From contig JAJEKV010000515.1 in assembly GCA_021234155.1 (NCBI GenBank), positions 62,001 to 126,000 of the forward strand: a stretch of DNA of 64,000 bases. Reading direction: 5' to 3'. A program made the position numbers and the translations under genes. This DNA comes from Isoetes taiwanensis (lineage: Eukaryota; Streptophyta; Lycopodiopsida; Isoetales; Isoetaceae). Below the pieces are notes generated by a model. The model had not been told where the DNA came from and made no database searches. It saw nothing but the letters and a program-made list of their open reading frames with translations. Below are positions 1 to 64,000 of the stretch, piece after piece (position 1 is the stretch's first letter; each line of letters begins with the position of its first letter).

Positions 1-770
1 GCTTCAATCTTTTATTTTTGATTTGATTATTATTATCATTATTCATGTGTATCAAATCTTTTACCTAAGATGGTATCCTCCTCATATTTATTTTTAACGT
101 TTATCGTGCACACAATACCATCCTTTTAATGTTTAATGCATGCCAAAATGCAAGGGAGATGTGGACATCTATAGAAAAAGAATAGAAAACAATAGACAAA
201 GGAGATCGCCTACCTTTGGCAAAACCTTGAACATACAAAAACACTTCAAAATGTCTTCTAAATGATAGGCCCTGGTGAAGGAGGACCATGAGAATGGAGG
301 AGGAAAAAAAATGATCTTGCACCTTTAAATGAGGTCTTAACATGAGCAAAAACAAGTCCAAAAGACTGCATGAATGATGGACACTGGAACGTAGTAAAAG
401 GTATAGGGCATATTTAGTGGGCCCATAATGCGTCCACAAAATAAACTCACATTTTCACGGCATTTCAAATTTCAATTAAAAGGGCCTACGATGGAGCCTC
501 TCACGTGGTTGTTAAAATTCAAATTGATTTGAATTCAAATTCAAATTCAAATTCAAATTCCTCCCCCCCTCAAGTCAATATTGCCTCTAGGCATCTCGCC
601 ATCTGTCATTGCAACCATCAAGTAGGCGCTTGTGGACGGACTCTCAACTGGGGCTTTGCCTTCAGCCGTAAGTTTTCGTGTTTTCATTAGCATGTGGCAT
701 GCGCTTAGTGTTCGCTAGTACTTCCACGTTTTGTCGCCATTTTCTTGCAATTCTAGAGTATTTTTACGCC
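1..770. other. Unannotated AT-rich DNA with a short (AATTCA)n tract
   Basis: No recognisable gene was found on either strand. The one structured piece is a short perfect hexamer array of AATTCA at about 532-560, directly after a degenerate version of the same motif. A 112-codon minus-strand open frame at 101-439 has no recognised motif and looks like chance. The stretch ends where the tail of the neighbouring LINE begins. Confidence 0.6.
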
Positions 771-772
771 AG

Positions 773-786
773 AATAGAATAGAATA
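773..786 (-). repeat. LINE 3' tail, (TATTC)n
   Basis: A short AATAG/TATTC pentamer run sits exactly at the LINE 3' end. The same pentamer, longer, sits at the same position in the 55.3-kb copy, which shows it is the element's own tail and not a random microsatellite. Confidence 0.75.
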
Positions 787-1580
787 TGATTTTATCGTCC
801 ACGAGGAGACCAACCGGCCTCTGGGACCCCAAGTACAAAGAGAGAGCAAAGAAGGCGATACTACCGGGATTAAAGCCTGCCCGAAGGGGTTTGGGGAAAA
901 ACCTTAGTAGCAATAAGGATGCCGACACATACCGCACGCTTATATACATAATCACAAGTACAACCGAGGTTACTGTAGGATTGGGGGCATAACCGAGTCC
1001 GGCAGATCCATTACCTCCCCGAGGTAATGCATCCCAACAAGCCTCTGAGGCCGTGGTTTCAAGAGCTCATGCAAGGCCCGATGGGGCACAACTAACCGAG
1101 CATACCGAGGCCGGATAATGGACACGGGCACCTCGAGGGCATGACTTTCATCCTCAATGGCTCTCGCTGGATAAAGATCGGACAGACTGGTCCTCACGCG
1201 GCCCCAATCCATCTCCCGTCTCAATGAGGAGGTGGTGTGCACTGCGTAATGGAAGCAATCATCCTGGCGCTTTTTCATGGGGAGATGGGTGCGCGGGTAG
1301 TGGTGTGGGCCCCTCGTGAGCATGGGATTAACCTGCCGGGTCGATAATTTGCCACCTTGACATGTGGCGGGGCCTCTCAGATCCCAAAGCTTGGCCATGA
1401 AGCAAGCATCCAAGTAATCTTGCTTCAAAGGCAAGCGTTCCTTCGGTGTATGCACCGGTCCACATCGTGTACTGCACATATCCATAGCGAACCACGGGCT
1501 TGCTTGTCTTTCCATAGCGAGAACCAACGGGCTTGCTTTGTCTTTCCAGTTGAGCTTTGAGTCGCCGGGCCCATTAACCG

Positions 1581-2300
1581 CTAAAGCAAAGGTTGGGCAT
1601 GCGGCTTCATCCATAGCCACCACCTACGGAAGTAAATAATGTGACGCTCCAGCCAAGAGACCCCTCTGTAATAGAAGGAAGCCCGCCTCCGGAGCAAGAT
1701 CTGATATGGGACCGCGGATTTCACTCCCAATGCCCGCCAAGAAGGCCCTTCAGACTGCTCTAGATCGCTCCAAGTGGTGAGGGATATCACCGCCCCCACA
1801 CCCCCCCATAGAGGAGGACGGTTCAACCAAGGCCCTGAACAAGTGTGCCTCTGGTGACCCCATGCATACTGGCTTTGCCTTTGTCAACTGTTGCTTTGCA
1901 TTGCATCTGGGCTTTCCGGCTCCTGCAGTGACTGGAACCTAATGGATGCATCCCAAAGGTGTGGTAGTAGAAAACTCAATGCCCAAATACTTATAAGATC
2001 GGGCCACCTCCACTACCCGCCCTCGGGTATTGAATGAGGGAAGGCGGGGTGCCGGATGATGGGGACCAAAGCACCTTTGTCTTGGCCAAGTTAACTCTCA
2101 TGTCGCTGAATTGGCGTAAAGTGTCCAAAGCATCCGTGGCGCTTGCATGTCCTTCAGGTATATAGCGGGTGTCAACATCATCGATATATGAGTTGCCGGA
2201 TTATGTGGTGCATCAATCGATGGCGCCTTCCCCCGCCTTTAGCCATTCTTCTACTGGTCAATGTACAAGCCAAGAGCCGCCGGGATAGAGGGCAACCCCG
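1581..2300 (-). pseudogene. LINE copy 1: reverse transcriptase core and C-terminal part
   Basis: On the minus strand a YIDDVD box (about 2,169-2,193) matches the YADD catalytic motif of LINE reverse transcriptases. About 90 nt further along the sense direction comes RVNLAKTKVL (about 2,069-2,103), the conserved segment after the palm. A preceding LYIDQ (about 2,255-2,275) matches the usual 'LFGLYID' box. The segment at 1,581-1,826 reads TTWSDLEQ, ALGVKSAVPYQILL, which matches the post-RT 'LGVK...PYPILL' region and aligns with the same region at 24.0-24.2 kb. The frame changes several times, so no long protein is made. Confidence 0.75.
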
Positions 2301-3489
2301 GGCGCACCCAATGCTACTACAACAACCTCCTCCCCGACAAGCAGGAGAGACCACCGGAGGAAAGTCCTCGTGATAGTTTTATTATATAGCATTCGCGCAA
2401 GCCCGACGGGGTCCCTAGCCGCATCCTAACTGGCCCCACAACTCTATCCCGAGGCACCGTGGTCAAAAGCCTTTAAGTAAATCCACAAAGCAACAAAGAT
2501 GTGATTCTCAAGGCCGCCCCGCTATCCTCTATGAGTGTTCGCAGAGTGAAGATATGGGTCAATAGTAGAATGCCGGGGCGGAAGCTCCCGCCTCGCTGAG
2601 AGCCTGCGATTTCTCCATCCTCCCGCCTAAAGTAGTCAATCGGCCAAGAATCCCTAAGAAGCAACTTGGCAAAGAGAAACCCACCATAATGGTAATGGAG
2701 ATAGTTGGTCACCGTGGGGTCCCCCGCTTTGTATAAGGGCACAACTCTACCGGGTAGTCCCAAAGGGGGGAAGCCTTCTTTGCAATGCCCCCTGAAGAGT
2801 GGGGCCGTGAGAACCGCACCATTGGGGCCCGACTCCACTTGAGAAGCTCGCCGCATACCATCCAAATCACGCCTTCCCCTATTTAGGCGCAGGGTGCCCA
2901 TTATGACATCCCTTCAAGAATGACCGCTAGGCTCACCGGGAGGTATCTTGGTGTCCGGCTTCCCATTGGGTCATCAACACGCAGTATCTCATCCATTGTT
3001 CCGTGGGTAATATTTCCCGGGCCGTGTGCTTACTCAAGACCTTTCTCCGTAAGGCCCTAGGGTGGCGGTCTAGAAGACCAAACATCTCATTCGAAGTGCT
3101 TCAAGGTACCGGCTTTCTTGGACTTGAGGAAGGAGCGGTATTGACGGACGGACGGCTTGGGCTTAATAGTGGGTCCAAAGACTTGGCGGAGCCATCGTTT
3201 TAACTCCCGGGCATTCGCCATCGAACCCTGATTCGCGGGGAAGGTGGTTGCAGCTGTGGATCGTCGAGATGCTCTCCCAAAGCATCCGGCCCCTACCCTC
3301 ATAAGGAGCTGGTTCACCGGGCCACTACGTTGAAGTGTGGGAGTTCGCAGACTCCGCAGCTCATGCTCAAGCATCCCGCATAGACGCCCGCATGATCATA
3401 GGCCGGGCAACCGCGGGTACATGGGGTGTTGGGGCAATGGGTTTTCGGTTGGCACGCCAATCTATCTCAGAAGAACAGGGGCTGATGGT

Positions 3490-4270
3490 CGAGTCTCACT
3501 CCCCTCGTCCGACCACCCGCCCGGAGCGGGCGAAAGTGATCAAGTGGTAGGCATTGCTCGCCGCTGCTAGCACGTAATCCACCACCGTGGCCGCCCCTAG
3601 TTCTCCCCTGTCTACAAGTGAAGCGGCCGGAGGGGCCCACCAGCGCTGACCATTGCAAATGACTAGGTCAAAGATATCGCCCAATGCTGAAATGCGTACC
3701 ATACCGGTGTCACCCGGCCGTCATCCGACCTTGGCCAAAACCATCTCTGCGGGGTCCATTTGCAACACATCCTCGGTAGAGGTGCTAATTTTGGGATCTG
3801 CTTCCGCCTCGCGGCGGCGCATTGAAATCTCCAAGCAACATGACCTTGCCCAATTATGCATGCTGGCCAGATGTCATCATATAGATCGACATAGGCTCCC
3901 CGCATCCACATCCAAGTGCGTGTGGTAAAAAGTTGCTCTCAAACATGTGGGAAGTAGCAAGCCGCCACAAAGAGAGGGCTGCCATCGTTGATCGCACTTT
4001 CGTACTGGCAATTGTTTGTGCTTTTATGCGCCTTCGCGGGGAGACCGATTGGGCAAAAGGTCAAGTGCGGGTAGTAACACGCAATTCCTCGTGTCCTCCT
4101 TTCCGGTGCACTCATTGAAGACTGAGAAGGGGTATCCCCGCAAATCGCAGCTTTGTGACCGGCATGTTCCCATGTTTCCATGAGGAAGATAAGGTCCATG
4201 TCCATAATTTTAATTGAGACTATCCCCTTCCGCCATGGAAAGCCCGACAATTCCGGGGATACCACGCCGA
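3490..4270 (-). pseudogene. LINE copy 1: AP-endonuclease domain
   Basis: Minus-strand frames give GDIFDLVICNGQ followed by VVDYVLA (within 3,496-3,702). These correspond to the C-terminal 'FDLVI.NG ... DYVL' block of apurinic/apyrimidinic-type LINE endonucleases. Earlier segments at 3,663-3,911 and 3,939-4,265 carry the N-terminal part (ACYYPHLTFCPIGL and similar). The domain would nick target DNA to prime reverse transcription. It is split over at least three frames here. The assignment rests on motif order and on its place upstream of the RT. Confidence 0.65.
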
Positions 4271-4297
4271 GGCATCGATCCTATTTAGTGGCATGCA

Positions 4298-5870
4298 TCA
4301 GCCACGCCGGGGTCCGGTGGTAGTGGTGGTCAGGGGGAGGAAGATGGATGCCTCAGGCGGGGCCCCCTCGGGAAGGGACTCCGAGGGGGCGGAGTGCCCG
4401 CATCCCTGTTTGGCTGCTGAATTCCATCCCTTCCTGACCAGCCCAGCACCCCTCCATGTTGTCTGCAAGGGGTCCTCGACTTGGCCAGCTCCGCCCGGAT
4501 GCTCTTTACCGTTTCGGGTCAAGGTCCCAGAACAACGCGTCTGCAGCCGCCCCTTCAACTTCGCTACCGACGCTGGGATGGCCACCGCCCCGCACGCTCT
4601 CTCAACTCCGTGAAGATGACCACCCGTCTTTATCGTGGCTTGAATTCCATGACGTCGCCTTTCCAATGGTTACGAGGCCGGGAACATCATCCCGCCCAAG
4701 ATCCTGGTGGTCTGCCGGGAGTCGAAGTGAGATGTTCTCCGACTCCTCAAATCCGGCCTCGCGACTACCACATTGCGTTCCCTGCGGTTCTCGTTCTCGA
4801 GTTCGGGCGGGGCCGCACTGTGTTGGTTGAGGTGGGTGAGGCATAGGTCAGTGGCGGGCGCCGGGTGGTGGCGGCCCTGGGCTCCGGATCCGGATGTGTC
4901 CGCAGATGTGTTCGTGTTGACGCTCGTAGGTTGGTGGGTTCGCGGGGTTGGTGTGTTCTTTTGCCGTGGGTTTTGTTCTCCCGGTCCGGAGCTCGAGCTC
5001 TTGCAGGACGTTGTCATGTCTTGCCATCTCGCATGCAATGGCGGAGTTGCTCATGTGCCTCAAAGATGGAGGCCCTTGCCTTGTTGGAGCGGCGGTAGGA
5101 AGCTTCGTAGCCCCGAGCTCGCGTGCTAAATCTACTCCAAAGAGCTTCGATTACCTGGCTAGCTTCCAAAGCAGCACGGAATCCCTTTGTCTCTGGATGG
5201 CGGCCTCGCCGAACCTCGGCGAGGGCTGTGCTCGCGGCTCCTACGTGTCGCGGGCCTTAGCCTCTCCTCAACCTCCGGGCCTGATCCGGGGACAGGTTCG
5301 AAAGGTGTCTCTGCTCTACCGGTTCACATCTGGCGTCCCGGCTTCCATAAGCTGCCAACCGCGGTGTCTACCGCCCCCTCATATCCGCAAGCTCCGCTGG
5401 TATTCTTTGTCTGTCAAATTGTAGCAAGTGGATGCTATCATCCGCCTACGCCGTGACGCCGATCCTCCAATTACGTTATTCGCCGTTTTTCTGGCACCAA
5501 TCGCCTGCGCAACATCCAAGATGTTATGTTCTCCACCTCTGTCGGGGAGGCCCGCAAGGCGCAAAATCGCTGGCCTCAACCCTCGCCTTGGATGCGGCTC
5601 CAAGGTTCGACCGGGCGGATTGCCCCGCGGTGGCCCTTTGTCGAGTCGATCGGCCTTGGCTGGGCCTCCTCTTCATGGAAGACGCTCTCCTCTGCCAGGG
5701 CCTCTTCCTTGGTGGCCCCGCTTCATGGTCTTCCCCTGGAGGGCTCACGGGCGTCGGTCAATGGGTGGTTGGTGTGTTTGGGCCTTCCCTGGGATGGGTT
5801 GGTGTGGTCTCAGGTAGCTCACCAACCAAGTGTGGGTCCACACACGGACTATGGTTCGTGGCCATGACTT
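4298..5870 (-). other. GC-rich 5' part of LINE copy 1 (ORF1/5'UTR?), no domain recognised
   Basis: Strongly GC-rich sequence with several overlapping open frames of 70-158 codons on both strands. This is expected by chance in GC-rich DNA with few stops. No zinc knuckle, coiled coil or RRM typical of a LINE ORF1 could be seen. Placing it in the LINE rests on composition and continuity only. The composition drops sharply near 5,880. Confidence 0.4.
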
Positions 5871-5917
5871 AGGGTATGACTTGGGCTTAATTTACTCCTG
5901 GATATCCGGGTGTACCG

Positions 5918-6680
5918 CTGCCACAAAACCCTAGCACACAGCCGGAAAAGTGCAGGTTTGAGCACTGAAACAAAGACAAGCATGCAGGTATCATACACCG
6001 TTGGAAAGTTCTCTGAACCAGCTTTCCAACAAGCCCAAGTACATGAAAAATCTGACACCGGATGTGAGAGATACAAATCCTGGAAGTGTCTACCGATTGC
6101 CACGTAAACCCTAGCACACAGCCCGAAAAGTGCCAATTTGAGCACAGAAACAAAGCCAACCATGCAGGTACCATACACCGCTGGAAAGATCTCTGAACCA
6201 GCTTTCCAACAAGCCCAAGCACATGAAAATCGGACAACCGGATGCGAGAGATATGACCGATCAAAATTACGCCATGAAGGCGAGACCAATCGAATATTTA
6301 CTAAAACATACGCCAATCCCTATATTGGTGTCTGGACTTTCATCAACAACACCATCAGGAACTAGGGTATGAATTAGTAAAACATTCTCGTAACCTTCAA
6401 TAAGAGTACAACACACACCTTTCAACACCGCATTGGGCTGGCCAAGGCCAACAACGCATCGGGCAAGGGCTATACTTCTCAAATAAAGGAAGAAGAAGGG
6501 CTGCCACAGAAACCCTAGCATACAGCCCGAGGAAAACAGCAGATTTGAGCACTGAAACAAAGACAAGCATGCAGGTATCATACACCGTTGGAAAGCTCTC
6601 CTGAACCATCTTTCCAACAAGCCCACGACATGAGAATCGACAACGGATGTGAGAGATACGGTCTGGCGAAGTGTGTAACT
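5918..6680. repeat. 180-bp repeat, three copies (two in tandem, one displaced)
   Basis: The motif AAACCCTAGCACACAGCC recurs at about 5,926 and 6,106, exactly 180 bp apart, and again as a close variant at about 6,509. Each is followed by the same 170 bp, including CATACACCGTTGGAAAG and CCAACAAGCCCA. Units are about 5,919-6,098, 6,099-6,270 and 6,500-6,680. Copies 2 and 3 are separated by about 230 bp of unrelated sequence. Minus-strand open frames through the repeat (for example 5,849-6,316) are themselves internally repeated and match no known protein, so coding is unlikely. Confidence 0.85.
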
Positions 6681-6689
6681 CTAATGCAT

Positions 6690-7260
6690 CATTAAGCATT
6701 ACGACTAATGAAAATCTAAGTGTCCATGTTTACGTAAGTTTATTACAGCCTGTAGTGACACAATGATCATGAGGTGATGAGCCCACCCGCAGTGCTTGAA
6801 GATGAGGTAAGAGTTTTGTTATTTGAAATCACATAGCTAGTTGTGGTAGAGTTTGTATTAGACATGTGTAGATATTGTAACCATCATCCAATTAAATTGG
6901 GATTATGTCAACTCCAAAAATCACGCCCAACCCGTTTGTCTTCTAGGGTTTTTGTTTTTTTTTTTAACCTTTTTTTTGGACTTCAAAAAATAACATAAGG
7001 TTGCGATTCACGTGTGACTTTTCATATGTAATTGAAATATGCGTAAATGAAGAGCAAGTTGCTAACATAGATGAGACCAAAATTGCTTGCTTTCGATAGA
7101 TGATAATATTAGGTTTGATAACAACGAGATTGCATTATTTATGCAGGCAATTCTGACTCGAAATTATCGATACATGGCACAAATATCATACAAAAAATAT
7201 CATATATTCCAATAAAACATTAGGGATCAATCCATGTTTTTCCACGTGTTTAACAAGGTG
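6690..7260. other. Unannotated AT-rich DNA
   Basis: No gene, RNA or repeat was recognised. A T-rich run lies at about 6,953-6,980. Confidence 0.55.
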
Positions 7261-7269
7261 TGGTTCCAT

Positions 7270-7850
7270 GTCACCCGTTCTATCCGCCCCGGTAATGAAT
7301 CTAACACTTCACCCACCGCCTTCCCCCCATAGCCAAATTATGCATAATAGACACAAACTTCACCAGAAAAATCATCCGTCGCGAAAGTTTTTGGATCGTA
7401 AGATGGTGGATTCAGTGGCCTCAAGGGTTTGATTGTAGAAGCATTTGAGAGCATCATCATCCACTATGATTATATCATCCTTATTCTCGATACCAAGTTC
7501 TCATTCCATCATGTTACTCAAGTGTTTGATGAAGATAGGCTTTGTTGGATCCTTGGGATTAGTGAACTTCACACATTTGTTCTGATCCCAAAGGGTCAAC
7601 CAATGTCTACGATTTTCCCAAAGCCTCTAAAGTATCCTTTGATGTTCCTTAGTTCCATGGATGACCAAATACCAACTCGAAATAACCTGAATGCCTCGCC
7701 TCAGCATCTCCTTCAAGTGCGGCCGGATAGATCCACTTGGTGTTTGATTCTACCGGGTGTCCGATGAAACCGTTTTCTAGCCACTTTATTTTTCGGAAAA
7801 GTCTTGCAAAGGACTCCGCTTTAGGTCGGAAACACCACAACCTTCTTAGA
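7270..7850 (-). pseudogene. FCP1/NIF-like HAD-superfamily phosphatase, broken
   Basis: Minus-strand reading gives, in order: KKVVVF and then GVLCKT after a short frame change (7,800-7,846; the HAD motif I region, usually 'VVFDLNGVL'), RVGIWSSMELRNIKGY (about 7,640-7,700; the 'VGVWSS' motif II strand), LTLWDQNKCVKFTNPKDP (about 7,550-7,610; matching 'LLFVWDQ..C'), KPIFIKHLSN, and IIIVDDDALKCFYN (7,430-7,475; HAD motif IV with tandem Asp). This order is that of plant FCP1-homology (NLI-interacting-factor-like) phosphatases, which use an Asp nucleophile to dephosphorylate proteins. A possible C-terminal tail (YDPKTFATDDF) follows to about 7,330. At least three frame changes and one internal stop interrupt it. 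No introns are visible across about 580 bp, so this may be a processed copy, a captured fragment, or an exon damaged by sequence errors. Confidence 0.7.
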
Positions 7851-7929
7851 AACGCGAATGGAAGCTGAAACATCAAACATGTATCCCAGGTCAAAAGATA
7901 CGATAACATAAACAATACAAACGCCGCCA

Positions 7930-10200
7930 AGCTTGATTTGAAATAGTCATAACCAAATCAAGGCCAAGGTGATTTAGTTTGGACAACTAAAAATAATCAA
8001 AACGCGACGCTTTGGCGGATTTAATTCAAATCTAATACAAATTAAATCACGCTGCGGGCGCTTATTTCGTGGGCAAGGCCATACCTATCATCTTCCATTA
8101 CGCCACAGCGCCATTCTCCTTCGCCACCCTTAATCTTCGCTTTCTTCTTCCTGGATCGTTAGAATTGTTATTTTCTATTAGTTCACAAGGCCCAACAACC
8201 GACATTATTTTATTTATTGATTTGGCAACCTGCGGAATCACTAGAGCCTTCGCTACCTTCTATTTTTCGGTTTTCCGGTCAATTACTTCATTGTTAACCC
8301 GTGAATCTACTCGTTGTTGCTTGCATCACCCGCAATGTGGGCAAAAATATTCCCTAAGTTAGCGCCATCACAAAGTATTTTGAGCAGCCGTTTAGCAGCT
8401 ATTTGTTCACACGCTTTCCTTATCGGTGCGTAGATTACTAGGTCCTCACCAGAAGCAACGTCCACTTTCGAATTGGACAAGTCTACTTAGACTTTTGATT
8501 GCTGATGATTTCAGGTTGCCATAAGGGCCTTTAGGAGACTTGGCAAGCACATGCATGAGGAATGGTTCAAGAAAGTCTTTGGCCTGCCATCACTCACAAA
8601 GCAAAGTTGACATCTTCTTGCACCCATAAGAGCCTCTCGGGCAATATAACCTCCAACATGAAGCCCAAGCAAGGTTGTATCAATTGAGCAAAATGCCTCA
8701 CGAGGTAAGCAGCCATAGATCGGGAAATCCATTTTTATTTAAGGGGCCCTTCTCCTTAGTTTGTAGCTCAGACTTGATTTCCCCACTTAGGAGGGGGTCC
8801 CGATCCTCATCCTCTTTCCTCGACTCATCCTGTTCTCGACCGATCCCGATCCGTATGAAAGAATATAGTTCTTAAGTCCGGATCATCTAGAAGAAAAACA
8901 TTCCCATGCTAATCGCTATTGTCACCCTTGGCCTTAGCAATATCATTTCGGCCGCCCCGAAAGCATGGCTATCATAATGAAGATCACATGTGCCATCTTT
9001 TCAGGCCGCTCGCAGCCATTATCCTTAACATCATATATTAGGCATCCCCTCCCTAATAACTTTGAGGCACTCCGGATCATGAGTTTTGGATAGTGCATGC
9101 AGATGTGACTCACCAAGGACAAACGATGACAATAGTGAAGGACCTCTGCTTGTCAATCCTATACAGCTGGTAAAGAAGTAAAGCCAGAAGTCCTTTCCGT
9201 TCATGCCCATATCTCCTCTCCCACCCTGGCCATTGGCCCAACACAAAGAGTGATATATTTTTTAAGGCCGTAAGTTGATTCTAGGGTAAGAGACCTTTGT
9301 ACCCAATGGAGATCAATATTGGGACAAGCCGCCTTTCTCCAAGAATCTTCTTCACAAGGGCCACTTTTCTTCCTCAACTCAGCCAGCACCTTTAGGGGGT
9401 AGAGTCTCCCCTTATGTTTTGTATTTTAGCCTTCCAATTCTTTAGGAAGTCCTTTGACTTTAATACAAACTTGATGTCATCACATCGACCTTGTATTTGT
9501 CCAAAGAATCCAATTTCGTGATAATGCCACATCCCCCCGATAGCCTTTGTAACTCAGCTCCTACAACTGACTTCATTGTAACGTACATCCTTTACATGGT
9601 CGGCAAAGGCCTCAACTTAAGAACATCCTATCCTTGGTGAAAGCACCCTTCTTGTATAAGACTTCCTTCTTTAATCGGGTCTAAAACCCAAATGGTCTCG
9701 GGCCGCCTAGCCCCCGAAGTCTTTCTCATCTCTGGCTCACATTCAAGTCAAATATGCTTTTTACATCAACAGAGGCACCCTACCCATAGTGTCCGGGGCT
9801 TCCCTTGTGCATAAGCCGCCCTGCATTCATTCCACTTGAGCCATACCGCCTCCCTTACAAAACACAATCTTATACGGTCTGTTGGTCCTCGACTTTGGAT
9901 GAGCTTTGAAGGATCTCGCAATGTCATCACCACCTTTTTCTTTTGATTTTCTTGCAGTCTTCTTTCTTCTCCTGTATAATTGTCTCATGCATGTAGTCCG
10001 GCTTCCAAAGATTTTTGAATGCCTCGTGATTTTGACCTCGCCTCGGCTCCGTGGGCAATGGGCAGCCATATTCCACCCATCGCTGATCTGGCGGGCGTAG
10101 CTTGTTCAACGATGGACCGCAATAGTACGTATATTGAATCGGGTGATCATAGAATAGAAACACGCCGACGATTTGAATAGAATTGATCAAGAGAAAAATC
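7930..10200. other. No recognised gene; short open frames only
   Basis: Several open frames of 60-97 codons occur on both strands (for example 8,069-8,362 plus; 8,511-8,732, 9,031-9,246 and 9,201-9,389 minus). None carries a motif I can name. Minus-strand frames at 8.5-10.0 kb look mildly protein-like and may be the remains of a transposon gene, but I cannot support a family. Confidence 0.4.
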
Positions 10201-10204
10201 ACGC

Positions 10205-10490
10205 GGGGCGGAAATGAATAAAGTTATTATCGAACACGCCAGCGCGTTTTCTTTTAAAACATTCATACGCCAGTGCAGTTAAACAGTCGAATTTACCAGC
10301 GCAGTTTTCAGATCAACCGTTGATTCTTGAAAACACCGGGGCGGAATTGGATTGATTTGAAAACACGCCGGGCGGAATTGGTTTGATTTGAAAACACCGG
10401 GCGCGGAATACAATTTATGAAACTGTAGATTTGAAACACGCCGGGGCGTGAATTGATTGATTTGAAAAACACACCGGGCGGAATATTAAA
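10205..10490. repeat. Degenerate short repeats around ACACGCCGGGGCGGAATTG
   Basis: At least five copies of a 35-50 bp unit occur in a row: a CACCGGGGCGGAATTG-like core followed by GATTTGAAAA. Copies are clear near 10,335, 10,370, 10,400, 10,438 and 10,470, with weaker ones upstream (CACGCCAGCGCG near 10,235). Such motifs are typical of the subterminal regions of CACTA- or hAT-like DNA transposons, where the transposase binds. That role is an inference: no terminal inverted repeat or target duplication was identified. Confidence 0.55.
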
Positions 10491-10886
10491 ATGCTAACAT
10501 CCTAATGCAGCTTAGTTACCTTTTGTATAGAAATGTCTTCCCCATTTCATTCAAAGTTGCGCTTAATCTCACCCAAATCTGCAGGTGAAGTATTGGCATC
10601 CAAGACACGACACCTCCTATACGATAGTGATTGTAGAACGCGCTTTGGCCCTGTTGTTTGTTCCGGCCGGGCCGATGAGGGTCTTCGGCCTCAACACGAC
10701 GCTGCCCGGGTCGATGACGGATTTTAATTTAATATTTTCATTTAACATTAACTCTCGGAAGTTCGGCCCACACGGCCAGCTTGTTCGAGATCATATCCCA
10801 AAGGTAAATACATCCATTTGGCATAGTGACCTGGATTACTAATCATGCTCAACAATCTCCATGGCATGTGCCGGATCATATCTTCG

Positions 10887-11402
10887 CTAACATAAATGGA
10901 GCTTGGTGAACGGATGAGGGACTTCACATGGATCGCAAAGTTTCCTTAAGATCCAATGGATAATGGTCGAGTATTTATTCAAATTTTTGTTCATGGCCTC
11001 TAGTCTGCGCCACTCGGCCCCCCGCTCATTCTCAAAAAACGTAAGCCTCCATGCCTTCGACAAGAACCGCAGTTGAACATCCTTCCCCAGATCTAGGACC
11101 CTCTTAGAAGCTTTCAAGTCAGCTAATTCCCCTAGCTTGCCGCAAATAGTGACTTGGTGTCTGGGTTTAGTGAACATGCCTCTACGCACAAATTGTAACC
11201 CCTTGGCAAATAGATATTGGCGAATCGCTACATTGGTTGGCCAACCATACTTAAAACATGTCTCACCATTCACATTTGTCTTCATGAACGATCCTTGTAT
11301 GCGAGAGCTCTGAAACGAAAGTGAGTAAGTCCGAAAAGATCTTTCTTCCGCTTCGCGGTAATCTCCAAGAGCAATTTGCGTTGGTGTCATCCTCTTCCTC
11401 AC
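10887..11402 (-). CDS. Hypothetical 171-residue open frame
   Basis: A single uninterrupted minus-strand frame of 171 codons, one of the longest in the window outside the laccase. The product is basic and has no signal peptide or membrane segment; the end reads IIHWILRKLCDPCEV. I do not recognise a family. Upstream on the same strand (11,410-11,640) the sequence stays protein-like in shifting frames, so this may be the middle of a longer transposon gene. The nearby ACACGCC repeats at 10.2-10.5 kb support a transposon setting. A chance open frame cannot be excluded. Confidence 0.3.
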   Translation of the reverse strand: MRKRMTPTQIALGDYREAEERSFRTYSLSFQSSRIQGSFMKTNVNGETCFKYGWPTNVAIRQYLFAKGLQFVRRGMFTKPRHQVTICGKLGELADLKASKRVLDLGKDVQLRFLSKAWRLTFFENERGAEWRRLEAMNKNLNKYSTIIHWILRKLCDPCEVPHPFTKLHLC

Positions 11403-11639
11403 AAGAGATTAGGATCCCTTTGTTTGGCCATCTTGTCCGGCTTCCTTTTCCTCGAGAAGAGAGTTAATTCGAGCTTGCCATTTGTCTTGGCAAGGTCAAC
11501 GTACCACTCGGCACCCTCGCCCATTTCCTCTTCAGGTGGGTTGGGTTGCTATAAGAATCGCCCTTCATCATCTAAGGTGAGATCATATGGTACCGTGATC
11601 CGGGTCGCCTCGCCCTTGCTTTCTTGGCGGTGATTAGAA

Positions 11640-13010
11640 CCCAATTATTAGGGTTTTTTTCCTCTTGAGCATTGCAAAAGAAGATGAGCACTTTTAGAGT
11701 AGTTTTTTTAACAAGAGATCACGCCATGCATTTAAACCTAAATTAGTACAAATCACGCCATGTTGGTAGCTCCTATTATTGACCATGCTATGCGTGAATT
11801 TGAAACTAAATTATTTTGCATCCACATTTTAAGTTACATACCCTTCATGAATCCATATTTCACACTATTTAACCTCATTGAACATTGCTATCTCCAACTC
11901 GTTTCTAACACCGCTATATTCTATATATAAAATGTAGCAAAAATTATGTTCTACGTAATCCGGACAATCGTAGCATTAACTGATGTTAATACTTAAAATT
12001 CATGCAAAGCATAATAACTCAAACTCATGCAAAGCATATTAAGTGAAAGGAAATATCTCAAATTCATGCAAGCATAATACTCTCCACACAAGGTGTATTC
12101 TCAGGGCAAATTAAATACCTTGAATAGGGTTCTGCGGTATTCTCGCGGTATTCTGATCAACGCCCTCTCAAGCTTGAGAAGTGCCGGGTTTTGGGATTCC
12201 TCTTCCACCGCTTCCTTCTGCCCTCCGCCCGACCTCGATTCGATTTAGAAGACATCTCCTGAGTCGCCTAGTAATGAGTCGAAGGTCGCCGGATACGCGG
12301 CCGAAGCCGCCAAGAAATAGCTTTTTCTAATTGCACGAGAAATAGAGAAATTTGAATTTCAAGAAAACACAAAATGCAGTTTCGAAATATTCTTGACACA
12401 TACAAATAATAATGACGAAGACCCGTCCCGACTTCTTTCATTAAGTTTTTAAAAACCAATCTACCCAAAAAGTATCCCGCCAAATTTATCCCGCCTAAAC
12501 GTAGTTAACCTAATCTTTCTTCTAATTCGAATTTTTCCGACCGCCAGAGTTTCCATAGCGCCTTCAAAGCTTCTCAAATCAGCTTCGTGAGACTCAAATC
12601 AGCTTCTCAAGAATGGCTACAGAATTCGTACTCATCTCATTCCAATAGCTTGAACATTAATTTCCAATAGTAGGTGTCTGAATAGCAATTTTCTGCAGTG
12701 TCGAAGATGAATGTTTCATGTTAACTACAAATCAGAAAAGGAAAGTAGGATTATGCAAGATCGACTCCATCGATCCGATCAGAACCGCCATGGAATTCCG
12801 CCGGGGATAAGTATGTCCGAAGTTACAAGTGATTAATCGGCTGCGCTATGGATGAAGCTTTTTCGGCAGACACCCGGTGTGGGGATACGGTTGGAGAAAG
12901 TGTTGGAACATTTGTTGCATGGCCAAGAAACCGCTTAAAAAAGGTATGTAACATGTATTACATTGTAGAAATATAGAAGTAGACAAAATTTGTTGTATTC
13001 ATTGAAAAAA
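11640..13010. other. No recognised gene
   Basis: AT-rich sequence without a supported gene. Near 12,565-12,615 the phrase TCAAATCAGCTTC occurs twice in 30 bp. A 71-codon minus-strand frame at 12,268-12,483 shows nothing recognisable. Confidence 0.5.
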
Positions 13011-13012
13011 GA

Positions 13013-13685
13013 TTACAATTGTATATAACTGGATAAACCGGATAAAATCAGGACTATCATCGCTTTCAAGCCCGGCCCATCGAGTAGTGGGCTATCGATA
13101 CTCCCATTTCCATTGCAGGGCATAGTGAATTCTTCCGGGTAAAACCCCAAAAAAACACCAGGCTCTAGCTCCACCACCCCTCGCCCGCTTCCACCTCCAC
13201 CTCCTCGGCCTCGCCTCCCGCCCGCCTCCGCCTCGCCTTCCATTGGTTGAACCTCCAATGCATCGATAGCGCCCTCGCGTAGTGGTTCCATTGGTTGAGC
13301 CATCTCCATTGCATCAGATACCACTGCGTGGTAGTGGCTCGTGTTGGGGCATCCGGCATAGAGGCTAACCACTAAGAAACGTTAGCCTCCTCATTTTGAA
13401 TCTCGAAATGACGGATGCGAGATTCACTCGATCAATGCATGTACCGCATTCTCGGTATTGATTAGATAAGAGGGCCAGCCCTCCGACGACAGGCAAGGGC
13501 CCCGAGCCCGGATCTATCATTGCCCCCGCTCTGCCGCCATCATCATTACTTGATCCAAGTACTCCGAGGGGGTTGTAAGATCGGTGCTCCACCGGACGGT
13601 GCTCGGGCCGCGGGTTCAATCGGGACCGGAGATTGGAGCCAAACCGGAGTTGGGCGTGTGATTGCTGGCCCAAATGTAATTCCAA
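13013..13685 (-). other. GC-rich open frames, no recognised product
   Basis: Two minus-strand frames (13,013-13,372 and 13,365-13,685) abut in different frames. The first contains a Gly/Arg-rich stretch encoded by CCTCC/GCCTC repeats (13,170-13,240). No domain was recognised. The GC-rich, low-complexity composition makes long open frames likely by chance. Confidence 0.25.
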
Positions 13686-13739
13686 TGCATCTTCGCCACC
13701 AACCGGGTGATTAATGTAACTTTGGCATCTATCAATAGG

Positions 13740-14080
13740 AAGTGAGCTGAGTATCGCGATTCACGCTCGGCGTGTTATATTTATTTATTTATAAACTTAG
13801 AAACTAAGAGACACGCCCGACGGTTTAGCGTAAAAGTTGAAAGTAGGGATCTAATTGTTTGCACGCCCACCGTAAACCGCTATATAGGAAAACTATACAC
13901 GCCGCTGCACTCGCCAGAGAGGGAGAAAAAAAAAAACTGTGACATAGATAAGTAAATAGATAAAGGCCGTGCAATTATTTACACGCTTAGTGCATTGTAT
14001 TCATGTTGAAGGCTAAGGTTAGCATAAAACACGCTTTAGTGTGTTTCAAATATTATCTTCAGATTTTTCTAATGCTTTCT
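13740..14080. repeat. ACACGC-motif cluster
   Basis: The core ACACGC or its complement recurs every 40-60 bp (for example about 13,768, 13,811, 13,860, 13,897, 13,990 and 14,030), embedded in AT-rich sequence. It resembles the 10.2-10.5 kb cluster and may be the subterminal region of the same kind of DNA transposon. No transposase gene was recognised between them. Confidence 0.4.
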
Positions 14081-14599
14081 ACTACACTTATTCGTAATAG
14101 AAACTTGCATGCAATAGCATGATTAATTCAGAAGAGAAACTCAAGAATTTACTCGAACAAAAGAAGCGAGATGAAGTTTATAAAAACTATTCTGGTTTTC
14201 ATAAACATCATCCGCTTCCTCCGCCCGAAAGCAAATGCAAAAGCTTGTCTTCTTGGATTAAACCCGCCATTGAGATGCAACTTAAAACTAAATGAAAAAC
14301 TAACCTTGAGTTCTCGAGGTGGAAGGATTCAAGAACGGAGGACTATGCTTGTGGTTTTAATTCGAGGTTTTTCGATCGCGCACCTCGCGACCTTAGTCCC
14401 TCGCTTTTGGTTTTAATTCTCTCCGATGTCCTCTCGCTACAGATGCTACGTAACAAAAAGGCGGAGTCTTTTAGTAAGTTAGGAATTGCCAAAACCAAAC
14501 ATCTAACATTGATGAATATAAATCTGCTCACCAAGATTTCGGACGGCGGATCCAAACACGCCAGAAGTTAACCGCAAATCGTATGAAGGAAGGAAGAAA

Positions 14600-15910
14600 A
14601 TGTAGGAACTTTGAGAGCGAAATGGATTTATATAGGCACAATTAGAAATAAGTTAGCGTGAATAATTGATTGCTTGAATTAACACGCCCCGGGCGCACGG
14701 TCTTCCCCGTATGGACATGACATGTATATGGTATATATGGAGAATATTGCATTTCATGCAATAAATTTCACGGCATTTTATTCCATTTATTGCATTCGAA
14801 AAATAGAATTTAGAAATTTTATATAGGCTAAATTAAAAATGATTTTAAAGGCAAAATTATGAAGGCTAAAAAAATGACTTGTAAGGTTGGGGAATTGTTT
14901 TAGGTCGATAGGAAAATTTCCTATGGTTACGCGTGGTTTTGATTTATAGTGTTCCCGAGACTTTGTTGAGACAAAATTTGCAGATACAAAATTTTAGAGA
15001 AAACAGTTGGTATCTAACAGAGACAAAATAATTGGAGAAAACAGTTGGATTTAATTCAAATAATTTTATGTACAGAAAACCTCGCTTTGAAGAACACCGC
15101 TTGAAGAAAAGTTTATGAAAACTGCTTGATTTCATTCATAAAAGTTATATGTAAGAGGGTAAGCCCGGGGTTTGAAGTAGGTGCCCAAGGCTTTTCACAA
15201 AATTACATGAAAAATATGCCCTGAGGCGTAGTGCAAAGCTTCAGAGAGCAAACCAAAAACAAAGGGGCCTTCGGGATGCGTGATCATTGATCTTCCACGC
15301 CGCCCGAACAAAGAAGAAAGAAAGGTGTTAGAAAAGAAAGAAAGGTGAAAAAAAAAAAAAAAAGACATGCAAACCCGGCTCATCTCTCACCCATTCTAAA
15401 AACCGGTCAATTCTCGACCTTCCTCCTCATCCTCTTCCTCCCCTCCTCCTCCTCTTCCTCCTCCTCCTCTTCGTAGATTTCATTTCGCTTCGTGGTCAAG
15501 CCAACCCTCAAGCAGAGCGGTCATGTGCTCTTGGGAGGACATCTCCTCCTCTTCCTCCAACTCCTCCTCTTCCTCCTCTTCCTCCTCTTCGTAATCGTGA
15601 GGAATGGGAGGAGCTCAACTCCTCCTCTTCCATGTCGAATCAGAATCATCCTCCTAATCGGAATCGAGGAGAATTGGGCAAGAAAATCTATGAGGGGGGC
15701 AGAGAGGGAGTTTTTCAACCCGACGCCCTTTGACGAGACCTCGGTTCTTCATGAAGTTTGAGCTACCGAGGTGAACGTTTCATGGCGGTAAAAAAAAAAT
15801 TGGGACAGAATGGTCTTGAGAGCGTGAACCGGATTTTATATAGGGTTAATTAGCTCTTAGCGTGAATAATTTATTGCCTCAAATAACACGCCAGCGCATT
15901 TAAAATTCCC
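14600..15910. repeat. Pair of related about 110-bp segments, 1.2 kb apart
   Basis: Segments at about 14,600-14,700 and 15,800-15,900 share GAGAGCG, a TTTATATAGG box and TTAGCGTGAATAATT followed by AACACGCC in the same order and spacing. Read on the minus strand, each gives a TATATAAA-like box. They may be duplicated promoter-like ends of related transposons. Between them lies a CCT/GAG-rich stretch (15,415-15,600) that on the minus strand can encode a run of Glu; no protein family was recognised there. Confidence 0.45.
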
Positions 15911-16171
15911 GGCCACTATATTATCTAGGGTATATTATTATGGATAATAAATTCTCACGCCTATTAGTTATATGTCTTTTCAGAATCATATATCCAAATT
16001 TTCGATAATTAAAATTTGGATCCTTTATTATAAAGTTTTAGTGTATGTCGCGGCATAAAACCCTAAAACTTTCGGACGGCCAGCATTTGACTCACAAGTT
16101 AGTTCGACGGTCCAAATTAGATTAGGGTTTCGAGGGCCGGGATGACTTCAGACCCTCACTACTGAAGGAGG

Positions 16172-16352
16172 CGTCTCGAGATGCAACTTGATCTAGATTA
16201 TGATGCCATACACCTTGCTTCTTATGAATCATTTCGCTTTGCTTTCCTACATCATTTTGGCCTCGAGATGCAACTTGATCTAGATTATGCAGATGCAGAT
16301 ACACCTTGCTTCTTATGAATCATTTCGGCTTTGCTTCCTACGCATCATTTTT
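16172..16352. repeat. Tandem duplication of about 90 bp
   Basis: TCGAGATGCAACTTGATCTA begins a unit at about 16,172 and again at about 16,263. Both units continue through ACACCTTGCTTCTTATGAAT and a CATCATTTT end. The second has a small extra GCAGAT repeat. Confidence 0.85.
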
Positions 16353-16583
16353 TCCTCTATATGAACGGAAACCGTGGCATCAATCGACTTTGAAGCCGGA
16401 ATGGTTAGGGGCCACCAACGTGTTACGTGTGTTCGTTATTTTAGCGCATTGGATATTCTTTTAGTTTAGGAATGTGGTCATCCGCTAGCATTTGCTACTC
16501 GATTGTAACACTTCCAATTTCAAAGTAGGAACAAGATGTTGTGTTGCTTAGTGCCCTCATTATCTTATAATGGTTAATAAAAC

Positions 16584-16662
16584 GATGGCAGCCGGAGATG
16601 CACTTATTCAGCTTTATCATAATTTCATTTCGAAGTTTGAGAACAAGATCAATATCTCTTAC
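16584..16662 (+). pseudogene. RPN9 (26S proteasome lid subunit) exon fragment
   Basis: The plus strand reads AGDALIQLYHNF followed by ISKFENKIN, which matches the N-terminal part of plant RPN9 (26S proteasome non-ATPase regulatory subunit 13, 'AGDALIQ.YHNFITDFE.KIN'). RPN9 is a scaffold subunit of the proteasome lid. Only about 26 codons match. The expected continuation (LLKLAHFAVIVSRQY) is absent and no other RPN9 exon was found nearby. CAG precedes the match and could be an old splice acceptor. This is best read as a captured or duplicated exon, not a working gene. The open frame around it (16,570-16,899) continues into unrelated sequence. Confidence 0.65.
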
Positions 16663-16899
16663 TTAACAAAGGTCTTTTTAAGAACAAAGGTTTTGGCCGA
16701 TAGCGATGGAGATGGCAATTCATCCTTTTCAGTGTTTTTGGCGGATGATTTTGGCTCGAGGTTTCATACTTTTTTCTTTTACAAAATACAAAGTTGCATC
16801 CGATTCCATTGCAACACTAACGTAAGAGATTGCGCAATTTTGCAAAATCTTGATGCCAAGGTTTTCCGAGTAAGTTGGACTCTAAGGCATCCCAGATAA

Positions 16900-18680
16900 G
16901 CCGTTGAATTTTTGCTCAATAAGTTGCTTAACCCGAGACAAGAGAGAAACTTAACCCGGGCTTAACATGCATAATGGTAAGGACATGTATTAAGAGCTAT
17001 AGTTGTATCTTACGTAATTTTTGTTGCTGTTCATGCATAATTATGTTGTATGCACTCAACAAATCTCGGGTCAATTTTATTATATTTGGTATTTGTTTCT
17101 CAAATTTTATTTAATATGTGCAGGTTGTATAAGGTAATCAAATACAAAGCTAATGGAGTTCTTTTGGACTCGTGATCTCTACAAAACTAATGGAGTTAGC
17201 TTGGACTCGTGACCTCTCTTATCTATCGCTTGAAGATCGGGAAATTCTTTTCGGCCCATTCAAAAGGACTTTGGAGTTCGGGACTTTGGCAAAATGTCCA
17301 TTATCGCAAGTGATGACATCAAAGAAGAAACAAGCTGGCATGCACTTAACAAAAATGTACTAAGTCACTTGCAATAGTTTAATATTCTTGCTTCCAGTGC
17401 AAAGATAGATCAGAGTCAGGCTACTTTAGAAAGATTGCATGCAGACTAAAGGATGAAGACATGCTATCAATTGAGTCCATTCTTGCACCTTTGGAAAGTT
17501 TGAACTTATACTCAGCATACCCGGATATGAAGTCATCATCAGGCGCTTGAGCCTTTCCCATAAAACGTGATTTGAGATTGTTAATGCAAGTGGTAAAGTT
17601 GTAACGAAGATAACAAAGCACTTGACCATCCGGACCGCGCACTACTTGAAGCGTAAAGAATAGTGCATTGCTCAAGCAATAGCATCATCAGTGGATGATA
17701 TCCGAATAGGAATCAAGAGTTTACTTAAACAAATAGAGATATGCTAGGTGTGCAACCTTTTTATGCACTTAATGTCCGTGATAAACATCTACAAAGAAAT
17801 GTTTGCTATTGGTTATTGGTAGCTTTTTGTAAAAATGCAATTTATTAAAAAATTGTTTTCAATGAAGGAAAGTCCCCCGCGGGGACAAAACCTCAAGGTT
17901 ATTTTGAGCTCAAATTTGAATTCCAGGTTTTGGACATGAAACCTCTTTTATGTAAATGCAATGTAAGATTATACGCCAGAGTGATTATGGATTTGAAGAC
18001 TGAATATTGCATATAAGACCATAATACATATGTATAATGTAATGCTGATTGTACAATATGCTATAATGTATTGTTAATTGTGCAATAAAATGCACAATTA
18101 ACAATAATGCAATAAAATGCATGGACAAATATACACATTAGAGGCTCCCTTTCAGTTACAAGCAAGCAAAACGAAGAACAAATAATAATCATACACGGAA
18201 CAAACAATAGAGTGGAAACAATGTATAGCTTCCAATGACAAAAAGGTTACCATTTTCCAAATGTGATGTTGTGACAATACACAGCTTCCAATGACGAAAT
18301 GGTTACCATTTTGTAAATGTTAATAGGCATATGTTTCCCCAAGATGATGTGCCAAAAAAGGCAAATGTTTTACTTTTAAAAGAAGGAAAAGAAGATGGCA
18401 TGGCTCTTTTCAAAGACGTTGGCCAAAGCTTGAGCTGCATGAGCTAAATACATAGAGAAGTGTCCAAAGCTTGCAGCTGCAAGAGCTAAATAAATAGAGA
18501 AGTGCCCTACAGAGACAAAATGCATTAAGGACAGCAAAGGAATAAGAAGCTCCTATTGGAGAAACAAAGTGACTCAGCAGGAGAAACAAAGAGATTCGCC
18601 ACACTGTGTTCAAAATTATACCAAAGAACGGGTACCATGACTAGTATATTTATATAAATGTCATTTCCTTTGTTGTTGCC
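16900..18680. other. No recognised gene; several short local duplications
   Basis: Open frames at 17,172-17,363 (plus) and 17,421-17,675 (minus) look protein-like (the latter reads VVRGPDGQVLCYLRYNFTTC) but match no family I know. Local duplications: a unit with AGCTTCCAATGAC at about 18,227 and 18,281, and a 41-bp unit (AAAGCTTG...GAGAAGTG) at 18,425 and 18,466. A perfect hairpin lies at 18,071-18,104. Confidence 0.5.
18071..18104. repeat. Perfect 14-bp inverted repeat
   Basis: TTGTTAATTGTGCA, then the 6-nt loop ATAAAA, then TGCACAATTAACAA. The stem is perfect. No T-run or gene end lies beside it, so a function is not supported. Confidence 0.8.
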
Positions 18681-18683
18681 ATG

Positions 18684-19323
18684 AAAATTCTTGTTTTAAA
18701 TGGTGCCTTCGTGGGGTGGTGCAATCACTGCCGTATCGTGGTGAATGTCCTTGTGAGTCGCAGTTTAGGCGGTGTGAGCCCCTCTTTGCCCTTGTTGTGG
18801 CCTTCATCGCGTGAGATCTGCGGAGCATTGTCCGGTTTTATGCCCTTTCACTGCAGGTTGCCCGGGATTGGGTCGTGGCTCGCTTCGTGTGAGATTGAAT
18901 AGCCAACAATTGTCGCTTCATGTATATCCCGGTGCTTGGCCGCCAGAATGCAAGCAAGCCTTGCATCCAGGCGCGGGCTTGGTTGGTGTGGTTGATTTGG
19001 AAGCGGCGGCCCGGTTGTGGATCTTCGTGGATTCAGTAGCAATCTCTCGATTCCTCGACTCGGTACAAGCTATTTCAAAGCTTTTGGTGTTCCGAGGATT
19101 AGTAGAGCCGGAAGTTTTTCCATTTGGCGGACTTCTTGGGTGTGGTAGATGGTGATGGCCGGTTTGTACAGTTGATGAGAGTTGCGCTTGTTGTGGAGTG
19201 TCGAGGTATCTTTGTCTCTTTGGGGCAGTTCTCCTTCCTCCTCACTTGCTTTGTAACATTATCATTCTTTTAATATATTGGCGACACAGTTCTTCAAAAA
19301 AAAAAAAATTCTTGTTTTAAATG
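18684..19323 (+). mobile_element. 5'-truncated L1-type LINE with poly(A) and target-site duplication
   Basis: A plus-strand insertion of about 605 bp (18,703-19,308) ends in a poly(A) run (about 19,295-19,308). It is flanked by an exact direct repeat, AAAATTCTTGTTTTAAATG, at 18,684-18,702 and 19,305-19,323. This is the hallmark of target-primed reverse transcription. The body holds the C-terminal zinc-finger region found after plant L1 reverse transcriptases (zf-RVT: AEHCPVLCPF at about 18,820-18,855). Everything upstream of that is missing, as usual for 5'-truncated copies. The exact 19-bp duplication implies a fairly recent insertion. It belongs to a different lineage from the LINE with the (TATTC)n tail. 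Confidence 0.88.
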
Positions 19324-19469
19324 ATTTCGCTTTACGCTTCATTGTTATTATTATATTAAACCTATTTCCAAGGAATTTCTTGCTTTTTAAAAAATTTGAT
19401 TTACCTCTACATATTCCATAAATGCACGTACTTTTTTATCTTATGGTGTAATAATTTTTTTCTTACTCA

Positions 19470-22380
19470 TTGACTAAAAAGGGTGCAATTTGCCTAGGTC
19501 AATGGTGCCTCCAACTCAAGATGGTGTGCAACATATTGAAAAGAGCAATATCAATGAAAAAACCAACTCCTAGCAAGAATGTTGAAGAAAAACAATTAGT
19601 CCTCTATAGTAGGGTGCAATGTAGGAACAAGAAGGTGAGAATCATGCACAAGTGCAACAAGGAAATAGTAGGCCAAGGAGTCATTGTGCTAGCAGATCCC
19701 GTCAAGTGTTAATGATGAAAGGCTAGGGGAAGACAATATTGGTATTGCAATTTCGATGTTGGAAGACAACGGAAAGGTAAAGGTTTGGGTGACAAGGAAT
19801 GTTTTGGTTGTGTCAAGCAATTGGAGGTTCCTTGCATCATGGCATGGCCTATAAGTAGTGTTCAATTTGTGGAGGATTATATTTTTCCCAAAGCCCCGAG
19901 GTTGTTGGGGACAATGATTGTCTTGATATTGATCCATTGGCAGTTGGAACCTAAACCTAGGCAAAAGGGAGAAGTATCGATTGCGGACATTATCCTAGCA
20001 AAAGAGCCAAGTTGATTAGTGACACCAAACGTGAGACAATGGTGAAGGTTAGGGGCTCGATTGTTGTTGAGTGATTGTATGCAATTCTTCACAATAGAAC
20101 AATTGATGGAAGCAAGAGCCACTTTCAAGAGTACTTCGCTGATGAGAGGAGGACCTACATGTACACAATCTTCGAAAGCATGCACTTCAAGATGAAAGAA
20201 ACCCAAACAGAAAAAAGATACCCTTTGCTAGGCAAATGGATATGTGCAAAAGCATGGCGGAGTATCCATGCAATTCCAACTTCTTCATGGCATAATTGGC
20301 AAAAAAAACAGGCAGAGGGGAACAGGATTGCTTTACATGGAAATAATGGTTTGTTGAGACCAACAGCTAGGACCTTGGCTGCCATGGAGATATTTGAAAA
20401 ATATATTGATTTCAATGCAGAGTCTATGCCACACAAAAGCGTAAGGGATGAAAAGGGAAGAGCAAAGTTGTTGAGAAAAGGTTGCCATCACATTGTACTC
20501 AAAAGAGTATTTTTGAAGAAGTGAATTCCCTACTTCGAGAATTGGGAATGCTTCCAATATCCCAACCTAGCATTAGTAGGTTATGGAAGAAGCATTTCAA
20601 TCATGTCACCATAGCAACTTCAAACAACTTTGCAAAGTGCAATTTATGTGCTAAGTTGAAGGAGACTCTTGATAAGACTGTGCAACCTAGTCAAAGGGCT
20701 AGGATAAGGGAGCATATGAAGGACCATAGGGTGACCAACTATCATGTAGATCATGTTATTGGATGTGGAGGACTTTATCCGCATTGGAACCCAATAACTA
20801 TTTATGTATTATACATGACAAGATGGGACAACAAAAGACTTGTCTTCCACAATTCAAGTACATACCAAAGTCATGTGGAAGATCATACCCTTTACAGATC
20901 TCAATGATGGGGCAATCTTGCATGGGCGTAATCAAACCTACTATGGCCATTTTAGTTTGGAGTTGTGGAGTGATGGTCCAGATTTTTCATATTGGGAGTA
21001 TCATGAGGTGTTTGAGAAACTATGAAAATGGATACAATGGTCACCTCCAGGACCTTACAGCCTAGCCAGCACTACATAGAGCATTGTTAGATGGAAACCC
21101 TAACAATATTGAAAAGTTCAGCAAGGCAAGGTTTAGGAAGCATGGGTCTAATGAACATGTTGGAGCTTCAACTTCACGTGCTAAACCTCAAGATCTACCC
21201 AAAAGGTTTCTCTTGCAACTTGATAATTGAAGTGGCCAAAATAAGAACAGTGGATGTTTTCTTTCCTATTCTACTTAACAATTTGTGGGGATATTTGAAA
21301 GAGTTAATTTAGGGTTTCTTATGCCCGGCATACCCATGAGGATGTGGATGCATTATTTGGCAAATATAGTTGTATATCAAGCAAAGCAAAAAGGACCAAC
21401 TTTCCTAGGCTAATGGAAATCTTGCATGAATGCACTACTCCAAACCCTATAGCTTCTCTCTCATAGAAGAAGTGCCCGATTGGAAGAGCTTTGTGGATGG
21501 TTATACATTGGATCTTGAAGGTCATTCCAGGCCTCTGCAGTTCACTTTATGGGATTCCAATCTTCCAATGGAAGATGAGACCTTCAGAGGATGAGTGGAG
21601 AGGAGGGGAGGAAATATGGCGTAGAGATGAGAATGGCAAGCCTATGATACCTCTAGGTCAACCAAAAGCTTTAAAACCCCATGAAGAAGTGAAGCAATTG
21701 GGATTGACTAAGGAAGGAATCCAAGACTATATAAAGCATTGGCAAACCAATCCAGATGACACCAACCGTGCCTTGGTGGCTTATTGGAAGAAGGTGATTA
21801 ACCTGTTGGGGGAGATAGACACATCCTCAGATGAATTGAAAGAAGGGTGGTTGCCTAAAACTAGGTGGAAGACCTCAAAAAGGTCGAGGATTTTGATGAC
21901 ACCGTAAAGTAGCATTGCAAGCAATATGCTCCTCCTCCTTTCGACAAACACTATGTTGGTCCTAAGAACAATAGGCCAAAGTTTCTAGGCATGGATGCTT
22001 ATGAACCTTCCTTCGACTTGGAATGCCACCAATTTGTGGTAGTAAAGCCATCAGATTTAGATACATATCCAAAGGTGGTTGGGGTTCACTATCTCCGATA
22101 TTTGCAAAGAAGAAGGTAATATTAACTTCAACCATGTGCGGGTGGAATGGTGGTGTCCAAAGGCATCGGTTGACCAACGATTCGGATAAAGAAAGGTACT
22201 CGATTGTTGGACAAAGAGATGGAGGAGAAACCGAGTGATCGATCTTTGGCTAGACTATGAAAGTGTTTTGTACTCATGGACTCCAAACACTATTCCGGCT
22301 AGAAATGCGAGAATTACAATACCTCGGGATGTCGGGAAGAAGGCTATGATATCATTGGGGTGCTTGAAGAAAGTTGAATA
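19470..22380 (+). pseudogene. DUF7869-like transposon-type gene, decayed
   Basis: Plus-strand frames form one long, broken protein. In order: an N-terminal part with HFQEYFADERRTYMY (20,110-20,160), a helix-turn-helix-like segment ending SQPSISRLWKKHFNHV (about 20,560-20,605), a Cys pair in KCNLCAKLKETLD with a following Arg/His-rich helix (about 20,635-20,730), FTDLNDGAILHGRN (about 20,895-20,935), LPKRFLLQLDN (21,195-21,227) and HTHEDVDALFGKYS (about 21,325-21,370), then a C-terminal region with FDLECHQFVVVKPSDLDTYP (about 22,010-22,070). The 'LQLDN ... HTHEDVDALFG' pair is the signature I associate with uncharacterised plant DUF7869 proteins, which look like RNase H-fold transposases. That role is inference. 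Multiple frame changes occur, for example near 20,520, 20,800 and 21,200, and a stop follows LQLDN. Terminal repeats were not found. Confidence 0.6.
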
Positions 22381-22619
22381 ACTATGTAAATTTTTTTGTT
22401 ATCACGTTTTTATGATATGGTGCTATATTGTGAAATATTGACTATTTTGTAAAAATAACATGATATTACGTTTTCATAATTTTGAGGTGAAAATGTGAAT
22501 TTGAATATGCTACTAAAAATATGCAATATGAAATTTGTCCCAAAATTAAGACATAAACCCAATTTAATTGAATGATGGTTTTGTTGTTGTCGGATGGGGT
22601 GCTTGGAAATGAACATAAG

Positions 22620-22870
22620 CACGCCCAACTTGGTGGGCCCAAAGTTGCTAGGCAAGTTGTTTGGGGGTCCAATTTGGAACTTGTGCACTAAATCGTGGGG
22701 GGGCGACCAATATGGAGAGCCCAAATGGTGAACGCCCAATTGCGGCGTCCAAATTGGGGCGCCCATTTTTTAAGGGCCAAAAAAAAGGGAGAGAGACCTC
22801 AAATTGGGCACCGCCAATTTGATGCACCAAATCCCAATTTGGGCTTATCAAATTGAGGCTCAATCTCTCT
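22620..22870. repeat. Cryptic repeat built on CCCAATTTGG and its complement
   Basis: About ten variants of GCCCAATTTGG or CCAAATTGGGC occur in both orientations within 250 bp, interleaved with short C/G runs, then a CTCTTTCTCTTT run at about 22,865-22,885. The mixed orientation can fold back on itself. No coding or terminal-repeat role was recognised. Confidence 0.65.
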
Positions 22871-22899
22871 TTCTCTTTCTCTTTTTTTTAAAAAGTTTT

Positions 22900-23715
22900 T
22901 GGCAGATATGAACACAATGTAAGAGGTGGGGAAGGGTTTCGATCCTTCTTCAGATCGATCGCTACAGATGTGACCCGCTTCTAGGATTGAATACTATGAG
23001 TGTGTTCGACACTCAAGGGTTCCATCCGCCTAGCAATCTCAACGCTCATTTTTGGACTATTTCATTATATATGGACTACTAAAATGACAAAGCTATATGT
23101 GCCATCCAAGACTTGAGCTACCGGACTTTTTGACAAGAAGGCAATTTCATCAAAGTTGGCACTATCTATTGTCTCAGATACCCCTGCGGTCTCATCAGAT
23201 GAACGTGAATGTCCATTTGACGAGCCATCCGTGAAGTTCTTACCGTGAGATTTCTCTTGCAACTGGACGATTCATTTGTACAAAACAGATAGGTATGTGA
23301 TTTCATATCTTTTACATATTTCAATAACATATGCACATCTTTGATGATGATGAGAGGTTGACTGGGCACATTGGGCCTCTAGTTTTTGAGTTTGAGAATG
23401 ACCACTCATGTACCACCAAAGCGTCAAGCCATCACCGCGAGAAGCATTGGTCCGTGAAAGGATAAACCTATGCCGAGATGATGTCGTGTGTCTAACGTTG
23501 GAGATGGAAACCAATGACTGCTAGTAACTACATAGAGATAGAGACTATCGACTACGCTTGGGAACCGTCAAACAAGAAGAAGATACCCAATACTGTGCAT
23601 GCTGCGGAGGCGTATGCAACACTCGCAAGGGATGTCAATTAGTATATGGAAAAGAGTCATTGATGCGAGAGTTTTAAAAATGGTCCATAAATTGTGTATT
23701 ATCCAAAAACAATGA
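22900..23715. other. No recognised gene
   Basis: Open frames at 23,065-23,262, 23,166-23,369 and 23,272-23,514 (minus) overlap and switch frame. They might be one decayed coding segment, but nothing recognisable is seen. Confidence 0.45.
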
Positions 23716-23719
23716 AATT

Positions 23720-25830
23720 GTGCTTATCTTAACGTGGTCAAAGCATCCGCATCCCGAGCTTACGCGGCGAAACTAGCATCTAGGTACAACTTTAGTGCAT
23801 TGTAATCCATCTTTGTCCGTACCTGCACGCATCTGTTTGACTGTAAATCCCAACGTAAGAACCATCGAAGCTTGCGTTTGTCCTTCCAAATAGATTTGAG
23901 GCATTGGGGACCCATTGCTACGGCCAAAGTAAGGTTGGCCAAACATGTATCACCCATAGCGACCACCTTCTGGAAGTAAATAATCCGGCATACAATGCAA
24001 CCCCCTTGCAGGGGGTAGAAAGCCCTGTCTTTTGGAGTAGGATCTGGTATGAAACTATGGATTTTACCCCAAGGACCAGTGCCAAAAAGGCTTTCTGCAC
24101 CTGCTCAAGGTCATTCCAGGTGGTGACGAATATCACCGGACCCCACACCTCTGCCCCATACAGGAGAACTGGCTCGACCAAGGTCCTAAAACAGGTGATC
24201 GATGGCCCTGTGCATATAGCTCGCTGTTGTTGTTGCTCTGCATGGCATATAGTGCTTTCCAGCCCACCGTAACACGCAACCTGATGGCAATATCCCAGTG
24301 GTTGGTAGTATACAACTCGATCCCCAAATACTCGTAGGTCGGAGCTACCTTTATGTCTTGTCACCGTAAGTGAATGAGGGAAGCCTTGGCTGATGGGATG
24401 ATGAAACTAGCAGCACCCTAGTTTTGGGCCAAGTTAACTCGCATGCCCGCTGAACCGACAAAAGTGTCAAGAGCATCCAGTATGCCATGTCCTTTGGAGT
24501 ATAGGCTAGAAGGTCTACATCAAAGATATATGAGTCGGCGGATTATGTGGTGCATGAGATGGGTGCCCGATCTCCGTGCTCAAGATGCCGCCTTCCACCT
24601 GATCAATGTATAGGCCAAAGTGTAGGAAAGTAGGGGCAACCCTGATGTACTCCAATACTATCACTACCACCGCCGTGATGATGTGAGATGTCCCGAGCAT
24701 GCCTCGTATAGCTTGTATATTGCATTCTGCAAGTCAACGGGGTCCCTTTAGCTACCTCAACTGCTCCATAACTTGTCCCGGGGCATCAGGTCAAGCCTTT
24801 GCAAAATCCATGAAACAACAGTACAAATTTTGCTTTACGATTCCTACTATCCCTCAATCAAGAGATGAGTGAAAATATATAGACAATGGTGGCCGGGCCG
24901 TAAGCCCCGCTGTCGGTGGGTTAGCATGCACCTCCCTCTTCGCCCATATCATCAGCCACCGCCAAGGATGCCACCAACAATTTTCGCCTACCGGCGAATC
25001 CACCATAATAGTGCGATACTATTGGCTGGGCATTGAGGGTCATCTGCCTTGTATATGGGCACCACTCTAGTAATGGTCCATTGCGGAGGGAAGCCTTCTT
25101 GCAATGCTTTATGAATAGTGCTATGAAGACAGATGGCCCAGCTCATTTCAGAAGTTCTGCCTGCATGCCATCCAAATCTGTTGCGTTCCCATTAGCTAGG
25201 CATTGCAGGCCCATGATGACATTCCCTCGCGGATGACCAATGCCGGGCCCATCCAGAAGGCATCGCTGTTGCCCGGCCTCGAGCGGCATAAAAAGTTATT
25301 GCAAGTACTATACCCATTGCTCGAGGTGATGTTCACCGTGGGTCAGGTAGCCTTGCTCAATACCTTTCTCCGAGATCGTCCCGGGATGCCGATCCAGGAG
25401 ACCGAACATCCGTTGCTAGTGCCTCGCGAAGTTATTTGACTTTCTTGTTCTTGAGGAAGGAGCGGTATTGACCGATGGCCCGTGGGGCGGTGGGATGGGA
25501 TGACTTTCGAGTCCGCAGATTTGATCTCCCGACACTCATCATCGAACCATCTGCTACAAGAAAAGGTGGTCGCAGGAGGTCCTCCATGAGTGGCCTCTCC
25601 CAACGCATCTTTCAGCGGTTGTTAGAAGAAGGCGAGTCAGTTAGACAGATTGTTGCTAAAGTGTGGGAAGCTGCAGTAGTCCCAGGTCATGCTCAAGCAT
25701 CTGGGCATAGGTTTTTGCATGGTCGTAATCCAGCCTGCGGTCGGGCACAGGGGTGTTGAGGCAATGGATGCACGGGGAGCTTGCCAATTTACATGCAAGA
25801 AAAGAGGCTAGTGGTCTTTAAGTTAACTCC
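23720..25830 (-). mobile_element. LINE, copy 2 of the RTE-like family, truncated at both ends
   Basis: It aligns with the RT and C-terminal parts of the 0.8-5.9 kb element over its whole length, same strand. Minus-strand landmarks: LFGLYIDQVE-like box (as LHFGLYIDQVE, about 24,595-24,630), YIFDVDLLAYTPKDM (about 24,490-24,535), and RTLVEPVLLYGAEVWG with LGVKSIVSYQILLQKTG (about 24,020-24,195). The catalytic YxDD reads YIFD here, so the first Asp of the pair is lost. The copy lacks the endonuclease part. Unusually for a LINE it also lacks the last 700 bp and the (TATTC)n tail, so a later deletion or rearrangement must have removed its 3' end. Confidence 0.8.
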
Positions 25831-25834
25831 TACA

Positions 25835-26585
25835 ACAACAATGGGGTGCTCGTGCCCCATCACCCGATCCTCTCCATTTCGAGATGGATATGACCTTGAC
25901 CTTGCTCAAGTCACCTTTGACATTGTTTGATCATGTAAGTAACATTAACAAATATAAATGAGGTCATTAAGTTGAAAAGCTTAGGTCAACAATGGGGTGC
26001 TTAAGCCCGATCATCTAGTCCTCTTTATTTAAGATAGGGACAACTCACTCCTGAGGTTCTTTTTAGCATTCATGAAGAACAACTAAAACCACATTTTTTC
26101 TAAGGGTGGTACTTGCCCCGGTCACCTAGCCCTCCCCCATTCGAGAAGGAGGCGACTATGGCCTTGCCAAATGAGATTGATTGATCATAAGTAACATTAG
26201 AAATTATAAATGAGGTCATTGAGCTGAAAATCGAGGTCATTGAGGTGCTTGAGCCCGATCAACCAGTCCACCCCAGTCAAGTTATGACCATGACTTTGCA
26301 TAAATCATATCTAAGGTGTTTTATAGCATTGCATGCGAACAACTAAATCAAAATTTCATGATGCATGCGCCCAATTACCCAATCCTCCTGTTCGAGATGG
26401 AGATGACCATGACCTTGACAAGTCACCCCTAATTGATCATTGCATAAAAAAAGGCAAAAAAAAGGGGGACATTGAAAACCAAATTTCACTTTAAGGGGTG
26501 CTTGAGCATGATCACCAATCCTCCTCATTCAAGATAGGGACGATTACGACCTTGAACAAGTTACCCCTAACATTGCTTGCTCCCA
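25835..26585. repeat. Higher-order tandem repeat, six degenerate units
   Basis: Six units of about 110-150 bp begin with GGGGTGCTTGAGCCCGATCA-like sequence (about 25,842, 25,995, 26,105, 26,235, 26,365 and 26,497), followed by CCAGTCCTCC...TTCGAGATGGAGATGACC-like sequence. Alternate units are more alike: units 1 and 3 share AAATGAGGTCATT, and units 2 and 4 share TTTTAGCATT...GAACAACTAAA. This gives a dimer period of about 250 bp. The array abuts the 5' edge of LINE copy 2. Confidence 0.8.
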
Positions 26586-26599
26586 AAATCCAAAATACA

Positions 26600-27980
26600 A
26601 CTTCTATAGAACTAAATAAATACTATCTACCACTGCTAAAAACCTAAGGAAGCATAATGTCACATATAGAGCATTCATTTCTTTTAGCAACTTACTATTT
26701 GTTAGTAATGCTCCACACCTAAGGCGCCAAAATGTTGCCAAGAATAGCTGGAAAACCCAATGAAATGGCTAAAGAAGCTCTTGGATTTCCGCCAAAGCCA
26801 CAACAATCATTGAAACCACGTCAATTATTGATTTTCGACATGCCCTCATAAAGTCAGCCAACTAGACATCACCTGCATGTTAGGCGTCGTGGATTATCGA
26901 TAAAGACGACATCAATTTTGCGTCGTGCCAAAATTGTCAGCATGGCAGGACTTATCAAAGACCAATAAGAAGTCATCGCACAACAAGATTTGATTATCAA
27001 CATTTGACCATCACTAAATGACAAAATTTCATCGAGATCGATTGCTTGATTAATGATCCGCCCCTTTGAGTCTAATATACACATTTGTGTATGGTATGTA
27101 TATGGGTTGTACTATATGTACTTGTGGCATGCATGCGGCATGGGCTCATGTAAACAAAGGGTTTACAAAATAAGACAATTTTGGGAAAGAGGGCTTTTTG
27201 CAAACGTGAAGCTATGAAGCTATGGGAAGGCGGGAGCTTGGAAGGATTGCTAAGGGAGGATTGTTGAAGAAAGGACATTGGAGCTTGGAGACGCAGACGA
27301 TCTTCTCTTATCGGTGGGGTTTTCACAGTTCAAATGAGTTATAAGCTGCTATGAATCATTAGATGCATGCTTTTGGTATTGATTCCACGTGTAATAGTTA
27401 TGGTGAGAGCTGTTGATGCTTTGGTAGAGCAAGTTTTCTTCGCATGAATTGTAGAATTAATTGAGAAATTATGGGCTACATCAGCGGCTTAACTGGCAAC
27501 TTAGCCGAATTGCCTGGCCCGATGCTAAGCTTATGGAAGCTTCTCGGAAGGACCGGGAGAGATGGATTTGGCTTGCTAAGAAGTGAATTGAAGGAATCCA
27601 TGGCTGATTTGATAAAATCGAGGTCGGCATGGTCGTTCCAGAATCTGGTGAAAGTGACCCAAGCGCCTTTAGATCGACTCAAATCCATGGGAAACAGGTC
27701 GAAATTGATCCAAGAAGGATCTACTTGAATAATTATGGACCGAAGTAGAAATGATGTTTATCGTAGCAAGATCACCACAGTAGGTGTTAGAAATGTGGAA
27801 ACACCTTGAAATGAATTGGGTCAGGCCGATTTGGGCTGGAATGGATCGAATTGGTCGTGGGTCATAGGTAGATGGAGGATCGATGCGAATTCAGAGCCGG
27901 AAGAGGCCAAAATATGTTTCCTTTCTTCTGTACTTTTTGAGGTCCTTATTTGTTGATTTAGGTTGCTAGTTTGTTGCTTT
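26600..27980. other. No recognised gene
   Basis: An 85-codon plus-strand frame at 27,471-27,728 and a 71-codon minus frame at 26,869-27,084 have no recognised motif. The rest is AT-rich. Confidence 0.45.
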
Positions 27981-27989
27981 TTGGTCAAT

Positions 27990-29600
27990 TGTTAGGATAT
28001 TATATTAAGCTATTAAACTAAGAAACCATGGAGATAATAAGTTTGCACTTTGACTTAAAGAAGTGGAAGAACATAAGCGGTTCCGAGATGAGCGGTGGCG
28101 AGAGTTCCAAGTAAGAGCAATCTATGAATGTATAAGGTTAATAGTTACAATTGGAGAAAACATGTATTAACGAAGATAAATGTCTAGAACTATTGAAAAT
28201 TGGTATTTCTTGGCTCTTGGAGATGGGATTGATCTAGGGATCGGTTGACGAGATATTATATGCGATTTGATCCACGAGACCTTAGGGATTTTAAAGCCGA
28301 AAGAGGAGGAATTTTGAGTTTTACATTAGACGATTAATAAACCCCTTAGCTAAGGAAGGTGGGTTTTTAATTGAAATATTAAAAACCTTAGCTAACAATT
28401 GTTAAAGATAAATTAAAGAGTGGAACCTTGGAGATCAAGTGAAGTTGGGCCGAGAGAGAGCAATATGAGGTATATGGAGTGTCCAGATGAGGCTATGGCA
28501 TGGCGCACTGCAAGTCTAAGTGTATAACTGTAAGCTTTTAAGTTGTTGAGCTATATTTTATTAGAGGCATCATAGCTAATGGATTATCCTCATGGGAGAA
28601 GCGGTTCGAGGAAAGTTTGCATTGTTTGGAATATTGTTTTCCTTGTTAATTGAAGTACATAGGTATGGGAGCTACATCAATGATTGTTAGGCTTGTGACT
28701 TCCTCAACATGTTTGGATCGATAAGTTAGCTACTTCAACATGCAAGTTATGTACGCAACATCGGCAAGAGTATGATCTAGGAACATGTATAGAGAATATT
28801 CTAATGAACTTCACATGTCTTGGTCTTTGCATTGTTCCACCGTTGTCTTGGTATTTGATTATGTCTCTTGGAACCTCGGGGTCGGACTTCTAGGTTCGGT
28901 GGCCTAGGTTGCTCAGATGCATGCTCATGTTCATCTGTGATTCTCTATGGTATTCTTTGTGCTCTGTGACACCGGCGTTAGTTCTCCGGCGGGATTGCTA
29001 CGCCAATCAACTCTTGTCAACTCCATGGTAAGAGGTCCTCCAATGGGGCGTGGGAAGGAAGGGTATCTTATCTGAGGTTCACCCCACCAACTCCGCCAGG
29101 GGGCCTCGGAATGTGAGCTGGCGGGCATTTCTCTCGCTATCCGGGGGCTGCATGTAGGTCGGGCCGAGCTTCCCATTGTCGGAGCTATGTTGTCATGATG
29201 GTTTGGTATTTTTGACTATGTTGTTTGCTTCTAATGTTCCCTGTTTGGTATTTTTTCTTGGATTATGTTGTCATTGTGATAGCGTTGCACTCCACGTAGG
29301 ATTTTCCGATGCGTGTTTGTGCTTATCCAAGATTTCGAGTATTTCCATGCATGCGATGGCGGCCCGGGGATCCCCACTTAGTCACGAGGACTAACCCCCG
29401 GTGAGTGTATGTGCGATTGAATAAGCAAGGGATGGCGGCAAGGCGATTGAGGATCGTGGTTGAGCGAAGCTCTGGGTTGAATTGCTCACAATTAGATGTT
29501 ATATTTATTGAGGATATGGATTTCTTTGGATGTTGATATTGTATGATTATATTGAGACCATAAGTACTTGCTCATTGAGTTTTGAGTGTGCAATTTAAGC
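27990..29600 (+). mobile_element. Possible LTR-retroelement remnant (LTR-like sequence)
   Basis: The segment starts with TGTTAGGATATTAT and contains a GC-rich block (28,965-29,190) and a 3' portion ending GTACTTGCTCATTGAGTTTT, a phrasing I associate with long Gypsy-type LTRs of plants. No second copy, primer site or coding domain was found in the window, so it would be a lone, old LTR. The family assignment is weak and the limits are approximate. Confidence 0.25.
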
Positions 29601-29667
29601 TGTGCAAGAGGAAGATTCAATTCTTCACCATATTCAATTGTTTGTCACACCAACCTAGTAAGAGTTT

Positions 29668-30611
<944 letters not shown>

Positions 30612-30799
30612 AGAAATTTAATGTCCTAGGGTGCATGTTCGAAGTTTTAGCATGTTCCTATCTTTTGCAAGTTCTTTTGTCGTGCCCTACATTCTAAAAG
30701 AATGTCTTGAGAATACTCTAAATTCATAGATTCTCTAAGATTCTACCAAGGTTCTCTTGGAAGTTTCATGGAGATTCCTCTAAATTTTATAAGATTCCC

Positions 30800-31455
<656 letters not shown>

Positions 31456-31846
31456 CATTCTACATAATCTTGGATTTGTTTTTGAGGCCCACAAAGCGTT
31501 TAGACACATGTTATATTGCAAAATAACATTCTCACTGAGAAAATATCACAACAAAAAAAGCGTTTTCATTGCGTAACGGTTGGCATGAAACAATATAAAC
31601 ATTTTATATCTTCACAATGATCATAGATTGCATATTTTCCTTTTGTTTCTACTCACTTAGAAACACTTGCCAAGCATTGTCACTCATTCTTTGATAAGAT
31701 ATCTTAAAATCATCCAAAGCTAGCAAACCTTCACCATCCTCGGGGCACACACAACTATACAAAGGTCAAATAAAAATACAATTAAGTTAAATGAGGCTCT
31801 TATTCAAATTGTCGCTCATTCTTTGATGAGATGTCTCAAAATCATT

Positions 31847-31951
31847 GGGGGGCATGCATGGGGCATGCACCCCATCCTCGAACCGTCGATCGGACGCCTT
31901 GAGAAATCTTGGCCCTTGATTTTTTAAAAGGAAGGTGCAAGGAAGGTGCTT
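31847..31951 (+). repeat. Left terminal inverted repeat of the MULE-type element
   Basis: About 105 bp, matching the complement of 35,650-35,760 with a roughly 14-bp insertion in the right copy, where GCATGCATGG is duplicated. Confidence 0.75.
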
Positions 31952-32119
31952 AAAAGTGTTTTTAGTGCGATCAATCTCCCCGTTGTATCAAAGGGGATCA
32001 TGAGAAATCGACCATTAAATTTTTTTAAAATAGTTGAGATTGATATATTTAATGCATTTAATTAATGCATTTAAAGCGATCTAAATGAGTGGCATTGTGA
32101 ATTTAATTACCTTGTGGGT

Positions 32120-33000
32120 TTATCTTTGCGGCATAGAAATCTTAACTTTGTTCCAAAACTCTTTGTGGTTAGCTTGATATTTTCCGTAAAACCATGCTAA
32201 TAAGGTGTTTGCATATAGGCTACCCAAATATCTTCGGGGAAAGGGGCCATGGGTTGAGGTGAATATGAGTGAATTGGTAAATGATCTTTGTAATGTGGCA
32301 ATATAGCTAGAGCATTTGTTGTTTGTGATGCCCGTGATTGCATTGGCAAAGTTGTTGTCCATTAACAAAGGCTACATTTGCGGGAAACTTGTTCCCCTGG
32401 TTTTGTTGTGAAGAATGGCAAAATCTCGCATCACCATCCGTACCCGGCCTAATGGTTTGGCGCATAATAGCATCCCATTGGATCATACCATAATCTTTTG
32501 CAAACAAAGGACAAGACAATTGAGAATCTTTGGAGAAAATATCTTTGTTCTTAAACATGAATGCACATGTCATGTTTATTTACCATCAACTTTGGCAACC
32601 GTGAACCTCGAGACCAGAGATTCGGGCATTTCATATAATCTTGACCACTTGGAACTAGCCCAAATCACGGATAAGTTAAAAGTCGTAGGTGCAAAGGAAT
32701 AATGTGATTTCACCGCACACCCTAGTCGAGGTCTTGCAATTTATAAGCGGCCTTTGCTCCTTTCTTTTTCAAGTTGTCGCTTGGCGTTTTGTCCTAGATT
32801 ATTGACCAATGGGACGGTGAGAAGTGACGAGGGCCACATCATTGTGTTCACAAAGTAAATTACAATTAACGGATGTAAATTGAAATTGGTGTGCGCCAAT
32901 GTGCTTGTTCCAAGAGGAATTAACATAACAAAATGAAGACTTTACCTTCTCGATTTTGCTCGAATGGCTCTTCAATTCATTAGCCTCCAAGTGTTGCATG
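32120..33000 (-). other. Protein-like minus-strand frames inside the TIR element, family unknown
   Basis: Overlapping minus-strand frames at 32,120-32,368, 32,307-32,573, 32,741-32,926 and 32,799-32,999 each look mildly protein-like (for example YANTLLAWFYGKYQANHKEF at about 32,150-32,210) but switch frame and match nothing I can name. They may be a decayed transposase or further captured host sequence. Confidence 0.3.
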
Positions 33001-33326
33001 TAAGAAAATAAGAGAATAAATAGCGGTGTTCTTTGTATTCACCTTTGATCTTAAACATATAGGACGCCACAAAGACATATCGACCCAGCTTGATTTGTAA
33101 CTCAATAATCTTTTTGCCATGCCAAATATTATACGCTACACGACCCCTCGTTTTTAAGCAATAGGCACTAAAAGCTCAACACTTCAACTATTCATATTGG
33201 CAAGCATATACATGGGGCCTTAGAACCCAAAATAAACTTTGTTGTGTACATGTCTTTGCTACATAGTATATACACAAAAGAACTACCTTATACGAGATCT
33301 GCAATTCCATACTACGAAGATTGTCA

Positions 33327-33425
33327 CTAATAAAGCCTTCCACGGGGTTGGTCTTTGCAAGAATGGCACGGCAGCCCCTTCGGTGATAATTTGTATCTGT
33401 AATCATAGGCTAGCTCTTCTCCCAT
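33327..33425 (-). pseudogene. SET/post-SET exon fragment (histone-lysine methyltransferase)
   Basis: Thirty-three minus-strand codons read MGEELAYDYRYKLSPKG, then LPCHSCKDQPRGRLY and a stop. This matches the end of a SET domain (GEEL.YDY, which forms part of the AdoMet and substrate site) followed by a Cys-rich post-SET segment (normally C.C......C.GRLY/N). One expected Cys appears as Gln-Pro. The stop falls where many SET proteins end. Just upstream, TCCAG could be a splice acceptor, with IAMGEEL reading on. The rest of the SET domain was not found. It lies inside the TIR element and is best seen as captured from a host gene. The match is short. Confidence 0.5.
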
Positions 33426-33429
33426 TGCA

Positions 33430-35640
33430 ATCTGGAGTATGTATGTTGATGTTAGAACAATATTTCCAATCCCTCATTGCTCGGTTAAGCTCTGACCTTT
33501 GGCCAAATAGTTGGCAATAGCGGTATGGACTATCTACAATAAAAGCGCATAAATGTTCATACTTACATCCATGTACTAGCATATAGCCCAACATGGGCAA
33601 GTTGGCAATCCATGCTTTCCACTAAAACTTGGTAATTAATTAGATTTGGTGCACAAGCTGGAAAATCTCAAAAATATTATTGACATTTTATATACATCAA
33701 GAATGAGTGATAAAATTACGTGATTTATAAGTCTTGAAAGCGTTTCCAAAATGTGTTGCATCAAACTCAAAGGGATTCCAAAACTCAAGGGACTCAGGTA
33801 ATAGCTCAAAAGCGGTTTCAAGTGAAAGCCTTTGCTCTCGCAAAATTTTATGCATGAATCGGCACTTCATTGCAACAATTTGAATAAAGAGATAGACCAT
33901 TCAGATAGAAGCCGCATTCAAGACAGCGATAAGCCAACAAAACTAACCTTGCAACCAAATGCTCGCTCCGGACGGCCTAGCAATCTGAGAACAAAATTGG
34001 TCGAGAAAGAAATGCGATGACAATCAACCTAGGCGGAGATACTCGGACGAGTCGAAAACCCCTGCGGAAAATAAGGATTAAATTCAAAGAACCAAGTAAA
34101 GAAGCTGGGCGTGGTTCGTCTTTGCGAAAATCGCAATGCCATGGAATTCAAGGGAAGACCATCTTGACTAGAAGTAGGCGATGGATCAAATCCCGAACAT
34201 CCATATTGCGCTTGAGCTTGGATTCTGTTAAAGATAGATTCTTTATTTTGCAAAAACATAATATGGATAATGGCGCCCATCTTAAGAAAATAAAGACCTG
34301 GATCTAGAAGTTTGAAAAAGATGGCAAATAACAAGCCTAAAATTTTATTTCATCCAACCGAGATGATAAAATGGTGTTTCTATTTATATGACATAGCATC
34401 CACATCCAAAAAGCGGATGGTCCCATATGCGGCACCACAAATGTAATCTGCTTTCGAAAAGTTAGCCTTTGCTAATCACATCAAAATCAAGCACTTTTCC
34501 CAAAGAGTTAAAAGGCAAGCGGATTGACGGTACGTTCCGTTCTTTTCGGCTGAGATCAGTAGGATTACGACAAGAGCAACTTTGAATAGGCCTCAAGAAG
34601 CGTGAGAACTTATAAATCCGGGCCAGCCTCGACATCTAAGCAAAGGAATGACGACCCATTGCGAAATCAGTTGGATCGATAGAAGAACTGGGATTTTGAG
34701 GCGGTGACTTGAAGTTATCAAATGAAGGGTGCGGATTCGCGAGCTCAGTTCAAATATTTACAAATTTCTTACCTTCACGATTTGGGCGATTTGACCTCGA
34801 TCCGAGTCGAAAGCGGATTCTCTACCCATGTACACTTGTTGCAAAACCGAACTCGAGTCACCGCGGTGGCTGAAACATTTATAAAACCTTAAGCTCCATA
34901 AATGTGTATGATCGGGGATGGCGGATCACTTAAAATCGTAGCTCATTTACGCGGATATAACCTATTGTCTCAAGAAAAACCATAGAAATTAGTGGGAGTT
35001 CTGAGTTCAAAATTAAATAAATGATTGACAACCAAATTGAGAAGCTCAGCGGATCCATAGCGAATCAAGTAAAAATGGCTCTGCTAGGGCATTGCCCGGA
35101 GAATCCGGAAACTACTTGAAAATCTTGGAAAAAGATATAATAGATGCAATGCATACGCAAAAAAACAACACATATCGGATAGAGCGGATCATAGCTCCAT
35201 AGATTGGATTCGGCATCTAAGTACTATACCGGATTAGCAAGCCTTGGTTTGCCAAAACAAAATTGCGTAAAAAAAAAGAGTTGCGGATTAAATAAAAAGG
35301 AATCGAGCTTCAGTGACACTCTCGCCATGTCTAAGAAGCGCAAGAGGGAAAACTTATCGCAAGCGCTCCACATTTTGTTTCCAAAATATTATAGAATGGA
35401 TGCACGAATGGATGCCTTGGCGGATTGCCTTGCACACCAGCAAAGCTTTCATGCGCCATAACCGAACTAATAAGGATACGTCATGGAAAAAAATTACTTT
35501 TCCCTTGCCACAATTATGAGTCATTAAAACCTTTAATTAATATTTAGGGCTTATTGCCACCTCAATCAGATACTCTGCTACCTCATTAACGGGCAAGATT
35601 GAATCCCTAAATCCAATGGCTCAAATTGAAAGCCCCAAAT
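33430..35640. other. Interior of the TIR element, nothing recognised
   Basis: Minus-strand frames at 33,403-33,600, 33,636-33,900 and 34,029-34,334 have no recognised motif. The hexamer GCGGAT is unusually frequent at 34,400-35,470, which may reflect CAG read as CGG (see the finding on CAG/CTG sites). Confidence 0.4.
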
Positions 35641-35649
35641 AAAGCAAAG

Positions 35650-35760
35650 CACCTTCCTTGCACCTTCTCTAAAAGAAATCAAGGGCCACGATTTCTCACG
35701 TGCCCGATCGGCCAGCGAGGGATGGGGTGCATGCCCATGCATGCTCCATGCATGCCCCCA
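35650..35760 (-). repeat. Right terminal inverted repeat of the MULE-type element
   Basis: Complementary to 31,847-31,951; the outermost bases are GCATGCCCCCA, mirroring TGGGGGGCATGC on the left. Confidence 0.75.
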
Positions 35761-35857
35761 TCAAATCAAGGGCTATTGTCGCGACACCTCAGAAAATGGA
35801 CGGCCGAGATGAATCTCTACCCACACTCAACCCCCCATAGGACCCATAAAATAATTG

Positions 35858-35871
35858 TATATATATATATA

Positions 35872-35906
<35 letters not shown>
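35858..35906. repeat. (TA)n tract at the start of the 4.7-kb tandem array
   Basis: TA dinucleotides with one short interruption. The same TATATATAC phrase, only four repeats long, sits at the two internal unit junctions (about 40,607 and 45,285). Confidence 0.95.
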
Positions 35907-35910
<4 letters not shown>

Positions 35911-38900
35911 CATACTTTGAACAAATCCTCTTGACTTGCTAAAGACATCCAAGCCTACCTTACTAACTAAAAGGCAATTTGGACTTATCGGACCCCAAAG
36001 GGAGGCCTTAGAGATTAAAAGACCCGATTGATGCAGTGTATCACCATACTTGATAGATAAATAAACTTTACAACCTAGAGTTGCTTTTTAAATAATAAAA
36101 CCAAGTTTAAACCAAATGCGGATATGCAAATGTAGGGAACAAAACTCAAATACACACTTGAACCATTGCGAAAGGTGTCTTACATAACTTAAGACATTGA
36201 ATCTATTAAAGCATTTAGCGAATGAGACAATAATGGCCAACAACATATCCCTTAATAAATGCACGGTAAAATATTAAGAAACTAAAGGAGGAAAGCGAAG
36301 GGATGTGGAGTGAATAAAGGTACTTGACATTTTATAGATAATAATTGAAGAAAACACAATAGATAGAAAAATTCCTTAAGAAAGCTGTCATTTAACTTGA
36401 TCTTTGTTCAAATATGTTTCTCACAATGCTTTTAAGCAAAAATATGTCAAGCAAAAAAATGTGGAGAAATGTGGAGAAGGACATACCCTTATGTGCAATT
36501 CTTATAGACAAAATAGAGGACAAATGCTTACCCAATATATTGTTTAAAACAATAATTTCATAAAAGTGTGTTCATAAGCCCACATGAAAGCTTCATGCCA
36601 AAATAAATCACCAAGCATGGGAGAAGGTAGTTCGGTTACCTGCAGCAAAAATGCACTTGTTAGCCTAAGAAGGGTAAAATGCATATGCTAGCAGTAAGCT
36701 GAATAACCTTGGCCTTTTCGACCCTTTACCCACAAATTAGATTAAATCTTAAGAATAGAGAACTTTAGTAAAGTGAGAAGATTGTTGACCAAAATAGAAC
36801 CGCTCATACTATGTTAAATTAGGGAGTCAGGATGGTAGAAAATAATGCAACCTAAGAAGCCACAAAGAGTGTAGGTGGTTGAGCATCTTTGGAAAAACTT
36901 GAACAAAACATACTTGAATTAATAAGTATTAACCTTTAACCTCTTGCGTAAAAATCATATTGATACGGGTTTATGTGTCAGCAGAATTACCATAAGTTCA
37001 TTTAATGAGCACTGAAGGATCCCAATTCCAGATCCACTAATATTAGCAATTACACTACCAACTAGGTCTCAGAGTTATTATTTAAACCTCAGAATACATA
37101 AAATCTGAAGGATCTCATCCAAAACAAGCCATCATGATAAACCACTTAAAAATGAGAAGTGTCATGCAGGCAAAGGAAATCTAAGTAGAACAAGAAGCCC
37201 ATACACTGCCTTGGATCACGTTTTTTGGTTCGGAGAATGCAAACCATGCCAAGATTCCTATTTCACCCTGATATTTTCATTAGATTATTGCATAAAGTTT
37301 TTCCAACCACTAGCCTAACGTTATTATAGCTGATTGAAGCTTATCAAATCAAATAAGCGGGAAAGCAGAGCAAATCGATTGAGTCAATACATCTACTCAA
37401 TCTACATATTTAGAGATATCATGAATAGCAAGCAAATACCACACCAAAATCTAGTTTAGAGGAAGATATGATTTGGCTGGATGCCACGTTAAATCAAGGT
37501 TGAACCAGAGTAGAGTGGTGTCAAGATGCATGGTGAAACTTAGGCATTATAGCAAGATTGGATGCCAAAAATAGAAGAATGGATAATGGATCATGAGGGT
37601 GAATAAGAGGAAAAATAAACTCGGATAATACTAATGCATAGCCCTTTGTTATATCTTTGCCTACAACACTAAGCAATATCGAGGGAAATTATTAAGCGAC
37701 AAATAAAACCAAGTCACCATGGATCTATCACGAGAGAAATTGGTCTGCAAAGGCCAATCATGCCATTAAATCTATCAACAAAATTATGTCTAGATAAATA
37801 ATGGAATAGAGAGTTCACAAAATAATTCACCTAGCATAGACAATTACATCATTCTAAGTTAGTATATGATTTGATTAATTTGAATGGAATCATTATCGGA
37901 ATAATCGTCCTCCCGAAATTAGTCAAGACAAACAACATCAACAATCTTTGGTAGAAGCATCCACTTCTTTGGCAATTTTGTTGCATGGCGTCAAAGGCAC
38001 AAGCCCGCTCTGTTCATGCTTCAGATGCAACATGAGATAAGGAATATGGCACCAACACCTAATATTTATAGACTAATCCAAGCCCTAATAGATCCGTAAC
38101 AATTTTGCATTATTTAGATCCTTAGAAATACTCTGTGTATGGATTACAAGACAGATTAACATAAATCCAGAGATTAGTTACCTGAATCTGGCTGTCATAA
38201 TGCACACGTAAGCAATCAGTTTGCATATCATGATTATCCTTAGAGCAATTTGTTTCAGATTAAGCCACGATCCAGCGCGTCGCCTGCCGGAAATCGTATC
38301 ACAGTTTAGGTTCTGCCCTTGTGTTAGGGTTTCGTCACCAAGACGGCATTTGTTCGAACAGAATCTTCCACTTTCCAAGTCACGATCCCAGTCAGCACTT
38401 CAAGAACCTAAATATACTTATTCCATATGTTATGGCAGCAAAATTGCCCATGAAAATTGTCCAACTATCCTGATATAATAAAGTTAACCAAAGAAATTTC
38501 TATTGCGTGGTAGTTATTACTGGCTCCCAAGAAATGCTTTATCACCCCATGGATCTATGTACCTTTCTCCCGGTATAAATGCATCATGTCCATTCCATAG
38601 CCACTTGTAAAATCAGTAATGAAGATATACAATGAGGTGCGGGAGTGCCACTAATCGAAACCACCTTGACTTCAAAGGGTAAAGGACCATAGAATAACCC
38701 ATGTCACTGATGCGAGTTGTATTTGCAAATCTATTTTAAAGCGAGAGATCTTGCCAACATCATATGTCAAAATAACTATATCAGGGTCAAATGTTAGCAA
38801 AGCTAATTGGTATTCCCATACTACCGATTTTTTGTCATCCAGCCGGATATATAGGTCAATAAAAGGAAAATTGCCATTGCAAATATCCAGATATGCCATA

Positions 38901-39838
38901 TTTATTGATTGAAAGGCTAGAAAAATCATGCACCCATTATGTCAGGCATCTACAGTTCCAAGGTAGAATGCTTAGGGTAAGAGAATATCATAGCAACTTA
39001 AAAACTTTAACAAACCTAGGGTTCTATGTCCTAGGGGCGTAGACAACTTTTGGGTTGTGTAGGGTCTATAACTTGATGGCTCATTGCTCATAAATATGGC
39101 AAAGGACATGGTCATACTAATTAAAACCCGGTAATATGGAAATCACATACCCAATTCGTAGGCATTACAAAAGCCAATGATCATAGTAACAAACAAGTGC
39201 GCATTACGGATCCCTTGCCATAATGTTACAATGGTGCAATTAAACATTGCATATGCGGTTAAACAATAAGGAGACCGACAAGAGTTAAACTGTTAGGAAA
39301 AATGCAGTTATTAAATGAGTGAATCAAAGACCACCACCATCATAAATTATGTGCCCCAAAGATGTCCAATTTCATCTCAGGAGTAAGTAAGTAATAGACA
39401 CAACTCGGATCTAGCATAGTCAAGCAATAAATGGTCCAAAGCATTGCACTAAAAAATTAAGGGTGAGGGCCTTTTTCGCATAAGCGACATATAACGAGAA
39501 CTTAAGAAATCCAAAACAAGCTACATAACCTTATTTAGAAGAAATTAAAGTACATTCATCAACCTTGCAGCCACAATCAAGGCACAATGAGTCTTGGAAT
39601 CTAAAATTGGAAAATAGATTTCAAGTCCAAGACAAAAGATAGAGCAAAGAATCTAGAAGTCTAGAGTAGACAAAATGGTAAAAAGAAATTGTAGGAAATC
39701 AGCGTCTTTATGCATGAGAAAGAAGAGGCTCAAAACTTCAGGACATAATAAAGGCTAACCCTAAACTTAGCTATATTTTTATATATACCTCCCTCCCGAG
39801 GAGGAGAGATAGGTCCCATATAATGCATAAGGGCGGGA

Positions 39839-39861
39839 GGGTCCCTATGCCATAGGGACCC
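39839..39861. repeat. Perfect hairpin in unit 1 of the tandem array
   Basis: GGGTCCCTATG and its exact complement are separated by one base. A conserved copy sits in unit 2 at 44,512-44,534. A TATA-like run (TATATATACC at about 39,780) lies 50-60 bp upstream on the plus strand. Confidence 0.85.
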
Positions 39862-42800
39862 CACCCAACTAATTCAATTGATGAATTTAAACAAAACAAA
39901 ATATTATGCAAAGTAAATTACCAGAGTATGTAAAGCTCAAATATTTTCATCAAACTTGAACTCAGGGAAAATCTCATCATGAAAGATCTTGAGAGCTTTT
40001 GTCATATATCCTCCTTTAAGGATACTTTTTGTTTTGTGAGTTAGGAAGTTTTTCAATCGATAAATTTGCCTTGTGGCGAGTAGAGATATTTGGGAAAGAA
40101 CCCGATAGAATTTGTACTTTGTGGCGGAGTAAAATTATGCACAATGTTGCTTCGACACATGAGAATAATCATTATTTCATATTTTTATAGTTATATTGAA
40201 TCTAAAAAACGATGCAAAACAATATGGCAGAGATCTCACCTTTCATCAGCGTGTATTACTTGGAATGAGTAAGAAATGTAATTTTGAGTCCATGATGTAT
40301 AATAAAGCAATTTGAACAACCTTGTTAGATGGAATCCCAGCATCGTTATATCGGACTTAGATATTTCAAGGTATGCTCCTAATCGGCTATCCACGAGGAG
40401 TGTTTCGATAATTTACTATTTCACAGGCCATTAGCAATGTTGAAACTTATGTATTTGGTGGAAGCATCCTCCTATAAAATATAAGAAGAGTTAATATGGT
40501 ACAATACAACTTTAAGCATCATAAGAGTGGAAAATAAGAACTTATGAGATGAAAGACAAATTATCTCTAAGGCCCACACCGGTAAAACCAGTGATCCGAA
40601 ATCGGGTATATATACTAGCCTGAACAAATCCTCTTGACTTGCTAAGACATCCAAGCCTACCTTACTAACTAAAAGGCAAACTGGACTTATCGGACCCCAA
40701 AAGGGGAGGCCTTAGAGATTAAAAGACTGATTGATACCAGAGTGTATCACCATAACAGTAGATAAATAAGCTTACAACCTAGAGTTGCTTTTTAAATAAT
40801 AAAACCAAGTTTAAACCAAATGCAGATATGCAAATGTAGGGAACAAAACTCAAATACACACTTGAACCATTGCAGAAGGGTGTCTTACATAACTTAAGAC
40901 ATTGAATCTATTAAGCAGCCTTAGCAGAAGGAGACAATAATGGCCAACAACATATCCCTTAATAAATGCCTGGTAAAATATTAAGAAACTAAAGGAGGAA
41001 ACAGAAGGGATGTGGAGTGAATAAAGCTGCCAGCATTTTATAGATAATAATTGAAGAAAACACAATAGATAGAAAAATTCCTTAAGAAACTGTCATTTAA
41101 CAGTGCTGTTCAAATATGTTTCTCACAATACCGCTTAAGCAAAAATATGTCAAGCAAAAATGTGGAGAAATGTGGAGAAGGACATACCCTTATGTGCAAT
41201 TCTTATAGACAAAATAGAGGACAAATGCTTACCCAATATATTGTTTAAAACAATAATTTCATAAAAGTGTGTTCATAAGCCCACATGAAAGCTTCATGCC
41301 AAAATAAATCACCAAGCATGGGAGAAGGTAGTTCGGTTACCTGCAGCAAAAATGCACTTGTTAGCCTAAGAAGGGTAAAAATGCATATGCTAGCAGGTAA
41401 GCTGTGAACAACCTTGGCCTTTCGGCCCTTTACCCACAAATTAGATTAAATCTTAAGAATAGAGAACTTTAGTAAAGTGAGAAGATTGTTGACCAAAATA
41501 GAACCGCTCATACTATGTTAAATTAGGGAGTCAGATGGTAGAAAATAATGCAACCTAAGAAGCCACAAAGAGTGTAGGTCGTTGAGCATGCTGGAAAAAC
41601 TTGAACAAAAACATAACAGAATTAATAAGTATTAACCTTTAACCTCTTGCGTAAATCATATTGATACGGGTTTATGTGTCGTGAGAATTACCATAAGTTC
41701 ATTTAATGAGCCTTTGAAGGATCCCAATTCGGATCCACTAATATTAGCAATTACACTACCAACTAGGTCTCGAGTTATTATTTAAACCTCGGAATACATA
41801 AAATCTGAAGGATCTCATCAAAACAAGCCATCATGATAAACCACTTAAAAATGAGAAGTGTCATGCAGGCAAAGGAAATCTAAGTAGAACAAGAAGCCCA
41901 TACACTGCCTTGGATCTGTTTGCTGGTTCAGAATGCAAACCATGCCAAGATTCCTATTTCACCCAGTATTTTCATTAGATTATTGCATAAAGTTTTTTCC
42001 AACCACTAGCCTAACGTTATTATAGCTGATTCAGAAGCTTATCAAATCAAATAACTGGGAAACAGAGCAAATCAGTGGAGTCGATACATCTACTCAATCT
42101 ACATATTTAGAGATATCATGAATAGCAAGCAAATACCACACCAAAATCTAGTTTAGAGGAAGATATGATTTGGCTGGATGCCACGTTCAAGATGCATGGT
42201 GAAACTTAGGCATTATAGCAAGATTGGATGCCAAAAAATAGAAGAATGGATAATGGATCATGAGGGTGAATAAGAGGAAAAATAAACTCCAGATAATACT
42301 AATGCATAGCCCTTTGTTATATGCTGCCTACAACACTAAGCAATATCAGGAAATTATTAAGCAGCAATAAAACCAAGTCACCATGGATCTATGCGAGAGA
42401 AATTCGTCTGCAGAGGCCAATCGTGCTATTAAATCTATCAACAAAATTATGCCTAGATAAATAACAGATTAAAGAGTTCATAAAAAATAATTCACCTAGC
42501 ATAGACAATTACATCATTCTAAGTTAGTATAGGACCTGATTAAGCTGAATGGAATCATTATCAGAATAATCGTCCTCCTCAGAATTAGTCAAGACAAACA
42601 ACATCAACAATGCTGGTAGAAGCATCCACTTCTTTGGCAATTTTGTTGCATGGCGTCAAAGGCACAAGCCCGCTCTGTTCATGCTTCAGATGCAACATGA
42701 GATAAGGAATATGGCACCAACACCTAATATTTATAGACTAATCCAAGCCCTAATAGATCCAAGTAACAATTTTGCATTATTTAGATCCTTAGAAATACTA

Positions 42801-44511
42801 CTGTGTATGGATTACAAGATGATTAACATAAATCCAGAGATTAGTTACACGATCAATTTTGTCATAATGCCTACGTAAGCAATCGGTTTGCATATCATGA
42901 TTATCCTTAGAGCAATTTGTTTTGATTAAGCCCACGATCCGGTAGCGTCGCTTTGCCGGAAATTATCCGCGGTTTAGGTTCTGCCCTTGTGTTAGGGTTT
43001 CGTCACCAAGACGGCATTTGTTCGAACAGAATCTTCCATTTTCCAAGTCACGATCCCAGTCAGCACTTCAAGAACCTAAATATACTTATTCCATATGTTA
43101 TGGCAGCAAAATTGCCCATGAAAATTGTCCAACTATCCTGATATAATAAAGTTAACCAAAGAAATTTCTATTGCGTGGTAGTTATTACTGGCTCCCAAGA
43201 AATGCTTTATCACCCCATGGATCTATGTACCTTTCTCCTGGTATAAATGCATCATGTCCATTCCATAGCCACTTGTAAAATCAGAGTACTGAAGATATAC
43301 AATGAGGTGCACGGGAGTGCCACACTGGAAACCACCTTGACTTCAAAGGGTAAAGGACCATAGAATAACCCATAATACAGTGCAGTTGTATTTGCAAATC
43401 TATTTTAAACTGAGAGATCTTGCCAACATCATATGTCAAAATAACTATATACGAGGGTCAAATGTTAGCAAAGCTAATTGGTATTCCCATACTCTGATTT
43501 TTTGTCATCTGTCAGCATATATAGGTCAATAAAGGAAAATTGCCATTGCAAATATCCGGATATATGCCATATTTATTGATTGAAAGGCTAGAAAAATCAT
43601 GCACCCATTATGTCGGGGCATCTACGGTTCCAAGGTAGAATGCTTAGGGTAAGAAGAATATCATAGCAACTTAAAACTTTAACAAACCTAGGGTTCTATG
43701 TCCTAGGGATGAAGACAACTTTTTGGGTTGTGTCGGGTCTATAACTTGATGGCTCATTTGCTCATAAATATGGCAAAGGACATGGTCATACTAATTAAAA
43801 CCAATTAATATGGAAATCACATACCCAATTCGTAGGCATAACAAAAGCCAATGATCATAGTAACAAACAAGTGCGCATTACGGATCCCTTGCCATAATGT
43901 TACAATGGTGCAATTAAACATTGCATATGCAGTTAAACAATAAGGGAGACCCTGACAAGAGTTAAACTGTTAGGAAAAAATGCAGTTATTAAATGAGTGA
44001 ATCAAAGACCACCACCATCATAAATTATGTGCCCCAAAGATGTCCAATTTCATCTACGGAGTAAGTAAGTAATAGACACAACTCAGATCTAGCATAGTCA
44101 AGCAATAAATGGTCCAAACTGTGCACTAAAAAAATTAAGGGTGAGGGCCTTTTTCCTGCCAAAGCGACATATAACCAGAACCTAAGAAATCCAAAACAAG
44201 CTACATAACCTTATTTAGAAGAAATTAAAGTACATTCATCAACCTTGCAGCCACAATCAAGGCACAATGAGTCTTGGAATCTAAAATTGGAAAATAGATT
44301 TCAAGTCCAAGACAAAGATAGAGCAAAGAATCTAGAAGTCTAGAGTAGACAAAATGGTAAAAGAAATTGTAGGAAATCAGCGTCTTTATGCGCAGAAGAG
44401 GCTCAAAACTCAGACATAATAAAGGCTAACCCTAAACTTAGCTTATATTTATATATACCTCCCTCCTACCGGAAGGCAGAGATAGGTCCCATATAATGCA
44501 TAAGGACGGGA

Positions 44512-44534
44512 GGGTCCCTATGCCATAGGGACCC
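44512..44534. repeat. Perfect hairpin in unit 2 of the tandem array
   Basis: Same 11-bp stem and one-base centre as at 39,839-39,861, although bases around it differ between the units. Confidence 0.85.
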
Positions 44535-45971
44535 CCCTGCCAACTAATTCAATTGATGAATTTAAACAAAACAAAATATTATGCAAAGTAAATTACCAGA
44601 GTATGTAAAGCTCAAATATTTTCATCAAACTTGAACTCAGGGAAAATCTCATCATGAAAGATCTTGAGAGCTTTTGTCATATATCCTCCTTTAAGGATAC
44701 TTTTGTTTTTGTGAGTTCAGGAGTTTTCAATCCCAGTAAATTTGGCACTGTGGCCAGTAGAGATATTTGGGAAAGAACCCAGTAAATTTGGCACTGTGGC
44801 CAGAGTAAAATTATGCACAATGTTGCTAAGCAGCACATGAGAATAATCATTATTTCATATTTTTATAGTTATATTGAATCTAAAAAACGATGCAAAACAA
44901 TATGGCAGAAGAGATCTCACCTTTCATCAGCGTGTATTACTTGGAATGAGTAAGAAATGTAATTTTGAGTCCATGATGTATAATAAAGCAATTTGAACAA
45001 CCTTGTTAGATGGAATCCCAGCATCGTTATATCCAGACTTAGATATTTCAAGGTATGCTCCTAATCAGCTATCCACAGAGTGTTCTGATAATTTGCCTGC
45101 TGGCTGCCATTAGCAATGTTGAAACTTATGTATTTGGTGGAAGCATACTCCTATAAAATATATAAGAAGAGTTAATATGGTACAATACACCTTTAAGCAT
45201 CATAAGAGTGGAAAATAAGAACTTATGAGATGAAAGACAAATTATCTCTAAGGCCCACAGGTAAAACCGGTGATCCGAAATCGGTATATATACTTTGAAC
45301 AAATCCTCTTGACTTGCTAAGACATCCAAGCCTACCTTACTAACTAAAAGGCAAAATGGACTTATCGGACCCCAAAAGGGAGGCCTTAGAGATTAAAAGA
45401 CGATTGATACGAGTGTATCACCATAACGATAGATAAATAAGCTTACAACCTAGAGTTGCTTTTTTAAATAATAAAACCAAGTTTAAACCAAATCGAGATA
45501 TGCAAATGTAGGGAACAAAACTCAAATACACACTTGAACCATTGCAGAAGGGTGTCTTACATAACTTAAGACATTGAATCTATTAAGCAGCCTTAGCAGA
45601 AGGAGACAATAATGGCCAACAACATATCCCTTAATAAATGCCTGGTAAAATATTAAGAAACTAAAGGAGGAAACAGAAGGGATGTGGAGTGAATAAAGTT
45701 TACTTGACATTTTATAGATAATAATTGAAGAAAACACAATAGATAGAAAAATTCTTAAGAAAGCTGTCATTTAACAAAGGTCTTTGTTCAAATATGTTTC
45801 TCACAATACAACAAGCAAAAATATGTCAAGCAAAAATGTGGAGAAATGTGGAGAAGGACATACCCTTATGTGCAATTCTTATAGACAAAATAGAGGACAA
45901 ATGCTTACCCAATATATTGTTTAAAACAATAATTTCATAAAAGTGTGTTCATAAGCCCACATGAAAGCTTC

Positions 45972-47300
45972 TTGTATTTTGCATAACGTGATAGCTTACT
46001 AAAATAACAATTAAAATTGGAAGGCATGAAACTATTTGATATGCCGGGACATTTGGGAAGGTATATGTTTTAGATAGTAATCATGTATGGCTCATTAATT
46101 TGATAATGACAATATTTCATAATTTCAATACCAATGTCATCTGATGAGATATGACGTGCTATCATTCCAATTCTTCGCTACTTTGTGACCATATCTTGTG
46201 TGCAAGACAATGCTACACTAGCTTCTTCTGCAATGGTTCCTTTTGCCTTTAATGTACTTGGGTCTGCCAGCTGTATTGGGAAAGATAACGGTTATAATGA
46301 TGGTTGGATGCATGTTTCACTTAAAAAGAAGGCAGCTCGACAAAAATGAGCTCCAGCAATTCATATTGGCGATCTAGAATCATTGTATTTTGCATAATAA
46401 ATCGAGACTCCCAGAGTAACTGCGGGGAGGGACTATTTTTCCTCTAGGTTTTAAACCTGTACCTCGGATTAATGTATTTATTTTTCATGATGAGGGGAGG
46501 TAAAAATATTATTCTATTTATTCCAGTTTTCTTTTTTTTTTTCCCGTGGAAAAAAGTTTGTTCATGTTCTCCTTAATGTGTGATACATAAGATATTCCTA
46601 GTTTGATAGTTTAGGCTTGTATATGCAAACCTTTATATCATCAATTTAGCTCAAGCTTATCGTCTTGAATATTTTGATCACCTAATTTCCCTATTCATAT
46701 TGGTAAACTATTCTATTCTATTCTATTCTATTCTATTCTATTCTATTCTATTCTATTCTATTCTATTCTATTGGTTGTCAGATAGACTCAACGTTAGCAA
46801 AAATGAGGCTTCATATGCAACTATAATGCGCCATATGTATTTGGATCTGTTATACTTTCATTTCTTTTGTTACAATTATCAAGGCATCCTAGAATTTAAG
46901 CGCCATAATTAACCACTAATGAATCACTATAGATGTGGTTTTTTATGCAACAAAAATTAATCTTAATAAGAACCACAAGTTATAGTGGCTTTGACGAGTA
47001 ATATACGGTTATTCATGCTGGTTTCCTATTGCAACATGGTTTGTTACGATTGTTAATGGTTTCTCGCATGGTTTTCATGTTACTTTGTTGATGCATGCAT
47101 GGGTTATCCTATTGTTTAAATTTGGTTTTTCCGACAAGTGGAAAACCTTTTTGGAATTTTTTCTAAGATGGTTTTGTAAGGTCTGAAGGCCCGATGTTCC
47201 AAAAATTTAGAAAGCATTTTTGTGCAATTTCAAATGGTTTCGATGTTGCCGGATTTAGGAATTTTTCAGATGAAGCTTCCATCCATGCGTCGTCATTCTG
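45972..47300. other. No recognised gene; contains a (TTCTA)n tract
   Basis: AT-rich sequence. The part at about 46,910-47,110 contains GGTTATTCATG.TGGTTTCCTATTG, which recurs at about 55,040-55,075 just beyond the Helitron 3' end. Confidence 0.5.
46707..46771. repeat. (TTCTA)n microsatellite, about 13 repeats
   Basis: A perfect pentamer array. The same pentamer forms the tail of the RTE-like LINE family here, but no LINE sequence lies on either side. Confidence 0.95.
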
Positions 47301-47339
47301 AAGCATGCACCACAGGCTCTGACTACTATGGTTAGGGTT

Positions 47340-47600
47340 GTGGTATTATGTTACTCTTTTGTATTCAGAGCTACGGGCTGCCACAGGGGATGCATTCGGT
47401 TGCCCATCAAGAGGTATGCGCAATCTAGAAGATTTGCTTGGATCAATTTTTCTGCAGCACGGCATGGGAGCCGCTGGGATCTTCCAAAGCCATGGCCGCC
47501 GTTGCCCATATAGCGTTATTAGCCATGGTAGCCCTCTTGGAAAGGATCTTAGATTGTTGTGCACTCCTGGATATGGAGCAGTGTAATATTGTGTACACGT
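47340..47600. other. Open frames on both strands, GC-richer patch, unrecognised
   Basis: A plus frame (47,338-47,586) and minus frames (47,346-47,564; 47,443-47,673) overlap in a patch that is richer in GC than its surroundings. It may be another captured exon. No family was recognised. Confidence 0.3.
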
Positions 47601-47800
47601 GAATGGCCCGGCAAATGACTATTTGGCCGGTGAAATTACATGAACCGCTAGCTCCACAGCAGAAATGCTCCATGTTAATTCAGACTGATTCTATTTTCAA
47701 TAGCCGTCTATTCTGGTATGCTCAATCTTATTGTTCTATTTTCATTTTCTTATCAGGTTCTATATCCAGTTAAAGCAAGATATTTCTGAGCATCTCTGCT

Positions 47801-48100
47801 TTTACTCTATAAATTTTGCTATGCTGTTGTGTATACTTGAATTCTCATATCTACTTCTTTGACATTTACTCATATTAGGTGTAGCATACTCGAAGTGAGG
47901 CTGCATATGTGTGCATATAAAGGAAGCAAGATCAGTCATAGAGTCGTTATCTATTCCTCGAGCATCTCTATTGGTAAATGCTTTTACTCTATAAATTTTG
48001 CGATGATGTTGTGTATACTTGAACTCTCATAGCTACTTCTTTGACATTTACTCATATTATGTGTGGCATACTCTAGGGCAGAGCTTCATATATGTGCACA
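47801..48100. repeat. Tandem duplication, about 182-bp period
   Basis: TTTACTCTATAAATTTTG starts at about 47,801 and again at 47,983. Both copies run through CTACTTCTTTGACATTTACT to a GCATACTC...CATAT.TGTGCA end, with roughly 10% difference. Confidence 0.85.
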
Positions 48101-48264
48101 TCTACAAATGCACTTCACCATCAGACTTTCCAGATTTTTTATTGACTACCAAATGTAGTTTGTGCATGAACTCACATTTTTTTATTCTCCCTACCATTTG
48201 GATTATGCATGGTTTAAGTTGAAGGAACACTGGTGCATCAAAAACAAAGCATTAAACTCAGAGG

Positions 48265-48790
48265 TCGTCTCCTAGAATACCATGCTTGCTGTCTTGCCTT
48301 GACACATTATGGGCACAACAGACACTCTCTTTGGAGGCCTTTACTAATGTAATTCCAGTGCAACTGGAAGGTATGCTCCTAAGTGGTGATTTTTGATGTT
48401 TTTTCTCCTTTATGTGATGGTTTCATTGATGAATTTTGGCTTTTCTTTTTCATGAGCTGAGCTTATGATGCATCCTTGGCTACAACATTATAATTATATC
48501 TTCATGATTATTAGTTTCCGTTCAACAGGGATGGTTGAAGTTGGCACTTTAATTTTACCATTATGAAATGGTCTCCTAGAATATCATGCATGCTGCCTTG
48601 CCTTGGCATGTTNTGGGCACAACAAGCTCCAGTGCAACTGGAAGGTATGCTTTTAAATGCTGATTTTTGTTGTTTTTTCCCTTTGGTGTGATGAATTTAA
48701 TAATGAGTTTTGGCACTTCTTTTTCTAGATTCAAGCATGATGCATCTCTAGCTAGAACATTATAGTAATTTCTTCATGAATATGTAGCAT
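48265..48790 (+). repeat. Duplicated exon-like segment
   Basis: A unit beginning GTCTCCTAGAATA.CATGC lies at about 48,268 and about 48,568. Both contain CCAGTGCAACTGGAAGGTATGC, where AAG|GTATGC reads as a good splice donor, then a T-rich stretch typical of an intron start. The second copy lacks about 35 bp. No protein was recognised. The window's only undetermined base (N) is at 48,613 in the second copy. Confidence 0.7.
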
Positions 48791-49089
48791 AATAATGGGG
48801 GTTTTCTTTGTGTTTTTGTACGCTTTTCACAAAGGTTTTCCTAAGATTTCATGGCGTATTCAAATGGATGTACTAATGCGTACATCTAGAGTGCACCATT
48901 TCTTAGTCGTTGATTTAGCTTTTTTTTTTCAATAGTCCAACATCCAAGGGCTCACAACAAAAGCCCTCTTTTATTTTAGGGGCTGAACATGCAAGGCTGG
49001 TGGATAGCATTTCGGGGCATTCTTGCAAAAATTAATGTTTTTGTGATCGAGTGGAAACAGATTTGGAGTGGAGGGCGTTTGTGCCATAC

Positions 49090-49310
49090 TATTCAAAGTT
49101 TCCATTGGATTGATTCAACTGCCTGTTGTATGTTGGCCGTGGAGGAGGGCAGTTTTAAGGTGATAGCATATAGTGAAAATGCCCCCGAAATGTTGGATTT
49201 GATGCATAAGCCGTGCCTAGTATGGCAAAAAGCAAGATCCGTTAGGGTATGGCGGATTAGGGCGGTGTTCATTCCGAACGAGCGAGAGAGCCTTTTGGGG
49301 CATTGTGGAA
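49090..49310 (+). pseudogene. Phytochrome fragment (N-terminal PAS region)
   Basis: The plus strand reads CMLAVEEGSFKVIAYSENAP, then EMLDLM (49,127-49,204), in a 145-codon open frame starting at 48,989. This is the PAS segment near the N terminus of plant phytochromes, closest by eye to the phyB/phyP type ('GCMLAVEE..F.V.AYSENAPEML'). The usual IQPFG just before it reads as IDSTAC, and after EMLDLM the expected QAVPSM appears only in another frame. Phytochromes are red/far-red receptors; this piece lacks the chromophore-binding GAF Cys and all later domains. It is a fragment, not a gene. Confidence 0.8.
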
Positions 49311-49654
49311 TGCAAACAAGGGTGGATCGGGCCGCCGTTTTGGATATGGTACACAAGAGGTGGACCGAAGGAAATGAAGGTTACGCTTATGGCTATGGAA
49401 GGCATCAACGTATCAAAGATACATGACCTTGTTGGGTTATGCAAAAATGGCGGAGGTCGGGCAAGGATTCGCCTCCTCTCCTCGTGTTTTTGCATCGCAG
49501 GTTTTCGCGGATGACGGTTTTGGCGGATGAAGAGGCGGCTGGAAGCCAAAGGCTATGATGGTAAATAATGGCAAATCCCCAATTTTTATTGTACTTGTGT
49601 TGATCTTCTGGTAAAAATCCGATGGCGGCATCTCTAAAATGTCACAGCTGTAAA

Positions 49655-49770
49655 ACGAGTCGGTTAATATCAACTTTGAAAGCTTGTGGAAGCCTTGGGA
49701 GTAGAGAAGCGGGAGGTGCATCCACACTTAAAGCGGGAAAAGGTTCAAATGCATCAAAGGTAAGAATGAT
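49655..49770 (+). pseudogene. Probable PPR fragment
   Basis: The plus strand reads LISTLKACGSLGSREAGG and then, in another frame, GRCIH. Plant PLS-class PPR proteins have 'F.S.LKACGSL.AL..G..IH' at the join of two repeats. The match is short, and no second repeat is seen directly next to it. Confidence 0.5.
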
Positions 49771-50859
49771 TAAATTTCAATCGTATAAAGTTACCTTTTT
49801 TTCTTTGCTAACATGATCCCGCCCCTACGAAGAAGGATCAAGCAAAAACAAGGAAGCTCTTTCCATTATCATAAAATTCATGTCGTCTCTCACTTTCAAG
49901 TCCCTCGGTGTTTATATTTTTCACGTAAATCTATCTTTCAGAACCCGGTTTATAGAGGAGACCGAGCAGTTATCCGATATCTGCTTGGGATTGTGACCCA
50001 CTATACGCCAATTTTAATTACAATGCAATGTATAGCATTGCGTAGTTCAAATGTTTTTCATGCTCATAACTTTCTGTTGTTATTTTCGAGTTTTGGTATA
50101 GATCAACTGGCCGTCCGAAGCCCCTTGCGCAGATCTCATGAATCCTAAACATGCGGGGATCAATCTCGTTCTCCGAGAGGACTTGGAATCTCCACTCGCA
50201 GTATTTACGAGCTTAGCCGATGCAAGATTGACCCTAAAAGCCCAGTGTAGATGGCTAAGGCCAATTTTCCCCATTAGAAAATGCTGCTTGAAACCAATGT
50301 GTTCAAGACCCAAGGTGCCATTGCACCACTACCAGGGAGGAAGGGGGGATTTATTAACATCTACGAAGACCCATACCACGAGAGCAAATATGTACGGTTA
50401 GTTTGAACCTGCAAGGACGGTATGAGCCTCTTAGTCATTTCATGTAATCGTTTGCCAGAAAACTTCTTAGTAAACATTTCTTACAAAGAAAATGGCAGGG
50501 CTTTTGTTCAAAAACTCGCACTAAATTTCTAGTTCATGGCAGTAATTATTTTCATATACTTTTCTGCTTAAAAGCTCACATTATTGGATCCCTTTGGCAT
50601 TTAAAACACTGGCATTAATTTGCTTTAACTTCAGTAGAGGATGTTCAAGCTTCTCCAAATGTAGCATGGGCAATGGCTTGCATGCCAAGTAATGGGGTGA
50701 ACAGGAAGGGGGTGAAGATGCCTTAGGATTTCCAATTCTTATGGTTAATTGACAACCGCTTTTTGGTTAATTCTTATGGTTAATCTTTTGAGTTATCTTG
50801 CAAGAGAAGGCAGCGCTAAGTGGGTGCCTTGTACACATATCATGGTCTGTTGTGGAAAT

Positions 50860-51048
50860 GGGAAGAACTGAACCATGCTTGGTTTCTTTTGTGATCAATG
50901 CGAGAATGAATGTTGCAATTACAAGGGCAAGAAGACAATGCTGCATCATTTGTGATATCTTAATAGATGTCTCGTCGGGGGCTTCCTTAAGCGGCTTATT
51001 GACTATTTTGAGAAGAATGAGGAATATCTGAATGCCATGTATATATAG
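50860..51048 (+). pseudogene. SMUBP2/IGHMBP2-type helicase, 3'-terminal fragment
   Basis: The plus strand reads MNVAITRARRQCCIICD (50,906-50,956), the motif VI region of UPF1-like SF1 helicases, and its QCC.(V/I)CD extension is that of the SMUBP2/IGHMBP2 group. After one frame change it reads FLKRLIDYFEKNEEYLNAMY with stop TAG at 51,046-51,048, matching the family's C-terminal 'FLKRL..YFE..GEYLSA'. Upstream EPCLVSFV takes the place of the usual 'EAIVISMVRSN...GFL' and lacks about 10 residues. No ATP-binding or other helicase motifs are present. A partial second copy of the last 60 bp follows at 51,064-51,123. Confidence 0.8.
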
Positions 51049-51063
51049 ATTGCTAGGAAATTG

Positions 51064-51123
51064 TTAAGCGGTTTATTGATTTTTTTTGAGAAAAATGGGC
51101 AACACTTGAATGCCATGTATATA
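51064..51123 (+). repeat. Second copy of the helicase 3' end
   Basis: TTAAGCGG.TTATTGA.T.TTTTGAGAA and TTGAATGCCATGTATATA recur here, about 75 bp downstream of the first copy, with about 15% difference. Confidence 0.75.
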
Positions 51124-51249
51124 AGAATGCATACATGCAATCATCAATTGAATCCCTTTGCCATGGAAATAATTTGTTTGTCTTCATGTTATTGTGCTTT
51201 TTAGTAATTAATATTTACGTCCATAAGGTCTACCTATGTTTGCTTTAGT

Positions 51250-51640
51250 TAGGGCCCGAAGGGCCCCAAATGTTTTTTTAACACAACTACCATTAACATT
51301 ATTAACATAAACCATTGCATTTAACACATTTAAATTAAAATCCCCTTAAACCCCTTTGGTTTGGGTGCATATTCACACCGGGGGTTCGTAGGGGTGGTGA
51401 GCCTCAAAAATATATTCACAATACACGCATACAAAATTAACACCATTAAGTACATTCTCTCAAACCTTATAGTATTTTGCAAACCTTAATATCTGAAGAT
51501 ACAAAAACACATGACATGCATACCCCTACAAACGAGGATCGCTATGTACGGTCCGGATCTTGGAATAAAGGGCAAATATGCCCATCCGAAGCTCTCGTTG
51601 CGGGAGTAACCCCGTGTGAATATGATGAAGTCTCATGAAT
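51250..51640. other. No recognised gene; GC hairpin at 51,252-51,266
   Basis: GGGCCCGAAGGGCCC can form a 6-bp stem. The rest is AT-rich with no recognised feature. Confidence 0.5.
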
Positions 51641-51647
51641 GATTCCG

Positions 51648-51777
51648 CAGATGACAACGATATAATCACCAGCAAATGCCTGAATTTTTGCATTTAAGTG
51701 CATGGACAGTTCTACAGATGACAACGATATAATCACCAGCAAATGCCTGAATTTTTGCATTTAAGTGCAAATTTGAA
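51648..51777. repeat. Perfect tandem duplication, 67-bp period
   Basis: CAGATGACAACGATATAATC starts at about 51,649 and 51,716. The two copies are identical through TTTTTGCATTTAAGTGCA, which implies a young duplication. Confidence 0.92.
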
Positions 51778-52042
51778 GAGGGTATGCACTTACCCAAGCA
51801 AATAAGTATTCTATCCTGATTTATACTCCAAGACATTGTTTAATGCGATAGTTGTTTATGCTCTATTCTATATTGATTTTGATACTTGCATTGCTACCAT
51901 TTGCATGACTTGAGAATGACATGTCGCACATGATGGTAAACTTTCATACAAATTAAGCAGTCATGAATTCGTCATGAAGGTGGCATGAAGAGTGCATTCA
52001 ATTTTGCATGAGGTAATTTGTTCTTTAGTTTGAGCAGGGTAC

Positions 52043-52224
52043 CAAAGTATTACTGCGCTGTTATTGATGCTTCTGGGCACTGCGAGCTTATCAAAGACTT
52101 GATTATTGGAACCTCACAGGCTGATTCTACAGTCTGATTATTTATTCTACGACTAGAGACTTTGGGGCTGGTATTTCTAAGGATGGTCGGACATGAGAAG
52201 ATGCAGTTCTTGCTTTCACATTAA
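52043..52224 (+). pseudogene. EF-1alpha fragment, copy 1
   Basis: The plus strand reads [20 protein letters not shown], then GTSQADSTV, which corresponds to '[29 protein letters not shown]' of elongation factor 1-alpha. This covers the G3 (DxPGH) motif of its GTPase domain, here DASGH. In other frames it goes on to match GISKDGQTREHA..AFTL at the DNA level. EF-1alpha delivers aminoacyl-tRNA to the ribosome; this piece is about 60 codons with a stop and frame changes. Confidence 0.85.
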
Positions 52225-52502
52225 ATCATCGTGGTTTAGTTACTTCCATAAAACTGAACCATATCTTCATAGGTGTTGACAAGTGAAGGGGATTACGAAT
52301 ATTACAGTATTTTGCTTGAGTTTGAATCGTTCCTTATGTGTACTCTCTGCTTATGCTAAATTTACTTTGTGGTCACCATCCTGCATTCTCATGCAGACCT
52401 TATATCCTCTCTATCATGCCAATTTATTTAATATGCATAATTCGTCCAACAAAATGGGTTCACAAAATCCACTTAAATTGTTTTGTGGAAGTTTGAGAGC
52501 AT

Positions 52503-52672
52503 AAAGTATTCTCAAGGCTATTATTGATGCTTACGGACACCTTTGAATTTCTCAAAAACTTGATTACTGGAACCTCACAGGTTGATTGTGCAGTCTAATT
52601 ATGCATTCTTGGGGCTGGTATTTCTAAGGAAGTTCAGACATGAGAACATGCAGTTCTTGATTTCACATTGCG
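52503..52672 (+). pseudogene. EF-1alpha fragment, copy 2
   Basis: This aligns at DNA level with 52,050-52,224 (shared TATTATTGATGCTT, GGAACCTCACAGG, GGGGCTGGTATTTCTAAGGA, GAACATGCAGTTCTTG) and covers the same EF-1alpha region. It lacks about 15 bp present in copy 1 and carries its own interruptions. Both copies stop at the same place, so they probably arose by duplication of one captured piece. The copies are about 460 bp apart. Confidence 0.8.
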
Positions 52673-52764
52673 AAATGTTTCAATAGACTCCCATATGTTG
52701 GCAACAAGAAGGAGGGTGACCATTCAAATGCCATAATCAAAGGTAAAGAAGCTAAAGTTTTTGT

Positions 52765-52990
52765 ATCAAAGAATCTGCTAAATGTGGGAGTATATGCAAG
52801 CTCTTTCACTCTTTGACAAGATGCCTTAACATGGTCTTTTGGAATCACGTTGATATTTGGTATATGGAGAGGATTATCAATGTGCCCCGGAGAGGATTAC
52901 CAATGTGCCCTTCATTTATTTCTCCCATGCAAGGCGAAGACTTTAGACCAAATGATCTAACTTATGTTCTTTGTAAAAGTTTGGAGCGGA
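52765..52990 (+). pseudogene. PPR protein fragment
   Basis: Plus-strand frames give SAKCGSIC (about 52,770-52,795), LSLFDKMP (about 52,800-52,825) and MQGEDFRPNDLTYV (about 52,926-52,968). In PLS-class pentatricopeptide proteins these sit in this order in one repeat ('YAKCGSI..A..LFDKMP..D.VSW...I.GY...G...A..LF..MQ.E...PN..T'). PPR proteins bind organellar RNA. GAGAGGATTA.CAATGTGCCC is repeated once inside, which lengthens the spacing. At least three frame changes interrupt it. Confidence 0.75.
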
Positions 52991-53099
52991 TAAGGTATTT
53001 ACATGTACTTAATCTGAGGCATAGTGAGTACAACTCGAACTTAAAGGGACCAAATAGATGCATTACAGTTTCCTACAAATCGGTTCTATGCAAATCATA

Positions 53100-54880
53100 A
53101 GCTTCCTGGACTGTCTCTTTTGGCAAATATGAAAGTAAAATTTGGTTATTTTATTACTCTTTGTACATGTACTTTCCCTGCATATAGACTGGAACAACTC
53201 AAGCTCCATATCTTATTTGCAAAGTGATGCATAGAACTGTAGTATGAAGGGAGAATAAAAAGGTATTGGTTTCAATTTTACATGTATTTATCAATTTGTA
53301 TTTAAGAAATGGAGGAGCAAAAGCTAGACTGTTGTTTTGTAGGCTCATTAATTCTTATTTTTTGCAGTCATTCATTTACATTTCTCTTGCATGTGATCAC
53401 ATAAAATAAGGCGATGGACTACTTAAATAGCTGTTGATATGCACCTATATCCAAAAAGAAGAGGCCTCTAACATAGGTATTACGAAATACCAGTTCATTT
53501 GAAATAGACTTCTTCTGAGCACAAAGGAAAGTCCTCTACCTTTAAGTATAAATGAAATAACCCACTGTTGAAATTCTTAGATTATATAACTGTTGAGTCT
53601 AATAGCAGAGTATTAACACATAAATATTAATCGAAAATTGACTTATTTTGAGCAAAAACGAATGCCCCTTAGTTTTTAGTGTAATCTAAGTAACATGTTG
53701 AATTCTTGAATGATTGATCATGCTAAATGTAGTAACAAGTTGGTTTTAATACTCAATTGAGTTCATTAGCCAATTTTGTTGAAGAACATATTTTGTGAGC
53801 CAATTCCGTTGAAGAAGATACTCTATATAAGTGCTATGGGTGTACCAATAGTACACCACTTAATCATAGACAAGAAAACATTGAAACTCAAAATCTCAAA
53901 AAAAAAAAATTGGTGGCCACATCATTTAAATTGGCATTTCTAGAATGCATGTACAAGAACCACGGCGTAGGTCCTCAATTGCTAAGGACCATGTATCAGG
54001 GACCACGTATTAGATTTCCCAATTGGTTGGTTCCTTTGCTTAGACATAGCATTTAGGAAATAATGTTCTTTATAGTGTTTGTTCTTTATAGTATTGTAGT
54101 CATTAGGAAATGAAAGATATTCGTTGCAACACAATGCCTTTGTTCTTTATAGTATTGTAGTATTTAATGACAACCATAAAAAAGTTGAGCTATCTATCAT
54201 TTTCTAATAAGCAACCGTTCCCGCTTTTCATGTTTTACCATCCACAAATTAATATGGTTGTAACATTACGAATGGTTGCTAAAGATTGACAATGATGCAT
54301 ACCTATTGAATTATTTATGTACATCATTTCTAAGAACTCTCCATAGATCATTTCTCCTTAGGCCATTTCGTCTTCGTGCCTCATTTCTTAGTTGCAGTAT
54401 TATCATGGTATCAAGCCATGATTGTCTAAAAGCAATGAGAAATGGTCGTCTCTTCATATATAGAGGTTCTACTCATCAAATGACTCGCTCATGGAGCTCT
54501 CCTAAAGTGGAGCAAAATTGAGCAATGTAAGGCACTTTGATATTAGCGTAGCATATCCTAAACCAATAGAGTCAAAATATCTTTATTAATTCAACATATT
54601 GGCTAGAAGGGCCAACTCTAAGAACTGCCTTCATGCCAAGCAACAATATTGGTAATCGAGTCTAGATAGATTTGAATAATATCACTTAATTGAGGAAGAA
54701 ACAAAGTGATAGAGTTAGCATACTCTAAACCGATGCTTTACTATTCTCCTTCTTGCAATTTTCAAAATGTCTTTCTAAGAGTCTTCATCTTATATTGTTG
54801 TCTGTAAGAGACATTGAGGATCAACTATCCATACTGTCTATTCTAGCCAACAATGAAACAACCAGGTATTCACATTGTTA
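53100..54880. other. No recognised gene
   Basis: AT-rich. A short local repeat (TTTGTTCTTTATAGTATTGTAGT) occurs twice at about 54,077-54,160. An 81-codon plus-strand frame at 54,276-54,521 has no recognised motif. Confidence 0.5.
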
Positions 54881-54912
54881 CTAAGCCCGGCAACGCCGGG
54901 CACCATAACTAG
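54881..54912 (+). mobile_element. Helitron 3' terminus
   Basis: A perfect 7-bp stem, GCCCGGC-AAC-GCCGGGC (54,885-54,901), is followed by 7 nt and then CTAG at 54,909-54,912, with T next. A GC hairpin about 7-12 nt before a final CTRR is the diagnostic 3' end of Helitrons, where rolling-circle replication stops. The element lies upstream on the plus strand. Confidence 0.82.
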
Positions 54913-55264
54913 TTATTTTGGTAGCCATTTTGTAGTATGGGTTTTCAATGCTAATTATTTTATTTGACGATGATTATCTATGTGGGTTTCTTTTTATAGT
55001 ATGGTTAGTGTTACATGGTGTTTGGCACTGCCAATTTAAATATCTAATGGTTATTCATGATGGTTTCCTATTGCTGCATTGACTATTAAAACTCGACTAT
55101 AGTTTGTAGCACGACTTTCCATAACAATTTAGTTTGCATAGTGGTTATTTGTAATTGTCAACTAAAGTGGTGGTTATTCATAGTGGTTACACTGAAAGCA
55201 CTTCAATAGATAAATACTAGCAAAATGGGATGGGCTTGGGCAAAGGATTAGGTGCGATTTAAAA

Positions 55265-55705
55265 AGAGAATAGAATAGAATAGAATAGAATAGAATAGAA
55301 TAGATTTTTTATCATCCACGGAGACCAACTGGCCTATGGGACCCAAACAAAAGAGAGCAAAGAAACGATATTCTTGTCGATTAAAATACCACGCCCAAAA
55401 GGGTTTTGGGAAAAACCTTAGCAGATAATAAGCACGCTTCTAAGATTAATTTGTACAATTGTATAGGACAATTTAGTATCTTGTCCGAGGGACACAACCG
55501 AGTCCCGTGTATCCATAACCTCTTGGAGGTATGACCTCAACAAGCCCACGGATGTCAGAGTATTCAATAACTCATGCACGGTGGTTGGTGGGGCACAACT
55601 AACCCGAACATACCGCTAGCCTTTCGGATATGGGCAAATTTGAAGGGCAGTGATCCGGAGGGCATGACATTCATCTTCATGGCATCCCCTGGTGGCATCA
55701 ATGAC
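55265..55705 (-). mobile_element. LINE, copy 3 of the RTE-like family, 3' end only
   Basis: The 3'-most 400 bp of the family, on the minus strand, matches 773-1,190 in order: CCACG.GGAGACCAAC.GGCCT, GGGTTT.GGGAAAAACCTTAG, GGGGCACAACTAACC. It ends in (TATTC)n at 55,266-55,305 with about eight repeats. Everything upstream is missing, consistent with 5' truncation at insertion. No clear target duplication was found. It lies about 350 bp beyond the Helitron 3' end. Confidence 0.85.
55266..55305 (-). repeat. (TATTC)n LINE tail
   Basis: About eight AATAG repeats on the plus strand, directly at the LINE 3' end. Confidence 0.9.
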
Positions 55706-55709
55706 AAAG

Positions 55710-58700
55710 CCAAACAACAAATGTTTCCAATTGTAGAGGAGGATGAAGTTTGAGATTATTAGAGGCTGCGAGAAGCATGAGTATTTGTTACTACCATTAC
55801 GAGAATTGCTTAGACAGTGCAGTCATATACAAAGCATTTGATTTAATAATGGGAAGAAGTTCTTGAGGTGATATAGTTACCTAGAAAATCGAGTAATTTT
55901 ATGATGTGCAATATAAGAATGAGCATAGATGAGGCACTTCAAAGACATTTATGTAAAGTATGATACAAGCAATGAAAAGTGGAAGATGTTGCTTGTTTAC
56001 TAGTTGCAATGGGTAGAAAGAGTAAAATTAGGGTTGGGACACTTTGTTTACGATTTTGGACATGGAATCATTAATTAATGTCATATTACATTTGTAACAT
56101 GAGCTAAGCAATTTTCTTGCATTAGTGGTAGACATGTTGGCACCACACTTATAAAAATGTAAGCCACAAAAAGATTTGTGAATGCAAACAATTTGTTTCC
56201 AGATCTAAAACATGCAAAAGCAATTAGCCATAAGCCACAAAAAGATTTATAAATGCAAACAATTTTTTTTCTAGATCTAACATGCAAAAGCAATTAGCCA
56301 TAAATGTTTTCTCAACTATGCAGGCACGTGAAAGCCATAATTAGCTTAAGGACCTGTTAAGCTTCTCTAGGTTGAAAGTGATCATGTGGATTCCCTTGAA
56401 GATAAAAGTAAAAGCATCATTTTAGCAAATAATTTCATTATCTCTCTTATGCCTAACCCCACTCTAAGTGGAGGAGATAGATTAAATAGGGTGGAGCACT
56501 TGTATAAAAAACAATTTAACATTTTAAGAATTCACATTCACCAATTTCTATGCCACTTGATCATCACCTTAGGTATGTTGTCTTCCACAATATGTTACAC
56601 ACTGAAGTAGATCTTTATCAAAAATACTGTCATCTTTTTCTAATAAGGAGCTTGAAAGTTTTGAATACTATGGCCACCTTCTAGAAGCACCATTAATTGA
56701 TTGTAGCTAAGATCCCTTTCTCTTCCATGTGCTTTGTTAGAGAAACTGAAGCTAATTTCAACCAGCAAGTTCTTAATAGCCAAATTAAGTAGTAACAGAT
56801 GTCATAACAAGATCTGACTTGTTGAAATGCATTCTAAATTGAGGGTTGGTGGCCTTGCAGGTGTCTTTATTTTAGTTACGCTTGCTAATTTATTTTTTTA
56901 CCTCATATACTACATGAGCAAACCTCTTCATCAAATGGAACGATTAAACATGTTATCTTTGAATTACACGCATATCTTGTAGAACCACCTCTCCTCTATT
57001 TTAAGCATAACTAATAACAACATAATTCATATAATACTAGATTATGGCATGGAAAATCTGTCAAAAGCTTTGCAAGCATATCATACTCTCCCAAACTGCA
57101 AATATATTAGCCATATCTATTGCCACATATATGTTTGAATCATATATGTGCATCTTGAGACTAGATAACAAGTCCTTTTCGCAAGGACCCAATTGAAGGA
57201 CCTACTTTTTGAAAAACATCATATCAACTTGTTTGTCCTCTTCTTACGTGGACGAACTAACTAGCGTGTTGACAATTGATCACAACCCTCGGCTAGCATA
57301 ATGCAAAAAAATTGCATATCAAACTCAGCCTTTCCGGTTTGCATCATAGCATAGATCACGCCGGACGTATCATGAGTATACCACATGGTTTGCCAATGTC
57401 CAAGTCACGGACCGCCTTTTACAGGTTTGCGATAGATTTGCAAAAATGTAGAGCTCCATCACATCAAGAACATTGCAATAACATGGAGTATCCAAAAACT
57501 TGAGATGGACTCGACATAACATTTCAAATGTAAGGACATAACAATAAATGTTCAATAAATGCGATGGCGGTTTTGATTCTTTGAAATTCATTTTGAGAGA
57601 GATGGAGGGAGAGAACATTTTGCATACATTGCCTCAAAATTTTCTGATTATATAATGTGTGAAATGATAATTTGTTGTTTCTTGTGGCAAGGACTTCTAG
57701 ATAATGGTATCTTTCTTCTGCACGCTTCTATGGGTATGCTTATTGTCGTTCAAAATGTTTCAATATCGATCAATACAAGTCCGATAAGTACCACTTAAAA
57801 GCTTTAAAGATGAAGTAACTTGGTAAGAACAATGCACACTTGGTACATAAGAACCGACGACGGAGCATGTCTTTGTCCAGGCACTATGATATTCAAGCTC
57901 AAAATCTAGACTCCTCTTCGGGGAACCAGGAAAGAAATGGATTTTTGTGGGACGGCTTTATTGAAGTAGATGTAAGACCTTTGAGTCCTGACTATAGCTA
58001 TTCTTCAATTATGGAGGAACAAGGGTGGTTAACATAGAAAACCCTAAAACTTAATTTAAGAACCCTAAAATTTGACCTTCAGAACTGGTTGTGTGGAATG
58101 GGGGCACCCTACTTTCATTTCACAGTATTAGGGTTGCCACATGTTGCCACAGAAATGCACGCCAGGCAAAAAAGGCGACCCTATTGTTATGCTTTTATCT
58201 TCCTATATTTGTTCATGTATTAAAATTTGCTTTTGATATTTATTTAGTTAGGTTTCGATTTAGGGGGGATGTTATGTTAGGGGCAACCGATCTCCTCCTC
58301 AAACGCATACGGCAAAGGAATCGGTAGGAACTAAAGCCAAGACTTGCTCTCGAGCTTCAAGTTTCCTCCAGTCAAGGCTACGGTGTTGGGGTCGTTTATG
58401 GGGCTTACAATAGGTAGATGGGTTTTTTTTTTTGAGGGATTCACAAAGCTTAGGTCAATCGATTTTGGCTTTGGCAACAGCCGAATTTATTATTCTAGCT
58501 TCTAGGTTTGCTCTAATCTTTCATACTCGGGCTTTTTCAGGGTAATAGTTAACACATAATATTCAGATTAGTATAAATGCACATGAAATAATGGTTTTAT
58601 TAGATGCAAACGAATTGGATATGTAGACGGAAGAACTGACAGAACTGAGATTTAGACATAAAAACCATTGCTTTTGCCCACAAATGATTTCTTTTAATAT

Positions 58701-61630
58701 CTTTCTTGCAGTTTCAAGCATTCACATAATATAATGCAGAGATCCCATGGCTTTGGGTTTCAAGAAACGAAGTCTTCGATCCCTATTACCAGGTTATATT
58801 TTGTTTCCTATTATGGTTTTGTCTGAAACGGTCAGTGCATATAAGGTAGTTTGAGTCATGTGTTCTATTAATGGCACACATTCATTTCCTTTTACCTTTT
58901 TGTTGTCAACCATGGAGATGGTTCATTATTAAGGTAAATCTACATAATTCAGAGTGTCAGTTTTGCATGTATGGAGTTCCGTTTCTTAGGTCTTCAATTG
59001 CATATCATCGATTGAATTAGCAACAAAGAGAGGTTTTTCTATTCTATTCTTTATCATCAGCATACATTCTAGTTCATTATATGGAGTGTCTTGCATATTA
59101 GCTATACAGGTTTTTTGTAAATGACATGGCTTTCCTTCATGTGATTTATAGTGCAGCACCCAACATGTCCTAAGATTGTCTCTGGCCAGTAAACAAAGGT
59201 ATGTGTGATTTCTTTCCTCTTCCAAACAGAAAACATTAAAGAGGTGCGATCCTGGCAAGTTTTTAGCTTGCATGTATCTGCTGTACGTATTTATTTCACT
59301 GCTTTTATTTCTATGGAAGATTCCCTTGCCAACTTTTTCCTTCTAAGTTAGTCTTGTATGCTTTATCAGTATTTTTTTTCAATATTCCCTCTATAGATTT
59401 AATTTTGCTTGTATGCTTTTATTATCAATAAAATGTGGCACAATGATTTGTCTAAGGTGTTTGCGATGATGTTTTGCACTAATTCGTTTTAGTTCATTTC
59501 CCTAATTGCTGTCTTTATTTCATTGTCGGCTACTACTCATCAAGCATGGTCTTGCCCTTGTCTTTTCTGTACTAGAAGTTGTGTTGGAGTTGTCGCACTC
59601 AAAGCGGTAGATGCAAAGTTAAAGAATTCAGAGTTTCATAACTTAGTTCTTGCATTTGCTATTGACAAATGCAAATTGGCATTCTGGTAGTAGTATTGGA
59701 GTTACAAATTGAAGTAACATAGAGTAGCTTTTTAAATGATTGTTGGGGAGCTTCAAAGCTGGATTTTTGAAGTGGCTTATTTAGGGTGCTATTTATATTT
59801 ATTTGAACACGTGGGGATAATGGCTTAACCAAGGTTCAAATCCTTGGTGCTCCTTTCATTTATTTGTAGTACAAAAAATACCCTTTCTTATATTGGCATA
59901 ATTTCCTATAATTATCAATAGTAAAAAACTATTCATGTTGTAACATGTTAAACTATAATGGTTTGAATTGAGAAAGCTGCTCTACGGCTAGCGAAAAAAC
60001 CACTAAACCCTAGCTTTTTAACCACTAGATCCCAATAGTACCAAAAAAGTAATAATGCTTTGGACAATAAAGCACCAATTATCTATAACTCTAACCTCAT
60101 TAAAAACACCATTGCATTCTACTAAAGACCCTATGGTTTAAATGAACAAAAATGGAAATGCTTTGGACTAGTAAACATATGCGGCCTATGTCATTTTAAC
60201 ATAATGCGAACCATATAAATTTATCATAATACTTAGCCATCCAAATTTAACACTTTAAGAACCACATTACATAACACTATATCAAACCGAGTCTCATTAC
60301 CACCAAGCTATACCACATTAACAACCCATATACATGAACCATGCTATTAAACAATGCTGATTAAACACGTTAAAAAACCATATAGTTGAACATTATCAAT
60401 TAACAATTGATTGTTACTCTGTCAAAATACCACTTCAATGAAGCATCTAAGGAAAGCACATACTTTAGCCATGTAATGTTTTTAATGAAATTTACCCCCA
60501 GAGATGCATTGGTTTTTTGGAACGGTCTTCTATGTATAACCAAGGAAAAAACCTATAATGGTTTTATTTTTGGGTGCCTTGTGATTGCCAAATGCTAAGG
60601 GGTGACTTTCAACATATTGTATTTATGCTTTCTATGGAAAGGGTCAATGTAGAATCCACCAAGCATGGCAAAAGTTTATTACACATGAACTTCCAATAGC
60701 TATCCCTTTGATACTCACAAAAGTCTTTTATTTCTGCTAATTTCTCCATTTTGTAATGATATTAAAAAGCAGAAACAATTATAGACCAATACAAGGAGTT
60801 TGAAAATTGTCTCATGGAAGCTTGAAAACCACCTATCTCTAAAATGACCTTGCTTTAAAAGACTTATCATTCTTCTTAGTAAATTACAACCAACAGTCTT
60901 TCAACTGTCACGATGCCATTATTTAGCATATGCAAATATTAAAAGATAAGTAAGTGCATTCTAATTATGTGGTATTACTAACAATGCTTGTTTGAACAAA
61001 CTGGGCTTGAAATTTTAAAGGATATTATTGTCACCTTATATCATCATCTCATTGTCGCCGCCACCACCTCGGGAGTTCTATGGTTAAAAGTATGCCACCA
61101 GCTACAATTACATGTGTCTTTAATTATCTCCCCCCAGTAAGGACCTAGAAGACTTAACTGAGAGTTGAAAAATAGGCCTACGACTTTCTTGCAAGAAATA
61201 TCTTGTATGAACAAACTTGTATGAATAAACCATCTTGTTTTGCATTAATGCACTTTTATTCAGTATATTTCTTTGCCACCTACTCTTGTATTAGGTATTA
61301 GGTAACATGGCAATTTCAGTGAATATAGAGGGTAAAATCTTTCAAATTTCAAACATGCTCGATGCAATCTCTATCAATAGATTGTCTTCCCGTTGTTTGC
61401 TTCATTTAGACCCACCCGTAGGGAAGTTTCAACAAAAACATTATCTCGTTGAGAGTAATGGTGGCATTTGAAATATACTGTTTTTGTTTTTTATGTAAAG
61501 AATGATTTTTGACATTCAAATATTTTTGGAATTGTACAGCTTTTCTTTTGCAAAAGAATGATTTTTGACATTGAAAAAATTAGGATTGCAATTGGCAATC
61601 GAAAGGGTCAAACAAAATGGTTGACAAAGT
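55710..61630. other. No recognised gene; AT-rich intergenic DNA
   Basis: No protein family was recognised on either strand over about 5.9 kb. Noted pieces: a tandem duplication at 56,160-56,305; a 65-codon plus frame at 57,840-58,037; a 95-codon minus frame at 58,986-59,273 with no motif; a stretch at 59,900-60,420 rich in AACCAT/ATGGTT phrases similar in style to 46.9-47.1 and 54.9-55.2 kb. It is the 3' flank of the laccase. Confidence 0.5.
56160..56305. repeat. Tandem duplication, about 71-bp period
   Basis: AAGCCACAAAAAGATTT starts at about 56,161 and 56,232. Both copies continue to ATGCAAAAGCAATTAGCCAT with small differences in the T-run. Confidence 0.88.
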
Positions 61631-61639
61631 GTATGTAAG

Positions 61640-63797
61640 CTAGCAAGTGGGCAAATCACGAGGTGGTGGAGGAAGGACGTGGTCTGCTTGGGCACCATTG
61701 GTAACGATAAAAGCAGTCTCCATTCCCCATGAAACGTGTCCATCAAAGTGGCAATGCATCAACCAAACACCTAAACCACAAAATCAAAAGAACTTGTCAG
61801 CAAGCAAAACAAGTAACATATATACAATTAAGGTAACTTGCAAAGGGATACAAACCTGGGTTATCAGCCTTGAATCTCAAAGCAGTCCAACCAGCCTTAG
61901 TGACCATGCCAGTGTTTCTTCTAGCAGGGTCGACAAGGTTAAAAGTAGCAGGGTCTTTGGCAGGGTCATAGTTACCCTCTCCATAACCCACAACGTAGAA
62001 GTCATAACCATGCAGGTGGAAGGGGTGAGCTTCAGCCTGGAAATTGATGGTACCTTGGATGATGAGCTGAACGTTGGAACCGCATGGAATCTCTGTCACC
62101 CTGGTACCCTTTTCTGATGCTAATCTGCTGGCGTCAAGCTGCTGCCCAGTGTAGTCATATGTAGTAGCCGGATAGGCAGGAAAATCTGTAGTGTAAACTC
62201 CGCTTATATTGTGGTAGTATGCTTCCAAAAGAGATATCTGTGGTGTCTGGAATGTAATGTTGTTTATCGAGCTTGCAAAGCTTCTGTTGTATGGCCCTAA
62301 ACATAACGAACTTGGAGTTACAGTGCATGGCTCTACATTTAGCGACACTACCCAGTACAGATTCACGTCTACTGTCTGTGGCACCTCTGCAGGATATTCC
62401 TTTGAATTTAAGAACCTTATATCCCTTTGGGATTGGTCAAAAAAGCCTGTGTCGTTTTTGCTTGGCACGTTGTCTGGATAAAGTGGTCTTGAAGAAGTAT
62501 TTGCTCCGTTGTATCTCAAAATTGCTAATGCTGGTGTTTCTTGTACACCGTTTATTTCAGATCTCTCGAAGGGAGAAATTACTATGTAGTATTGGCCTAC
62601 TGGTTGATTTGCAGTGAGGAGGAAACTGTAGGTCTGGCCTGGAGAGATCAGAAAACTGGTATTTGTGATCCTCTTTGTGTAGCATGCATCAGTTTCTACC
62701 ACTGTAAGATTGTGGTTTGCAACTGTAATGAATAGGTCGGTTTCTAAGGCATTGTTGATGACTCTGAGAAGATGTCGTCGACCCTTCTTAACATGTACAA
62801 TCTCTGTGTCTGCCAAGGGAAAAAAAAGTAGAAACATATAACCTATGAGTACGAATTCATGAGGATTCAGCCTGCTAAATTATGTTTGTGTGTAAGTTGT
62901 AACTTTAAACTTACCATGGGCCGAGCAGTTGAAGAGGGGACCAGGATGACCATTGATCAGGTAAGCATTCGACAAGGCAGGAGCTACTCCCTTTATCCTT
63001 GCCTCATTTTCAACCTCCTCAAGATCTTCATTCCACCATTCCCCTGAAAAATCAAGAGCCACTTTCCTGTCAGAAATCTTCTAATAAAACCCAGAAATGC
63101 TATTAACTTGGCAAAAGTCCCCTGATTATTACCAAGTAATAAAGTGTGTGCTCCATGAGGTTTTCGAAACGGAAGCTTTTATTAGCAGGAGGGTCTATGA
63201 TAAATGCTCCATACACTGTGCCCCTCAGCCAGGATATATGCGCATGCCAAAACAGAGTTCCTTGTTGATCTGGCACAGTGAAGTTGTATATGTAGGATCT
63301 ACCAGTTTGAATTGGACACTGCGTTATATACGCAGGACCATCTGCCCAGGATGAAAATCTTTGGTTTATTCCATGCCTGCAATAAAGACCACACCGTCCT
63401 TTTTTGTCATTTAAAAGCTCTTTAAGTAACTTAACTTAGTTAGCTTATTGACAAAACACAAACTGACCAGTGAATTGTCACATTATGTGAAACCAAATTC
63501 GTTACATTCACAATAACTCTATCGCCTTTAGTGATATGAATGGTTGGTCCTGGTGATTGACCATTTACTGCTACAATTTGCTTACTGTGGCACGCAACTG
63601 TGTAGTTTGCATAATCAATCTGTTTAAATATACTCAAGTATCAGAAATCAGAACTGCTGAGTAGCTTAGCATCGGAACATAAGGTACAAAGACTGAACCT
63701 GAAAATTGTAGTAACGAGTAACTGCGCCTGTGCTATGGAAGCAACTTAGGCAGACTAGAAGCAGAGGCAAAACGATTCTGAGTCCAGAAATCTTCAT
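61640..63797 (-). CDS. Laccase (multicopper oxidase), six exons
   Basis: Secreted copper oxidase that oxidises phenolics with O2, typically monolignols or flavonoids in the cell wall. Exons on the minus strand: 63,797-63,699; 63,619-63,468; 63,376-63,133; 63,043-62,915; 62,809-61,856; 61,770-61,640 (stop TAG). All introns are GT-AG and 79-105 bp. The product would be about 569 residues, normal for plant laccases. The start gives a signal peptide ([19 protein letters not shown]). Copper motifs: HWHG (across exons 2/3), WHAHISW, HPFHLHG and [12 protein letters not shown]. The residue 10 after the HCH Cys, the type-1 copper axial position, is Met where most plant laccases have Leu. One base seems missing near 63,159-63,164 in exon 3: GAAAACCTCATGG should read as E-K-P-H, and only then do the exon 3/4 phases agree. 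A homopolymer error is the likeliest cause, but a true frameshift is possible. No neighbouring gene is present. Confidence 0.93.
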
Positions 63798-63861
63798 AGC
63801 GATATTCTTATTTTCTTCGTATTGAGTGCGTTGTGATTGGCTGATCCATGAAGGCTCACTC

Positions 63862-63869
63862 TATTTATA
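63862..63869 (-). promoter_or_regulatory. TATA box of the laccase
   Basis: TATAAATA on the minus strand, about 65 bp upstream of the ATG at 63,797. This would place transcription start near 63,830-63,840 with a short 5' leader. The inference rests on sequence and distance only. Confidence 0.6.
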
Positions 63870-64000
63870 TGAGAAAATATGGACTGGGCCATACTAAGAA
63901 TGGAACAGTCGCACACGCCAACTTACATGTTGGATTTAACTAAGTCAAGGGCATCTAGACAATTAGCAATTGACTTAGCTCCACTTGCCTTAGATGTAGG

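Follow-up and report, generated by a model that had tools for sequence, protein, structure and literature searches.

The 64,000-nucleotide stretch of Isoetes taiwanensis DNA analysed here (the window) very probably contains, at 47107-54912 (+ strand), a 7806-bp non-autonomous Helitron, which sits between an A and a T of an older interspersed repeat and was presumably moved by a Rep/helicase made elsewhere. It would be a mosaic built stepwise, in which the 5' half of one set of Helitrons (group I) was joined to an EF-1alpha/PPR cargo and a 3' half, and a further segment, block B, entered the 5' half and was shortened. Both ends were located, an empty site was found, the blocks have relatives elsewhere and block B is absent from five of these relatives.

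Ends and insertion site

Helitrons start with TC after an A and end in CTRR, which a short GC hairpin precedes by a few bases. They insert between A and T without target-site duplication, have no terminal inverted repeats and move by means of a Rep/helicase protein, which is either their own or provided by the genome. At 47107-54912 we found an A|TC start, a hairpin with a CTRR end, an insertion between A and T and no terminal inverted repeats, as 0 of the 24 inverted pairs found connects the two ends of the element. The inverted pairs at 46705/55264 represent a microsatellite that lies beyond its ends.

The initial annotation had proposed a Helitron closed at 54912 by a GC hairpin, 7 nt and CTAG, and the ends and empty sites bear this out, with the start at 47107. 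The 3' terminal region (54829-54912, + strand) comprises the hairpin GCCCGGCaacGCCGGGC (54885-54901), the 7-nt spacer ACCATAA and CTAG (54909-54912). The fold of the hairpin has a z of -3.75, and 0 of 200 shuffles was equally stable. The 3' profile gave one match in the 64-kb window (54827-54912, E 5e-26). Recurrence of this terminus at other loci had been suggested as a check, and the last ~85 bp do match at least 39 other places (40 scored out of 1107 candidates); T stands directly after CTAG in all 20 copies fetched, out of the 39 sharing the 3' end.

Regarding the 5' terminal region (47107-47181, + strand), which reads A|TCCTATTGTTTAAATTTGG, the profile was built from 10 other copies and the window copy was left out. 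With E <= 0.01 as the threshold, it has a single match in the 64-kb window, at 47117-47172 (E 3.7e-4, 19.3 bits), and this sets A|TC at 47106|47107, upstream of the gene fragments; the alignment of other copies has thus yielded the 5' end that was sought from it. Four loci begin matching at 47102-47106. With 19 bits against the profile, this end of the window Helitron is diverged. A precedes TC in the window copy and in 10 of the 10 copies with a clear 5' end.

The Helitron sits between A (47106) and T (54913), and the flanks joined across the insert read ATGGGTTA|TTATTTT. In the empty-site alignment these flanks are the left part (46880-47106, + strand) and the right part (54913-55289, + strand; query 180-783 of the joined flanks) of one interspersed host repeat. 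An empty site had also been sought, and two were obtained, L041 and L042, which match the joined flanks at 93% and 92% with no gap and no duplication at A|T; both are paralogous copies of the repeat and do not represent the orthologous locus. Matching to the flanking repeat ends at 47107 in 15 of 16 copies, and C1039 alone continues to 47189. This copy has a separate Helitron 5' end (E 1.2e-5 against the profile), which lies ~11 bases further on in the flanking repeat, and is therefore a second insertion rather than a contradiction of the 47107 boundary. In the C1039 Helitron T, not A, lies directly before TC.

Of the 78 sense-strand pieces listed for the window, 20 were scanned, and none of these matched a Rep domain. 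The Helitron Rep domain is abundant in the genome, where 150 of 150 scored matches were above the cut-off and several frames exceed 1000 aa.

Blocks of the mosaic

Block A is group I Helitron sequence with no recognised gene, and it occupies 47107-48779 and, continued, 51625-52042 (both + strand). The first part is covered to 100% at 80-84% by C956, C912, C974 and C941, and the second is 91-92% to the same four. Block A is common, wholly or partly, to five loci with the same kind of 5' end, and three pieces of it gave no Pfam match at E <= 1. Within the stretches fetched for the group I relatives no 3' end was found, and only the 5' end is known for them.

Block C (52043-54440, + strand) is the cargo of EF-1alpha-bearing Helitrons, with counterparts in C1033, C1031, C1052, C1087 and C1096, and it recurs in four Helitrons whose 3' end is of this kind. 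C1033 combines the EF-1alpha block with the family 5' end (E 4.9e-19) and the 3' hairpin (E 2.4e-8); C1031 has this block with both ends, C1052 and C1096 with the 3' end. Block D (54441-54912, + strand) is the 3' part common to other family copies, and six loci cover at least half of it. The 52042/52043 join is spanned by the window alone among 33 matches (all candidates scored), and so is the 51624/51625 join among 41 rows (40 of 452 candidates scored). An adenylate kinase ORF (L024:1007-1540) and a PPR ORF (L016:1387-2838) were rejected as Helitron cargo because their coordinates lie outside the respective Helitrons.

Block B (48780-51624, + strand) is a nested member of a different repeat family that has ends of its own; it is truncated on the right and 91-92% to the copies in C1089 and C1034. 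It is missing in all five fetched loci that cover the site, which run from 48779-48784 directly to 51617-51623. The common ends of family B in other copies are ATATGTAGCATAATAACAGGGGG on the left, with an identical start point in 18 of the 18 other copies fetched, and AATGGTAGTTGTG on the right; there is neither a TC start nor a CTRR end with hairpin, that is, no canonical Helitron ends. A stands before the left end in 16/18 copies and T after the right end in 12/13, and four of the 13 right flanks share ~6 more bases. The right end of the family forms a palindrome, whose left arm lies at 51279-51386 (+ strand), with the inverted copy directly after the equivalent of 51624 in L043; in the window copy the right arm is almost wholly missing. 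For family B, an empty site was looked for with one flank, the left one of L043, and this proved to be single-copy.

The ends of block B can be read in two ways. In L043 the word GAATATG stands at both points that bound block B, and 3/5 relatives have GATTATG at the site, so that block B might have been captured by template switching or filler-DNA repair via this short word and not by nested transposition. Such short homologies are what the filler-DNA model, in the part of its description considered (PMC6544945), predicts, and the insect Hel1 elements described there likewise have an internal insertion relative to a shorter relative, with short shared words at the joins. Nevertheless, the relatives' word differs by one base (3/5) or two (2/5), and the right edge is equally well accounted for if block B inserted and a stretch between TATG words was then deleted. 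Furthermore, unlike in that part of the Hel1 description, the left edge here coincides with the left end shared by 18 of 18 other copies of a repeat family, where a chance capture need not begin. Therefore we prefer nested insertion with a small deletion and regard capture as rather unlikely. An 8-bp word at the edges of block B was also considered as a target-site duplication and was set aside, first in favour of capture microhomology.

A more tentative suggestion, which we hold to be possible and no better than that, is that block B is part of a mobile family not yet described, one without TC/CTRR or matching inverted ends that sits after A and before T, has a long terminal palindrome, can lie head-to-tail, has spread phytochrome and helicase exon pieces genome-wide and could be moved again, inside the Helitron, by a second machinery.

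Gene fragments and alternative readings

The initial annotation had listed fragments of phytochrome, SMUBP2-type helicase, EF-1alpha (twice) and PPR on the strand of the terminus. All recognised pieces do lie on the + strand, where stops confine them to short frames; they are broken, and probably no working protein is made from them. The identification stands for phytochrome and for both EF-1alpha copies, the second by DNA, and is weak for the other two. Inside block B, a phytochrome N-terminal PAS fragment (~49124-49243, + strand) matches PAS_2 (E 1.1e-6, 29.8 bits, cut-off 21.4) and phytochrome B in PDB (E 1e-4). The SMUBP2/IGHMBP2-type helicase motif fragment in the same block (~50897-50962, + strand) matches AAA_12 at E 6e-5 but with 23.1 bits, below the curated cut-off of 27, and SMUBP-2 in PDB at E 0.03, where no single stretch is significant alone.

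EF-1alpha copy 1 (~52039-52131, + strand) was recognised by a PDB protein match (E 1.9e-6), with Pfam GTP_EFTU at E 0.011, below its cut-off; its first two residues include the 52042/52043 join. Copy 2 (52517-52669, + strand) is a tandem duplicate at the DNA level (repeats D6, D7 and D20, 83-92% to copy 1), and its protein piece has no EF match. The decayed PPR-like fragment (52661-52813, + strand, approximate) has no Pfam match and is in the same frame as the L045 piece that matches a PPR-DYW protein at E 1.2e-4. None of the 10 window pieces scanned matched PPR. In the sister element C1033 the whole equivalent piece matches a synthetic PPR-DYW protein (E 1.2e-4), with no single stretch significant alone and no Pfam match in 5/5 pieces, so that this relative weakly suggests a PPR identity for the window fragment.

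We also considered whether the fragments lie outside the Helitron. The match of L010 and L013 to the window begins only at 53064/53065 and runs to the 3' end, as would be expected if the Helitron were 53065-54912 only. However, this common start is not TC, C1033 has block C upstream of the 53065-equivalent inside a Helitron with both ends, and the empty site joins 47106 to 54913; 53065 was accordingly rejected as the 5' end, for which the empty site and the 5' profile give 47107, and the short Helitron is highly improbable. That the pieces are exons of separate host genes beside a Helitron end, the case named beforehand as refuting the proposal, would fit the single strand of the recognised pieces. 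We consider it next to impossible, because the frames are only short ones between stops, the same blocks occur elsewhere with Helitron or family B ends, and without the insert the flanks are one unbroken repeat. Finally, the joins at 51624 and 52042 occur in no other scored locus, which an assembly error could produce; nevertheless, unique joins are expected for a single insertion and the left edge of block B is a natural repeat end, so that a chimeric assembly is very unlikely.

Proposed stepwise assembly and its meaning

Our preferred reading is thus the complete 47107-54912 Helitron, assembled in steps whose order we infer. The 5' half would come from group I, and the cargo and 3' half from EF-1alpha/PPR-bearing Helitrons; template switching or repair may have produced the 52042/52043 join between them. 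An unrelated family B copy, with the phytochrome and helicase pieces, would have inserted into the 5' half, and its right end would have been trimmed by ~100 bp. The Helitron may have been copied in trans into the older interspersed repeat, presumably by a Rep/helicase encoded elsewhere. The proposed multi-gene capture in one orientation therefore holds as several gene fragments on one strand, and not as four captures: block B is a separate repeat with phytochrome and helicase together, and the two EF-1alpha copies and the putative PPR piece came in one block already present in other Helitrons, which gives about two imports.

Maize Helitrons with multiple gene fragments were also built stepwise, according to the part of Dong et al. 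2011 (PMC3288121) considered here. By that part, the resemblances are shared ends, several gene pieces, fragmentary homology among relatives and growth by steps or nesting, whereas the host here is a lycophyte and some of the cargo is carried by a nested element that lacks the canonical Helitron ends; no such gene combination was found in it. From the portion considered of the Helraiser/Helibat account (PMC4778049), read-through capture shares with our case the 3' hairpin and terminus and the capture of DNA by a Helitron, but here the cargo is internal and not a 3' extension beyond a failed terminator. Stepwise mosaic Helitrons being already described in that part of the maize account (PMC3288121), what is new is that the host is a lycophyte and that family B is unclassified.

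The window thus provides a lycophyte example of a multi-gene Helitron with all its boundaries defined; the term "Helitron" was not found in the main text of the Isoetes genome papers examined. Gene pieces that stand in line within a Helitron were not necessarily captured by it, and nested passengers can be told from cargo by relatives without the piece and by the ends of a second repeat. The genome has 22 PAS_2 phytochrome matches, of which 13 correspond to the same short stretch, six are longer and three cover the other end; such passengers could therefore mislead gene counts. If block B does represent an undescribed mobile family, gene pieces would spread via two nested systems.

Ends of the element and its empty site

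The genome searched comprised 1,658,258,908 bases in 1110 contigs, the window being G000:C237:62001-126000. The initial annotation had placed the 3' terminus of a Helitron at 54912 and expected it in other loci. The 3'-terminal ~85 bases up to this point match at 39 other places (40 scored of 1107 candidates). The upstream DNA was examined for 20 of these 39 copies. A T directly follows CTAG in all 20, and 10 of them clearly share a 5' end (A|TCAATCTTGTTAATTTGG or a variant), with A preceding TC in every one. A 5' profile built from these 10 copies has a single match in the window at E <= 0.01, at 47117-47172 (E 3.7e-4), so the other copies do serve to place the 5' end. At the corresponding place the profile also matches four relatives of the element (C956, C974, C912 and C941), weakly like in the window, and a fifth one, C1018, at E 3.3e-10. 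Regarding the other 10 fetched copies, L020 alone matches the profile (E 0.006); L020, L023 and L010 align at the 5' end, either among themselves or with the window, and in the remaining 7 of the 20 the fetched DNA shows no 5' end.

The left flank (46880-47106) is part of a repeat, and 15 of its 16 other matches end at 47107. The alignment of the 16th, in contig C1039, runs past 47107 because the repeat is interrupted ~11 bases later by the 5' end of a related Helitron (E 1.2e-5). The empty site that had been sought was found in two repeat copies, L041 and L042, which match the joined flanks (46880-47106 + 54913-55289) at 93% (566/609) and 92% (562/612) respectively and pass from GGGTTA directly into TTATTTT. 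The junction itself is free of gaps; the small ones elsewhere in the two alignments (10 and 13 positions) include some ~10 bases to its left. Therefore, the element occupies 47107-54912, between A and T, without duplication.

Regarding neighbouring and related copies, the fetched C1039 stretch (L085, G000:C1039:14670400-14671500) carries its Helitron 5' end ~11 bases from the position that corresponds to the insertion point in the window, which makes the two of them separate insertions within one short stretch of the flanking repeat. At 54829, ~170 bases of the fetched stretch L003 are absent from the window copy. Two further Helitrons, at L010 (reverse complement) 7852 and L013 (reverse complement) 5828, begin to match the window only at ACAG (53064/53065), and upstream of the equivalent point the sequence is different in each.

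Sources of the blocks and their gene fragments

Genome searches with pieces of the element, together with the alignment of fetched loci, traced it to four sources. Block A, which is group I Helitron sequence (47107-48779 + 51625-52042), is covered by C956, C912, C974 and C941: fully and at 80-84% in its first part, and to 94-100% at 91-92% in its second part. In these loci and in C1018, 48779-48784 joins directly to 51617-51623, and therefore block B is absent in all five fetched loci that cover the site. Block B (48780-51624) is 91-92% identical to copies in C1089 (93% covered) and C1034 (86% covered). The join 52042/52043, between blocks A and C, is spanned by the window alone among 33 matches (33 of 33 candidates scored), and the matches from its two sides abut or overlap by <= 8 bases. 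Likewise, only the window spans the join 51624/51625 in the 41 search rows obtained (40 of 452 candidates scored), of which 35 fall on the side of block B, 4 on that of the Helitron and 2 in the window itself. This combination of blocks is probably a single-copy mosaic in the genome.

The phytochrome PAS piece and a weak helicase motif lie within block B. We found 22 PAS_2 matches in the genome (all 47 candidates scored), the window's own piece not among them: 6 are long, 3 hold the far end only, and 13 hold only about positions 8/10 to 37/47. Block B overlap was compared for 6 of these 13; four overlap block B matches (C1089, C1034, C1007 and C1036) and the other two, C13 and C930, lie within ~2 kb of one.

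The EF-1alpha pieces and a PPR-like piece, whose PPR identity is weakly supported, lie within block C (52043-54440), which is common to C1033, C1031, C1052, C1087 and C1096. C1033 has the family 5' end (E 4.9e-19) and the 3' hairpin with CTAG|T, C1031 has both family ends (E 6.7e-11 and 9.4e-6), and the 3' end is present in C1052 and C1096; C1087 shows no Helitron end within the stretch fetched. Thus, Helitrons were already carrying the EF-1alpha block. Tandem repeats of the EF-1alpha unit are present both in the window (52043-52669) and in the C1033 Helitron (L045), which apparently has more units.

Block B as another repeat and its probable insertion

Block B is another repeat. We fetched 18 left edges, all from search rows starting at the query start, and in all of them similarity begins at ATATGTAGCATAATAACAGGGGG; several copies (e.g. 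L048-L050, L059, L061, L062 and L064) differ from it by one or a few bases. The flanks of these ends differ by eye, and the preceding base is A in 16, T in one and C in one. At the right edge, AATGGTAGTTGTG stands at the end in 13 of 13 copies fetched, and the next base is T in 12 and C in one; this end is imperfectly sharp, since four of the 13 (L068, L069, L070 and L074) have ~6 more bases in common. L072 has two copies head to tail, the left end of the second adjoining the right end of the first. The right end in L043 is an inverted copy of 51279-51386, and the window copy is truncated at 51624, within this inverted arm. L046 has the inner part in a different order. This unclassified family (48780-51624; L043, L046, L048-L078) is characterised by shared ends, a palindrome at the terminus and exon pieces of phytochrome and helicase.

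At the block B site, two of the five relatives read TTCATGATTATGATGAAGTC and the others have one or more changes; three of the five contain TATG. In the window, the left edge is TTCATGA|ATATGTAGC and the right edge GTGTGAATATG|ATGAAGTC. Block B may have inserted after TTCATGA, with a later deletion between TATG words, which fits these edges. Acquisition by capture through the word GAATATG also fits them and is the rival, less likely explanation. Filler-DNA and read-through models of Helitron capture are set out in PMC6544945 and PMC4778049 respectively, and PMC3288121 describes how the Helitrons of maize grow stepwise and nest.

Transposition machinery and movement

We found no open-licence paper on a Helitron with captured phytochrome and elongation factor 1, an absence that is weak evidence, and the word Helitron is absent from the main text of the Isoetes genome papers checked, including PMC8566536.

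No Rep domain matched in the 20 window pieces scanned and therefore we take the element as non-autonomous. In the genome, 150 of 150 Rep domains scored, of 1813 candidates, were above the cut-off, and some frames exceed 1000 aa. Outside the element, the minus strand of the window has a 360-aa open frame at 61797-62879, which by eye resembles a multicopper oxidase (laccase-like).

Group I matches on one strand with ~3.4-kb spacing occur at C1032:6212099, 6215468 and 6218868 and at C1018:35821814 and 35825275, and these may be tandem head-to-tail copies. Finally, two fetched copies, L022 and L024, share 99.1% identity over 4.6 kb and differ in their flanks, which is a sign of recent movement in this Helitron family.
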